The position numbers were made by a program, and so were the translations under genes. A stretch of DNA of 64,000 nt. Source: Gyromitra esculenta. Lineage: Eukaryota > Ascomycota > Pezizomycetes > Pezizales > Discinaceae. The DNA is taken from assembly GCA_038503075.1 (NCBI GenBank), contig JBCAML010000012.1:186001-250000 (forward strand). The letters are read 5' to 3'. This document shows positions 1 to 64,000 of this stretch, in pieces; positions within the stretch are counted from its first letter, which is position 1; each line of letters starts with the position of its first letter. The notes below the pieces were generated by a model. It had not been told where the DNA came from and ran no database searches. It saw only the letters and a program-made list of their open reading frames with translations.

Positions 1-1977
1 AAGTCTCCTAGTCAGGGTGACGTTTGCAGCAGTCGCCCAAATCGGTGTTGTAGTTGGGGAGATCTGGTTACCGGGGAAAAGCCCCCAAAGGTGGGAAACA
101 TGACGGTGTCCAAGTTCAGTCTCCTCGTAGTCTTCTCTCCATTCCTGGATTTGTCCGTATTTGCCAATCTGGATAGGAAGGAGTTTGCTTCTATATGCTT
201 TTGCCTTTTCAACGTCTTCAGTTAAACCTAAGATCTCACTCCCTTCAATGAAGTTGCTGAAGAGGCCGCTGAGGATTTCGGTATCCATCGTGGGTCCAAT
301 TGTGATACGCTCGGTTTGATTATTAGGTAGTCTGTAAGTATTTTCCGGAGATGCTGAAGGGCTAGTGACGTAGCTGCCGTTTCTCTCGATTAGGAAGTCG
401 AAAAAGAACTTTACAGAATCATGGATAGTTGGCAGTGCCTCTTGCAGGAATGTTTTATCCCCGCTGAACCGATAGTGTTCGTAGAGATGCGAAGAAAGCC
501 ATGCACCACTCATTGGCCAAAGAGTGTAACCAGTCCCTCTGTCAACCGGTGCCGCATCTCCCCATAGATCTGTGTTATGGTGGCCAACAAATCCGCTGCA
601 GTTATACATGTTGCGAGCCATTACGGTGCCTCTTGTACGAAGCTTTTGAAGTAGGTCAAATAGTGGTGGGATTGTGTCTGCAAGATTCGTAATTTCCGCA
701 GGCCAATAGTTCATCTCCGTGTTGATGTTAACGGTGAACTTACTACCCCACGGGGGAACATACTCCTTGTTCCAGATCCCCTGAAGATTCGCAGGAAGAG
801 ATCCCTTGCGAGAAGATGCAATAAGCATGAACCGACCGTACTGGAAATAGAGAGAAACAAGCTCGGGGTCTTCCCCACCATCCTTGAACGCAGCCAAACG
901 AGCTTCTGTGTTTAATCGCTTAACGCTATCATCGGTAGGTCCAAGGTCAAGAGAGACTCTGTCCTCGAGGCGCTTGTAGTCGGCGATAGCTTCACTCTTG
1001 AACTGGTCGAATCCACCATTGATAGCTTTTAGGCGTTCTGCAACCTTTGTCCCTGGAACTGTATAGCGGTAACTGGACTCGGCCGCGAAGTAAACGACGA
1101 CTTCGTCAGCACCGTTGATAATTACGGTGTTATTGCCTAGTAGAATGGTTCCTAACAATCTAGTTAGCATTTATATTCTACACCCCAGCTTGTAACCATT
1201 TGAATAACCAACCTCTTTTAGTCTCGAATTTTGCTGTAGAGTTGAACAGAATACCATTGGCACCACCAATCAATGCCCCCATCGTCAAGGACCCACCAGC
1301 ATTACCTCTCGTCAAATCGCCCTGAGTCGCATTACGAAAAAGCTCTGCCGTCAAACTAATCGACCCAGGCACAGATGCAGAAAACCTGAACCCCAGAGCA
1401 CCTGCTGGGTAGCTGGCCACATACTCTCTTTTGTACACGACACCATTATAAGTATACTCAACCCCCTGAGTCCCATCCGCCGTATCTAACCATCTTTCAT
1501 ACCCTGTAAAATTGGCACCGTGTCCAAAGTCCAAAGTGAGATCACCAAGCGGCTGATAAGCTCTCGGACTCGTCGGAATGGCCGCCATCCCGCTCAAGGC
1601 GGTGGATCCAGCCTTGATGATTTCGCCTGCATCAAGAAGCGAACGGACCACAGGGAGCGTGGCGAGAGCAGCTGGATTCATGCGCTCCATGGGTCCGCCA
1701 CTCCAGATAGAGTCTTCGTTTAGTTGGAGGAGCTCTTTGGAAACGGTGCCGAAGACCATGGCGCCGAGACGGCCATTTCCAAGCGGGAGGGCATGGTTCC
1801 ACTGTGGTAAGAAATCAATTGTTAATGTTGTTTCCTGGTAGGTTATATATGGCATTCGAAGGAGCTTACATCACTAGCTGATTTGGGGTACCAGAGTCGG
1901 CTGGGAATCGTCCAGGAGTCGGCGCAGAGAGCTGGCCCGGAGAGTATGAGGGCCGCGAGAACCAATTGCCGGATCAT
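1..1977 (-). CDS. GH95 family alpha-L-fucosidase, secreted (3' end beyond window)
   Basis: Inverting glycoside hydrolase releasing alpha-L-fucose (or related sugars), probably extracellular. Proposed exons: 1977..1870, 1801..1213 and 1151..1, giving 616 residues in one frame without a stop. Exon 1 encodes a signal peptide (MIRQLVLAALILSGPALCAD) followed by LWYPKSASD; splicing the 68-bp intron joins it directly to WNHALPLGNGRLGAMVFG, the family's N-terminal signature. Intron 2 (1212..1152) uses a less common GTTGGT donor. Exon 3 has the family landmarks GSLPANLQGIWN, NINTEMNYWPAE (near residue 373), PMSGAWLSSHLYEHYRF, SPSASPEN and GHRHVSHLWGLFPGNQISP. The family is usually about 780-800 residues, so roughly the last 170 are missing to the left. 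An ATG at 1855 also opens a frame but lies inside intron 1 and would lose the signal peptide. Family assignment is firm; substrate specificity is inference. Confidence 0.93.
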
Positions 1978-2048
1978 GATAACTAGAGACGAGGAAGCTC
2001 TCCCCGGATCTTGCGGTTAAGTTAATAAAGTGTAGGAACATGGCCGTC

Positions 2049-2056
2049 TATATAAA
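2049..2056 (-). promoter_or_regulatory. possible TATA box of the GH95 gene
   Basis: A TATATA-type stretch (read on the minus strand) lies about 72-79 nt upstream of the proposed GH95 start at 1977, a plausible distance for a fungal core promoter. No transcript evidence. Confidence 0.3.
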
Positions 2057-4539
2057 ACTTTTAATCCAGCTGTGATATCAGGTGGAGGAAACAGAAAAAT
2101 GCTCACTACCCTGACTACCCCATAAGTACATGTAATATAAGCTTTTATGGAAAACCCCGAACTCCGACCAACGGTCCAAATATATCTTCTTTTGGGATTA
2201 AGGTACCGGAGGTTCAATCGGATGTCTGCCGCGACCGGTAATAAGGTGCTGGTGGCTATTTGAAAGAAACATGGTTGCCGGATACTTAACCACGGAGACT
2301 TCATCTAACTGGGTTAGCGGCCAGATGGCTCTTGGCAGGCTCTGATCATACTAATTTTGTTCTCCATATCCTACGATATTATTGCGGGGCCGAGCTGGTG
2401 AATGCTGGATCTCGTATGTGGGGTCAGCGAATTCTAATACTTAAAATACCGCCACCTGGCTGCTCTGTCGTATTGTAGCTCATACTAATATCTAATTGGA
2501 GACTTCCAAGGGCATGGATGGATATGTGCCAAAGAGTATTTGATCACCGTGATATCTGGGAAGATCGACAGGCACTCAACTACAAGTCCCTTTTGTCCGA
2601 GGAAATGGCGCCACATTCGGTACTTTTGTAGCTACCAATATGCTTCCTCACTTTTCTTCTTCGGCTTTAATTGAAGCGAACTTTTGTGTACCCAAGTTTG
2701 CCGGACTGTTTGAAAACCGAGAAATGTAGCAATTTAGTCCTCTATAACGGAGTACTTGATTTAGTGAGAGACTAATTGAATCAATAGAAAGAGTATAGGA
2801 ATCCGATGCTGGAGATCTCCATCTCCGTCTTTTATTTGACCGTTAATTCGAATCATGAATGCTCACTCGTTGCACGATACTATCAAAATTACCGGAATGT
2901 AATCCTTGGGGTATCATTCCTCGAAGCATTTGTGCGATTATATTTCATCTTACAAGATTAGTTATACACACCTCCGTGCCGGAACATCAGCTAGTTTTCC
3001 AAGTGTCGAGGTGATCACCGTGGCTGTGGCCGTGGCTAGGCCTCTCCGAAAGGATTCGCGCCACTGCCCGCAAAACTTCCCGGGACCACCCCGGAGAACG
3101 TCCCGTAGACCGCTATCCCTCACTACTGGCTAGATGTGAAGCTACCGTGTAAGTCGAAAGCAGGCCCAAAGAAAGCATCCCTATTCCATATTTCGTGAAA
3201 ACAGGCGCGGTAAAGAATTGCGAACCGATGTTTCGGAACATAGAAAAACAAGGATAGGGAGCTCTGTACGTCGCAAATCAAGCCCAGAACGCAAAGAACC
3301 TTTCTGAACCCCTCTACCCAACGCTCGAGCAGCGGTATAAGCCCGAGCTTCGACCCTGAGAGTAGTAGCAGAGGATATCCATCCAGTAAACAAATAGAGT
3401 TCCTTCCACAGAGATATCAGCCTAAGAGCGAGCCACGCCGTCCTTAACTCTAACACCCTCCTCCCCCACCACAATAGCTTACTTACTACATAAAGATATC
3501 GCCTATCCTCCCAGTCGGCATCTCGGCATATTCGATTCCGGAGTTTCTGGATCCGGACGAGCACCAACATTAGTTATTCTGCAGGTGATGTGGATCTGCC
3601 ATCACCCAGTTCGCAGCTCTATAATAACGCACAGGATCCAGATATTGAGCGACTACGCTTGGGGCTACACCTTGAACCACCCCTCACATAGAGTAGTATA
3701 CTTAGTAATCTCTAGAGCTTAATCCGCCTTCCGCACCACCTCCTCCACCTCCCCCAAGCACCCTACGCCCAGACCAGCAACCAGCAAGTAACCAGCATCC
3801 ACAACGCACCCGCCCACTGGTCTAACACTCCAGAAGTAACACCCCTAGAATAACCCCCCTGCAACACTAGACGTTCAGCATCCAGTTTCAGATCACGGTC
3901 CAGCCCGTTCTCCGGGGATTCAATAATACACTGTACCATCTCTCATAAAAAGACCAATAAACACTTACCACTAACTACGGGGTGTTTTGTCTATAGTGCC
4001 AGTGCCAGTGCCAGTGCCCTATCCTATATACCTGGTAAGAATGGACTCAAGAATGGGGAAGCCTAGTCCAGATAAGGATTACTATTGCTACGGGTATAGC
4101 ATAGTTATATATAACTCAGGATAGCTCGCTCTGCTCTGCTCTATAGTAATATTCCTACACTGTACCGCTTACGGGACGTTACCCAAGCTGCTTTCAACGG
4201 AAGACACTCTACTCTATATACTTTACGTACTGTATATTACCCAAAGTAGCTAGATCCGGGGCTATAAATCCCGATATATGATACTGATCGCAGCTGCTAG
4301 GAGACAACCGTTAGAGGAGCGTAGCGTAATTATACGCTCTATTGCTCTCTTTACCCATTCGTTCGCTTCTAAATACAAGATCTGAGCCAGGACGGGTGGT
4401 CACCAGCAGAAGGTAGCACACCATCTTTCCCGTAGACTCGTTACCTCCAACCTCACTCAGATAGGATGAAGCACCTGACTGTAAGTTTTTGTATACATAT
4501 ATTGTGACTTCGCATTCCCGTGACTGCAAAAACGATGAA
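2057..4539. other. intergenic spacer, no gene seen
   Basis: No convincing coding sequence on either strand. Open frames here (for example 3181-3570 minus) lack any recognisable motif and have no plausible exon partners. It contains one copy of the palindrome TACATGTA at 2127-2134 and a short AGTGCC tandem repeat. Confidence 0.5.
3995..4018. repeat. AGTGCC microsatellite, 4 copies
   Basis: Four perfect tandem copies of the hexamer AGTGCC in non-coding DNA. Confidence 0.85.
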
Positions 4540-4630
4540 CGACAACGACAAGATTCGAACTTGCGCGCCCGAAGGCATCCGCTTGGCTTAGAATAGCAGG
4601 CGAACGTGTTAACCACTCCACCACGTTGTC
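4540..4630 (-). tRNA. tRNA-Ser(GCT) with a 10-nt intron
   Basis: Minus-strand cloverleaf of 91 nt: acceptor GACAACG pairs with CGTTGTC, discriminator G. The anticodon stem TTCGC/GCGGA encloses CT-GCT-A, then a 10-nt intron (4593..4584) one base 3' of the anticodon, the canonical eukaryotic position. A long variable arm (class II) and T-arm CAAG-TTCGAAT-CTTG follow. Anticodon GCT is at 4597..4595. The class II shape plus GCT gives serine; an intron in tRNA-Ser(GCT) is common in fungi. Confidence 0.9.
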
Positions 4631-4835
4631 TTGTTACTGTAATGCTTCTAGAAGCCTATACTTAGCAGCAGTAACAGGCGGTTGATACTTTACTTACATG
4701 TAGCTAGGAGCACGCCAAGAAAAGGGGGAGTCGTAGTTGTTGAAACAAAAGGTAAAGCTACTCGTGAAGAATAAACCTAAAGGCTACTTTACTTGAGCTA
4801 CACTCCAGAGTCGGACAGCTCGAAAAGACAAAAGA

Positions 4836-4909
4836 TGATTTCGCCCGGGCTCGAACCGGGGACCACCAGTGTGTTAGACTGGTGTGATAACCAACTACAC
4901 CACGAAACC
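4836..4909 (-). tRNA. tRNA-Val(AAC)
   Basis: Minus-strand cloverleaf of 74 nt without intron: acceptor GGTTTCG/CGAAATC with one G-T wobble, discriminator A, D-arm GTGGTGTAGTTGGTTATCAC, anticodon stem CCAGT/ACTGG around loop CTAACAC (anticodon AAC at 4875..4873), and T-arm with the box B sequence GGTTCGAGCCC. It lies about 200 bp from the tRNA-Ser gene on the same strand but is a separate pol III unit. Confidence 0.95.
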
Positions 4910-5710
4910 AGCTGTTGGACGAAACCTCTCCGGGAGTAAAAAATTCTAAATGCCATTAGGTCTAGCATCGCTCTAACGGTGCTAAAATAAATAGACGACA
5001 GAGATCTTGATTTTAGTTAGCCTATAGTTAGAATTGACGTACTCTTTAACTGGTATAGGGTTGGGGCTGGCGTCGTAGTGGGGGATGTGATGATTGCTTT
5101 GTTGATGCAGGCGTGGCCCCTTTATGCCCAACTAATATCTCTCCAGTAGATGCCACCACGAAATTATATGGGCCTAGAGCTGGCTGCTGAGAATTGTGCG
5201 ACTGCAGGTTAGTCTGTCGGGATCGGTCGATCGGAGTCGGTTGGGAGCTGGAAGCCTATGTCCAGCGAGCGCACAAAAGCCGAGTGACCAGCTATGGCAG
5301 AAACAATTCGCCTAACTCCATGGTATTGGTTGCTTTCTTCGGTTAAGTGGACCGCCCTGCAAGACAGGGCTTACAGTTCAATTCCCCCCGAAACCTGAGT
5401 GTTTTCTGCCAACCGCGATAGGACGAAGCCAGTGTCGCGCTGGGAGGGCTTATCGGCAGAGGGCTAGGGTTCGGGACAGGGCGGAGTGTCGTCATCAGAT
5501 AAATAGTGCTGTCCGCCCCTCGGCGCATGTGATACTGTAGAGTAACGCGACTTCACAGCGCCAGCCTCCCCGGCGATCTCGGTTCTGTCCACTAAACGCC
5601 GCACACATCGCCAGCATTTAATCATTCACCCTGTCTGCTCACCTCCCTCTGCTAAGGAGTCCTCTAGAGATATCCGCGATTAAATCGCAACTCGACTCCC
5701 AGAACCAGCA

Positions 5711-7296
5711 ATGACATCGTCCTTTCCCTCGTCTGGCAGCGAAGACGGCGGCGATTCGTACGGCAGAATCAGTTTCAGCGATCTCACGGGCGGATCATAC
5801 GACGCTGGAGTCCCTGACTCGGAAGACCAGTTTCTAGCGGAAGTGGCCGAGCCGTCGCCAAAGCGTTCGCTGCCGCCGATTATCGAGCAGCTGTACTCTG
5901 ACGCGGTTGCGGACCCGCTGCCTCCATCAGCGAGACGGCGGAAACACGAGACTAAGGGCATGGCGAGAGACGGCGCGATCAATGGAGACGGGCATGCCGT
6001 GAAGACTGGGGAGATGTCGACATCCGAGAAGGAAGCAGTTGTCGTGGAAAGGCCAAAACCGAAGGGGAGGAAACGGCCACAGTTAGTACCAGGAGAGAAG
6101 CCGAAACGTCGCAGGTACATTCCTTCCCGCCTTGTTTCCCGCGCGCAAAGCAGAATGCTGACAGCAAGCCCACTAGAATCCGCGTCGCCCCGCTTAAGAT
6201 CCCACTGAAGCGCCGTCTGCAGACCGCTGCCGTCCTCCTGCACGAATTCACCATCCCGCTATACATATCGCTGTTCTGGTTCCTCCTCGCAATCCCGCTG
6301 ACATGGCCCGTTCTCGTCCCCTACCTCATCTACTGCCTCTTCTCCAACGCCCACGTAAACGGCGCCTCCCCCCGTCGCCGCTCCCACTTCCTCCGCAGCC
6401 TCCCCCTGTGGCGCCTCTACACCGGCTACTTCCCCATGCGCCTCCACAAGAGCTGTGACCTCGATACAAGCCGAAACTACATCCTGACCTACCATCCCCA
6501 CGGCATCATCTCCCACGGCGCCTTTGGGCACTTCTGCACCGAGGGCACCACTGGCTTCGAATCCCTCTTCCCGGGATTAACAAACACCCTCCTAACCCTC
6601 GACAGCAACTTCCGTGTCCCTTTCTACCGCGACTACCTCCTCTCCATGGGACTCGCATCCGTGTCCCGCCGCTCCTGCGAAGCCCTGCTTCGCGGCGAAG
6701 GCGCCCGCTCACCACGCACCTTCAGTCTCTGGCGCCCATGGACCTGGTGGCGTCTCGTCCAGCTGCTATTCCACCCCACGCCCACGCCCGCGGTTCCGCC
6801 CGGCGGCCGCGCAATAACCATCGTCCTCGGCGGCGCGATCGAGTCGCTCGAAGCCATCCCCGGCCGCATGGCCCTGATCGTCAAGCGCCGTCGCGGGGTG
6901 CTCAAAATCGCGATCCGCGAAAACGCGGGCCTCGTGCCGGTGATGAGTTTTGGCGAGAACGAGCTCTACGACCAGATGGTGCCGGAGGAAACGAGCTGGC
7001 TGTCGCGGTGCCAAATGGCGGTCAAGAGGGTGGCGGGCTTCACGGTGCCGCTGTTTCATGCCCGCGGGGTCTTCAATTACGATGTCGGATTGATGCCGTA
7101 TCGCAAGGAGGTCAATACCGTTGTTGGGCGCCCGGTGTTCCCGAAGTCGCAGATGCAGGAGCCGCGGGACGACGATGTGGATGAGTTGCAGGAGAGGTAT
7201 ATGGCGGAGCTGAGGAGACTGTGGGATACTTATAAGGATGATTATGCGCTGGATAGAGCGCCGGGTCCGGAGGGGGAACTGAGGTTTGTTGGGTAG
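5711..7296 (+). CDS. DGA1: diacylglycerol O-acyltransferase, DGAT2 family
   Basis: ER/lipid-droplet enzyme making triacylglycerol from diacylglycerol and acyl-CoA. Proposed exons 5711..6114 and 6177..7296; the 62-bp intron has donor GTACAT, branch TGCTGAC and acceptor CACTAG, and restores one frame of 507 residues. Residues 1-135 form a hydrophilic Ser/Pro- and Lys/Arg-rich N-terminal extension. A long hydrophobic hairpin follows (about 154-190), then the catalytic signature YHPHG (HPHG 241-244) with GAFGHF, a GGAIESLEA...PGR block, LAIRE-like KIAIRENAGLVPVMSFGEN and ELYDQ, all hallmarks of DGAT2. The C-terminal half ends at TAG 7294-7296. The N-terminal ORF alone would stop shortly after the intron donor, so the intron is required. 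The symbol is by homology to yeast Dga1; some paralogs of the family use monoacylglycerol or wax alcohols. Confidence 0.93.
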
Positions 7297-8454
7297 TGTA
7301 TTGGGGGGGAGGGGGTTGTTTTTGTTTTTTGTTTTTTGTTTCATTTGCGTTGGGGTTTGGGTTGGTTCTGGGGTTGGTTCTGGAATATGGGTTAGGTTGG
7401 GGGTATGAATTTTTTGTTGGGTTAAGGGTTTAGTTGGGTATTTCGTTTATGTTGGGATCCTACTATTAGTGGGGCAGGTGGAGTGAGATTGTGGCCTGAC
7501 TGTCGGTGGTAGTGGGCTATTTCAGGATTATGGTATATGATTAACATTAGTGGCGGGTTGGGAATGGTGTATTTTATCACTTGCTTTTTTTTTTTAAATA
7601 AGGTAGACGGAATACGGAATGAAGTTTATGGTATACGATAACATACCTTATCTACTGCATTAGGGATTGATATGGTCTTATATCTTCTTCCCCGGGGGGG
7701 GGGGTCTTGAGCCATGGATACTGGTTTGATGGGAGGTTGAATATTGGGTTTTGGCCCGAGTGGGATGGGATGGGATGGGATGCCTTAGGTCTGGAGTAGT
7801 AGCTCGGTGGAAACGAACTTTTGACATTGACGAGTGATGGGTCGTGATTTATAGGCTGACTTTTACGCATATGGCTGACCTAACCTGTCTTATCCCACCT
7901 TACCCCTAGACTTCTCGTTCCCAGCCTGATACTCATAAGTGTCGTTGCTGGTGTAGATGGGATTTGGCGCATTCGTACTTTTATCGTGACATCTTTATGC
8001 ATTTTACTCCTAGCTGGATTCTCATCTGTTGGAGGATTAGAAGCCTTTTCGGAATTATTTTCTATTTAGACGTACCGGAAGCTGATACCCCTTGACCCAG
8101 ATGGATTCGAGTACGCATCGAGAGAACTAAAATTGACTTCTAGAGTAGTCCAGGGGACCCACGATCTGAGGAACGTATTGTATTTGCTTCGTGGGTTGTC
8201 TTACGGTTGAAAAATACGTGCAGTGTAAAATCGAGCATTCGAGCCTACGAAGGACAATGGTTTTTCATCATGAACTATGTCAATCCGATCACAAACTTCG
8301 GGAAAATAACGTTTTTTCCCCTCTGCAAAATGATAAATTATATGTACTCCACCGTCATCATTATAGATATAGATGTTTATGGAAGACATTAGCAATATCA
8401 GAAATCCCTTCTCCTGCCGATAGCCACCCCATCTATCTTTTGACCCCTAACCCT
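7297..8454. other. convergent intergenic spacer between DGAT2 and AAA ATPase genes
   Basis: Both flanking genes point into this spacer, so it should hold two 3' UTRs. It is G/T-rich just after the DGAT2 stop, with poly-T runs and a TGGGA tandem repeat at 7761-7782. No gene seen. Confidence 0.5.
7761..7782. repeat. TGGGA short tandem repeat
   Basis: Four consecutive TGGGA units followed by TG, in the 3' spacer of the DGAT2 gene. Confidence 0.8.
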
Positions 8455-11043
8455 TTAATCATCGTCATCGTCACCATTGCTCATGAGCCCGCCAAAATCC
8501 TTCTCAAACTGCTCTTGAATATCTAAAACCATCTTCAAGTGGCTTAGCTGCACACCCTTACCCTCTATATCCGCCAAACTTCTAGCGGTCCGTACACAAT
8601 TCTTAATCTGCCTGCCGTTTAACTCTCTCGCTGAAACAGTCTCCAACAAGCTCTTTCCATCTTTGGTTTCGTCAAACTTCATAAAGTTCTTCCACACCTT
8701 TACTCGCGCATCCTTGTCCAGCTTGTTGTATTTCAGAGCGACGTGTATCCGACTTTGGAAAGCCTCATCGAAGGCGGTAACGCGATTGGAGGTGAGGAAA
8801 AGGATTCCTTGATAGTATTCGAGCAAGCGGAGGAAGATGCTGACAAGGGAGTTGCGCACCAGGTCATGTAACGAGCGCTTTTCCAGGAACACATCCGCCT
8901 CATCGAGCAACAACACGGCTTTCCATACGGTTGCGACATCGAGAATTCGCGCAAGGTTCTCCTCAAGCTCCTTCGGATCTGTTCCGAGTTCACCAGAGGA
9001 CACAGCATACAATGGACGACGGGTGTGTTCGGCGACGGATTCGGCAGTAAGGGTTTTGCCCACACCAGGAGGACCATGAAGAATTGAGATGAGACCCTTG
9101 CCCTTGCCCTTGATGATGTCGTCGAAGCCATCTATATCCTTCACATGTGACTCGACGAGTGCTTTTACGAGTGACTTTTGTGAAGCGGGAAGTACGAGTT
9201 GATCAAATGCGTTGGAGTTCCATTGGATCGGCGCTAGGTTATCGATATAGAAATCGACCCACTTCTTCTCACCGAGGGCGAAACCGGATACCAAAAAGTG
9301 TGTAAGGAGGCATTGCTCATCAGTAAGAGGAGGCAGCTCCGTATTGAGAATACACTTTTCTCGTGTTCCAGAATCGCTGTCGTAGTCCGAGTCGTAATCG
9401 TATGCACCTCTTCGGGGTTCCTTTTCTCCAGAGAGGGCTGAGAGGCTAACTGAGCGATCGGGGTTGATGCGATCGTACGTTGCAGCGTCTAACATCACCC
9501 GGCCATTAATCTGTTATAATGCATTAGTTATTGCGTTATTGATTTTGAACAGGCATACATACGTTATATTGGACCCTGCGGCATCTTTGAACTTCTCCCA
9601 ATCCAAGACCTTTGTATTCCATATAGTGTGTGCCTTGATATCCCTCGAATCTTCTACCTCTTTCGATCAAAACCTGCCTTACTGCAGTCTCTTTGGGATG
9701 GAACTTTAGCGGGAAGGAGTTGAGCGAGCTGATACTCTTGGAGCCTTGGAAAGGGTAAATAGGGATTGTTGCTTCTGCGAGACCGAAAGACTTGCCGTCG
9801 TAGTCAACATATTGCAATGAGAGCTGAAAATAAGCTTCGCGGCCAGAAGTAACGTAGTCAGTGCTGATAAGTTTTAGAGCACGTTGTTCGTTGTTAGTTT
9901 TGGCAAAGACTATCACTCCTGGCTTAAAGATGGTCCAAAGTCTATTGTGGCGGGAGATTAGTACGATATCTAACACCTCTAGTTGTCAAAAAGTGTAACT
10001 TACAGCTCGTAGGTTATCAAACCATGCGGAAACAGGTTCCCGAAATCCTTGATAGTTTCTTGAAATTCATTTTCAAGGAACTGGATCAGAAACTCGAGGT
10101 GTTCAATGGCTTCCTCCTCGTCTTTCTGCTTCTGTTTCTCATTCACCGGTTTATCCTCTAATTTTTCTTTCCCCTTCCCTTCCTCATCATCTTTAACCTC
10201 TGCCTTAGATTCAGCACCCGCCTCCTCATCTGTCTTTTCCTTCTCGGAATCTTCTTCGTGCTTCTTCTTCTTATCTTTTTTCTCTTTCTTCCCCTTTTCT
10301 TTCTTCGCCTCTTTCTTTGGGGTCTTCGCCTTCTTCAAGGCCTCAAGTTCTACTCTTAGCTCATCTAGATAATGGTACAGACATCTTAACGGGAACTCCA
10401 GTTTGATCTTGTGAGTCTTAAATGAGATACTCGGATACTCGCCAATGACTTTCTTGAGTGTTTCCTTGATATGCTTGCTCTTGATTTCAAGAGTTCGGTG
10501 GGTAAACTTGTTCTCGTAGTTGAAGTGTCTTAATTCGCAAAGGACGAAGTCCGCCCATTTGTCTTCTTTTGATTTCTCTGGGGGTTCGACACCAGGTTCG
10601 TGGATGTGTACGTAACCTTGCTCGTCGTAGCGTTCCTCTAGGTGCTTAACGCTGACTTTCATCACTACTTCAGGAGCTATTGATGGGTGGTTAACGAACT
10701 GTACATGTTTAGACTAATAGCTCAAGGAAGGCGCAAATATACTCTCAGCTGAACCTTTCTCGCCCTTTTCAGCTTTCTCCTTCTTCCCCTTCTTTTTATG
10801 GGATTTTCGCGATTTTTTCTCCTTCGCTGCCTCCTCCCCTCCCTCTGTCACTGGTTCTGTAGTTTTGGGCTTCTTGGTACTTCCTGGCTGAGTGTACTCC
10901 ATAGCTTTCCCAATAGCCGAAGGAGATTCGTCATTAGCAGCAGCGAAAGTGGCTGCCCTGCTAACGCCCTCGATAGTTTTTTCAGCAAGCTTGATAGCAG
11001 AACTCGTGCTCTCTACAGGAGCAATTGGCGTCGAATCAGACAT
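8455..11043 (-). CDS. AAA+ ATPase with DUF7025 domain
   Basis: Large fungal-specific AAA ATPase family; cellular role unknown. Proposed exons 11043..10743, 10676..10004, 9941..9563 and 9510..8455; introns are 66, 62 and 52 bp with GT..AG ends, all phases match, total 802 residues. Start ATG 11043 (MSDSTPIAP). Residues 1-100 are Lys/Glu-rich; exon 2 has another highly charged K/E tract after the conserved PEVVMKVSVKHLEERYDE. Exon 3 carries DUF7025 (LWTIFKPGVIVFAK ... YVDYDGKSFG). Exon 4 has the AAA module: Walker A GPPGVGKT (597-604), Walker B LLLDEAD (651-657), sensor LTSNR (690-694), arginine finger in FQSRIHVAL (R705). The catalytic residues are intact, so it should be active. It ends in an acidic tail DDDDD. 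No transmembrane segment, so it is not BCS1. Confidence 0.92.
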
Positions 11044-12854
11044 TAGATAGGATGGAAGGTAACGAAATAGACAATGGATATGGATATGGATATGGGGGGA
11101 GGTGGGGAGAGGCGGGACGAGGGGCAACGAGTGCGGGGGAGCTGCTTGTTTAAATATTTAAGAAAACGAACATCAACCCCGCGTGCATCAAAGGCCTGAG
11201 ACGCGTATGCAGCTTGCTTTCCAGGCAGCCATGTGCTGACTCCGACCTCCCTATATGCCGCGTGCTATAGACTGATCACCCAAAAGAACATCGGATATCC
11301 CTTCCCTCATATTGCAACACAGTACACTTGCATTTTAATCATATCATAGGATTACCCACGTTTTTTCAGCTCCTCCTTCTCAGCCTGCTTCCGGTGAAGA
11401 TAGCTGCAGCATGAGTCTTCCAATGCTTTTGCCATTTACCCCGGTTTACCAGGTATACTAGCATCACCTATCGATAGGCGTTGAGGGGTCTGATTGCCTG
11501 ACTCATGTGAACCTGGATCGCATGAAGTTGGCGTTGGTTGGTGTCGACAAGGCTGAAGTTCTGAGACACATCCAATTGGAGACCTTAAACCCCTGGCGTG
11601 GGGGGAGAAGAGCCTCATATCTTGGCTTGTCCCGGAAATTCAAATCCCGCAACACTAAAATGGAAGCACATATTAGCGCTGAGCTGACAGTGCATACTCG
11701 TCTGTAGTTACATAAGTATTTACTCATCCTTTGGTCACTAAACCTCACTCGCTGGTATGTAGGACGTAAGCTCCTTAAGGGCACACAGAGACCGTTGGCG
11801 CCTGTCCATCCACCCAAATCAAACCAGGGCCTTTGGTTCTTTTGTGTTTGAATAGGCACAAGTATTTTCGCAGCTGCAAGCATTTGGAGCTACACGTACG
11901 CATAAAAACTGTAAGGAGTACTTTCACCCTGGGATTTATACGAAAAAAACTACTTAATTTTCTTTACAAGAGAGAATTGCATATGCGTTTACTAGATGTA
12001 GATATCAAGATATACCTTATACATATATTTGTACTACGACCATAAAAGCCGTACTTCTAACATTAGTCACAGATAATAGCTTGGCGGGAGTAAATAACAA
12101 CCTCTCTGCGAGCGTAGGAAGAGCGATCTATCCGTTTAATACAAGCGAGAAACCAATCATGGGGTAAACAGTAAACACTACGGGAAGCCTCTGTATAGTG
12201 TGGGCAGCATTGATAGGTGTACTTTACGTAGTGGTGAGAGGGTTTTGGCGATATATCAACATAAGTATTTACTTTCACGAATGAGTTAGCTCTATTGCAA
12301 TGATTGGTTGACCCCTAGGCTTGGTCGCATGACTTCGTTGTATTTTTCTTCCCATTTTCCAATCACGAGTACATGTATATGTAGTTACGAAACTCTACCA
12401 GCCGCAAAACATAAGCTGCCTTGTGAGCGTGGGATGAGCATATACGTGCCGTAACGCAGCACTACATGTAGCTGGCCAAGAGTGACGATTACATGTAAAT
12501 AACAGGACAATATTGAAATCTAACTCGGAGAAATAGTTAAGTAATTCAAACTCTCAAACACCCCATGAATAATCTCATCAATGGAACATTTTGTCGTGTC
12601 CCTTCAGACGGTTCGACTTTACTGAATGTCTTGGGATTACATGTAGATGCTCATATCGATACATATAGCCCACGGCTAGTGCGCCTTTGCTATCCACGAG
12701 ACCACTTAACTCAGTGGCTAACCATCACTCCTGCTGGATCTCTCGACCCCCATCATAAACGGGGCTCATCCCTATAGCTAAATAATCAGTATTATCAACG
12801 GGTCACCTATATTGGAGCTTAGGTATCAACATTGACCATCATAGCCAGCACGAG
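11044..12854. other. intergenic spacer with promoter of the AAA ATPase gene
   Basis: The first 100 bp upstream of 11043 contain GGATATGGATAT repeats and an AT box (TTAAATATTTAA near 11150-11161). The rest has no convincing ORF. Four TACATGTA palindromes lie within 12370-12645, the densest cluster in the window. Confidence 0.45.
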
Positions 12855-13460
12855 ATGGCTTCTGATGATTCTTTCGACGAGTCTCCATGTCTCAATAGAA
12901 AAAGAGCCCTCCGCTCAGGCAATAGCTATAAGCCCATCCCCTCTCCCGCCTTAAGGGCTCAACGCGATGGCCTTTCCGAATCTCCTGATGACAACTCTTT
13001 CGATCACTGGTTTCAATGCAGTGGGTTCGCTACCTCAACCCAGGGTGCCACAGAAGCTGAGATTGAGGATGACCTGGCACGGATTCACGCTGGCATTTTA
13101 ACCACAAATATTGAAGCGAGGCACGGCAAGATCAAATATCCTCTGAGGAATAGATTGGCTACCAAGGCTGGAACTCCAGCTCAGGACTGGCCATCAGACG
13201 AGACAACTTCGCTCACCGGGGCAAACCCGTTAACTAGTGGTGAACCGCCGCCAGTTAAATCCGGTTCGTCAACTGGAATCAACGAACGAATAACCGTCAG
13301 CCATTCAACCAGATTGAGTTCATTCACCGCTATTAATCTTGTTGGAGAGGGTAGCCCGGCTCGAAAAGGATTCGGAGATGGCGGGGCCAGGAAGGCCTAC
13401 ACAAGTCGCTTGCTAGTTGAGCAATTTGGTAACCCAACAGATCCTAAACAGCAGCAGTAA
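12855..13460 (+). CDS. hypothetical 201-residue protein, low complexity
   Basis: A single uninterrupted ATG-to-TAA frame of 201 codons. The product (MASDDSFDESPCLNRKRALRSG...) is rich in Ser, Pro, Asp and Gly, looks intrinsically disordered, and has no signal peptide or membrane segment. No family recognised. For: the frame is long for an AT-balanced spacer and the start context (GCACGAGATGG) is reasonable. Against: no conserved motif and no neighbour that gives it a role. It could also be the first exon of a longer gene or a decayed one. Confidence 0.35.
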   Translation: MASDDSFDESPCLNRKRALRSGNSYKPIPSPALRAQRDGLSESPDDNSFDHWFQCSGFATSTQGATEAEIEDDLARIHAGILTTNIEARHGKIKYPLRNRLATKAGTPAQDWPSDETTSLTGANPLTSGEPPPVKSGSSTGINERITVSHSTRLSSFTAINLVGEGSPARKGFGDGGARKAYTSRLLVEQFGNPTDPKQQQ

Positions 13461-14196
13461 GATCGAGCTCGCGGAGCGCTCGAGGCACATCACATTGATG
13501 TAGGATACATGGGTAAGTTCACACCAACCGGATGCCAAATGGGTGGCGACAGGAAATGAAGTTGTTGTACAATAGTGGTTAGTGGTTATTGTGAGTATAA
13601 CATTCGGTGCCGTCATTGCAAATTTCTAGGAGTTAACGCGAGTTTTGGGGCTTAGATAATTGGGCGGAAAGCTTGATTTCTTCATTGAGTTGGAAAAGAA
13701 ATGTCGAGATGACTAAATGTACGTGTAGGCAATCAAGTAAGCCAATCACCATATAACAGCGCTGTTTCCCGCAACAGAAAGGGTGAGTGGATACGTAAAT
13801 AAGTAGATAGTGATAGTACAATTGGATGAATGTACTTCGAATTCAGGTAAGGCTAATCAGAGAGTGTCGAGTGTTAGTATGGGTTGCAAGAAATCCTTGA
13901 TATGCTTACTTGTTTTCTGGTGTATAAGAAACTAGCTATACCATGGCATATAATTACTGGGGTATAACGTGTAAACGCGCCCTTACAGTATGACCACTTC
14001 AATTGGTAACTTTTAACCTCGATTCAAGTCTGAAACGCCTTCGGTCATCTTCAAAATCCAACATCAACGTAAACTCGCTTTGTAACAAATATAGTTGCTT
14101 TTGTTTACGCTTTTCACGTTAGAAATTATATATTGTTACTCACATCTACCTATATTTGCACTTCGCCAGTTATCTATGTATTAAGTCACGATTGAA

Positions 14197-14556
14197 ATGT
14201 CGCCAGTTGCAGACAAAGATTTTGAGGAGCCTAAAGGGTTGATGCAGAATCCTGCTGAATGCACTTTAAACCAATGTGAATGGTCTCTTCGAAACCAGGA
14301 TTATGTTAACAAGGTCCTTGAACAATATCTTAACGACTTTGCAAAGTTGAATACAATACCTAAGATTGGGAAACTGAATAGATTGAAGGAGGCAGTAGTT
14401 AATTTGGCAACGGTCCCACGGTATGGAAATAAGCTGAAGGGCATTGAAACACCAATAATTCTTGTTCAAACTACCAAAGCTAAAGAGTTTATGGAAACTA
14501 TGGCTAGGAATGTCGTTAAAATGCAAAATAAATTGAATATTTTGGAGGTCAGGTAA
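14197..14556 (+). CDS. hypothetical 119-residue protein, possible relic
   Basis: ATG-started frame of 119 codons, product mostly helical and charged (for example LNRLKEAVVNL and FMETMARNVVKMQNKLNILEV), ending as a coiled-coil-like heptad pattern. No family recognised. It sits alone in AT-rich spacer DNA; it may be a fragment of a larger or decayed gene. Reported because the amphipathic pattern runs through the whole frame. Confidence 0.25.
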   Translation: MSPVADKDFEEPKGLMQNPAECTLNQCEWSLRNQDYVNKVLEQYLNDFAKLNTIPKIGKLNRLKEAVVNLATVPRYGNKLKGIETPIILVQTTKAKEFMETMARNVVKMQNKLNILEVR

Positions 14557-14973
14557 GTTAAATTCGACCACGAACAAAACACCTAGGGGTAGGGATCTAC
14601 AATTGATCACTTATATACGTGTAACCTTTACCTCCACTCCGAGAGAGAGTTAGATCCATGAATATTTATTTTTCGCAAAGATTTGAGATCTAGTTAGAAG
14701 AATTATATGTACATAAATATAGATTTAAAGTACAGGGAAATCTTTAATAAGTGAGGCTGTGAACTCGCTAACCTCCCTGCAAATATACAAGCAAGTAGGG
14801 TGAGAGGAGCACCACAACCCACACTCCCGACCTCTAGGCAGATACAGTGAAATAAACGAATTCGAGAGGAGATTACTCTAAGAATATGAGCATTGAAACG
14901 ACCAATCCTCCACAATACTACCGCAAATATTCCCCATCCGGCCCCAATCTATCGGCTAGCGTGTGGATAGGGG

Positions 14974-16765
14974 TCATTTTCTATCCACCCAAGCGCCGAT
15001 TTTCCGAAAATTATACCCGTAAACAATAAACCCCAAAACAAACGCAAAAGACGCACTGCAGAGCACGTTCGTATCTGTAAATGCATCACAAACCCTATCC
15101 CAGCTGACAGCATGGGAGAGTTCTCCCTCATCAAATGAGATTTGCTTGGCTCTGATAGCTGCAATTCCAAAAGCCCCCACTAAGATTTGCACTCCTGCCA
15201 GAATGCCCGTAATCGTGATGGGAGAACTGCCGCCAATATTCCCCCGAAAGTCATCTCGGTATTTCTCCGTTATAACCCTCGTGAACGCGTGAAGCACTAA
15301 TGAAGTCCACCCAGCGTATGCAATAGTAACGCTCCCTGCAAGCAGCAGCGCGATTATACCAATAAACTGGATCATAAACAGTGCCGCAGAAATAAGCTGT
15401 ATAGGGAACAAAGGCTTCGAGCATAACTCCGGGCGCAGCCGTACTGCAGCCGCAGTACGGCCAGTATACGTCGTTGCCTGAACTGGAAACACCCTCCAGA
15501 GCAGCGGCCTCGAAGACCCAGCAATATCAGAAGGCGAAAGTGTGCGCCCAAAACAGCAGCCATAAGAATAGCAGCCAATCCGCGAAAAGGCTTCGAATAG
15601 AGGAAGTACTATCCCAAGCGCGGCCATCATGTCAAGTGGCCGGAGTATGGAATCACGTGACAGGAAAATGCTGATACCGGCTCCTAAGATGCCCCCGTGT
15701 AACCAGAACCCAGGCCTGAATATTGCTGCTACTGGGTCGGAGACAAGTTTTGCTAAGCCGTCTTCAAAGATAAGAGACAGCAACCTTGCACCAAAGACTG
15801 CGCACAGAAGGATACGGCACACTACAGCAGCTACCTTAGAGGACTAGTTGGTGGAGGGGGAATGTGAGCTTGGGAGCTATAATAAAAACCGCAATTTAGA
15901 TAAAACTAACCTCGTCGACATCCGCATAGAGAATTACTGCACCGGACGCAAGAGATCCCAACCCGAGACCCATGAATACGCCATATGCGGTGAAAATATG
16001 ACATCCCACCCGCACATGAGCCGGGTGTTCGGAAACGACATGGAACCAACCCAATTTCGATGACCATTTTAAAACATTATACGCGATAAAGGCAGTATAA
16101 ACCGCGAGCGAAAAAGCGCAAATGATTTGCCTCGAGGTGTCTAAACCTGCGTTCAGAATGAAATAAACCCCGAAAATAGAGCCAGGTGCCCGAGTAGCAG
16201 CATACAGAACAACATTTGCAGCTTCTAGTCGTCTAAACCAATGTGTATTTTCCGCATTGCACCCGTGGGTACCTGCTAGCCATACCAGATCGCTCGAAAG
16301 CTCTGAAACAAGGCCTGCATAAATCCCATATACCGCTCCGAGAGGGATCCGGATTGCGAGGAGACTAATGAGAGAGGCGAGTGACCCAAGATGGTGGTAC
16401 CGATAGAACATATGCTCTCCAAGACGATTAAGTTCCGAAACCCATAAAATGCCACGAGATACCATACAGATCGTCCCTGAGGTAGAGGCCATTCCAGAAA
16501 TACTGTCGGCGAGCTCTGGTTGGACGTTCCATGGATACACAGCTGTATATGCTGCATACCCACAGGTTGGGGCGGAAAAGAGGGTAATCAGAAAGCCCAT
16601 CGCAATTCCAAAATAAGGCAGGTCCTTCCTAGTTGATAAGAGCTTCTGGTAGAAAATGGGGTTCTTCGAGCGTAATAATCGTCTTAGGCCACACTCGGTG
16701 GCATAATATACCGTGAACCAAAAGATAACACCCTCAAAGGTGTTAGGAACAAAAAAGTGATCCAT
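14974..16765 (-). CDS. polytopic membrane protein: TLC-like domain fused to Lgt-like domain
   Basis: Proposed exons 16765..15911 and 15843..14974 around a 67-bp intron (donor GTTAGT, acceptor AACTAG), giving 574 residues. The frame is open further upstream to 17086 but has no ATG before 16765. Residues about 10-235 resemble TRAM-LAG1-CLN8 domains: several membrane segments with FYRYHHLGSLASL (HH 124-125) and VSELSSD (E155). Residues about 258-500 match the prolipoprotein diacylglyceryl transferase fold along its length: TAYGVFMGLGLG, FGARLLSLIF, PGFWLHGGILGAG (H334), FSRIGCYSYGCCFGRT (R373, GCCFG 380-384), FPIQLISA (432-438) and HAFTRVITEKYRDDFRG (about 471-486). The GCC[FY]G form matches a bacterial side branch of Lgt rather than classical NFxNxExxG. 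What is seen: motifs in order in one frame. Inferred: a membrane enzyme acting on a diacylglycerol-type lipid. Substrate unknown. Confidence 0.8.
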
Positions 16766-19700
16766 TCTTTGTGTTGTTGCTGGTATATCGTATAATGACT
16801 TGTGGAGGTTAGCTATCGGCCGGTTACGATCCTTCGTGTTGGCGGCGCGTGGTAAAATCACAAGTAGTGCAGCCAAATACCGTTCGGAATAGAAACTTTG
16901 GTTCCTCAACTGGAGAGCTGTGACCTCGTTGGGAATTCCAGGGCATAGATATGGTGGCTGGTTAATATTCTGGCTCGCCTCTAGAGCTCGGATATCTAAC
17001 TTTCGATTGGTGCTGAAGTCGTTCACGGATGCTTTTTCAATCCAGATGAGTAAGGTACGGATATTACATTCCAGCACTGGGAACAACTAGTCTGAGGTAA
17101 GTGGGGCTGGGCGAGTAAATATAATACATATCGAAAATCGGAGAGCTTAGGGCGCTCGTACCTAGCAAGGGTCCTTGGTTGGTTTTACCTCTTCGCTCAA
17201 CTTTCCTTGAGCCGAGAGTCTAAAGGGACATCAGATGTAGTAAGCATGAGGGGGTTTTCTTAGTCATGCTAGGACAGCATGGTACTTTGTGGGTGGTGAT
17301 AAGATTCGTGTAGGGATTCTAGTGGTAGGGTATCCGTAGGTAAGCAGTGCCTTCGGGAGCAGTTTATAATTAGTTATGTTATGTATATTATTCATGATAA
17401 GTCTGCGTGTGGCCTAGCGTGGCAGCCACAGCAATTGGCTTTTTTCTAAAAAACCGAAACCCCACCAAATCTTTGTCGGTATTATGTCAAAAATCACCAA
17501 TAGGAAAAGTCTTTAAAAGCCAATATATATGTTTTGGACATATAGTTTCTTCGAAATTCGTGGAGTAGCTGTGACAAATAAACCCACCTGGCAAGAAGTC
17601 AGAATTCAATAACCTAGGCTTGGCATTTTGAGCGATGTCAAGCTACATCTGACCAAAGTGTTTTTTTTCGTATTTTCGCCACCAAAGCAGCCTGGAATTT
17701 TTAGCTAAGCTATATACTAGATCTACAGAGCCAATGTTAATATTCTAGACTTCTCTTGATTTTTCCCCGGAGGTTTTATGGAGTTTTGACGAGGTACCTG
17801 TTTCCAGGATTGTTGTGGCTGCTACGCTGGGCCCGGGCAGCACGCAGACTTATGGCCATGAACAATATCTTAGCTTACTTGTAATATGAAACTTTGACTG
17901 TATGCGTGGGGTGAAATCTTCAAAACAGTGAGATTAGTCCCCATCTGGCTAACGTTTCGTACATTTATCCCTCGGCGCCCTCTTGAACATATTAGACGCT
18001 GTCAGCATGTTATCCTGACCAGGGTGTTGCTGAAGCGTCCTCACCTAACTACAAGGGGAAAGGGGTAAATTAGGTGATCTCGATAATGATACGCAACTAT
18101 TGATATGTCCCAACATTTCGGGATTTTCGTTTCGTATAGGAGGAATTCTAGCGCCGGAGCCGTAAATTGAGTATTTTTAATCAGTTTTGGGAGGAAGTGA
18201 CTGAGTCACTTTTGGGACCAGAGGCGAGAGAATGCTCTCGGAAAAAGACTGATAGTCGAGAAAGTTGGTAAAGTCCTAAAGCTTATATCAATTCTGTTCC
18301 GTGCCAAGATATAGCATCTATAAAACGAATGGAATAGCTTTACATCTAGCAAAACCGTATTAGAAGTGTTGTTCCATACCTAGAGTGCAAAATTATCTTA
18401 CGGTCATTGTCATTGATTTCCTCTGTAGAAATTTGCCATACCTCTTGTCGGACGCGACCTGCGACTCAAGGCCAGCAGGGAGACTTGTAGTATACGTTTC
18501 TTGAGACTTTTGTTCGTTGATAGTCTGGGGGGGAGGAGAACATTACTAAGTATGTGGGAGCTTGGGATATTCTATTTTTTCTTTTCCGTATTGTCCCGCG
18601 GCCGACAAGCCAGTAACAAGAGATCAACAGGCATTACTAGCTACCCCTGCAATAACTCACGAAACCGTGGCTTGGAAATGATCTACAGAAGTTCATTTCT
18701 CAAAAGTATATGTAATATATTACCATTGTAGCTCTGAAGAACTCCTCTTTCATGCTAATCGCGAGTAATATATACTAGGTGGTAACGATCAGCAGATACT
18801 CGGACACGGTCATATAAAACGGAAAACTTTAATCCCCGTTTCTCATATGGATTTCTACGTGAGCAGGGATTAAAGGTCTTCCAATTTTTACACCCGTACC
18901 CGAGTAGTTCGGTGAACGCAAACCTAACCCTAAAGAAGCGAAATTCATAGATTTATACTGACGGCACCGACCTATGGATGTGCAGGGCTGGCGTGTGAGA
19001 TAAAGTTTATCGAGATCTGTACGAAGGCCTAGGTGCCTGCCTGTGTATGTCAATGACTACGAGAGCAGAGTAGAGTAGCTAGCTAGCTACAGACCTACTA
19101 ATATATAATCCTACCAAAGTGGCTCGAGGTGGGGGTGGCTGGTAATAAGGCCATTCAATGCCTTGACTACGAGTGTAGGGGTAGTCTGTCCCCCGGTGGC
19201 AGTGCAAGTAAGAGAGAATAACCTTCCCTCAGCCCACAACTCCCCCAGAGGTCTGGTAAAATTTCCTAGCGAGCGAAAGATGCACACTGAGTATCGGCCC
19301 AGGCTCTAAGCTAGTTGGCAAAATCAGGATATCCGAGCAAACTTGAGTCCCTCGAGAGAAGGGTTACATGCGCCGCCACTTGATGACAGACTGCCATCTA
19401 CACTTGTGGAACAACCCTTTACGGTATACAGTCCAAGGGCATCAGGCATCCAGTAAAGGGCTTGGCGAGTAACGCACAAACACTGACTTATAGTATTCCA
19501 GAACCTCACATTCACCGCTTCGAGTGTGCATAGCATTTCTTCAGCTTTCACTCACTACTAGCTCTGTTCTGTCTGGTGAGGATTAAGCTTCCACCTGTAA
19601 TCAAAGACCTCTGCACTTTTTGGGACTCCACTTTACTCGTTACGCACGTATGTGCGGTATCACTGCCTTCCGCTTATACCTACTACAGCTAATATATCGA

Positions 19701-20823
19701 TACATTCGCTGCTTGACACATTCATTCCTTGGCACATACACTGGTTCTACAATACACTCATTACAGCTATACGGAGGTGCCTAGATCATCCCTACGGGCT
19801 CTAGTGAGTCTGGACTGTACGTGCTATTCCGGTCGTGAATACCTATACTCGTAGTTAATATACATTTTAACTATACCTTCCCAGCCCGCATCGCTCGCGG
19901 CGTTAGTAATCCCGAGAGCATGTTCTGGGTAATGGTAAGCAAGCCCCAGGCCCACTAATCGAAAAATTGAACACTAAATGAAAATTAAAGTTAATTAAAA
20001 TATTAGGGAATCATATGCTAGATAGTACTATAGATGCCGGAATTCAGTAGGTTCGCAGTCACGTGATGGATATCCTTTGATAAGCTCTCTTCTTTATATC
20101 TGATAAGCATTACCCTGTGTGAGCTTTCTTTTCGCCTGTTTAACTATAGCTGGACTCTATAACTACTCCATACGCTAGTGATTTGAAGATATGTCAAGCA
20201 CTCGTCTGGCTGAGAAATAGGAGTAGGGCCTTGCGTCTAGGAGTTTATTAGCGGATGGGTAAAGGAGAGGGATTTAGGTTTGACCAATGGGTAGTGGACT
20301 AGAATCGAGGGTGTCAGTTGTTATAAAGGACTTCTTTTGGGGGCGGGGCTTATTAGTTTTATAGTCTGGGGCCAGTTTAGCTTCACTCCGCAACGGATGG
20401 CGAAATCGACACTCTTGTACGTTAACTAGTACATTTAGAATCGTCAGGAAAGAGCAATTAATCCGACGAATACCCTTCAATCATTTTCAGGTCCTCGATC
20501 TCGCCATACAATCGGTAGATTCCTTCTCCCAGGTCAAATTGGCACATAAAATGCTATATTTCATCATTCTGATGCCATCTCGCTCTGAAAATTAGGCACA
20601 TCCATCACCTAATCTCCATAACTTATTTCACAACACCGCATTCCAACCGTCTGCATACTCGCATCAAGCTCTAAGCGCGGAAATCGTGCTCGGTGCGATT
20701 CATCGCCCACATGTCAACACCCGTTGGAGGAGCGCCTCTTGCCCAGATGTCGATATACCCGTGCTTTACGGCGCACTAGAGATGCCAGATCTGATCCTTC
20801 CTGCATAAGGCATGCATCGTTCC

Positions 20824-20926
20824 ACAGCCGCGGACGACGCCTCTTTACCGAATATAAATCGGAATAGTGTGCCTGGCTATGCCTGACCTACCCGTTATAC
20901 CTGCTCTAATTAGGGTCCGCGGCTGT
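20824..20926. repeat. 103-bp segment bounded by 12-bp perfect inverted repeats
   Basis: ACAGCCGCGGAC at 20824-20835 is repeated inverted as GTCCGCGGCTGT at 20915-20926, in otherwise AT-balanced DNA. It could be the ends of a small decayed transposable element or a protein-binding hairpin. No target-site duplication is evident. Confidence 0.45.
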
Positions 20927-22385
20927 GTGGTGTAACTCACTTTGTAATGTTTTACGTTTTACGTTTTAATTGAATATAGGATAGTGTAGTAGCCACCATA
21001 ACTAGCATGGCTATACGACGCGTGTCCACCTGGCTAGCTATAGCTAGCGAAATAAACAAGTAAACAAAAAGAAACAAAAGAAGCTTGAAGTCTAGCTACA
21101 ACACAACGACTAGCTTTTAGCCCTAGGTTGATCAGCTGTATGTTTCGAGGAATTCGCTCGAGGTCTCATTCAGTGAATACGGTTTGGGAGAGCTTTGCTA
21201 GGAGCGACGCGCGGATTGCATGAAATATTTTTTATTTTTATGGTGGCAAGCAGATGCGGGTCTCAAAATGCGTCAAAGCTAAAGGTATATGTAAGTTTTG
21301 ATTCTTGCTTTTGGGTTCTAACGCAAGGTCTCAATTGGTTCAAAGGGTGGTGGTGGTGGTGGATGGAAGAAACGTGGGCTGTTTCTTCAGCTTCTTGTGG
21401 TAACGAATTGAGTGCGGGGTAACCCGCATTGACCCCACGTTCGCGGAACATTTCGTCGCCAAGCAATGTCCTTGGGAACGATTATATTCCCTCTGCGCGG
21501 AAGCCCATCGACCAACTGGGCTGAATGGACGCCCGAGCAGATCTCTTAATTGCTCTGGCAAGATATCGGTGGATTGTGACGTTTCTCTGACATATGTGGC
21601 CGAGTGATTAACCGTGCAGGTTCTCTGGCTGGAGCTTGAGCAGCCCGTGCCGTGCGTGGCTAAGGCAAGGTGCTCTTGGCGATTCTCTCAGACCAGAGTT
21701 GGTTGACACCTCGAGAGTCCTGGCGCTGAAGAATCCATCAACAGCACAGTGGGATAGCTGTGATGAAGTAAATACCAGATGCCATTCTCTCGAGATTCCG
21801 CGGTTGGCTTTTCTAGAGTTATATCGCCTAATAGATTTGCTTGACAGAGAAGGGTGTCTGGAGTATTCATACAAGACTATCATGGACGGATCGAGGCACC
21901 CCAGCTGCAGTCTCAGCGGTACCTTTCGCGTGGGTCCGTGCGGCGGGGTATGCGAGTTGCGTAACTTCAAGTCAATCGTGCATCAACAAAGGATATCACC
22001 CAATTGTTTCCCCATTCCAACAGCCGTCGCTGGGCCATCTGTATAGAGGGCTGTAATAGGAATTGTGCAAAGTGTAACGCCTATTCGAGTATGCGTACGC
22101 TCTCAAGCCCAAACGCATTACGAGTATTTATTCCAAATACCGGCATTGAGATCCACGGAATAGCGTTAGATACCATCTGCAACCATGTCTCTTTCCAACG
22201 TCAATCTAGCTGTCTATGGACCGGGAACCTTGCTGGGCGAGAGAACCCATCAGCTGAGAGTTTCAATTGTATCATAAGTGCATGATGCACGGAATCGGAT
22301 CATCAAAGCTATTGCAAGTAAGTACTAGGACGATACCTAGACAGGCATCGTGGTTTTCACTTGACCCTGTAGGCATCCTCAGGCA

Positions 22386-22393
22386 TATATAAA
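22386..22393 (+). promoter_or_regulatory. TATA box of the CVNH gene
   Basis: TATATAAA lies 127 nt upstream of the ATG at 22520, followed by a CA-rich leader (AACACCAAGCCACCACCG) typical of fungal 5' UTRs. Confidence 0.65.
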
Positions 22394-22519
22394 GGGCTCC
22401 TGCTGCCCCAGGAACTCCAGCCTTTTTACTCACCAAGCCAGAACACCAAGCCACCACCGAACGTCCCAAATCTTCTCCATAGAAATACTTTTTGCCTTTA
22501 CCAAAACCAACACATAGTC

Positions 22520-22918
22520 ATGTCCTTCGCCATTTCATCCAGAGACGTACGCATCGAGAAACGCGACAACCACACTTACCTCCACGCCCACAGCAGGCGT
22601 GAAGATGGCTCAGAGAACGACACGCACCTAAATCTCGATGATGTTCTCGGTAACAACAACGGTTAGTAACCTTCTCTGGATTCTAGGCCGGAAAAAAAAT
22701 ATAGAAATCTCAACTAAACTATTGAAACAGGTCATTTCTCCTGGGGTGATAGAGGCTTCACCGGATCGGCAGAAAACATCCACCTTAGTGTCGAAGGTCC
22801 GCAACAGCTCCCCATTCTCAGGGCGAGATTGAGAGATGCCGAAGGAAACTACCAGGATAGGGACGTGAACTTGGCGGAGCGCATTGAAAACGACAACGGA
22901 AACCTTACTTTCCAGTAA
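22520..22918 (+). CDS. cyanovirin-N homolog (CVNH) lectin, single domain
   Basis: Small mannose/glycan-binding protein of the CVNH family, known from filamentous fungi (including truffles) and ferns. Proposed exons 22520..22661 and 22731..22918 around a 69-bp intron (donor GTTAGT, acceptor AAACAG), 109 residues. The two internal repeats of the fold are visible: SFAISSRDVRIEKRDNHTYLHAHSR...LNLDDVLGNNNGHFSWGDRGF and TGSAENIHLSVEGPQQLPILRARLR...VNLAERIENDNGNLTFQ. The intron falls exactly between the repeats in the conserved NNNGHFSW linker. No signal peptide, so cytosolic or released non-classically. The protein has no cysteine at all, unlike cyanovirin-N with two disulfides. A TATA box lies upstream. 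Both exons are too short to be noticed as long ORFs. Confidence 0.93.
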
Positions 22919-25900
22919 ATCATGTCTAAGGTTCAGGGAAGCTTGGGGAACAGCGAGCAGATCTGCTGAGGATTCAAGTATGTTAGATAAATGAATATCT
23001 ATTTACCACCACCATCTCTGAGGTTATATGGGCTTCGAGACCACTCTCGAGTTCTCCCGTTGCCCGCAAAGTGCAGACTGCACGCATTGACGACGTAATG
23101 TTAAACATCTTGCCTGAACACAGCCCAATTACACTTTGCCATTACGCAATCTTCGGAAGTCTCATAATACTATCTCCAGACAGGATGAGCACATATAGAA
23201 TGCATATACAGTTACCTCTACAGCGCATTCATTTGCTCTTCCAGCGTAGATATGATCAAAACCCCCGTAATAAGCTCTAGAAAAGAATAATAAGTCCCCG
23301 TGCTATATGTCTACTACCTAGTCTCGTACGTAATTCAATTGACCTTTCCCAACCCCCCAAAGCTATCCCACATACCCGTACGTTCTCAGATATTACACAA
23401 ATAAAACTCCCCGCAACATTCCGGCCGCCGACATCCATACATAGTCGAACTTCTGTCACCACAGATCTAGCAAAAGCATTCTTCACCACGATCCATACCA
23501 ATTCCGCTGACCCCCCAGTTTCGGCCCCCCTCAACAAGATACCTGCAGCGGCTTGAGGAGTTTCAGACGCAAAGAGCTGCCATCTCTACACCTCTTATAA
23601 TACTGCTCCCGGAACTTAACTACTCCCCTGCGAGAGCCAGCACGGCGTTTCGTTATATACACTTCGTATCTAATCTATATCCAGTCAAGTCCAGTCTCCA
23701 CCTACCTACCTAGCTACCTACATTCTTAAATACCCTGGGCGAGGCGAATCTAAAGACACCACCACTACCACCACTATATACCAGCCCCCGAAGGGAAGCA
23801 AAAGCAGAAGGGTTACTCGCTGCAAACATTGATGTCCTACACACTACTGAACGTAACTCTTAGCCCCAGCAGTGTTCAGAAAAAAAAGGGGGGGGGTTAT
23901 GTCTTCAAAGACCTCCTCGTTCGACGTACCCAGCCACATCACGTGGGCAGCTATTATAGCTATTACGGGGGGTTAAATTAGCGGCAGGGGAAGACTCGTG
24001 TTCTGGGTGATTGAACCCTTGTGATCTAACGTGCGCTGGCGGAAAATCTTTAGTGGTGGTACATGTTTAAGCTTTGATGGTGGGTTTTTGTGTTGGCTGT
24101 GTGCTGTGTGCTGGTTGTGGATTTTCTGTTTTGTGGATATGTTTGCTAGAGCTTAGAGGGTTGTATGTATGGAGCTGGAGGTTGAGTCGGTTGTCGGTAT
24201 GAGGGCTGCGGGGGGGTTTTGTTTGGTGAGGGCTACTTAAAACTCAGACTTCATACCTCTTAATTATATACACTGCGACCTTATCTTTTACGAATGGCCT
24301 GATAGCGTACTCGCCTTGCGTCGGCTAAGTTGGTAAGTCTGTCCCTTCCAGGACAATTATATTCACCTGGCCATGGGCGGCCTCCCCAATACAGATTTCT
24401 CGTTTTTCTATCTTGGTCAGAAAGGGTGTAGATTGTAGCTTGTTTTTTGTTTTTGTTTAGTGTATGCTCTAGTGCGAAGAGCACAATAACCTAAGTGTTG
24501 AATGTATGGAACGAAATAATAAATCGATGGGTGATCTCGTTTCTCCTATCATCAAATATCACTCGTTTGAAAAAAACATAACCCGTTTCGTGGAATTAGA
24601 AAGAAATGGTTATTGCTACCGTGGTAGATAATTGTTATATCTTCCTAGCTGATATTATCCCATACCCCTTTGGTCCAGCACTACCAGCAAGGTATCTGGT
24701 CCTAGAGTCGAGGGTCGTGCAGCTAGGTGCGGGCTAGCTAGTCGATCACTCAAAGTTCTTATCGCCCACATCACCGACCGCAATGGGAGCTGATGGAAGC
24801 TAGAAACACACTTATCGTACTCAACAGGACACCGTAGTTTAGCAATTACCATGGATACTAGGATGGGAGGGGGGCGATTAGCTCATTTTTCACGGACAAT
24901 CGAGCCCACTTGCGCTCAGTGTTCAAGGTAGAGCAAGCTGTTCCAGGCAGACATACAGACCAAAACAATATATAACTATAGCTATTGGTCCTTCAAACTT
25001 GAGCCAACCCTCCACCCTAGCACAGAGGCAACGGATAACGGCTTCTCGTCTATGGATGATGGCTCTTATATTAGTACTTACGAACAGACGACAGGTACAC
25101 AGCCTGTGCGCCAAACTGCGGATGGGATGCGGGAAGAGGAGTAGAACGTGCTAAAGGGTGAACGAAATCCATACTCTATATCATCGCTATCTTGTGGAGT
25201 GGTGCAGTGTTACCCATAATATTGATCAGTCAGCAGAGTGTGTAAATATCGTACCATTTCCCGCGAGCTCCTACAGAGGCCTATCCCTGTGGCCCCCGTA
25301 GTTCCCAACATAACGGTCAGTCCACGCTAATAGGCGACTCACAACAGACTGGGCTGCCAAAGGGAGGAATTACGAGCATACATGTAGTGACGTCTGCCCA
25401 GTACACGCAAGGCCCTATAATATATGAGACATACTGAAGCAAAAGCTGGCAGCACCTGCAGGGCAGCCAGCGACAGTGCCATGACGTATCGGATCCCTCG
25501 GGTCTTACTAAAGCTGCCGGGATCCTACAGGGCCATTAGTCACCTAGGCAAGGTCCACCTGAAACCCAGCCCGGCAGCAGGGTAAAGCTCGTGGTCGGCC
25601 CGGACCCGAGCCTGGCCCTGTCTTGGGGCCCCGTGCAGGGGGGCTCGGGCCGTTGAGAACGCTGTGTGTCTCTCTTTGCCAGAATGTCATAACGCCCTCC
25701 GATATATGCTCGTTAAACAGGCATCTGCTGCAAATAAACTTGAGACTCGTGGCTGCTCTGAAACCCGGAACCCGGAACTCGGAACCCAGGAATCCTTGCC
25801 CTCCCGAGACGCCCTGATACTGTCCGTCGACCATACTTCTTGCAGACCTGGCCTGCATACCCTTTGCTGTAGTTCCTAGGCCACCCGATTCAACTGCAGA

Positions 25901-26195
25901 CTGGCTTGATCGCTCGACTCTCGCAGCTCATGTTACTGATCCAGGTGCGAAACAACTCTCTCTCGAGAGTATGGGCCCCAGTTCTCCCAGGTGCCGGGTC
26001 TCCGTGGGCAGTGACAAACTCTCCCATAAGCTGGTTTATACGGGCGCAGTCTCGGCAATGATCTAGCCGTTGAAGCTTCTGCAGATGTCTGTGACGATAT
26101 AAGCAATAGGAGGAATATGGGGGGAGGGTAGCCATTCCAGGATAGACTTCCCCGGACTGCGGGTTCTTTGGGTCCTGCTGGGCCCATCCGCCCTA
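22919..26195. other. intergenic spacer, no gene seen
   Basis: No coding sequence recognised. 25555-25660 is an unusually GC-rich patch with short inverted GGCCC/GGGCC repeats. One TACATGTA at 25379-25386. Confidence 0.45.
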
Positions 26196-26358
26196 CAGTC
26201 ACTTCCGGCAGCGCGACGAAACTGGGGCAGTTGGCGAGCAAGGGTCTATCGCCGCAAATATTGGCAGTCCTTAGAACCCTAAACCACTATTGCTCTTTCT
26301 CCCCCCCAAACCCCTGTTTGTCAACTACCCAGTTTCGTCGTGTGGCCAAGAGTGATTG
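26196..26358. mobile_element. MITE-like element, family A, copy 1
   Basis: 163-bp non-coding element with long imperfect terminal inverted repeats beginning CAGTCACT at the left and ending AGTGATTG at the right; both arms contain CGACGAAACTGGG..CAGTTG. The left flank is TA, the right flank CA, as expected if a TA target duplication suffered one transition. It is closely similar throughout to the element at 62837-62992. The CAGTC end plus TA target suggests mobilisation by a Tc1/mariner-pogo type transposase, none of which is encoded here. Confidence 0.85.
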
Positions 26359-26960
26359 CACAAGGCGAGCAGTATGTGAGGTATACTGGGCTGCCTTGTA
26401 GGGCTCTGTTGGCATTTCTATTTTGTCACGATGCCCGCATAGGTAAACTATGGGCAGGTCTTCAAATTGGCCAAACGTTATGTGAGCCCTCACAGGCTAG
26501 AAGTGTACTTGGCCGAGCTGCGCTGGGCCTTCATGTTATTGAGCTCGGGCTGGAGCTTTGTATGGGTCGGCTAGTTTGCGCTTAAAAGACTGACCGAGTG
26601 CGATAAGAGTGAAAGAGTTTACGCCTTAGGACCGACATCTCTTTCGGCACAGAGGCTATCTCTCTAAATGCGTATAATGTAGTCAATAATTTTGCTATCC
26701 CCGCAAACTTTGGATGATTAGAATATCTTATTACTATTATGCTACTATAATCCACCTGATATCCGCTGTATCCGAAGATTTGCGAAACCGCATATCCCGA
26801 CAGGCGTATTAGGTCGATCAGGCTGCCGCCCAGTGAGGTCGGGTTGCATAGAGACGAAGAGTGATCCGAGCTGTTCGTCCGTTCGAAATTCCCCCACGAC
26901 TCTATCCCCAAGGTTAATGAATCAGGTAATGCATCATTTTTTACAGCAAAATATTTGTGT

Positions 26961-27068
26961 GGGTAAAGCATCAGTAAATGAATCACTATAATGTATGGGT
27001 AAAGCATCAATAAATGAATCATTACTTTGTATGGGTAAGGCATCAATAAATGAATCATTAATTTGTAT
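26961..27068. repeat. three tandem 36-bp units
   Basis: Units at 26961-26996, 26997-27032 and 27033-27068, each GGGTAARGCATCARTAAATG followed by an AATCA..GTAT half. Variation between units is a few substitutions. Part of a wider motif-rich tract reaching 27665. Confidence 0.85.
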
Positions 27069-27234
27069 GAGAAAACCATTGGGAAATGTGTATATTAGTA
27101 GTGGGTAAGGCATCTGGAAAGGCATCTGGAAAGTCGTAATAAGGGAAATCCGATGCCTTACCATCCCTTTACCCTTCCTTTACCATCCCTTTAACTACCC
27201 TAGAAACTCGAAAAAAAAAAACATTTTAAAAAGT

Positions 27235-27345
27235 GAAGTTCTCATTGCTGGAGTTGAACCTGCACCATTTAGACTCCACATATGGATCATTAACCTCTAA
27301 GTAGATCTTAACCACCTACACTACTGATTTCTATGAGAGCTACTT
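27235..27345 (-). ncRNA. tRNA-like pol III unit (SINE or tRNA pseudogene)
   Basis: On the minus strand a perfect box A (TAGTGTAGGTGG, 27323..27312) is followed about 50 nt later by a near-perfect box B (GGTTCAACTCC, 27260..27250; consensus GGTTCGANTCC) and then a T run near 27234-27230 that could terminate pol III. A D-arm GTAG..CTAC and T-arm can be drawn, but the T stem has a mismatch, U33 is absent and the acceptor does not close properly. It is therefore not an intact tRNA; it is either a decayed tRNA or a tRNA-derived SINE head. Confidence 0.5.
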
Positions 27346-27364
27346 GAAATGCTACTTTACAAGC

Positions 27365-27665
27365 AGACGTATGGGGTAAGTTTTTGGGAAAAGCATCAGG
27401 AAAAGCATCAGATAAGGCATCAGACAAGGCATCAGGGAATGTGTACTTGGGAAAGGCACCGGGAAATGTGTACAGGAAAAGCATCAGGCAATGTGTATGT
27501 GAGAACATGCATCAGCTAATGTGTTGGGTAATGTGTAACTGGGAAAATAGGATTATGAAATGTGTAGGGCAATGCATCTCATGATGCTTTTCCAACAGAC
27601 ATACCCCTAAAGCACATTTATTAGCACATTACCCCGGTTTTTTTGTATGGGCAATGTGTAAATTG
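27365..27665. repeat. degenerate short-motif repeat tract
   Basis: About 300 bp built largely from scrambled copies of two short motifs, AAAGGCATCAG-like (at least seven) and GGGAATGTGTA-like (at least seven), in both tandem and mixed order. Not coding. It lies on the other side of the tRNA-like unit from the 36-bp tandem repeats and shares their GCATCA motif. Confidence 0.75.
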
Positions 27666-30600
27666 ATTCATTACCTCGCGCTGTAGAGCGATCTCTAATA
27701 CTTATGTAAGCTGACTTCCTCAGCAAGCTAGTATCAACTAATGTCGCATTGCTCCAGACTGAATGACTAGGCCGATGGGTGGTGACATCCGCACCTACAA
27801 TAGTAGAGTAGAGTAGAGTCTACCCCAGCCTCCCGAAACTAAACTGGGGGCGTGTTTGTGTATAGTACTCGTATGCTTGAGCTTGGCTTGGAATTGGGTA
27901 GGTGTAGTGGGAATAGTCGATTGCTAGACGTGTTCGGAGAGTGTTGAGACTGATATTGGGTATTTAGCGGGTGGGACATACACTTACTTTTGGTAATTTG
28001 GTTCGGATTGTGGGGTCTGCAGAGCTGCTTGACACTCCTGCTCGATCGAGGACGCCCGGCTCGTGAAGACCTAGCGCTGTGGAGATGGCTTGAACGTTTA
28101 GAAAATCAATTTAGACAGTTTGAAGGATTGATGTCATACAGCGAGACTGAAAAATCTGGTAATCGATTTCTTTCTTTTCCATACTATACTCCAGGTACTT
28201 ATATCCCGACCTGCCCACTCGAAAGTATATCACACCACAGCACGTCTAAGCAGTCTCGACTCGAGCATGTCTCTGCCCGTAGACTTCTTAGCTACAGCAT
28301 ACTCCCCTCGTGGATCCAAGTTCGAGATTTGCGAGATTTGCGAGATTTGCTCACATACAGAATAGTTCACGTCAACTTCACATCGCCAATTCTCGCCAAC
28401 CCACACACACCCGGCAGTGAAAAAGTAGTAATAATAACAATAATAGAAAACGTGTATCTCTCCCGCTGAAGCGCCGCTCTCGAGTTTTTTTTTTTGTCGA
28501 CCCCACTGCGCGTTCTTCATAATCAAATGTTGTGTTGGTTCGCTAGCGACCCTAAACCCCGAAGCCACGATATATATATCGTGATCAGGTGAGATGAATG
28601 ACGAACTTCATTACCGAGCTTAATATATATGTACGATCTCGAGCCACGGAGCCACCATCTGAACATCGATCGCGGTTCGAGGTAGGATATATTTTACCAG
28701 AACGGAGGATAGTCGGTCGGTCGCTAGTAGTACTTGATGGGGGAAATGGTTTAGCAAGAGAAGCAAACTGCAATGTTTTTCCGATCAGCAAAATTTGGGT
28801 GGATGCCTGGTCTATTCTGAATTCGAATCAGCTTTCCCGCCTGTAGCTATAGAGATGAGCATCGAGATAAACATACATCACACGAAGCCGGAACAAATAC
28901 AAATACCTCCCCCTCCCCCCCGATATCTGATAGTGAGAGTAGTGCTGGAGCTATAAAGCAATCAATGAGAAGCAATAGTATGTGATTGTTGAAGTCCACA
29001 ACCCTTAATAAATATTCCAGCCATCACGAGGTGATGATAAAACTTGCGAAGCATGCTAAATATTACTAAACTCGGTCGATAGATTTTATTTTATTTTGTA
29101 GCGAATATATGTTCTACTCTCAAGCTCAGCTTTCTCGCTGTATGTGTCTACAGTACTTCGTAATCCGCCGCTTTACATCAAGCATAGCGAAGGTCGTATC
29201 CCGCCAATATCGACGGTGTATGTATGGCGCTTGAGATTTCTATGTTATTGTAAACGGAATGGTAACTGCTATCTCCCACGATGGCGACTTATCTCACCTG
29301 CCCAGGCAAACCGCAGCAGGTCGCTCCCAGTCAGCTAACTAGTCCATCCCGTTACAATCTACCTGACCAGATCTTGATCTTGATCACTAGCAAGATACAA
29401 ACGAAACACCATCAGCTATAATATTACAGGGGAAAAAAAACAAAAAACCTAGAGTAGGTAGCCCCTCTAATTTGCAAGGAAGTTTATGTGACTCTGAAAT
29501 CCGTCTTTTTCTTTTTCTTTTTCTTTGCAGATTCGTCGAGTGCCTTAAAGATCTCCCGAACAGAAACTAAAAGATCGTGGATATAATAACGAAAAGAAAG
29601 AAATAACCTACACCTTAGCGTAGGGGCCTATCTTTCGATAGTAGACCCAGAACACTATAAATAATACAACCTTAGCTTACATGTAGCTACCATATAATCG
29701 ATCGCGACTGGCCATAATCGCCACAATATATCGAGAACTAGCTGCCATAGGTAAATAACTCCTCTTCCTCCTAAGAAGCTATACGTTATTCCAAATGCGA
29801 GGCAGGTAAATAGGAACACCGTAACAAGCCATTGATTGAAGGTGAATTCTGGTAGTACATGCCACTTCCCTAATCAGGCCAAGTGAGTATTAATAATTTT
29901 TCCAAGCAACCGTGCGCTCCACCCCTACTAAATCTTTAGAACCTCGAGCTCAACAACTACAGCAGTGGCGAAAAACACACCTACAGAGAACCATGGACTT
30001 CGAGCGGCCGTAGCGCAGCGGCAGCAATAGCAACAAGAATAACAGCCAGCTTAGAGACCTAAAACTTAATTCTATCGTTGGCGCGGGCTGGTATTCGGCC
30101 CTCAGAACTTGACGTGGTCATGTGGTGGATGTATATATTAATTTTGCCCCAGGTAGAGTATACGTAGGTAACTGTATATAGCTACATGTATGTAGTTATA
30201 GAGCAATAAGAGCAACCATGCTGGATTTCTAGAAAACGCGAAAAAACAACTGCGCGACCTGGCGGTGGTACCGCGGGTAGACTTAAGGAGGTATTTTCCA
30301 AGGTCTACATTCGAAACAGGTAATATTCTGGCAGGCGTCGTTTGTGTGCGTATATAACTAGAATTCAATTCAGCTCAAAAGCTACATGTAGCATGTAGTG
30401 AAAGCCTAAGTATGTTATGGCGCCCATAATAACATACTTACACCAAACAGGAGGTATGACCTACAGCTGTGGCTGGTTTCGTTTGATGGACTAGAGTTAC
30501 TATCACGTTCTCCGATAGAAGTTCTTATTCCTAGCAGAATTCTACTTAAGCTTAGGTGTTCAAAGTTCTCTGTAAGGATATACCCAGATATATTGCCCCG

Positions 30601-31697
30601 TTTTATGAAGCGAGGACGCCAGACTAGAAACAACAACTGTCCGCAAACCATTACTACTCTACACAGCCCGCTTGCCAATAAATTGCTCGTAAACACTTTT
30701 TCTATTTGAAAAGGAGCATACAAATATCCATACCTAGAGGATTCGCTTTTAACTCTACGTGAATCAGCGATTTTAGTTATCGCGGAGCCTCACTCAACCC
30801 AGCAACACATGAATCCTAAGTTGTCGCAGAGGCTCTGAACAAACCGTATTCCACTTCGGCACCATGGAAGAAACTGAGAGTGGATTTGGAATACTCGATG
30901 CAGATCTCCGGTCCCGTGGTACTAGAAGGCAGCCCTTCTTGTGCGGGCGATCAGGGGGCTTGCCGAGTAACTGTATCATATGGCGTTTCGGGAGTCCATG
31001 TAGATGGCGGGGATCAACAGCATACCCAGCACAATGCCCGTCTGGCCTACTTTCCATCTCTCTCCTGATGTGAAAGGTGAAGCGTCTCGCCGTTATAGAT
31101 AAACTGAATTCATATACTCCACACAATTATTCTAGTTTCTCCTTCTCTCCCCCCACCCCATCCTCCGGTTTATTTCTAGACATTTGCTTTGAGAATACCA
31201 AGAGTTAGTTCACATGATATTCTTTTTTTGTTCTAGTTTTCTTCATTGCCCCCCCTCAGAATTAGTTTGACATTTTTCAGTACCAACCAACTTATCGTGA
31301 GACAGTCGTAACTAATTCTTTCCTTACTGCCAAAAAAAAAAAAAGAGCCCTGAGCTTACGTCTCGCTTCCCTTTATTCCGGTTTTGCCTGTGCCCTATAC
31401 TTCTTTCATTAGGCTGTCACCATCATATCAGTTATACCTAGACTTAAGAACACTGATATCTACCTTACGAATTTTTCTTAACTTACTGGGGAAAAACCCT
31501 CTCCCGTCTATTCTTCTTCCCTCCCACCCCCCACACCCCTTCCATCCCACACCCCTTACCTTTCCATAAATCTATTCTCCCTTTTTTCTTTCTTTCTCTC
31601 TCATTGCAGTCTTCTGGTTTTTCCACCCATACCTGAGCTGAGCTGGCTTTACCGCAACGTCCCGGACGACACTGCTGTCCGTCACCATTGCAATATA
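27666..31697. other. intergenic spacer, no convincing gene
   Basis: Frames such as 27990-28469 (plus) and 31483-31965 (minus) have no motif and overlap simple sequence or the antisense of the next gene. Contains a CGAGATTTG triplicate at 28323-28349, a perfect palindrome CACGATATATATATCGTG at 28566-28583, three TACATGTA copies and a CT-rich leader before 31698. Confidence 0.45.
28323..28349. repeat. CGAGATTTG tandem triplicate
   Basis: Three perfect copies of the 9-mer CGAGATTTG in spacer DNA. Confidence 0.8.
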
Positions 31698-33114
31698 ATG
31701 CCAAAATCAAGACTCTTGACTCCTTTCGACACCGTCCAAGACAGCAGCAGCAGCAGCAGACCGCCTGCCCACCGCCACAACCACCTCGAAGATGCAGATT
31801 TACCGGCGCCGCCGCGGCCTTCCTTTTCAAGTCGACATTCCTCCACCCCCTCCGGCATATCCCTAGGCAAGCGGATCCAGCGCCATCTCGATGCCGGAAA
31901 CCCACTGTATATCGGGTTCGATCCTGCAGATGATACGCGGAACGAGGATAGGAGGGAGGCAGCACAGAGTGAATGTAGGAAGCGGGCCCACAGATACAGA
32001 AAGTGGTTGCGTGTGTTCACGCTGGGAGCACCGCTGGACATCGCGGTGAAATTCATCTTGACAGTTGGAGTGTCGATGGCCCTGGTGGCGCTTTTGTGGG
32101 CTACGAATCGGCTGATACGTATGTATACACGCACTCCCCGCTGGTCTAATTATTGTTCTCTCTCTCTTACAGTAATTAGAGGATTGTCTAACATATGGAA
32201 TCAATGTTTATAGAGAACCGCCGACTTGATAAAGATTTTAATCTCGTGATGGTCATTGGCCAGTGCACCTGGGGTGTTTTCTTTGGTGCCTCGTGCATCT
32301 TCGGGATGGAGCTCATGTGGGGCAAATGGAGGGTATGTCGACTGTGAAACAAAATGGAGTACAATCTTATATCACCCGCTAACCGTTTTTTTTTTTTCCT
32401 CAACAGAGATCCCCGAGTGCAGCCCTCTTCTTCACAGTGTGTTGGGTCCTAGTTTCTCTCGTTCTTCTAGTCACCTGCGCAGTTTGGTTCTACTTCTATT
32501 TCCTCATCCGCGCGAACGTTATTCAAAAGTGTAAGGAGAAAACAGTCAAGGTTACTGTTACTTGGGACAAAGACTCTCTGCGTCGCATGGCCCCTCAATC
32601 GCAGATCGATCGCTGCATAGGGGGGGTTGGTTCTAAAGTCAACTGGACATTGGCCTGGGGAATTACATATGCGATATTTTCGTACTCTGGGATGATCGTG
32701 GTGATATGGGGACGCAGCTACAGAAGACGATTACTCGAGATAAGAGACTGCGAGAAAGGCAAGAACCTTGCAAACGGAGGAAATGATAAGGTCGGCTTGC
32801 TGCTGGGGACTGCTCCGCTGGGGAGATTACCGGCTAGTAGAGTTATTGCGCCAAAGACAAGTAACCTTGAAACGGGTCGAGGCAGTGAGGATGACACGAG
32901 ATCCGAAGTCACCAGAACGCTCGAGGTGCGAAATAATACTCCAAGCATCATCCGCATTCCTGGAACCGCTGCGCCATACGAGAATCGAGAAAATACATCG
33001 CCAACACCTCACCGTGACAGGGTAAGAAGCATGGCCTCTAGTATTAGTAGTGTTAGTAGTACAGGATTAGGTGTTTCGGTTGAGGGACAGAGTTTCGTGG
33101 ACGCTAGTCGTTGA
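31698..33114 (+). CDS. conserved-type fungal membrane protein, four TM segments, function unknown
   Basis: Proposed exons 31698..32118, 32214..32332 and 32407..33114; introns of 95 bp (donor GTATGT, branch TCTAAC, acceptor TATAG) and 74 bp (donor GTATGT, acceptor CAACAG), phases match, 415 residues. The N-terminal 100 residues are Ser/Pro/His-rich and likely cytosolic. Four membrane segments follow: DIAVKFILTVGVSMALVALLW, VMVIGQCTWGVFFGASCIFG, ALFFTVCWVLVSLVLLVTCA (running into WFYFYFLI), and WTLAWGITYAIFSYSGMIVV. A hydrophilic Ser/Thr/Arg-rich tail of about 130 residues ends with VEGQSFVDASR. Exon 2 is made almost only of a membrane segment, which supports the splicing. No known family recognised; transport or signalling are guesses. 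Confidence 0.75.
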
Positions 33115-36100
33115 AAGAAACATACCCTGGTAGTTTTTTCTCCTCTCTTTTCATGGTCATGCCCGATTTCTTCTCCGAAGCACAAAATAGGAATATATTG
33201 CGGAAGGTGCGGGTTTGGGCGGTCCAGTTTCTTGTTTGAATTTCTGTTGGTTATTTATTTTTTGGGGGATGTTGTACAAAGTCACGTGGTCTACGGTAAC
33301 TCGACGATTGGATTTGATAATGCCAGAAATGAATTCTAACTGTAGTCCATCTCAGATAAGGCATTATATAAAGACATTATGTACAATAACTGCCTCTTGA
33401 TCATCGTTAAACCAGCCTTCTCTAGAAGCTTCGGTTCAGGCTGAATTCGATGGCGAGGGAAACGATGTGTTTCGGTAGGGTTTCGGGTACTGAGAATCCG
33501 AAACACGTATCAATGTATGTCGATCACTTCCGGGCCGATGAGCCATTCGCACCTCAAAAAAATATAGACCCTCTATAGAGAAAGGAGAGCCAAACTTCGC
33601 TAATCTCAAGACGCCTCGCCTAGAGAGGGGGTGCAAGCCACACCGCCGACATCTCCGAGAACCCGGAATGCTTCGTAACTCTCCTGGAGACTTTCCACTG
33701 TATCCTTTAGGTGTTCAGAACATGGGGAAAAGTAACAATATCCGTACTATAGCCTGGAGGACATGATAAATAAGAGAAACCTGGGATCAGCGAAGGATCC
33801 CCATCTGATTCCTGTAGTCGAGTGACAACTAATGAAAAATGGTATACGCGCGTCATGTCCAACCCCACTCAATTCCGTCTCACGACACACATTAAGATAC
33901 CCGCCAATCCGCGGCGAGCTGTTATAGTACCCTTGATCAACTATAACTCCATTCAATTGCTTCCTTTTTTCTAAGTAGCTGCTAGGTCCTGGTCCGATTG
34001 CGTAACGCCCTCCTCCACATACTGTTTCCAGGGGATCTTTCCATAAGCTCCAGTAGGCGATATGCAAGTCATAGCATATATGATTAGCTCACTGCTATGG
34101 GATTATCCGGATCTGGAAGGCAGAAGAGGCGCCGATCCACGAAGACGGGTCTAAACGACAGCGAAATCGCGGGGTTATGTACGCTCACGTGGAAATCGGT
34201 TTCGACAAAAAGGGAATTATGAAGCGAAGAGCAAAAACAAACTTCACTGACCCAGCTTGGCACTGATGACCTCTAATTTGCTGCCACAACCTTATTTCAA
34301 CGTCAGTCAACCACAAAACAAAACAGCCGACCAGTGTTTGCGCCCTCGACAGCATTGTCACAGGCCTCAACAATCATGGAACTTAAAATCGAAAACCCAT
34401 GAGGTGCAGTGTCGTACCATCATCGGAATATCTTCCATCAATCTTTATTTGATTGGCATAGGGTCACTGAAATTGACTACTACAACCTCGATCAGTATGT
34501 TCGCCCAGTCCGCACACTACCTGGGGGTTTCCGGCAGTCAAGTTTTCAGAAGAACAGAAGGGCTACTAACCAAAGCTACACGAAGTAGCTAACAAGCCTT
34601 CGAATCGTTGAATTGATCCGGAAGAATACTCCAGCCAACCTCTTCCCACCTCAAATAAGCGGCCAACGAACTTTGAAATCATATGATTTCCAAATACTGC
34701 AACCATAGAGAAGATAACATTGCCTTTATCAATTCGCAATCATGTCTTCTAACCAGTGAATACCGTGCGAGTTTAAACCGTACTCCTGCTCCTGCTCCTT
34801 GTTGGTATTGGGGTTGTGGTTGTTGAGATGTTGCTGGTCGCCTCATGTACACCGGTTAGCTCGGCATCATAATTTATCACTCGCTAATTATGCCGGGCTG
34901 TAAGGCATGACCAAGTCTCTCAAACAACTCGTGGGGGCCTTCCCACCGTTATTCAAACACCATATACATGTGGTACGGATGTCTAGATAGTATTTCCAAT
35001 AGCCCAAGCTCTGCTTTCTTGGAAATTCTAGGCACGATATCGACTCATAGTAAAATGCTGGTTCCCGTTGCATTTGCAGCGCATGTTGTTCGGCTAACAA
35101 CATACTTGTTCGTCTTGACGCTATAATAGATTTATAGTGTTAGAGAGATGTGTGGCAGCACGTGTTACAGAATAGGGGGGCTTTTACTGTTTTCAAAGGA
35201 TGATAGAACGGCTGAGGTGGTGAGCCCAGGCAGCCCACATCTCCAAGTAAGTCTTCACAGCTGGAGCTGATTCGGTATAGTGGTTGTAAGATCAGGTGAT
35301 AAATCGGAACAAGAGAGGGATCTAGACTGTAGACAGAAGTTCGCTTGCTCAACGAACGGCCAAACAATCGGTATGAGAAATCTCTTAAGACCTGAGAGGA
35401 ATAGGAGCTTGGGGATGATTCGATTCCAATCCTGGTCTGTTGATTCCTACCAGAGCTCATATGGTACGTAGCTTGTAGTCCCGAGGAGTGGGGGCGATCT
35501 TCTTCTTGTTCGTACCGTTAAGGGGGGCAGGAGAGAGGTATACTTCGAAAGGTATAGGTGAGAGTATAGGTGAGAGTATAGGTGAGAGTATAGGTGAGTC
35601 TAATTGACAATTTACGCGCAGGAAGCCAAAAGCAAAACTGTAAGGTGTCGTTATTGGGAAGTAAATGGCTGGTTGAAGAGACTGGGAGTGAGGAGATGGG
35701 TACACTAAGAGAACAGTTCCTGGCAGTAATCCCACAGACCACCGACAAAACATCGAAGGAAGTATGAGCAGCGAAGACAAGATCCCTTTTGAGTTTCTGT
35801 TGATGATGATTCTAATTTCATATGGCAAGAAGCAAAGGTTAGTTTCTCTCTCTGATGGAAGTGCCTCACCCCCGCTACTGAAAGCCCTCCAGAAAAACCT
35901 CCCTCGTTTCTCGTCCAATACCCTCGAAAACCAAGTAAGTCGTACCATCAGTCCGCATCATCAGTTCCGTTATTCCCATAAGAATCTCCCCTGCTTCAAG
36001 CTGCTTCATCGTAGTCGTAGTCTTCAGTAAAGATCCCGTACTGGGACCACCAAGTTCGTCAAAAATCCATCGAATTGGTTTGTTTGTCCAGTAGTTCAAC

Positions 36101-37883
36101 GTGTCGAAAGGGGTCTTCCCTAGTAAGCTAAGTTAGGACTGGCATGAAGACGAAAGTAACCCTACGTTAACAAACACGGAAGTGAGTAGGCTCGGTGCTA
36201 GCGAAAAGGCGTGTTGATCTTGAAGGGGGAAAAGGCTGAGTGGGGATTAGGCTACGTTTCCATCACACCAGTGGCGAGAACAAAAAAACACCATGTCAGC
36301 AACCCCAAGATGGAGTTTTTTCGATGATCGAGTTCTAAAATAAAGTAACGGGAGAAACGAAAATGGGAATAATGGGAAAACACAGAACACAAGTAGGGGA
36401 GGGTGAGCCACGCGTACGGAGATCAATTCCGCCCCAAAAACTAGCACTTGGTGGCGGTGGCCACCGTCCCAGTGCAAGGATCTGTAAACATCGAGAAAAA
36501 AACATTCCCATCCCGCTTTCGATACCCTTTCCAGGAAAGTACTCCCTCCCATCAAAAGGACGGGTGGCCAGTGATAGCAGAAAGAAGCAGAAGATAGCCA
36601 AACCACAAGTCGTTCCCGTGAGACTTTCTCGGGATTAAGGCACTAGCCACTAGCCACGGCACTGAAATCAGGAATTCACAGGTCTAGAACAATACTCCAG
36701 ACACTCTGAGGCGGGTACTTTCTTTCCAATAGTCAAATACGAATTTGGTGACTCTGCTTTGCACTGCTATGACCACCCGATTCCCCCGAACTACGGGAGA
36801 TACACTCCTCCCCACAAATCTCCCGTGTACATCCTGCAAGGAAATTTTTGGACATTTCAGAAATCCCGCAACCAGCCCCACCTAACCTTCTCGAACTTAA
36901 ATCTGTTGTACCAGTAGCAGCCATGCCCAAGCCGCCGTTACACGACCCCTTTCTCTAAGAAAAATCGACGAGCCAACAAAAAAACCATACCCAGATTTTT
37001 TGATTGAACGCTACCAAAAAACCCCCCCACACAAAATTCTCTCGCGGAAACCCCCCCATCCAATGGAACCCTAAGATGCTAATCATCTAACCGGCACAGG
37101 TACCTGCTGCCAAAAATAAATAAAATAGACAGAAAAAATAACTGAATGATCATACAGGTAGCTACGGGTGGTACTATCGATCATTAATTGGATCAAGAAA
37201 ATCGCAAGGCAAAGGAACACACAAAAGAAAGATACCAGCACTCACTCTCAATTTCGGCTTAAACCTAGTCAGACAAAACATTAGATGCGTCGACCCTCAA
37301 AAAAATACCTTCCGGGACGAAAAATGAGACGGAACATGAAACAACTAAAAACGAAATCGAGCAAAAACGAAAGAAAAAGGGTAATAGGAAGAAAAACTTG
37401 AATACCACAGCTAAAAAGAAATGGGAAAAAAAACCGAAAACTGCAAATCCCCGATTCCCCGACCCACCTAATGAAAGCAAAAAACCCCGTTGCAAATGCC
37501 TTAAATCCCTCTTTTGAAACGCTTCATAAATCATTCAATTCGTTAATGCATGCATATCACCTTCCTAACATCTCTGCCTAGATGCCGTTCCCAATAAAAG
37601 AAAAAAAACCTCTACATCACTCTGCATATCTCTAGTGACAGATAATCTAGAGTGATGGAGGTATAGAGAAATGACCAGTGGAATAAATGAAGGGACACTA
37701 GATAACTATCCTGTTCTACTCTCAGAATGAACATTGGACACCACGATATAATTTTAGAGTAATGAGAACTGAAATAGGGATTAAAGAAAAATCGAACTCG
37801 CTGCTCAAATTAGGAAACTCAATGTGATGACGTTCGCGATTGATGTGAAATATAAATCCCTGGACGTTGAAGGGAGTAACTAT
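33115..37883. other. 4.8-kb intergenic spacer
   Basis: No gene recognised. Holds an inverted repeat GTGTTTCGG / CCGAAACAC (33467-33506), a 12-bp tandem repeat at 35551-35598, and an A-rich stretch at 36950-37450 whose frames are low-complexity Phe/Lys artefacts. Confidence 0.45.
35551..35598. repeat. 12-bp minisatellite GGTGAGAGTATA
   Basis: Three full perfect copies (35557-35592) flanked by two half copies, in non-coding DNA. Confidence 0.85.
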
Positions 37884-40205
37884 CTAGCAACGATGACTTC
37901 CGGAGGGTGCAGAAGGTATTGTTCCGCCATTGTTCCGATGAAACATTTCCACCAATCTCTTCCCCACAGTCTCTTCCAATTCCGTCCCATCTCTCGCAAT
38001 CTTGACTTCCCGATTCGCATTCCACAGGTTTCGCAGTCCTCTCGTGCGATAGAAGGGCACTCTGGCAGTTGACATCCACTCAACCTTGAAAGGTTTCCCC
38101 CAGGACTTTGAGACGACAGTTGCCTTCTCACCAACATCACCGCCCTCGCCCTTCTCCTGGCTGCTGTTCTCGGGAGCTTCGTCGTCACTCAGAGCCTCCC
38201 AGAAGATGGTGCCACGGGCCGAGTCGTCGATGATGCGTCCTTGAGGCGCTGTGTCTGTGGCTGGAGTATATATCGCTTTTGGAAGATCTGGATCGTCGAG
38301 TTGTTGAGTTGAGGGTGCCCACTCAATGACATTCGACGGGTCTTCCTGGATTGGTGACTTCATCCGAGCGTAACCATAGTATTCTCCGGATTTATTAGCG
38401 GAAAAGATCAGATAAACGTTATCTGCATTCTAAGACGCCAAGAAAATAGATTAGTACATTGGACCATACGTCAATAGTAATAAATGGCTGCCACAAACCT
38501 CAAACGCTTCATTCAACGCAGTTTCATTATGACTTTGCGTCGCCCAAATGCCATTTCGGACACTCAAGTCTAGATCTTCCACAGTCAAACTTTTCACGAT
38601 AAAGATCCTATCTTTACCGGTTTCCCGAGAGGAAGCTCTTGCTCCACCAGGACCAATGGGAGGACTCTTGGCACTTGCTGGGCGAGTTTCTCTGTCAGCC
38701 TCTTTACTTCCTTCATCCCCGCTTGCTTGGGAAGACAGATCGGCTGATAGATCAGGAGATGGTATAGCCGCCACGACGGTAGACGAGGCTGCAGAATTTC
38801 TCCGCAGCCGACACACAAGACGTGTGTTCTGAAACCTCGAGTCATGGAAGCGTGCCATTGCCTCATTGCAAGCTTGTTCTGTTCGGTAGTTGACAAAGGC
38901 ACAGTTGCTCTTCGAAATTAGGAATACACTTTCGATTTCGTCTCTTGCGTCTCTCGAGAAATAATCTTTCAAGTCTACCACTTGCGTCCCCGCTGGAAGG
39001 TTTCCCACCCATAACGCATGCCCTGACTGCTTTGGTTTCCTGGGTGGCCCACGAGGCATCCCAGGATGGAGTGAGCTCGGGGACGCTGTGCTCTCGTAAT
39101 TTCCGGGTGTTGTTGCATTTGTTGTCACACCTGATGTTATTCCTGAGCTGTTAGACTGGGACAGCTCAAGGTACATTGGAAAAGACGCTGGGTAGCCCTG
39201 ACCAGACGGTCTTGGAGACTGCCCGTGCCTGAGGTCATAGTCACCTAAACCTCTTCCGTCCCACTGAGGAACACCAGGATATCCAACGAATGCTATAGCG
39301 GCATCAGTCTCAGAGTCTCGTCTTTTCGGTGGAGAATGTCGATTTGGAACACTATGTCGTCGGATATATGGCACTTTTTGGGTGTGTTTATTCTGGGAAG
39401 ATCCAGCCTGCTGGGCTATCTGCTGATTTGGGGCTTGAGGAGTCATGAAAGCTACTGGGGGGACGTAGTAATATCCGCTCATCTGAGGTGGGCCGTACCA
39501 TTGGGGTGCGAAGTGTGTTTGGGCTGGGCCTGCTGATTGAGGATATTGAGTAGGATAATTGGAAGAATAAAGGCTACCCTGTTGTTGGTGCTGCTGCAGC
39601 TGCAGATCTTGTTGTCCCGTTTGAGCAGGAGACTGGACATATTGCTGTGTATAAGGATCAAAAAAAGTCTGGAAACCAGGAATATGATAATATTGTCCAC
39701 CGCTTGAAGGTGACCCTGCACCACCTTGGAACTGTTGGATATGCTGCTGCGATGGCTGGTATGTAGCTGCTGTCGAAGCCAGTCCTCCCTGGAACCGTTG
39801 TTGATTATGAGGAGGTGGCTGAGCGCCTTGCTGTTGCTGTTGCTGCTGAGGATATGCTGGTAAGGATCTTTGCATGCCTGCCATGTTGAACATCCCTTGA
39901 TGGCTTTGATGCCCTACGGATGTTGTTCTTTGCTGCATATATGGAGCTGGGATATAAATCGGTTGCGTATATCTTGGTTGTTGTGCAGCATAGGGCAGCT
40001 GGACCATAGGAGCCGACATGTTGTTTCCTGAGGCTTGAGCTGATGTGTAACGCTCTGTACTGGAATGGGCAATAACTGGGGGGGCCGAAGTGGAAGATTG
40101 CTGATCCGGAGCTACGCTCTCGTTCTGCGCCTTGTATCCACCTGATGGTGTGGATGAGACTATCAAGTTGCGCGTGGATTCACTAGCCAGCTGCGCATCG
40201 CCCAT
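37884..40205 (-). CDS. RRM and YTH domain RNA-binding protein (putative m6A reader)
   Basis: Binds RNA and, by family, N6-methyladenosine. Exons 40205..38499 and 38429..37884; the 69-bp intron (donor GTTTGT, branch TACTAAT, acceptor CTTAG) lies inside the YTH domain, total 750 residues. Residues 1-330 are Gln/Pro/Tyr-rich and disordered with a polyQ run. The RRM spans about 396-469 (RNP2 LWVGNL 398-403; RNP1 KSNCAFVNY 432-440). The YTH domain starts RIFIVKSLTVEDLDLSVRNG at 533, with cage Trp in GIWATQ (554), then YLIFSANKSGEYYGYARMKSP and KVEWMSTARVPF (W687). About 85 acidic, low-complexity residues separate the MKSP strand from KVEW, where many YTH domains have a short loop. The start at 40205 is chosen because the upstream in-frame ATG at 40241 lies inside a likely 5'UTR intron. 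Confidence 0.92.
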
Positions 40206-40224
40206 TGGTATTCTTGAGATGTGC

Positions 40225-40325
40225 CTACTAGGAAAGATCACCAGTTAGAACTACACACCCACACATTTCCACACGTGTAAAAAGAACAGGTCACCCAGCA
40301 CATCTACAATTCAGTGGCAACTTAC
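40225..40325 (-). other. probable 5'UTR intron of the RRM-YTH gene
   Basis: On the minus strand a consensus donor GTAAGT (40325..40320), a branch-like TTCTAACTGG and an acceptor TTTCCTAG or TAG (ending 40228 or 40225) precede the ATG by about 20 nt. It removes the alternative upstream ATG at 40241. Confidence 0.65.
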
Positions 40326-41310
40326 TTTTTAGAAAGTTAAAATCCAAAACGGAAGGCAAGAAATAAAAAATAAAAATAAGAATAACGGGTGGAGGGAAAA
40401 AAGAGCGGTTGAAGGGAAGAAAAGGAAACGGACAGTCGGAAAATTTGCTGATGGAGGGTTTTTGAGGAAGATCTAGCAGGAGGGGTAGTGAACCGACGGC
40501 TCGTACCGAGCTTATATATCACGACAGTAGTAATGGCCCTTAGGGAGGGGGAGCCCTGAGTACAGCTGCGGTAAGGCGTCAACGGCGAAAAGTGGGAGCA
40601 GAGATATATGTTCGCAGCACAATGGTTCCTGGATTTGCTCGTGTGTTTCTCCCGAGCCAATTGTGGCTTGCAGAATTGTTCCAGATAGAATTGCCTCAGA
40701 CTCGATGATTAACGGGTCGGGAGGGCAGAGAGTGGAAGGACAAAAGACAGGGGAGATGATGTCTCAACCAGAGTCAACATAGATGATAACAAAACTTGTC
40801 TTAAGGATGTCTGAGGGGTGGGTGTGGTGGAGGGGGGTGGGAGTGGGTAAGTCAGGGTGGGAAGCGGTAACACTCGATCACTTACTCGCCAACTCTCTTG
40901 TTCCACTAAAACAATACGAAGAGGAAGGATTGTGGAAGGGAGAGAGTTAATAGAGAGTGATGGATGACGAGAGTAACTTTTTTTTCTTCAAGGGGGATGT
41001 GCAAAGGGATGAAATACCCTGGAGAACACAATGCTTCTAAAAACAAAATCACAAAGCGGAAATTTTGTATGGAGAGAGAAGAGAGAGAAAAAGCACCGGG
41101 ATCAAAGGACGGGGGGGGAAGATGTGCGAACTACTTTTTTTCGGGTGTCTTAGATGTATGTATCGCTCCCGTATCTATCGAAACGGGTCCTTTCTCCACA
41201 CCGAAAGCTGTCACAAGGCGGAACGGGTTAGATAGGTGGTTGAATGACGATTTCAAGGGAGGTGGCGAATCTGATCTCTAACTGCCCGGTTGGTGAACAG
41301 ATGTGGAAGA

Positions 41311-41367
41311 GTGATTGAGTGATTGATTGACTGATTGACTGATTGACTGACTGACTGACTGATTGAC
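41311..41367. repeat. GATT/GACT tetranucleotide microsatellite
   Basis: About 57 bp of alternating GATT and GACT units, differing by single T/C transitions. Confidence 0.85.
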
Positions 41368-41873
41368 CTAATCCCGGGTGATTCTCAGGGACAATACGAA
41401 ACGAGAGTGTGAGAGCCAAAAGGTCAGAGAATCTTGAGGAGTGGAGAGAGTGTGAGCCAAGTATGTATCTCTATGTAGGCATGTATGTATGTAATGTGTT
41501 ACTATGCAGGAAGTGATGGCACAACAAGTAAGAATGTACTTTTAAGGCAAAAGCAGTGCCAGTAGGCGGGATTATAAACGAAGCCCTGGAGGTGAGAGAC
41601 ATGAGGCGTTTTGTGATTTTCGTAGTTGAGGCTGAGAATTGAGATCTCTCGCTGTGGGCGATTGATGGATGGAATGGCCGGCTGAGGGGATGGGCAACAT
41701 TTTTCTTGGGTTGCTTGCGCGGCGATTCCGTAAGTAAGAGCAGCCGCGGAGGTTGACCCAGTCTTTGAACCAGCAAGAGTAAAAGGAAAAAGAGAATACA
41801 GAATCTAGTCGCACGGACTGCACATCTTCTTGCGAACGAAGAAGACGTGCAGATAGATATGGTGGTAGCATAT

Positions 41874-41897
41874 CATGGCATGGCATGGCATGGCATG
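41874..41897. repeat. CATGG pentanucleotide repeat
   Basis: Nearly five tandem copies of CATGG in spacer DNA. Confidence 0.8.
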
Positions 41898-44800
41898 CCC
41901 AGTTGGTAACAGAATTGATGCAGCACAGGTACGGTATTCACATGTGGCAGTGACATGAGGGTATGAGGGAGAGCGGAAATATAAGAAACTGTGGCAAGTG
42001 AACACAACACGCTAAGGCCTTTTACTTCCTGGTTTGCTCGATATCGTGGGACGGTGGGGTCTTGGATAGCATGCGGGCGTTAACGGGCAGGGAATGGAGA
42101 AATTGGATGATGGATGTGGCCAGTGCCAGCACGCAGTGGGTAGGCAGTGGAGCGTACATGTAGTACCCTTGTTATTGCTAACTTCTACCCAGTCTTTTGA
42201 TTAATGTCAAAAAAATTATTGACCATGGTCACATTATTATCGCCATTATTACTATTATCACCATTATTATTACATCCTGCATAATTATTCGCAAGAACAC
42301 CCCCGATGAAGAAAGAGAAAAAAAACCTCCCGAATTGCAAATTCGCCCTCAGGTCTTCCTTCTACTGGTACCGGCAAGCGTCCCGAGGAGGGAAAGCACA
42401 CCCACCCATCCACAAGCCAACGTTCTCGGCCCTGGGGGCCGTTCCTGAGGCTGGCTGACCTCTGAGCTGCGGTGGCGTTCCGGCGCGCGTGTCGCGTCGT
42501 TGCCTACATGCTGCTGCCGACGATTCAATCCGTCAGTAGACTAAACTAAGCTTCGCTTGTTTGCTGGGTTGATGAGATACACGAGAAAGGCTTAAGGAGA
42601 AGAGAAGGGCCGATCCGATTTCCAGGGGACTTATTAGGCTGTGCCCGTGTAGAGTATGTGCGTACATACTGTCCCCCCAACCTAGCGTCTATTAAGCATA
42701 GCACGCGGGACGACCAGAGCGAGAACATGACCATGAAATCCTCTTCTGAGTCTCCCCCTCCCCTCCGAGTCCCTCTCCTCAGGGTAAAAAAAAAATAGTA
42801 AAAGCCGAGGCGGATAAGCATTTCTCATGGGGCGAGTTCTAAGGCTCTGCCCCACCACTGATGAGCGGTGTTGAGAGATCAGATGGCCATGGGTAATAAA
42901 AAATAAATGGAGTCGATACAGAAAGCAGGAAGGATCCTGGTAATTGGCGGAGGTGCCGATCGCCTGGAACAAAGGAAAAAGCATGAGAAAAACAAGAAAA
43001 CGATTGACACTGAAGATCCAAGCGCCATCGTGTGAAGATCGATCAGGTAATAAAAAATAAGGCTCTCCGGCAACCTTTTTTTTTGCTACCCATGTCTGTC
43101 TGTTTGAGCAAGCGAGGTTGAAGTCGATTGGTTGTTCTAGAACATGATTCGAAGCATCGGAGAAATACACGACGATCGGTTACTTTTAGATTTCTCGGCT
43201 TCCGGTAGTGGATATGTGCGAATTGACAAAAAAAACCCCGTTTTTTTCCCTTCTCTCTCTTCATAGAATGTCTTTTAATTGTGCGTACAGTAGGAATTTC
43301 GGTTCACCCGTGATAAGGTGAGGTCAAAGATGGCCAGTACCGGGATGTTAACAATGGCGAACCACTGTTAAGTAAGTCGTCTCCCGCCTGCACGATGAGC
43401 CACACTAGTTCATGCACTGTACCTACAGCAGGGCTAAACAATGGTAATGCTTAGAAATTTACTTACGTTCCCTCTTTGGAGTGGCTAAAAAAACTTGTTA
43501 CGGTCTGTACGTCATTGATGATACATGTAGTTATTTGTGAAATGAGCTATACAATACTGACCTGGGAAACAAGCCCGGTGCCTATCAGACTAAAAGCCTT
43601 GACGATGCCATAGCTATTGTAGAGTATACAATATACGTAGAGTGATTGAGAATTAACCCTTTCAGGCTGTTGTGAGTTTCGCGGGCTAGCAGATACCTAG
43701 AGTACCTATCCGCCTTGCTATCCAAAGAGGGTTTCTCTACCAAACCAGACCGACTATCACCTACTACACACATATCCGGAGTGTCTATTTACGCTCCTCA
43801 ATCCTATGTAGGGAATTGCGATATCACAACAGTAAGTTTCGTCAGTGGCGCATCCACAGAGACACGTAAACGGGTGGCACTAGTCCCAGATGACAGGTGC
43901 GGCGCTTTCCGGATCTTGAATGGACTTCTTGCAAGATCTAGGGGGAAGTTCCGTAGCAGAGCGAATGCTAGCTCATATGTACAAGCTCCACACCACCCAA
44001 TAAACCATCTCGAGATGAATATTCAAATCGCGACAGCAGAACACAACGGGGCTAAAGACAAGAATTGTGACAAGAATTATGGTGAAAAATAATGTAGGCT
44101 GTAACATACATGTAATACTAATCGTTCTATCGCATTGAGTAAGCAGCGTCGATTCGTCCGGTGCAGAGATCCGTGTGGAAGAGGCATGGCTGAATTAAAC
44201 CTTACATGTACCTCCGGAATATCATCCTCCTACGCTATCCTTCTTGAAGCATGTCAAACAGGGATAAATAGTTCGGGGCATAGTTCAGGACATGGTCCGG
44301 CTCAAGGTCAGGGGTTTCTGGACCTTTGTCATGGCAATTTTAATGGAATTCCATTCGGAGAGCTCCATGGGAATCCAATGCCAATATATACGCGCATGGA
44401 CCAATTCTTGTTCCCCACGCAAGTGACCTTTCTACTCCTCCCCCCTGCCTCTGATATAAGACCCAACTTCAAACGTTTTTTTTCACCAACTTCACCTAAA
44501 GTATGATATATACTACGATTCGGCCCATACAGTGAAAGACGTTGGCATCGAACTAATGATATTTTCTCACGAGATAATCCCGTAAGATGCGCCAACCCTA
44601 TTGGCTGTGCGGAGGAGAAGGTGGGTGATCTCAAACATACTCCCCTCCTAGTTTGACTGCATAATAGTGGGGTCAAAAAAAAAAAAACTATACACGGGAA
44701 ATGCCTCCGATGTTCAGTTGCCCATTCTTTATTGCTAGAAAATAATAATATGAAAGTCCTATTAGATAGTTGGGCTTGAAATCCCCCCTCTCCAACCTTC

Positions 44801-47800
44801 CTGCAGTACCTAACGCACCAGGGGGGAAATTCGTCTATCTTTTTTCTCATGAGGTGCAAATATCGGGATTATCTATGGTACATCGAAATAACCGGTAGGC
44901 TCACCGTACTTGCAAAAAACCCGGTTTCTGAAGTGTCATAGAGGCTCTGTACGGCTGTGGGGTGGGGTGTCAAGTTTCTCTGACTGGCTGCGGGGTTACC
45001 ATTTTCCTGCCAAGTACCGCGCTTCCTTGAGCGGAATTATTGCCGTGTTGCATCGAGGAGGGGGGTATCAGACATGGCAAAGATCGGCCGGGAAGTCCCC
45101 GCCATCTGACGATGCAGATGCAAGCTTGAAGGCAGGAACAGGGGAAAATCTTGGAACCCATGAAATAGGTATTTAAGATTGGCGGGTGTGCCACTTAAAA
45201 TACACGCGTAAAAGTTACTTTCGTCGGGGATTCGCATCATTTGCCTTGAGGCTGATCGTTTAATTCGTGGCTACGAAGGCTACGTTAAAGCCACGCACGA
45301 CAGGATTGGCATACGTTTTTGCTTGCTTTCCAAGGTTGTGGATAGTGAAAGATCCCATCTATCTCTCAATCTATCTAGCTTGGATGGAGATATTTTTAAT
45401 GCGGTCGCAACAACTATCAGAGCTTCTTAAGATCATCGCTGCAGTCAGGTATTCTGGGGGTTATGTACACTGCTGTGAGAGACAAATGGGGACAGATGAC
45501 TGATGACCATCGTCGATGAGTATGAGTTGTAGAATTAGGAAAGGAAAGAAAGCTCAGGGTCATTTCGCCTCGCCATGTTAGCCCCACAACAGGCATCATT
45601 GCCATTATTAAGAAACGAGCGGGATATCCGGGTGGGGCGTGTGCGAATGGCATCTTCATTTCCACAATTGACAGGATTTTATTTAGGATTGAGAAAAGGC
45701 TCACCGCGCGGATGGACGTTGAACTAAACTCGCGTGTCATGGTACGATGGAGTGCACTGCCACAGAGTTCGGTAACATTTTCGTGTGGCGAATTTGATAA
45801 CCTTATCGTCCATCGTGTTCCATATGAAATATATTCCATCGCTTAGCTTAAGTCTAATGCCATCACTCGCATGCGTGATAATAACATAAACCGCGAACAT
45901 GGGATAGATCAACGTCGTTCTCGATCTTATCCACTGTCGTCGTAAGCAAATGTGGGCTAGAGCCGATAATAAACGACTGTTTTCGTAGTTCTGCGAACCT
46001 CTTTGGTTGGTGGCGAAAAACCGCCTTGATGAATCCGATAGGTACTGCATCCCATCCCATCCCCCGTAGAATCCCTCTTTTCTCCGGGATGCCGTCCTGT
46101 CAGAGCCTGGATTATTTGAGGCGAAGCACCATTGACACAACGCGACGCCCCCCATTGGTGTACCTGAAGGCTGAAAAGAGCAACGCGTCCACATCCTGCA
46201 CCTCATCGCAATTGCACAGATGATCTTGGACGATGTAAACTGTAGCACGACAAACAAGTACCTCTAGATCCGGAAAGAAAGGAAACATCGTACCATAGTC
46301 CACACCATAGTCCACATCATAGTCCATGTTTTCGTTACTACGCCACAATAGAAAGTGAACCCCACAAAGTTGCCGAACCGCCGAAGGGTATACAAAAGGT
46401 GGAACGAGATATTTGTTCTGCGATTAAGCTACCCGTTCTTCGGAAGCTCCGTCGACTAGCATAGAGTACCAAGAGATCGTTGAAGATGAACGCCACCCTT
46501 TGTGCTAGGCCCTTTCAGAAACGTCACCCAAACGCGATATCATCTCGAACTTTTCTCAACTGAAGACGAATGCCTCTGTACTCTGGAGGCGACCCCGGTC
46601 TAGGGATAAGTTTTTAAGATGCTTGAATGTCTGAGATGAAATCCCCACATGCATCGAAGCCAGGAACCACACGGTATCATATCCAATGCGGTTTACTTAC
46701 CTCTACCCGCTGGGAGTCTATCTAAGATAGCTTGCTATTGTACAACACCAACTTCGATTTACCAGATTCCTGGGATTTCCAATGCGATCCTGCGGCTCGT
46801 TAAAATTCCACTAATAGAGCACAGACCACCATCACCACCACTATCCCAACAGGGCGGGGAAATAACAAAAAACAAAAAACAAATACATCGATTGTGAAAA
46901 GGAACACGATGCTCCTGGATAATCAACTCTTCGATAAATACCGGCTAGGAGAAGACAGATGGGTCCATAAGATCTTCGATATTATGTCATACTTCTGTGT
47001 GGAAATTTGGATGGAGCAACATGCAATCGTGGTAGCCACCAAGGCTTGTGTGGCAACTCCTCTCCCTTCCCTTTCGAGATACCGTAGAACTGACAACAAC
47101 ACAGAAACTAATGTCATAACTTGCCTCAACAATAATGCGCGAGGGGATAGGCCGAGATTGACATCAACAATGTTGAGGTTTCGGATGGCTGGGCATGGGA
47201 AACATCCCTCGCTCAGAACCTCTCGTACTATATCCAGGATGTCGAATCCGTATTGCGTGCCTTCCGTGCTTGGCCGTCATGAATGCCACTAGTATCGGTT
47301 TGCCTCTGAAGATCAAACGCATCTATCTTTACCAGTGTCTTACGGTTCAAGTCTCTTCGGAACTCTGTGACCCGAGGTTGCGGTTGCTGCTCTTATGGTT
47401 TCCCTGATTAAAATATCTACGGCCCGACTCGCCCTACCTCTTGAACACGTGCAACGTGAGTGGTATTCTCAATATGATAACTTCTTCAATATACTCTTGG
47501 AGTTCCTGTTTCTGACTGCATGTTATATTTAACTCTCACGGTAATCTGCCCTCCAGGATGCAGCATGCACAGGTTCTCAATCGGCCTCTCGTACACGTCT
47601 AGTTACCTGTGGCCTCCAGCCCTCGAATCGGAGATCTATCCTCAATTGAACGCTAGTTTTTTCGTGGAAATGGAAGGAAAAATAACCGCATAGCCTTTCT
47701 CTCAATGACTTCACCAATCTATGAGTACATTATTGTCTTTGAGTTCCCTGCTCCCTTGTCACACAGCGATAATTATTCTTCCTGCCCCAGCTACCACTCT

Positions 47801-50800
47801 CTGAAATCACTCCTCCTGCTAACACGTATCCTGCACTGTTGGTCATGCGGACGCTTTGCCTAATTTCCCTCACAAAAGTCCTCGAATTATGACAAGGGTT
47901 GGTCGAGGAAGACCGATCACCCTGGTCGGCCGATTCAACCCGTTGACTATCAAAAAGCCTTTTCTCCCCCCCCTCAGCCCTCGCTTGTGCCAGTCATAGC
48001 AGGAAAGGACATTAAATCCTCCCCTCCCCTCACAAGACCAAGTCACAAAAGTGACACCTTGCATGCAGAGCTGTCACGGAATAACATGGAATCACACAGA
48101 ATCACAATTGTTTTAGCACCCATCTACTCTAGTACAACATGAGCTAATGCACTGTAGCGCTTCTAGGTGTCCTCTTGACTCAGTAGAAAGGGTATGGTTT
48201 CTATCCCATTCGTCCAGAATATTTTCCCTGAAACTCTTGCATGGAAGCACAGTGATCGAGCTTCAGCCTGACATCCCTTCGGCTTCTAAGATAGAGAAAA
48301 ATTTGCTGCAGCACTAGTTACTAGACCAACGCAGAGGCCTCATGTTTGAACAACAAGGTTCTTTGCACTTGCACAAGGTGTAAGAAAGCTTGCTGGCATG
48401 TAGTATGATCCAATCCTTGGCTAACACGCAGAGAGTATTGTTGTTGTTTATTCAGCAGGAGCAGACCGCTAGGCACGCGTACACGGCATTACTGCTGAGG
48501 GGAACTGAGCCCAGATACTATGAAGCAAGCACATTCTTGAGGTATGCGGGTCCAGCCCGTTCTCGAGGGCTAGCTATTTAAGACCAGACGTACGGTGCCA
48601 TGTATGCATATAACGGTTGAAAAACATCTAGGATAACTTCAAATTCTTTTTTTTTAACGCACTGGTTGATAATCGTCCCTAGTAATCCCATTTAAACTGA
48701 CACATACAACGTGTATTTTATTGGTACGAAATGGTCACTCTGACGACCCTTTCCCGGACCTATCATTTGCGTCATTCCCATACGATCTAGGTCTTTCTGA
48801 GGATCGGGAAGTACGGTCTTAGAAGTGCCATCTGGCATGAAGCTTTTGGAGTTTTTCGGCACACCCCATCAAACTATTTTTTCAGAGGTGTATCTCCAAT
48901 TAGGCTGCTAGATTAATAGATAATAGACCTCAATCGATCGGCAAGATGAACTCCCTCGGAGCTGACAGGATACAGCCAAAGATACAGTGTATTTCTCTTC
49001 TACACCATCGGCTAGTTTTTGCGACAGAAATGATGTGTTAGGCATCATATCAGATTTCGGGTAGATCTCTAGCGTTGGAACTGGTGTAGACTCTGTTCTT
49101 CGTATTCAGGAAATGGTGGATCGGTCGTTTACTAGATCGCCATAGGCAGCAATCAATTTATGGTTTTAGCAATCAATTATGTGGTTGGTACAGCTAATCA
49201 GAACCCTGGAAAAACTTTGACCGGTGAGCGGAAAATCCAAATTCGGAAAACTATACTTTGCAACATGTAGGGCATCGAGGAATAAAATTTCTGGGCAGAA
49301 AAAACTATAATGTATTTTTTGAAGGGATTTATAGTTTTTTAATTTCTCTGGAGTATAGAAACGGAGGGAAGCAATTTTTAATTGCTGCGGGTGTAAATTC
49401 CGTATGGTACGCTTGTGTAGTGTTAGTTCCATGTTTAAAAAAAATTGTGGGTCTTGCTTACCCTCGTTTCTCATGCTTCCCTAGCCTCTCAGAGAAATCA
49501 AAAGTGGTTATTCCAAACCAATCAAACGGCTTTATAAGTAAGCCCTCCTGCGACAATGGCAGATTTACCGTCAGGGGGTAGGCCCTTCGTGAAACGGGAG
49601 ATATCCTTGGTGAATTTCTACATCTGGACAATACGTGTTTCATGCTTGCGAGAACTAGAAGACATTATTGGCCAGCAGCCCTAAGGGAAAGGTAAGGAAG
49701 GTATCAGAGGGTTATCCTTGCTGGCTTGGCTTTTTCTTTGTCGAAGCTTCCGATTCATATCAATAGGGAGGTTTTAGCCAACCGCCTTGATTATTGTGTA
49801 TTAGCAATTAATAAGGTCTTAAGAACTGTCTGTTATGTTTCGTCCCTAGTTGTATCCATCCAATATCCCCCTGGTATACACTAGTAGCAAGGAGTTTTGT
49901 GGCAAATTATACTCAGCGGCTCAAAATGGATGGCTTCCTCCTGTGGCGTCACTGCGTGTATCTAAATAAATTAAACAGAATCTGTATCCACACCAATTGA
50001 TCTGTGCCATAACTCCGATATCCAAAAAGAAATGATCGTACCGACGTAGTTTCAAAAAGCCACCTTTGTTGCAGCGAAAAGGGCGACGATTGTCCCCCCC
50101 CCAAACTGCGTAAGTGAAATTGATCATTTATAAACAGTGGCGCCGCTGACAACACGAGATAATCTATCTTCTTTGCGAGATTGGCTGTACTCTATGGAAT
50201 TGGCTGTCAGATTTCCCTGAGCCCGCCGCACGATTGCCATGCGCCAGGGATTTTTTTACCTGGTAAAGACCGGCTAGCCCAAGAAATATTTGTCCTGCAG
50301 GCCTGGTGATCATACTGCAATTGAGGGGTGCTGGGCGAAAACGAATCTCTGAAGATCCTTCTTAACTAGATCTGGGTCAGCAAATCTCCGGAGTATGAGA
50401 GCTTGATCGCCATGGGAACCCCCGTATTCTTCATGTTGGATACATAGTCTACGAATTGCAATGCTGCGAAGTACTCTATATTGTAGTTATATATATTACA
50501 GCAGGCATTTATATTTACTGGCTCCGTGGAGGTTAAGCCACAAGCAGGAAGTCATGGTCAGTCAGAAGGTTGAAGATCATCTGTACAGAGTGTACTAGTA
50601 CACCGGCATTCTTTTCTAAAAAAAATTAAATGATCTCTGGATTCATGTCTCACTTATAGGCTTATACCGGTACCGGTATATTGTTTGCTAAACCCGACAC
50701 AGCACGAATTCGCAGATCACCACGTTTTGAAACCAGATCGCACTAATTATAGGCATTAAAATAAAACCTATATGTAATTATGGGTTAAAGCACCGAGAGA

Positions 50801-53737
50801 GAAAAAATGAAGAAGTATAGTCATCGTTTTTTTCTTGACCTGGTTCTTTCCGTGTTGTTATGCTGGACTTAATCTGGCCATACGAATGAGACATGCACCG
50901 TCGAGTGATGATATGTGATCCTATTAAGGTTGCCGGTGTGGACGTCGCAACAACACTACGATATGCACTACTGTTCTTTGGTTCCTAGATCCAATAGCAT
51001 GTAAATATATTCGAGTACTGTACCCAAGCATAAAGTGCATGTTTCGCTTGATATACATGGAACAGAACTGACTATAGTGAGGCCCTGATACTGTAGTCCA
51101 CGAAAACCAATACGAGGTCACTTAGGTCTTTTTGAATATTCAAGGGGACTATAAGACTAATATGATACTTCAAAAGAAAACATTGATTCAGAAGGTCTAG
51201 CCTAAGACAGATCTCGGGATCGACTATCAATTAGTGATTACCGTTGTTGCGGTACCGGGGGCAGATATAAATGTCATTGGCCCTCCAGATGAAGGCTTTT
51301 CCCCGCCATTTTCAATGCCTCAGCTGAAAAGAAGAGCAGCTATTAAGCTCCAATGTGAGGGATCCACGTTGAAACACTGAGCGCTCCCGACAGGGTCCTC
51401 GGCAAGATGCAACTGTTTTGTGGGCCACACTACAGACTTCTAGATCGATAGCTGAATGGAGTCCGTAATAAGATAAGCATATTCCCGACGATATTTCGTA
51501 CATGCATGAGCATGAGAGCAGAATATATTTAGCGGGCGTATAGGACACGCTCATCGACAGATGACTGTAGTCGGTGAGGTTGAATGTGAGAAGGTGGTGT
51601 GGACACACTACCCACGTGGAATCATAGAATGCGCCGCTTTTTCACAGTACTACGGCAACAATCCCCAAAGAATCCGATCTGACTATATTTAAAAAGAATC
51701 CCTGCAAGAAAAAAAAAAGATAGGTGCATACTCATGAAGGTTAAGTACTCAGCTTACCAAAGGTGTGCGCGACTGACACGTACGCACGGGCTTTAGGGTT
51801 AAGAGAGTATTGGTGGTCCTTATTGGAGAGCAAGCGAAATTCTCGGTTAGTTCCTAGAGACCTTGCAGAATCATTACTTATTTGGTCTAATATTTGGGCC
51901 GGCCAATAGTCGTAATCCCTATGGGGTACTGAATGCATGAAAGATATCCGATGCCCATGACCACTCGTTTTTCGCGCAGATCTAGCTAAAACCTGATGTC
52001 TCCAGGCCTAGAACAGTCAAATATAACCGAGAAATAGTAAAAAAAAATACAGGCTGAGGAGTAAGCATCTACTACGCGTGTAATCTATATTTACAGTTGG
52101 CTTGCATGTCTAACGTCGAAGTGACAACTCCCCACCAGTAATCACCTCATATTAAATATTTTTACTTGAAATATTTTTAGGGGGATAAAGAATTTATGAT
52201 TTCTATTTCGCAAATGGGCACCAAATCAACCGTAACTCAAATATCGATATCTTCATGTGCTATCACTCGGTCATCATATACATCCTGCAGCACGAGGAAT
52301 GACTAAACTTAATCCCTGAACGGCGGCTAGGGATGGTTAGATGTTATTTAAAGGCAAGATAGTCGACGGTTGCTGGGCCAACCTTCCATTAATTTTATGC
52401 AGATGAGTTTGGACTGGTTTTTTTTAGTTGTACGCAGTAGTGCTCATTCCCGCCAGGTTGCCATATATTACCACTCTGACGGCGACCTATATGGCCAAAC
52501 TTCAAGCTAGATATTGCATGTAGATACCGGTATTACTTCTAAACGACACTTCGCCTACTTTTACTTGCAAAGCAATGTGGGCGATAGCTGCAGTTTATTT
52601 TAGAAATTCTCTTGGCTTTACCAATCTATATCGGTAATATTAATGCGAAGAAATAGCTAGTTAGCATCACGGATAGCGCGCCCTATGCACTCTAATAGTC
52701 ACTAAAACTCCAAGCCTAAATTTCACATCCTGTTATTACCGTATCTGAAGAATCTTGGTGCTAAGTCTAGCCGATGAATGTCCATGGATCACTTAGACTA
52801 GAATAATTACCTTCGCGAATCTATCTAGATCATCACAAATCCTTAGGACGAGTAACAGCTAAGTGTAGCCTAATTACGCTATGCCGTGTTGTATTTTTTT
52901 CTTCTACGCTAAGCCGTAAGCTCCCTGAAACGAACCACATAGACTTGAAATGATTTACTATTAACGTGTTTCGGGGATTCTGCTAGTATATACATATATC
53001 TATGCCTAGAGGCCCCCACTACAACTTCCCTAATTCATCCTACAGCTTAGTGCAATATACAAATGAGTCACTATGCTGTCGAAAAGTAACTAAACGTTTC
53101 CAAAAAAGGGTCCCACCAAGCACCACGATACATATAATCATGAGCTATCACTCGTTGTTGACTACAACGGCAAAACCCAGATACCCAAATAGACTTCTAA
53201 ATTACACCAACTCAGCTTAATGAGGGTTTAACTGTAGCCCAATATTCCACTTGGTCTACTGGTCTAGTAGTAGAAGTCTCGCGACTGTGGCAAGGTCAAT
53301 TTGTAACGTGATCACGTGAGTGCAAGTAATAATGGTGTGAGGTAACGAGACTATATGTTCCAGTCTTTGGCTATCGGACCACGTGAGAAAAACTATTAAG
53401 TCTCCCCTTCCTCTGCTTGGCCGGATCTTCGGCGAGTAGTACACTCACCTCATATTATCGTCGCACCCGAAACCTCAAGCAAATACTGTAGCAACCAAGC
53501 GAACCAAAATGTCACCCGTGCCAACAGCACAAATGCCTCCGGAGAATAAAGAGATAGCATAAAAGTAAAGAGGGCGATAGGATAATATGACAACGATTTC
53601 AGGTAGGAGAGGGGTAAATGCAGTGTTTAATCATTGTCCTCTTCATAAACTTACGAAAGAGCGAGAGGAGAGGTGAGACACCAGAAACTAAATCTTGCAA
53701 GAAAGAAAAAAAAGAGCAAAAAAAACAAAAACAAAGG

Positions 53738-53844
53738 CTTCCCCGGGAAGGCTTGAACTTCCAACCTCTCGATGCCCCAATCACGAAGAACAACTCACAT
53801 GGTTAATAACAGTCGAACGCGCTAACCAATTGCGCCACGGAGAA
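53738..53844 (-). tRNA. tRNA-Asn(GTT) with a 33-nt intron
   Basis: Minus-strand cloverleaf: D-arm GCGCAATTGGTTAGCGC, anticodon stem TTCGA/TCGAG, loop CT-GTT-A with a 33-nt intron (53806..53774) in the canonical position one base after the anticodon (53810..53808), T-arm GGAAG-TTCAAGC-CTTCC, discriminator G. Acceptor TTCTCCG/CGGGGAA has one G-T pair. The first two pairs are T-A where eukaryotic tRNA-Asn normally starts with G, and both strands are changed together, so pairing is kept. Functional status is likely but less certain than for the other two tRNAs. Confidence 0.82.
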
Positions 53845-55600
53845 CTGATCAGTTTCCAACTTTACGTACTTGTGAATCAATCTGACCATCTAAATAGTAT
53901 GTGTCCAGCCCCGCCCTCGTAGGTCGCTTCGCACTGAAGAGCAGCCTGAGGTAACTGGGCCCGGGAACGAGCCTACATCTAAAGCCAGGTCAGCCCCAGA
54001 ATACCGCGTAACGCCCACGGAGCACTGATAATATACGAGAAAATCAGCGAATACACAAATAAGCAGCGTGATTTCGTATTTTATCCACACATCTCAGGCA
54101 ACCAACCAATCACTCTATACAGGTAGTGCTTTTATTGAGGAGCCCTCGTGTCCAAACTTACCTTGTTATAGTGTCATAAGAACTGGCTCTGGATTGCTCT
54201 GTGGGGGCACTTTATTTTGTTTCTTCCATTAAAAATAGGCAGTCGTCAGATAATCAAAATTTAGAGTCCTCGATTGGCCTGGATTACTGAGGCGATTTAT
54301 CCTTAGCTAGCACTAATGACAATCCAACTACATGTCTAGATAACGATTGGTGATCGTCTCACTCAGCCCATGGCTCAGCGGCATCGATCCCCGAAGCATA
54401 TTCATTAACTATAGTAGGTTCTTGAAATCAGTTTGTCGTTTAGAGTGCCCTCTGACGCTCCGTTGATTCACTCTGATTCGAGGCGGGCCGAGGATGCTGG
54501 GGGCTGTGTGGAAGTGGTTCGGGTTGTAGGCCAAGCATCGGTAAAAGCGACGGAGCAAATAAGATAACCTTGTTCGTAGATAACCGTTACTACCACCCCA
54601 ATGTTCAGCCCACTTGATTGGGCCCTTTGCAACTGAGCTAGTTGTGCTCAGTCGGAGACAGTCAAGCAACGGGAGAAGTCCAAGATTTCAACGCAGCGTG
54701 CATATATTTGACCGGTGGGTTATTGCTGTTTGAAAAAGAAGGAGAGAAGACACCAGGCTCTTGGTCAACTGCTGGCCGGCTCGACGCGTGGTACGTATGA
54801 CGTGATAGCTAGGCTTGGCGTAGAGTCGCCACGCGGGGGGTAAGAAGGAAAACATCCAGGCGCACGCGAAAACTGCCCTGAAAAACTACCGAAAATACAC
54901 GTACTTATCGTGGAGGTAGATTGCTGGACGTTGTGATGATATTAGAATTTTAAATCCTGTCGACGGCCCGGGCCTTCTCTAGGGATCTCTCATCATCCAT
55001 ATAAGCCACCTGGCGTTTGCTATACGTTAAATCACACGTAAGGATTGATTCGAAGGTTCAAATAATCCCCCCACCTGTTAGTGTTCAAATTCTTATTTAT
55101 ACCCAGCGTCGATGTCAATGCTTATACGTATGTCATGGAATAACGTATCTAATTTGTTGTATGGCCGTGATTTTATTTTTTTGGAGAATAGTGATACCTA
55201 TCCATCAAATTAAATGCAGGGACATAGCACCTCGCTGTGCCACCACAGCATAAACTGGTTATGTACGATTGAACGCTGTTCCAAAACCAAACTTAAGCTT
55301 GCCGTGATGACGAAAGTGGCAGAAATTCCAGCATACCTAGACCCCTTCTGCCAGCAGGCCACACAATAGTACTAGATAATATACGCCCGATCTAGCATTG
55401 GAGAGGCACCTTGACGGAAGTCAGTAGGTCAGTAAATCACAGCTGCTCCCATTCTAGTGAGAAGCCATCGGACCTGCGCTGTTGTGCTTGGGGCGGGCAC
55501 TTTTATCTACGTAAGTCCCTGCTAGCGCCGGAACGAATTTCACCAGAATATACGGTGGTGAATTCCAACTTTCTGCCTGGTTAGGAATGCTTGCATGTAC
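53845..55600. other. intergenic spacer, no gene seen
   Basis: No supported coding sequence or RNA gene between the tRNA-Asn and the first MITE of the right-hand cluster. Confidence 0.45.
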
Positions 55601-55726
55601 TCGTGATCCAGGGTAAGAACCTGAAAACATGGGTGGTGAATTTGTATGGCGAAATATCCGTGCACCACTCCATAGCATACAAAGCCACACCCCCCATGTT
55701 TTCAAGTTCCTACCCTGGATCACGAG
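55601..55726. mobile_element. MITE-like element, family B, copy 1
   Basis: 126 bp flanked by TA on both sides (55599-55600, 55727-55728). Terminal inverted repeats of about 50 bp: left starts CTCGTGATCCAGGGTA, right ends TACCCTGGATCACGAG, with inner AAAACATG arms and TTTGTATG/CATACAAA; few mismatches. No coding capacity. Related in its inner part to 58311-58438. Confidence 0.8.
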
Positions 55727-55728
55727 TA

Positions 55729-57666
55729 CTTCACGTGTTCGGATACTAAGATGACTGCTCTAGGTAATCAATAAAGCGCTCCAGTTCACTCGACAGCTAA
55801 AGCCATACACAAGGCGCTGAATAACTTGAAGGTATAGGTTAAACGGTTAGAAGACTACGCTATTTTCCCTATAGTCCAGATCGTTCCGTGTCTCTTAGAG
55901 CGGTTAAGCTGTTGCCAGAGCCTAAGCCATGGCGCCTGTGTCGATAACCACGATAAGAATAGCTACCCAGCACTTCATAGAGTGGCAGAATGGACTGAAA
56001 TTTAGTTCGATCCCGATATGGCCAATTTGCTGCTCACGACAGGCGAGCTTGCGGAGAAGATTCGGATATCCGACAGGTTAGCCAGTCGCCATAGCAAGCC
56101 GCCCTCTGCAAGCTATGGCGAATGGCAATGCGACACCACTGTCATCCGAGAGTTACACGAAGACGCTACAGATAGTACGTAGCTAAGCCCCAGCTAACTC
56201 CTATCAAGTTTTTCTATGGGGTGTGTGTGCAAGAATCTCTGGTCGGCAGCCACACATGGCTGGCTCTTTTCTGGGTAATACATATGTTTTGCGGATGTAT
56301 AAACAACCTCTGCGCGCACAGCAATGTAGCAAAGATCGTATCTAGACTCATGTCAGATACCAAGGATTCTGGACCTCTATCCCAGGAATTCTGTTTCAGA
56401 CATAGGGGATCCGCTCTCGTGGATCTACTCTGTATGAGCTGTCATGCTTCGCGAGCCGAGCCGTTGCGATGCTTTGAGCAATTCTAGGTCGATCGTGGAA
56501 TATCGATGATCGCCTTGAGTTTTCCGCGCGTCAGTGGGGCAGAGGCGTGCATTTCCATCCCTGCTAGATATTTTTGGTCTATGGGGAAGAAAACAAGCAG
56601 CCTGACGACAAGACCAAGAGACATTCGAACAGGTTAGAACTGGGTATCGACGCTTAACGAGTTTGAGGAACAGGTATTCGGAAGGCAGCTCTTTGGCGTA
56701 ACGCTTGCTAACTCAGTAAGGTTTAGTCTGTGTCGCTTGGAGCACAAACGGACGTTGTAAATCCCTACAGTCTATTTTGGAATTCCAGCAACACGCCCCA
56801 ACGGAGCCGAGTGAGATTCCATGACACGGAAACATCCACAAACACCAATCGCAATCACCACAGTTCAAGCCACATGCAGACTCTGTGTCACGAAATAGAC
56901 AAAACAAGAGCAACAGCATCTAGAAATGATAGAAATGGGAGTCTAAAGGCAGAGGCAGCTTTGGTTGAAGCGGTATAAATTGAACTCTAGCGCTAGGTTG
57001 GAAAGTCATATATCTGTAAACACTCAGTCACGTATACGTACATGTATAGAAATATTGGATTAGCTGTAAGGGTGAAACCAAAGTCACCTCTAAATAGATG
57101 AGCAGAATTACGAGGAGTGCCTGAGAACTAAGCTTGTACTATTTAACTAACTTACAATGTTAAATTTCAACATATCACACATACCACCTTTTCTAACGCA
57201 GGGTACCCAAAAGCCACTAACATATGTATCCTAGCTAGTAGAATACGCATTTCTTGATATATTTACCAATGACATTACTGACGGCTTTCCCAAATAAAAA
57301 TAACCTACCACATAAAGTAATACCGCTCCCAACAATGTTTTACACAAGCTCACGGCTTTATTGAAAAGGCGACTCTACCGAGGTCTTTTTGGTAGTTTTA
57401 CTAGTGGCCTTTTTCTGGCTGGTAGCTTTCCCCCCTACTACAAAATTTGTGATGCCATTAGCGCACCACCCAAATTTGTCGTAGTGGGTTTGCCTAGGTA
57501 TATTAGCTAATGCATTTACTATTTATCCCTTCTCATTTCCTCTGGCTTTTTTGTGAGTGAATTACAACTAAACTGATACATATCTATGTCCTGAAATCTA
57601 CCCAGGATGCCCTACAGTACTTACCCTTTCAGCATGTCCCTTAACTCTTGATTGCTGGCTACAGTA
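55729..57666. other. spacer with a strong stem-loop
   Basis: No gene supported. A hairpin at 56081-56126 (GCCAGTCGCCATAGC / GCTATGGCGAATGGC, one mismatch) stands out. The surrounding 55.8-56.2 kb is less AT-rich than its neighbours and may be relic coding DNA, but no family is recognisable. Confidence 0.4.
56081..56126. repeat. stem-loop, 15-nt arms
   Basis: Inverted arms GCCAGTCGCCATAGC and GCTATGGCGAATGGC around a 16-nt loop; about 14 of 15 positions pair. Role unknown. Confidence 0.5.
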
Positions 57667-57798
57667 CAGTCGCCCTATAAGAATACGGTTCGTTCTGAAA
57701 ATCATATTCTTATAAAAGAGTTATTCTTATATGAAAAGCAGGCCACATTCAAACTTGCCCCTGTCAGGACTGGATTCAGCATTCTTATAGGGCGGCTA
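57667..57798. mobile_element. MITE-like element, family C
   Basis: 132 bp bounded by TA on both sides (57665-57666, 57799-57800). Terminal inverted repeats of about 20 bp: CAGTCGCCCTATAAGAATAC at the left, the inverse of TAGCCGCCCTATAAGAATGC at the right; the arms differ only by T/C or A/G transitions. AT-rich core, non-coding. Confidence 0.85.
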
Positions 57799-58310
57799 TA
57801 CTAATATTCAAGCTAGAGATTATGAAAATTTCGTTGATCCAGACGAAACCAACATAGAAATGAAAGAGTGTGTCCTTGAGGAGGTTCCTTGCTTCCGCAA
57901 CTACACGTAGTAGTTTCAACTTCTTAGACTACACAAACATTAGCTATAGGGGCACCATCAACGATCACTGAAAAGATATCTGAGTGATACAGTTTTATCA
58001 AGCACAGACATACGTGTGCTATATCTTCGAAGGAAGAGAAGAGTCGGATCCTAGCAAGATTAGTCACGTTTAGTAGCACAGCGCCACACTTTCTTGTGGA
58101 GCTGCGCTACCGGCCAGAAAATCCAATTTCAACGACGGAAGTCAGTGGTTATTCCCAAAATGTATTAGTCTAGCAACACCTCCGGCTAAAGTGTACTACT
58201 TGTTTGCTTGCTCTTTAAACTATATACTCAGATTTTTGTCGCATGACCACATGTAGTTAACCTCCGATTAACGTACCACGTAAATCATAAAAACGCCAGC
58301 GTGCCCGTAC

Positions 58311-58438
58311 GTTAGCAGGTGTACAAACCAGAAAACATGGGGTGGCGGTTTTATATGCTACGAAATTCGTGCCTGATGCTATGGCATACAAATATCAGAG
58401 CCACACTCCCTTATTTTCCGATTCGTATGCTTTCTAAC
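58311..58438. mobile_element. MITE-like element, family B, diverged copy 2
   Basis: Shares with 55601-55726 the order GAAAACATGGG, TATGC/TATGG..CGAAAT..CGTGC, GC(T)ATGGCATACAAA and CCACACTCCC. Its own ends form an imperfect inverted repeat (GTTAGCAGG.. / ..TTTCTAAC). Boundaries are approximate because of divergence. Confidence 0.55.
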
Positions 58439-58591
58439 CAGTGCGATCATACGCGTACGGCGTAAACTGATTATTAAACAACGTGACTAACTATTTCTAC
58501 ATTTTGTCCTAATTCCTACACCACTCGACCTGCATAAGCAGTGGTTCCCCCATCTCGTCTCGTGTATCCCAGCGAATCTGTCTCAAACTGC

Positions 58592-59235
58592 TTAGCCTAT
58601 GGCAGATTTACTATAGCATAAGGAAGGAAAAGTACATACGATATATCCACCATTGGGGTCTGGGAAAACCTTAAATCCATCGGTTAGAAGATGGCAGGTA
58701 AGGACGCCATCTCGAACGGCCCAATACGCTTTGAAGTCGGTCTGGATATCACCCCGTCAGTTAACGGAACTAGACTATTTGCCTTGCTTGTTTCAAGTAG
58801 TACAAGGAATGTATAACTAACCGGTGGGATGTTGAAGTCGATCTTGAAGTCATATCTAGGTGCCTCATCCTCCAGTAGAAACCCATAGCCATGTCCACGT
58901 GTGATTAGGTAGGAGTTGCCTTGCTCGGTTCCATTAATAAGCTACCCCAGCTATCGTAAGTCACTGCCTCCTAGATATCCTTTAACAATGGTAAGGAGAG
59001 ACGAGTATCCTACTGCTACAAAATCATCACCTCCACGACCAAACCCTACGACGCCATCCTTGATGTCCATATAATATTTACTGTCCAAAGCCGCATTGCC
59101 TGGCGTCTTGACTAGAACCTTGAAGTACCCGGGGCCGGGTAGAGGATGATGTTTAATGCCTGGAAGCGGAGAAGTAGAGGCCAGCAACCCAAAAAGCAGG
59201 AAAACCGAAAGAATAGTTGTGAAAAAGTCGTTCAT
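58592..59235 (-). pseudogene. small secreted protein gene with two in-frame TAG codons
   Basis: Exon A 59235..58822 and exon B 58741..58592, split by an 80-bp intron (donor GTTAGT, branch GTTAAC, acceptor ATCCAG), would encode 187 residues. Residues 1-22 are a signal peptide (MNDFFTTILSVFLLFGLLAS..). The mature part reads YFKVLVKTPGNAALDSKYYM, DGVVGFGRGGDDFVAVGYSS, then NGTEQGNSYLITRGHGYGFL, and exon B DFKAYWAVRDGVLTCHLL, DGFKVFPDPNGGY. Between the first two halves, LGGSDLR is followed by TAG, LG, TAG, LINGTEQG in the same frame. Coding character continues unchanged after the stops, so translation ends at residue 94 unless the stops are bypassed. CAG to TAG by CpA to TpA change (RIP-like) would explain both. 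The pattern resembles small fungal secreted proteins of unknown function. A GTATGT in exon B could be a further donor. Confidence 0.65.
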
Positions 59236-61408
59236 CGCGAAGGGTTTTTTTTTTTCCCTCGAGATATCTCTAAAGAGCTACTTTTCGCAATGTTCCGTCC
59301 GAGTGTAAGTAGCAAACGCAAATTGTAGTTTGCAAACTAGGTAAAGGCTTAAGGAACTTTATAGCAATGAGAAATACAAACAACTCATGCCAATACGGCT
59401 ATAGTCAAACCCTCATTTCCTTCCCGCGACACGCCCCACTTCTAGGTACATAATATTTTAAGGTAGTCACGCGGCACGGGTGGCGGGTAGCTCCCGAGCA
59501 AAAAAACCACTAGGGTAACGTCAACGGCAGCGCTTCACTACCCAAAGTCGTGGATCAAAAGTCACGCGCGCAAATCGGTTCTTGTCGACCATAATTAAGC
59601 GCAACTACTAATGTGCACTTGTGGGGCAGCGTTAAGAGGTTGGCTAGGTTGTCGTTGTCGTAGCATTACTAAAGGAAATTCTGTAATGAATTTTTATGGT
59701 GGTTTTATACAGAATTCTTGTAATAGATATCGAAAGTGAGAGTTAGAGGGGTGGGCTACAACAGCTTCCTGCTGGGCTATACTTGATCACGCAAACAAGC
59801 CCTATATAGCATTGATGGATCTTGTGCACGCTCCAATATGGGAAGTTTATAACTCCCTATCCGTATATATTGACTTTCTAAACCTTCCGACTAAATATAG
59901 CTAAGTTTTCCTAACTCAACATAGGTACCAACGCCGAGTGATAATCCGTGACATGGATGTTTCTCCGTCATTGTGGAGCAATATGGGGAATCCTGTGTTT
60001 GATCAGGTTTCTCTGATATTGATGCTTGGCTCGAGGCCTAGGCCTTAGGGTATCCTGGACCGGGAGCATGCACAGCGCTCCTCTGGGCGAGTTCCGTTTA
60101 TGTGACACGGGACGCTCTGGCTTGGGGCTGGGACTGATCTTCCCTTGGCGGGTTTCGGAAAGTTCCAGACGCCCAATCTAATGAATAGAACACGTTCATC
60201 TCGGTTATCTAAACATGGATTTCTAATCACTAGAGAACAAGCTAAGCGCTTTTTCCCTATTGCTTGCGATTCTCTTCCGTATCGTAGGGGATAGCTAAGC
60301 GCGATCGGTTTCCCCCATTGATTCAAAGGATGTCTTGAAGTTGATAATGGACCCCACCCCTGCAACAAGCCTGGGAGTCCTTGGGACTGAAGCCACATTC
60401 CTGAGCCATGTATGTATTTTACGGTATCTCGAAATTTGGCCCTATGGGCTTAGTTTTCACAGCGATGTCTGTTAGCCCCCAAGGGTTTTAACTCGTCTAT
60501 GCTATGTGGATGATTTGGCAAACTTCGTAAACCCATCTTAGAACTCTACGGATATCCTATTTATCTCTAGCGATAGGGATGTCATGTTGGCTGTGTGCAA
60601 ATCTGATATGTAGAAGTAAAGGCTTGCGATCTCCGAACCGTTAGCGCTTACTTTGCCGCTGTGTTCTTGCGGCTTGCTTCCATCACATCGCCTGAATTAC
60701 AGGCTAAATGGAAGCGAGCAGAGGCGGAGTGATGAATAGATGAACACTGGCTGGAGGGATATGATAACGCGTGATGCTGGTTACACCCAACGCTATTGGA
60801 GTACAATAGGGATAATACGTCTGTATCTGGGCTTCGGTTGCTCTCTATCTCCATTGTGCAGTTTGCATTCTTGGGGATCGCAAGCCACAGGGCTGTGCCG
60901 CAATGGAAAAAAACAGGAAAATATAACACTGCGTGACTCCGTCATCACAACTGGAACTAGGATACATACAAGTAGCCATGAAGGATTTAATTCTTACATG
61001 TCACGTCACACCGGAACTGTTGGGAGATGCCAGGCAAGAGAGATGGCTCTAGAAGCTAGGAGAGCATTAGAGAGCTGGGGGCCGCATGTTAGTGCTCTTA
61101 TTACTGTTTTACTTTCACAGCAGGATGGGCGGGCAGAATACTGTTGACATTGGATGGTTCTGCCAAGACTCGATCCAACGGCTTTTGGTTAGCGCCGCTG
61201 GGAACCACAACTCTTCGCGAATATTTTGGGGAAACTCGCCAGCAACAGCAATTAAACACCCCGAGAGAGATCCATAAAACCTGCAGTTCTATATGTATGA
61301 CTCTATCCTATATCTACACCTCTCCCTTACTCGGGTTTACGGCATTGCTACCTCAAATTGGCTAACTAGGAATTCTACTACAGAGCACACTCCCCACCCC
61401 ACCCCAGT
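59236..61408. other. intergenic spacer, no gene seen
   Basis: No supported coding sequence. A lone YVDDL-like codon string near 60500 (plus) is not backed by other reverse-transcriptase motifs. Confidence 0.45.
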
Positions 61409-61873
61409 ATGTTTGCTCGCCGCCTCATCCCTACCACTCTCTTCTCAGCTCCTCGAAGCGCTCTCCTCCCCTACGCCCGCTCTGTCCATCATTCACTCCC
61501 CCCACCACCGTTACCCCCACCGACCGAATCCATTCCAGATGTCTCAACTTTTCTCAAAAAGATCGGTCGAAACACGATCCAACACGAACCAAAATTCGCA
61601 TCCTGGGAACAATTCTTTGCAGTAACATCTGTGCAAATGCGAGAGCTTGGAATCGAGGTAGCTAGGGATCGGCGGTACATTATACACTGGCGGGAAGCGT
61701 TTAGGATGTCTAATGGGGAACTGAAGTTAAAGGAACACAAGCGTGGGAAGAAGGTTGATGGTGGTGAGAGGAGGCAGAAGGAAGTGAGAGCGAAGAGAAG
61801 AGCGGCAGAGAATAAGGATAAGAGGGCAGCGGCAGAGAACGAAAAGATTGAGAAGGAGAAGGCATATGTCTGA
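61409..61873 (+). CDS. FYV4: mitochondrial small ribosomal subunit protein mS41 (FYV4 family)
   Basis: Structural protein of the mitochondrial 37S subunit. Single exon, ATG 61409 to TGA 61873, 154 residues, close to usual family length. The N-terminus (MFARRLIPTTLFSAPRSALL, Arg/Ser-rich, no acid) is a mitochondrial presequence, followed by a proline run. The IGR domain that defines the family is clear: IPDVSTFLKKIGRN (IGR 52-54), KFASWEQFF, MRELGIEVARDRRYIIHWRE. The C-terminal 50 residues are a Lys/Arg/Glu/Ala-rich helix. Alternative starts would lose the presequence. Confidence 0.93.
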   Translation: MFARRLIPTTLFSAPRSALLPYARSVHHSLPPPPLPPPTESIPDVSTFLKKIGRNTIQHEPKFASWEQFFAVTSVQMRELGIEVARDRRYIIHWREAFRMSNGELKLKEHKRGKKVDGGERRQKEVRAKRRAAENKDKRAAAENEKIEKEKAYV

Positions 61874-62287
61874 GCTAGCTAGGTCTAGGTTTGGGGTAAA
61901 CTTGAGTGTGGGGGATGTGGGGGAAGGATATAGAAGAGGCAGATGATGTAAATAGGGTGCTTCCACAGTATATACCAGTAAAAAAAAACCCCTCACATTC
62001 ACTTTCCACTTCCGCTGGTGGGATTTTTGGGTGAGAGATTAGCACACAAAGTGAGACTATTAGTATACTATACCCAGTGCCCATACCAGCAGCTTACTTC
62101 CTATAGCATGCAGTAGCTAAGGTGGAGGGGATGGGGACGAACCTAAGACCACTTATGGCCCTATAAGGCACAGCTTGTTGGGGAGCTGGCTTCTGGACCA
62201 TCTACGATCAACCGACAACAAGCTTCCCGATGCACCGCACTTCTATCACCTAATCGCTATCCATCCGCACGGAATATCCCTCTTGTA
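61874..62287. other. 3' flank of mS41, no gene seen
   Basis: Non-coding; contains the likely 3'UTR of the mS41 gene. Confidence 0.45.
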
Positions 62288-62421
62288 CTCGGATACATCA
62301 TGAAGAACCCGAAAACAAGGGTATTAGGCTGACCAATCGATAAGTTGATATAGCTAGATCCAGCCAACTAGAAACCCCGACCTAGAACATGCATCTTCAA
62401 GTTCTTCATGTGGTATCCGAG
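62288..62421. mobile_element. MITE-like element, family D
   Basis: 134 bp flanked by TA (62286-62287, 62422-62423). Inverted ends CTCGGATACATCATGAAGAAC and its near inverse GTTCTTCATGTGGTATCCGAG (two mismatches and no indel over 21 bp). Non-coding. The CTCG ends resemble family B. Confidence 0.75.
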
Positions 62422-62836
62422 TACCCCACCCAGCTGTGAGCTTGGAGATCGAACCCCAAGCGAACCATCACCTTTCTATTCCGAGATACCAGCCACCGGA
62501 TATGCATCTTCAGAACCATTAAACTAAAAGGCGTAGGCAGGCATTGTCTTTAGTTGTGGATTGCATCAGTAGTTTCCCCAGAGAATGTATATTCTCTCCT
62601 AGACATAGCGTAAAACCCTTGCGGAGGTAGTACATCCTTGGCCAGGCTAGGTAACCTCAGATTGGCTATCATAGAACTTGTAAGCAGATCTTCCAAAAAA
62701 ACGAGATAGGATTGTTACTGGGTTCAAAAAGAGTGCGGGGGCAAGTCCGAAGCACCACGGCATCTCCTGAAGAGTCACATCACATAACCAGATAGATCTC
62801 GCACTAATGTGGCATTTACTAAAATGCCGTACCACT

Positions 62837-62992
62837 ACAGTCTCTCCCGGCCACACGGCGAAACTGGGCAGTTGATGAACCAGGGTTTACCACCACGAAT
62901 ACTGGCAGTCCTCAGAACCCTAAACCACTGTTGCTCTCTCCTAGACCCCTGTTCGTCAACTGCCCAGTTTCGTCGTGTGCCCGGGAGTGACT
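62837..62992. mobile_element. MITE-like element, family A, copy 2
   Basis: 156 bp with perfect TA flanks (62835-62836, 62993-62994). Terminal inverted repeats of about 45 bp: CAGTCTCTCCCGGCCACACG at the left, the inverse of CAGTCACTCCCGGGCACACG at the right, continuing through CGAAACTGGGCAGTTGA. The core ACTGGCAGTCC..AGAACCCTAAACCACT is shared with 26196-26358. Confidence 0.9.
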
Positions 62993-63129
62993 GTACCATA
63001 CCAATTTCATCCCCCTTTTGTGTACTACGGGTGTAGGGGTAAATATGACGAACTGTGGCGTACCTTCTCCGACTTCTCAACAATATATCTCCTTAACATC
63101 AATACAGTTATCAATTTCTATTTGATATA

Positions 63130-63575
63130 CAGTACTTCCCTACCTACCGGCGCTCCCTCGGTAACGGCGCAGCATTTTGACCAGATTACAACGCCCGAAG
63201 TTTCCCAACAAGCATTTGTAGGATGTACTGAAAATTTACAGTATGATAGCATGATATCTGGTGTACAGTCTACCGAGTTTAATTTATACAAACTTGTTGA
63301 GTCTAGTGTTGTCCCTGTTCTTGTAGCCAAGTATTGTGGTCATGCATATGGCTCTTTGCACAAACTAAACCAGCACAAAACCCCAACTCTAGAGATGGGC
63401 TACTGCAACCAAGAACAATTGCACACATTAGATTTTCTCCTATATTACTCTACTAATATTATTCCTCAACTCGCATTTTTTTTGAGTTTTTCCAATTGTT
63501 TTTGGTGCTTCTAAATTCTAGTGGCCCAAACGCCGCGCCGTTACCGAGGGAGCGCCGGTAAGTAGGGAAGCACTG
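63130..63575. mobile_element. non-autonomous inverted-repeat element, family E
   Basis: 446 bp with TA flanks (63128-63129, 63576-63577). Terminal inverted repeats of about 45 bp: CAGTACTTCCCTACCTACCG then GCGCTCCCTCGGTAACGGCGC at the left, and the inverse at the right with CAGTGCTTCCCTACTTACCG; only a few transitions separate the arms. The interior has a frame to 63511 but no transposase motif, so it is probably a deletion derivative of a larger Tc1/mariner-pogo-type element. Confidence 0.85.
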
Positions 63576-63577
63576 TA

Positions 63578-64000
63578 GTATCTAGAACAAAACTTACTTT
63601 GCACTGTTACATCTATTTTCATGATCGGGTTAGGAGCATGGTTTGTATTTTGTGTTATCGAAAGCAACTTCTGTGCCACAGTTCTCGTCATTTACCCCTA
63701 CATCCGTAGTACTATGGTGCCCCAGGAGGTCATGAGGTCCAATAATAAATTGAGGGATACGACTTGAACGAGTACAAGATAGCTGAGTTTCTAAGAGGGT
63801 TACTCCATGCTTGCATTTGGCACGGTCGAATTCCTCAGATGCTTCCTAATCTAGAACCTTGTAGGGGGCAAAAATCTGTGAATTTCTGCTGTGAGACTTA
63901 AATCTGACTGAGACAGTAATTTTGAATCGTTTATAACCATTTAGTCATCATCGATACGCGTATTTCTTCTGACAGTACGCTCACATCTATGTAGACATCT
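63578..64000. other. right-edge spacer, no gene seen
   Basis: No coding sequence or repeat recognised in the last 420 bp. Confidence 0.4.

Follow-up and report, generated by a model that had tools for sequence, protein, structure and literature searches.

The stretch of DNA analyzed here (the window, 64,000 nucleotides of a Gyromitra esculenta contig) carries on its minus strand, from position 16765 to 14974, two open frames that join through an inferred 76-nt intron (15910-15835; GTTAGT donor, CTAAG acceptor) into a gene encoding one fused protein of 571 amino acids. Exon 1 (15911..16765, minus strand; residues 1-285) starts at an ATG at 16765 that is consistent with the starts of homologues, and it encodes an entire TLC-like half, a linker, and the first helix of an LGT-like half. 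Exon 2 (14974..15834, minus strand; residues 286-571 and the stop) encodes most of the LGT-like half. An alternative acceptor 9 nt upstream yields a 574-amino-acid form, which is the length given in the original prediction; the gene and its coordinates stand as described there, while the shorter product is favored by a relative represented by P0055 and P0059. These two open reading frames lie on Logan contigs of 3853 nt each, probably one and the same contig, and are 63% and 56% identical to the respective halves of the window protein. The relative reads DE/VSTAICRIL where the window reads DE/VAAVVCRIL (the slash marks the boundary), and the shared DE/V residues support 571 over 574 amino acids.

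A diacylglycerol acyltransferase gene (5956-7296, plus strand; PF03982, E = 1.1e-76) is separated from the fusion gene's end by about 7.7 kb. A pairing of the fusion with this DGAT2-type gene was dropped, as it had nothing beyond distance in its favor. Other genes of the window include one for an AAA protein bearing a fungal lid domain and an open frame at 38451-40244 on the minus strand; the latter covers RRM_YTH1 and the beginning of a YTH domain and probably continues in another exon. The tools differ on tRNA genes, with ARAGORN reporting 4540-4630 and 4834-4910 and Rfam reporting 4540-4630 and 53738-53844; the last of these, 107 nt long, may hold an intron. A tandem repeat with a 36/72-nt unit occupies 26951-27114, and a single 2-kb block (40001-42000) displays a marked GC skew of 0.286 and an AT skew of 0.125.

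The LGT-like half (approximately residues 250-525; 15115..16018, minus strand, interrupted by the intron) was delimited by its match to PF01790 (LGT) and the fold of modelled relatives. The match (E = 4.4e-14) scores 52.8 bits against a curated cut-off of 24.9 and is the sole PF01790 match reported in the 47.1-Mb genome (23 contigs). Exon 2 searched as a single sequence retrieved no PDB chain at E ≤ 1; a 44-row profile of the LGT half matches Escherichia coli Lgt at 2.1e-10, and the modelled relatives superpose on the E. coli structure (5azb/5azc), which shows the Lgt fold computationally on the relatives. The sequence landmarks that had suggested an Lgt-type domain (YG..alG, GARLL, HGG, RIG..GCCFG, P.QL..A, and R...E..R) are all present in the window, and the unusual GCC-type signature remarked on at that time was borne out. 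The NCBIfam equivalog cut-offs for true Lgt were missed (42 versus 334 bits; 40.4 versus 118.9), and three other fusions (P0041, P0060, and P0064) gave no Pfam hit at E ≤ 1 in individual scans. By profile and fold, the window's LGT half is a member of the LGT superfamily and not a bona fide Lgt.

Comparison with bacterial Lgt, for which mutational data on essential residues are available from E. coli (PMC4728403, PMC13251419), indicates that the LGT half keeps the donor-phospholipid residues and changes several around the acceptor. All five of the essential residues Y26, H103, R143, G154, and R239 have counterparts in the window, as do E243 and R246. H331, within RPGFWLHGG (residues 325-333; 15691..15717, minus strand), corresponds to H103. 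The signature RIGCYSYGCCFG (residues 370-381; 15547..15582, minus strand) places R370 at R143, C373 at N146, C378 at E151, and G381 at G154, and HAFTRVITEKYR (residues 467-478; 15256..15291, minus strand) places H467 at Y235, R471 at R239, E475 at E243, and R478 at R246. Counterparts of G99, G104, R143, G145, G154, R239, E243, and R246 are kept in every one of the 25 fusion rows, those of Y26 and G27 in 24 (one gap), and that of H103 in 22 (Y in two, Q in one). The window differs from bacterial Lgt in having Cys for N146 and E151, Tyr for N149, His for Y235, and Ser for both G142 and E202. These replacements run through the fusions: Cys at N146, which is essential in E. coli Lgt, and at E151 and His at Y235 in 25/25, Tyr at N149 in 24/25 (F in one), Ser at G142 in 24/25 (A in one), and Ser at E202 in 23/25 (T in two). 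Position 146 is N in 21 and C in 12 of 33 control sequences. Bacterial Lgt with N146C, such as that of Leptospira, complements weakly (PMC13251419), and E151 and E243 are each reported as essential in one setting and dispensable in another (PMC4728403, PMC13251419). The fusion further differs in carrying the TLC-like half and an extra C-terminal helix, past the part aligned to E. coli Lgt, which is followed by the motif VYGYNFRKIGAW (residues 556-567; 14989..15024, minus strand).

The TLC-like half (approximately residues 1-245; 16031..16765, minus strand) was assigned a ceramide-synthase fold from its relatives. H124 and H125 (16391..16396, minus strand) are the counterparts of His211/His212 of CerS6 by motif and spacing, and SELSSD (residues 154-159; 16289..16306, minus strand) supplies E155, 31 positions after H124, and D159. 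The same spacing of 31 separates His211 from Asp242 in CerS6 (PMC11919693), where the fusion has Glu in place of Asp242. All 24 aligned N-half rows have the HH pair, E, and D without variation. Ceramide synthases are the best fold match for residues 1-245 and 1-234 of two modelled relatives, with weak Foldseek E-values (0.18 to 0.86), and the P0033 model has, by our count, seven membrane helices in its N half. The N half thus resembles the ceramide synthases Lac1, Lag1, and CerS6, as well as TLCD1 and CLN8, in the seven-helix arrangement of modelled relatives and in the HH followed 31 positions later by an acidic residue, and differs from them in its lack of a significant sequence-profile match and its attachment to an LGT-like half. 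It also shares the barrel of TMEM120A/TACAN, which falls in the same six-helix barrel class as CerS6, ELOVL7, and HACD4.

Profile searches of the N half were negative: no Pfam family matched the window at E ≤ 1, PF03798 was absent from 14 of 14 aligned rows at E ≤ 10 (most matches weaker than about 0.1 are discarded by HMMER filtering), and hhalign comparison with three TLC genes from the window's genome reached control level only. That genome also has a ceramide synthase near yeast Lac1 (E = 1.6e-91), in line with its fungal origin, as are the RRM_YTH1 and AAA proteins of the window. The proposed TLC identity therefore stands on the fold of relatives and the HH and acidic residues, and the PF03798 match expected for it appeared neither in the window nor in the 14 rows. 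We consider the N half probably TLC-like, with modelled relatives and active-site residues carrying the claim. In Mycena amicta, two TLC-like-only proteins (P0046 and P0049) are 91% identical to each other and about 50% identical to the N half of the fusion P0028, and the contigs that carry these three proteins are equal in length.

An initial homologue search returned at least 20 matches, 10 of which covered 97 to 98% of the query, and a wider search returned at least 54, including sequences from Mycena, Roridomyces, Favolaschia, Hymenopellis, Mucidula, Moniliophthora, Marasmius, Paramarasmius, and Flagelloscypha; both lists are incomplete because only candidates sharing most words were scored. 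For the phylogeny, 88 proteins were reduced by 19, chiefly fragments and rows with the N half alone, and the window and six loci were added, giving 76 rows, from which 19 more (near copies, fragments, and four poorly extracted loci) were removed to leave 57. The window groups with P0059, P0060, P0062, and P0065 (support, 100/97), separately from a group of 28 Agaricales-type rows (97/92). P0064, an AT-rich fusion of 508 amino acids, joins both groups in a clade of 34 rows (100/99) that includes some C-half fragments, and the LGT-only frames P0018 and P0019 branch next outside it. The fusion is present in at least two separate clades and occurs at full length in Agaricales such as Mycena, Marasmius, and Hymenopellis. 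The original prediction of a true TLC-LGT fusion was thus confirmed by full-length homologues carrying both halves, and their recurrence in Agaricales, in the window's separate clade, and in the AT-rich sequence rules out a gene-model artefact.

The LGT half sits in a well-supported branch with the signature RxGCxxYGCCxG. The stand-alone proteins of this type (P0018, P0019, P0066-P0073, P0077, and L009 of Bauldia litoralis) and P0079 share the signature and the charge bias described below with the fusion, and 9 of these 13 carry its C-terminal motif by text pattern (the exceptions are P0072, P0077, P0079, and L009). The stand-alone proteins differ in that no TLC-like half was seen, and P0018 and P0019 could be single exons. 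In P0079, a metagenomic sequence of 488 amino acids, a PEMT/ICMT-like methyltransferase domain (PF04191, E = 1.1e-8) precedes a YGCC-type LGT domain (PF01790, E = 2.4e-24), a predicted second lipid-enzyme partner for the branch. In the named bacterium Bauldia, a single YGCC protein occurs alongside a single classical Lgt; the placement of the former and that of P0079 are unsure owing to long branches that meet. A scan of named genomes confirmed one relative among 68 pattern matches. A match at E ≤ 1e-15 was present in 104 of 398 Pseudomonadota genomes, with Bauldia at 1.8e-34 and the next at 2.0e-21, and L009 alone among 21 loci (L009-L029) had YGCC. Two of 397 genomes of Bauldia's order passed 1e-25, the second being a classical Lgt by signature. 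No relatives turned up among plasmid records, and none were confirmed among viral contigs. The suggested acquisition from bacteria followed by fusion gained no support from these data: the closest stand-alone relatives come from metagenome or Logan data, the sole named bacterium lies on a long branch, and the fusion occurs in at least two separate clades.

E. coli Lgt is reported to carry a strongly positive charge on its cytoplasmic face and a strongly negative one on its periplasmic face (PMC4728403). Helix positions from the P0033 model were mapped onto 72 aligned sequences, and the fraction of K/R in the three internal loops that face the cytosol in E. coli was set against the fraction on the opposite side. 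Lgt open reading frames were found by profile in 21 of 21 loci and rows were grouped by signature; the 33 controls comprise E. coli, 20 loci (L010-L029; the signature pattern was unmatched in L017, L022, L025, L026, and L029), and 12 GCC-type proteins without Tyr. The difference was at least 0.12 in all controls and at most 0.08 in all 39 GCxx(Y/F)GCC rows (38 Y and 1 F). Grouping by signature moved P0077 from the generic to the YGCC group; an earlier version with 5 of 21 loci showed overlap (highest 0.08, lowest 0.03). Values were below zero in 35 of the 39 rows and slightly above it in P0040, P0077, P0064, and P0059, and P0074, a fragment with 7 side-1 residues, is uninformative. The shift in the window itself is small (K/R 2/26 versus 12/109). 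In a tree of 46 of the 72 rows, the YGCC rows form one side of a single branch (100/98) and are hence not independent, so the charge shift may be one event.

The loop charges of the fusion are shifted to the side opposite that of bacterial Lgt. Counted by number, K/R residues of the N half favor the linker side in 23 of 24 rows, a bias that is weaker by density (20 of 24), and the seven helices of this half would bring the linker to the same membrane side as the LGT catalytic loops. The CerS6 cavity opens toward the cytoplasm, and the C-terminal end of ceramide synthases is cytosolic. The shifted bias suggests that the LGT catalytic face is cytosolic like the ceramide-synthase active site. Both active sites are therefore predicted, from charges and modelled helices, to face the cytosol, with the LGT half upside down relative to bacterial Lgt. 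Such an orientation would keep it from acting on secreted lipoproteins and, if real, would explain why the YGCC branch need not be a lipoprotein enzyme.

The retained donor residues, the changed acceptor side, and the TLC analogues point to a two-site phospholipid enzyme. Our preferred reading, held at slightly below even confidence, is a single endomembrane lipid enzyme, probably of the ER, with two catalytic-looking domains and an acceptor on the cytosolic side; we infer its location, chemistry, coupling, and acceptor alike. CerS6 forms an acyl-histidine, and the TLC proteins TLCD1 and CLN8 are acyl-CoA-dependent lysophospholipid acyltransferases (PMC11838012). The TLC-like barrel would most likely take an acyl group from acyl-CoA onto H124/H125, as a ceramide synthase does on its histidine, and then acylate a lipid acceptor such as a lysophospholipid. 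The LGT-like half would most likely grip the phosphate of an anionic phospholipid through the counterparts of R143 and R239 and move the diacylglyceryl group of this donor to a nucleophile, and the TLC-like domain could make or remodel the diacyl donor for it. Counting against this reading are the loss of N146, the changes at G142, Y235, and E202, scores well under the true-Lgt cut-offs, the lack of Pfam matches in three fusions, the negative TLC profile searches and weak Foldseek values of the N half, the small charge difference of the window, the four rows slightly above zero, and the weaker N-half bias.

Alternatively, the LGT half could be a hydrolase or head-group exchanger that frees diacylglycerol of an anionic phospholipid to water or a small alcohol, with the TLC half re-acylating lysolipids and no stable thiol or protein adduct being formed. 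The kept donor-side and altered acceptor-side residues would suit this, as would the slow hydrolysis to diacylglycerol suggested during crystallization of E. coli Lgt (PMC4728403), but the acceptor-side cysteines, Tyr, and H331 are nearly invariant in the new form, which suggests a defined acceptor, and we regard it as unlikely. A lipid-binding regulator or sensor derived from two former enzymes, with catalysis lost, would account for the absence of the essential N146 and for Y or Q at H103 in 3 of 25 fusions. This we find distinctly unlikely, given that every row retains HH, E, and D (24 of 24) and every fusion the counterparts of R143, R239, and E243 (25 of 25), and that bacterial Lgt with N146C is known, for example in Leptospira (PMC13251419); the lipid sensor suggested in the original prediction gained no evidence.

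A lumenal enzyme in the normal Lgt orientation that lipidates secreted fungal proteins on cysteine agrees with the Lgt fold and donor-site residues. The charge bias of both halves, the odd helix count of the N half, and the acceptor-side changes all speak against it, and we judge it very improbable. Almost no weight is given to two neighboring genes mistakenly joined: the window does consist of two open frames linked by an inferred intron, yet both halves occur together in 10 of at least 20 homologues and in P0060 and P0064, and P0055/P0059 shares the boundary.

Returning to the two-site enzyme, a more speculative and rather doubtful extension is that GCxxYGCC diacylglyceryl transferases were inverted so as to work on the cytosolic leaflet and became joined in fungi to a TLC-type acyltransferase. 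One enzyme would then both build the diacyl donor and hand on the diacylglyceryl group to a thiol or another nucleophile in the cytosol, a lipid or protein modification that would be new to eukaryotes. We found no paper on a TLC-LGT fusion or an inverted Lgt in searches that were partly judged on the best matches listed, with bioRxiv and most subscription journals outside them. Several database records name relatives "Prolipo protein diacylglyceryl transferase-domain-containing," so the LGT domain has already been labelled automatically. Section 13 of a 2026 survey places Lgt in bacteria, reports it absent from archaea, and within that section leaves eukaryotes unmentioned (PMC13251419). A true inversion would mean that a membrane transferase switched sides yet kept its donor site. 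The preferred reading points to a lipid reaction undescribed in fungi. From the conservation of the fusion in fungi and the intact look of its active sites, a eukaryotic lipid product is predicted that can be looked for directly.
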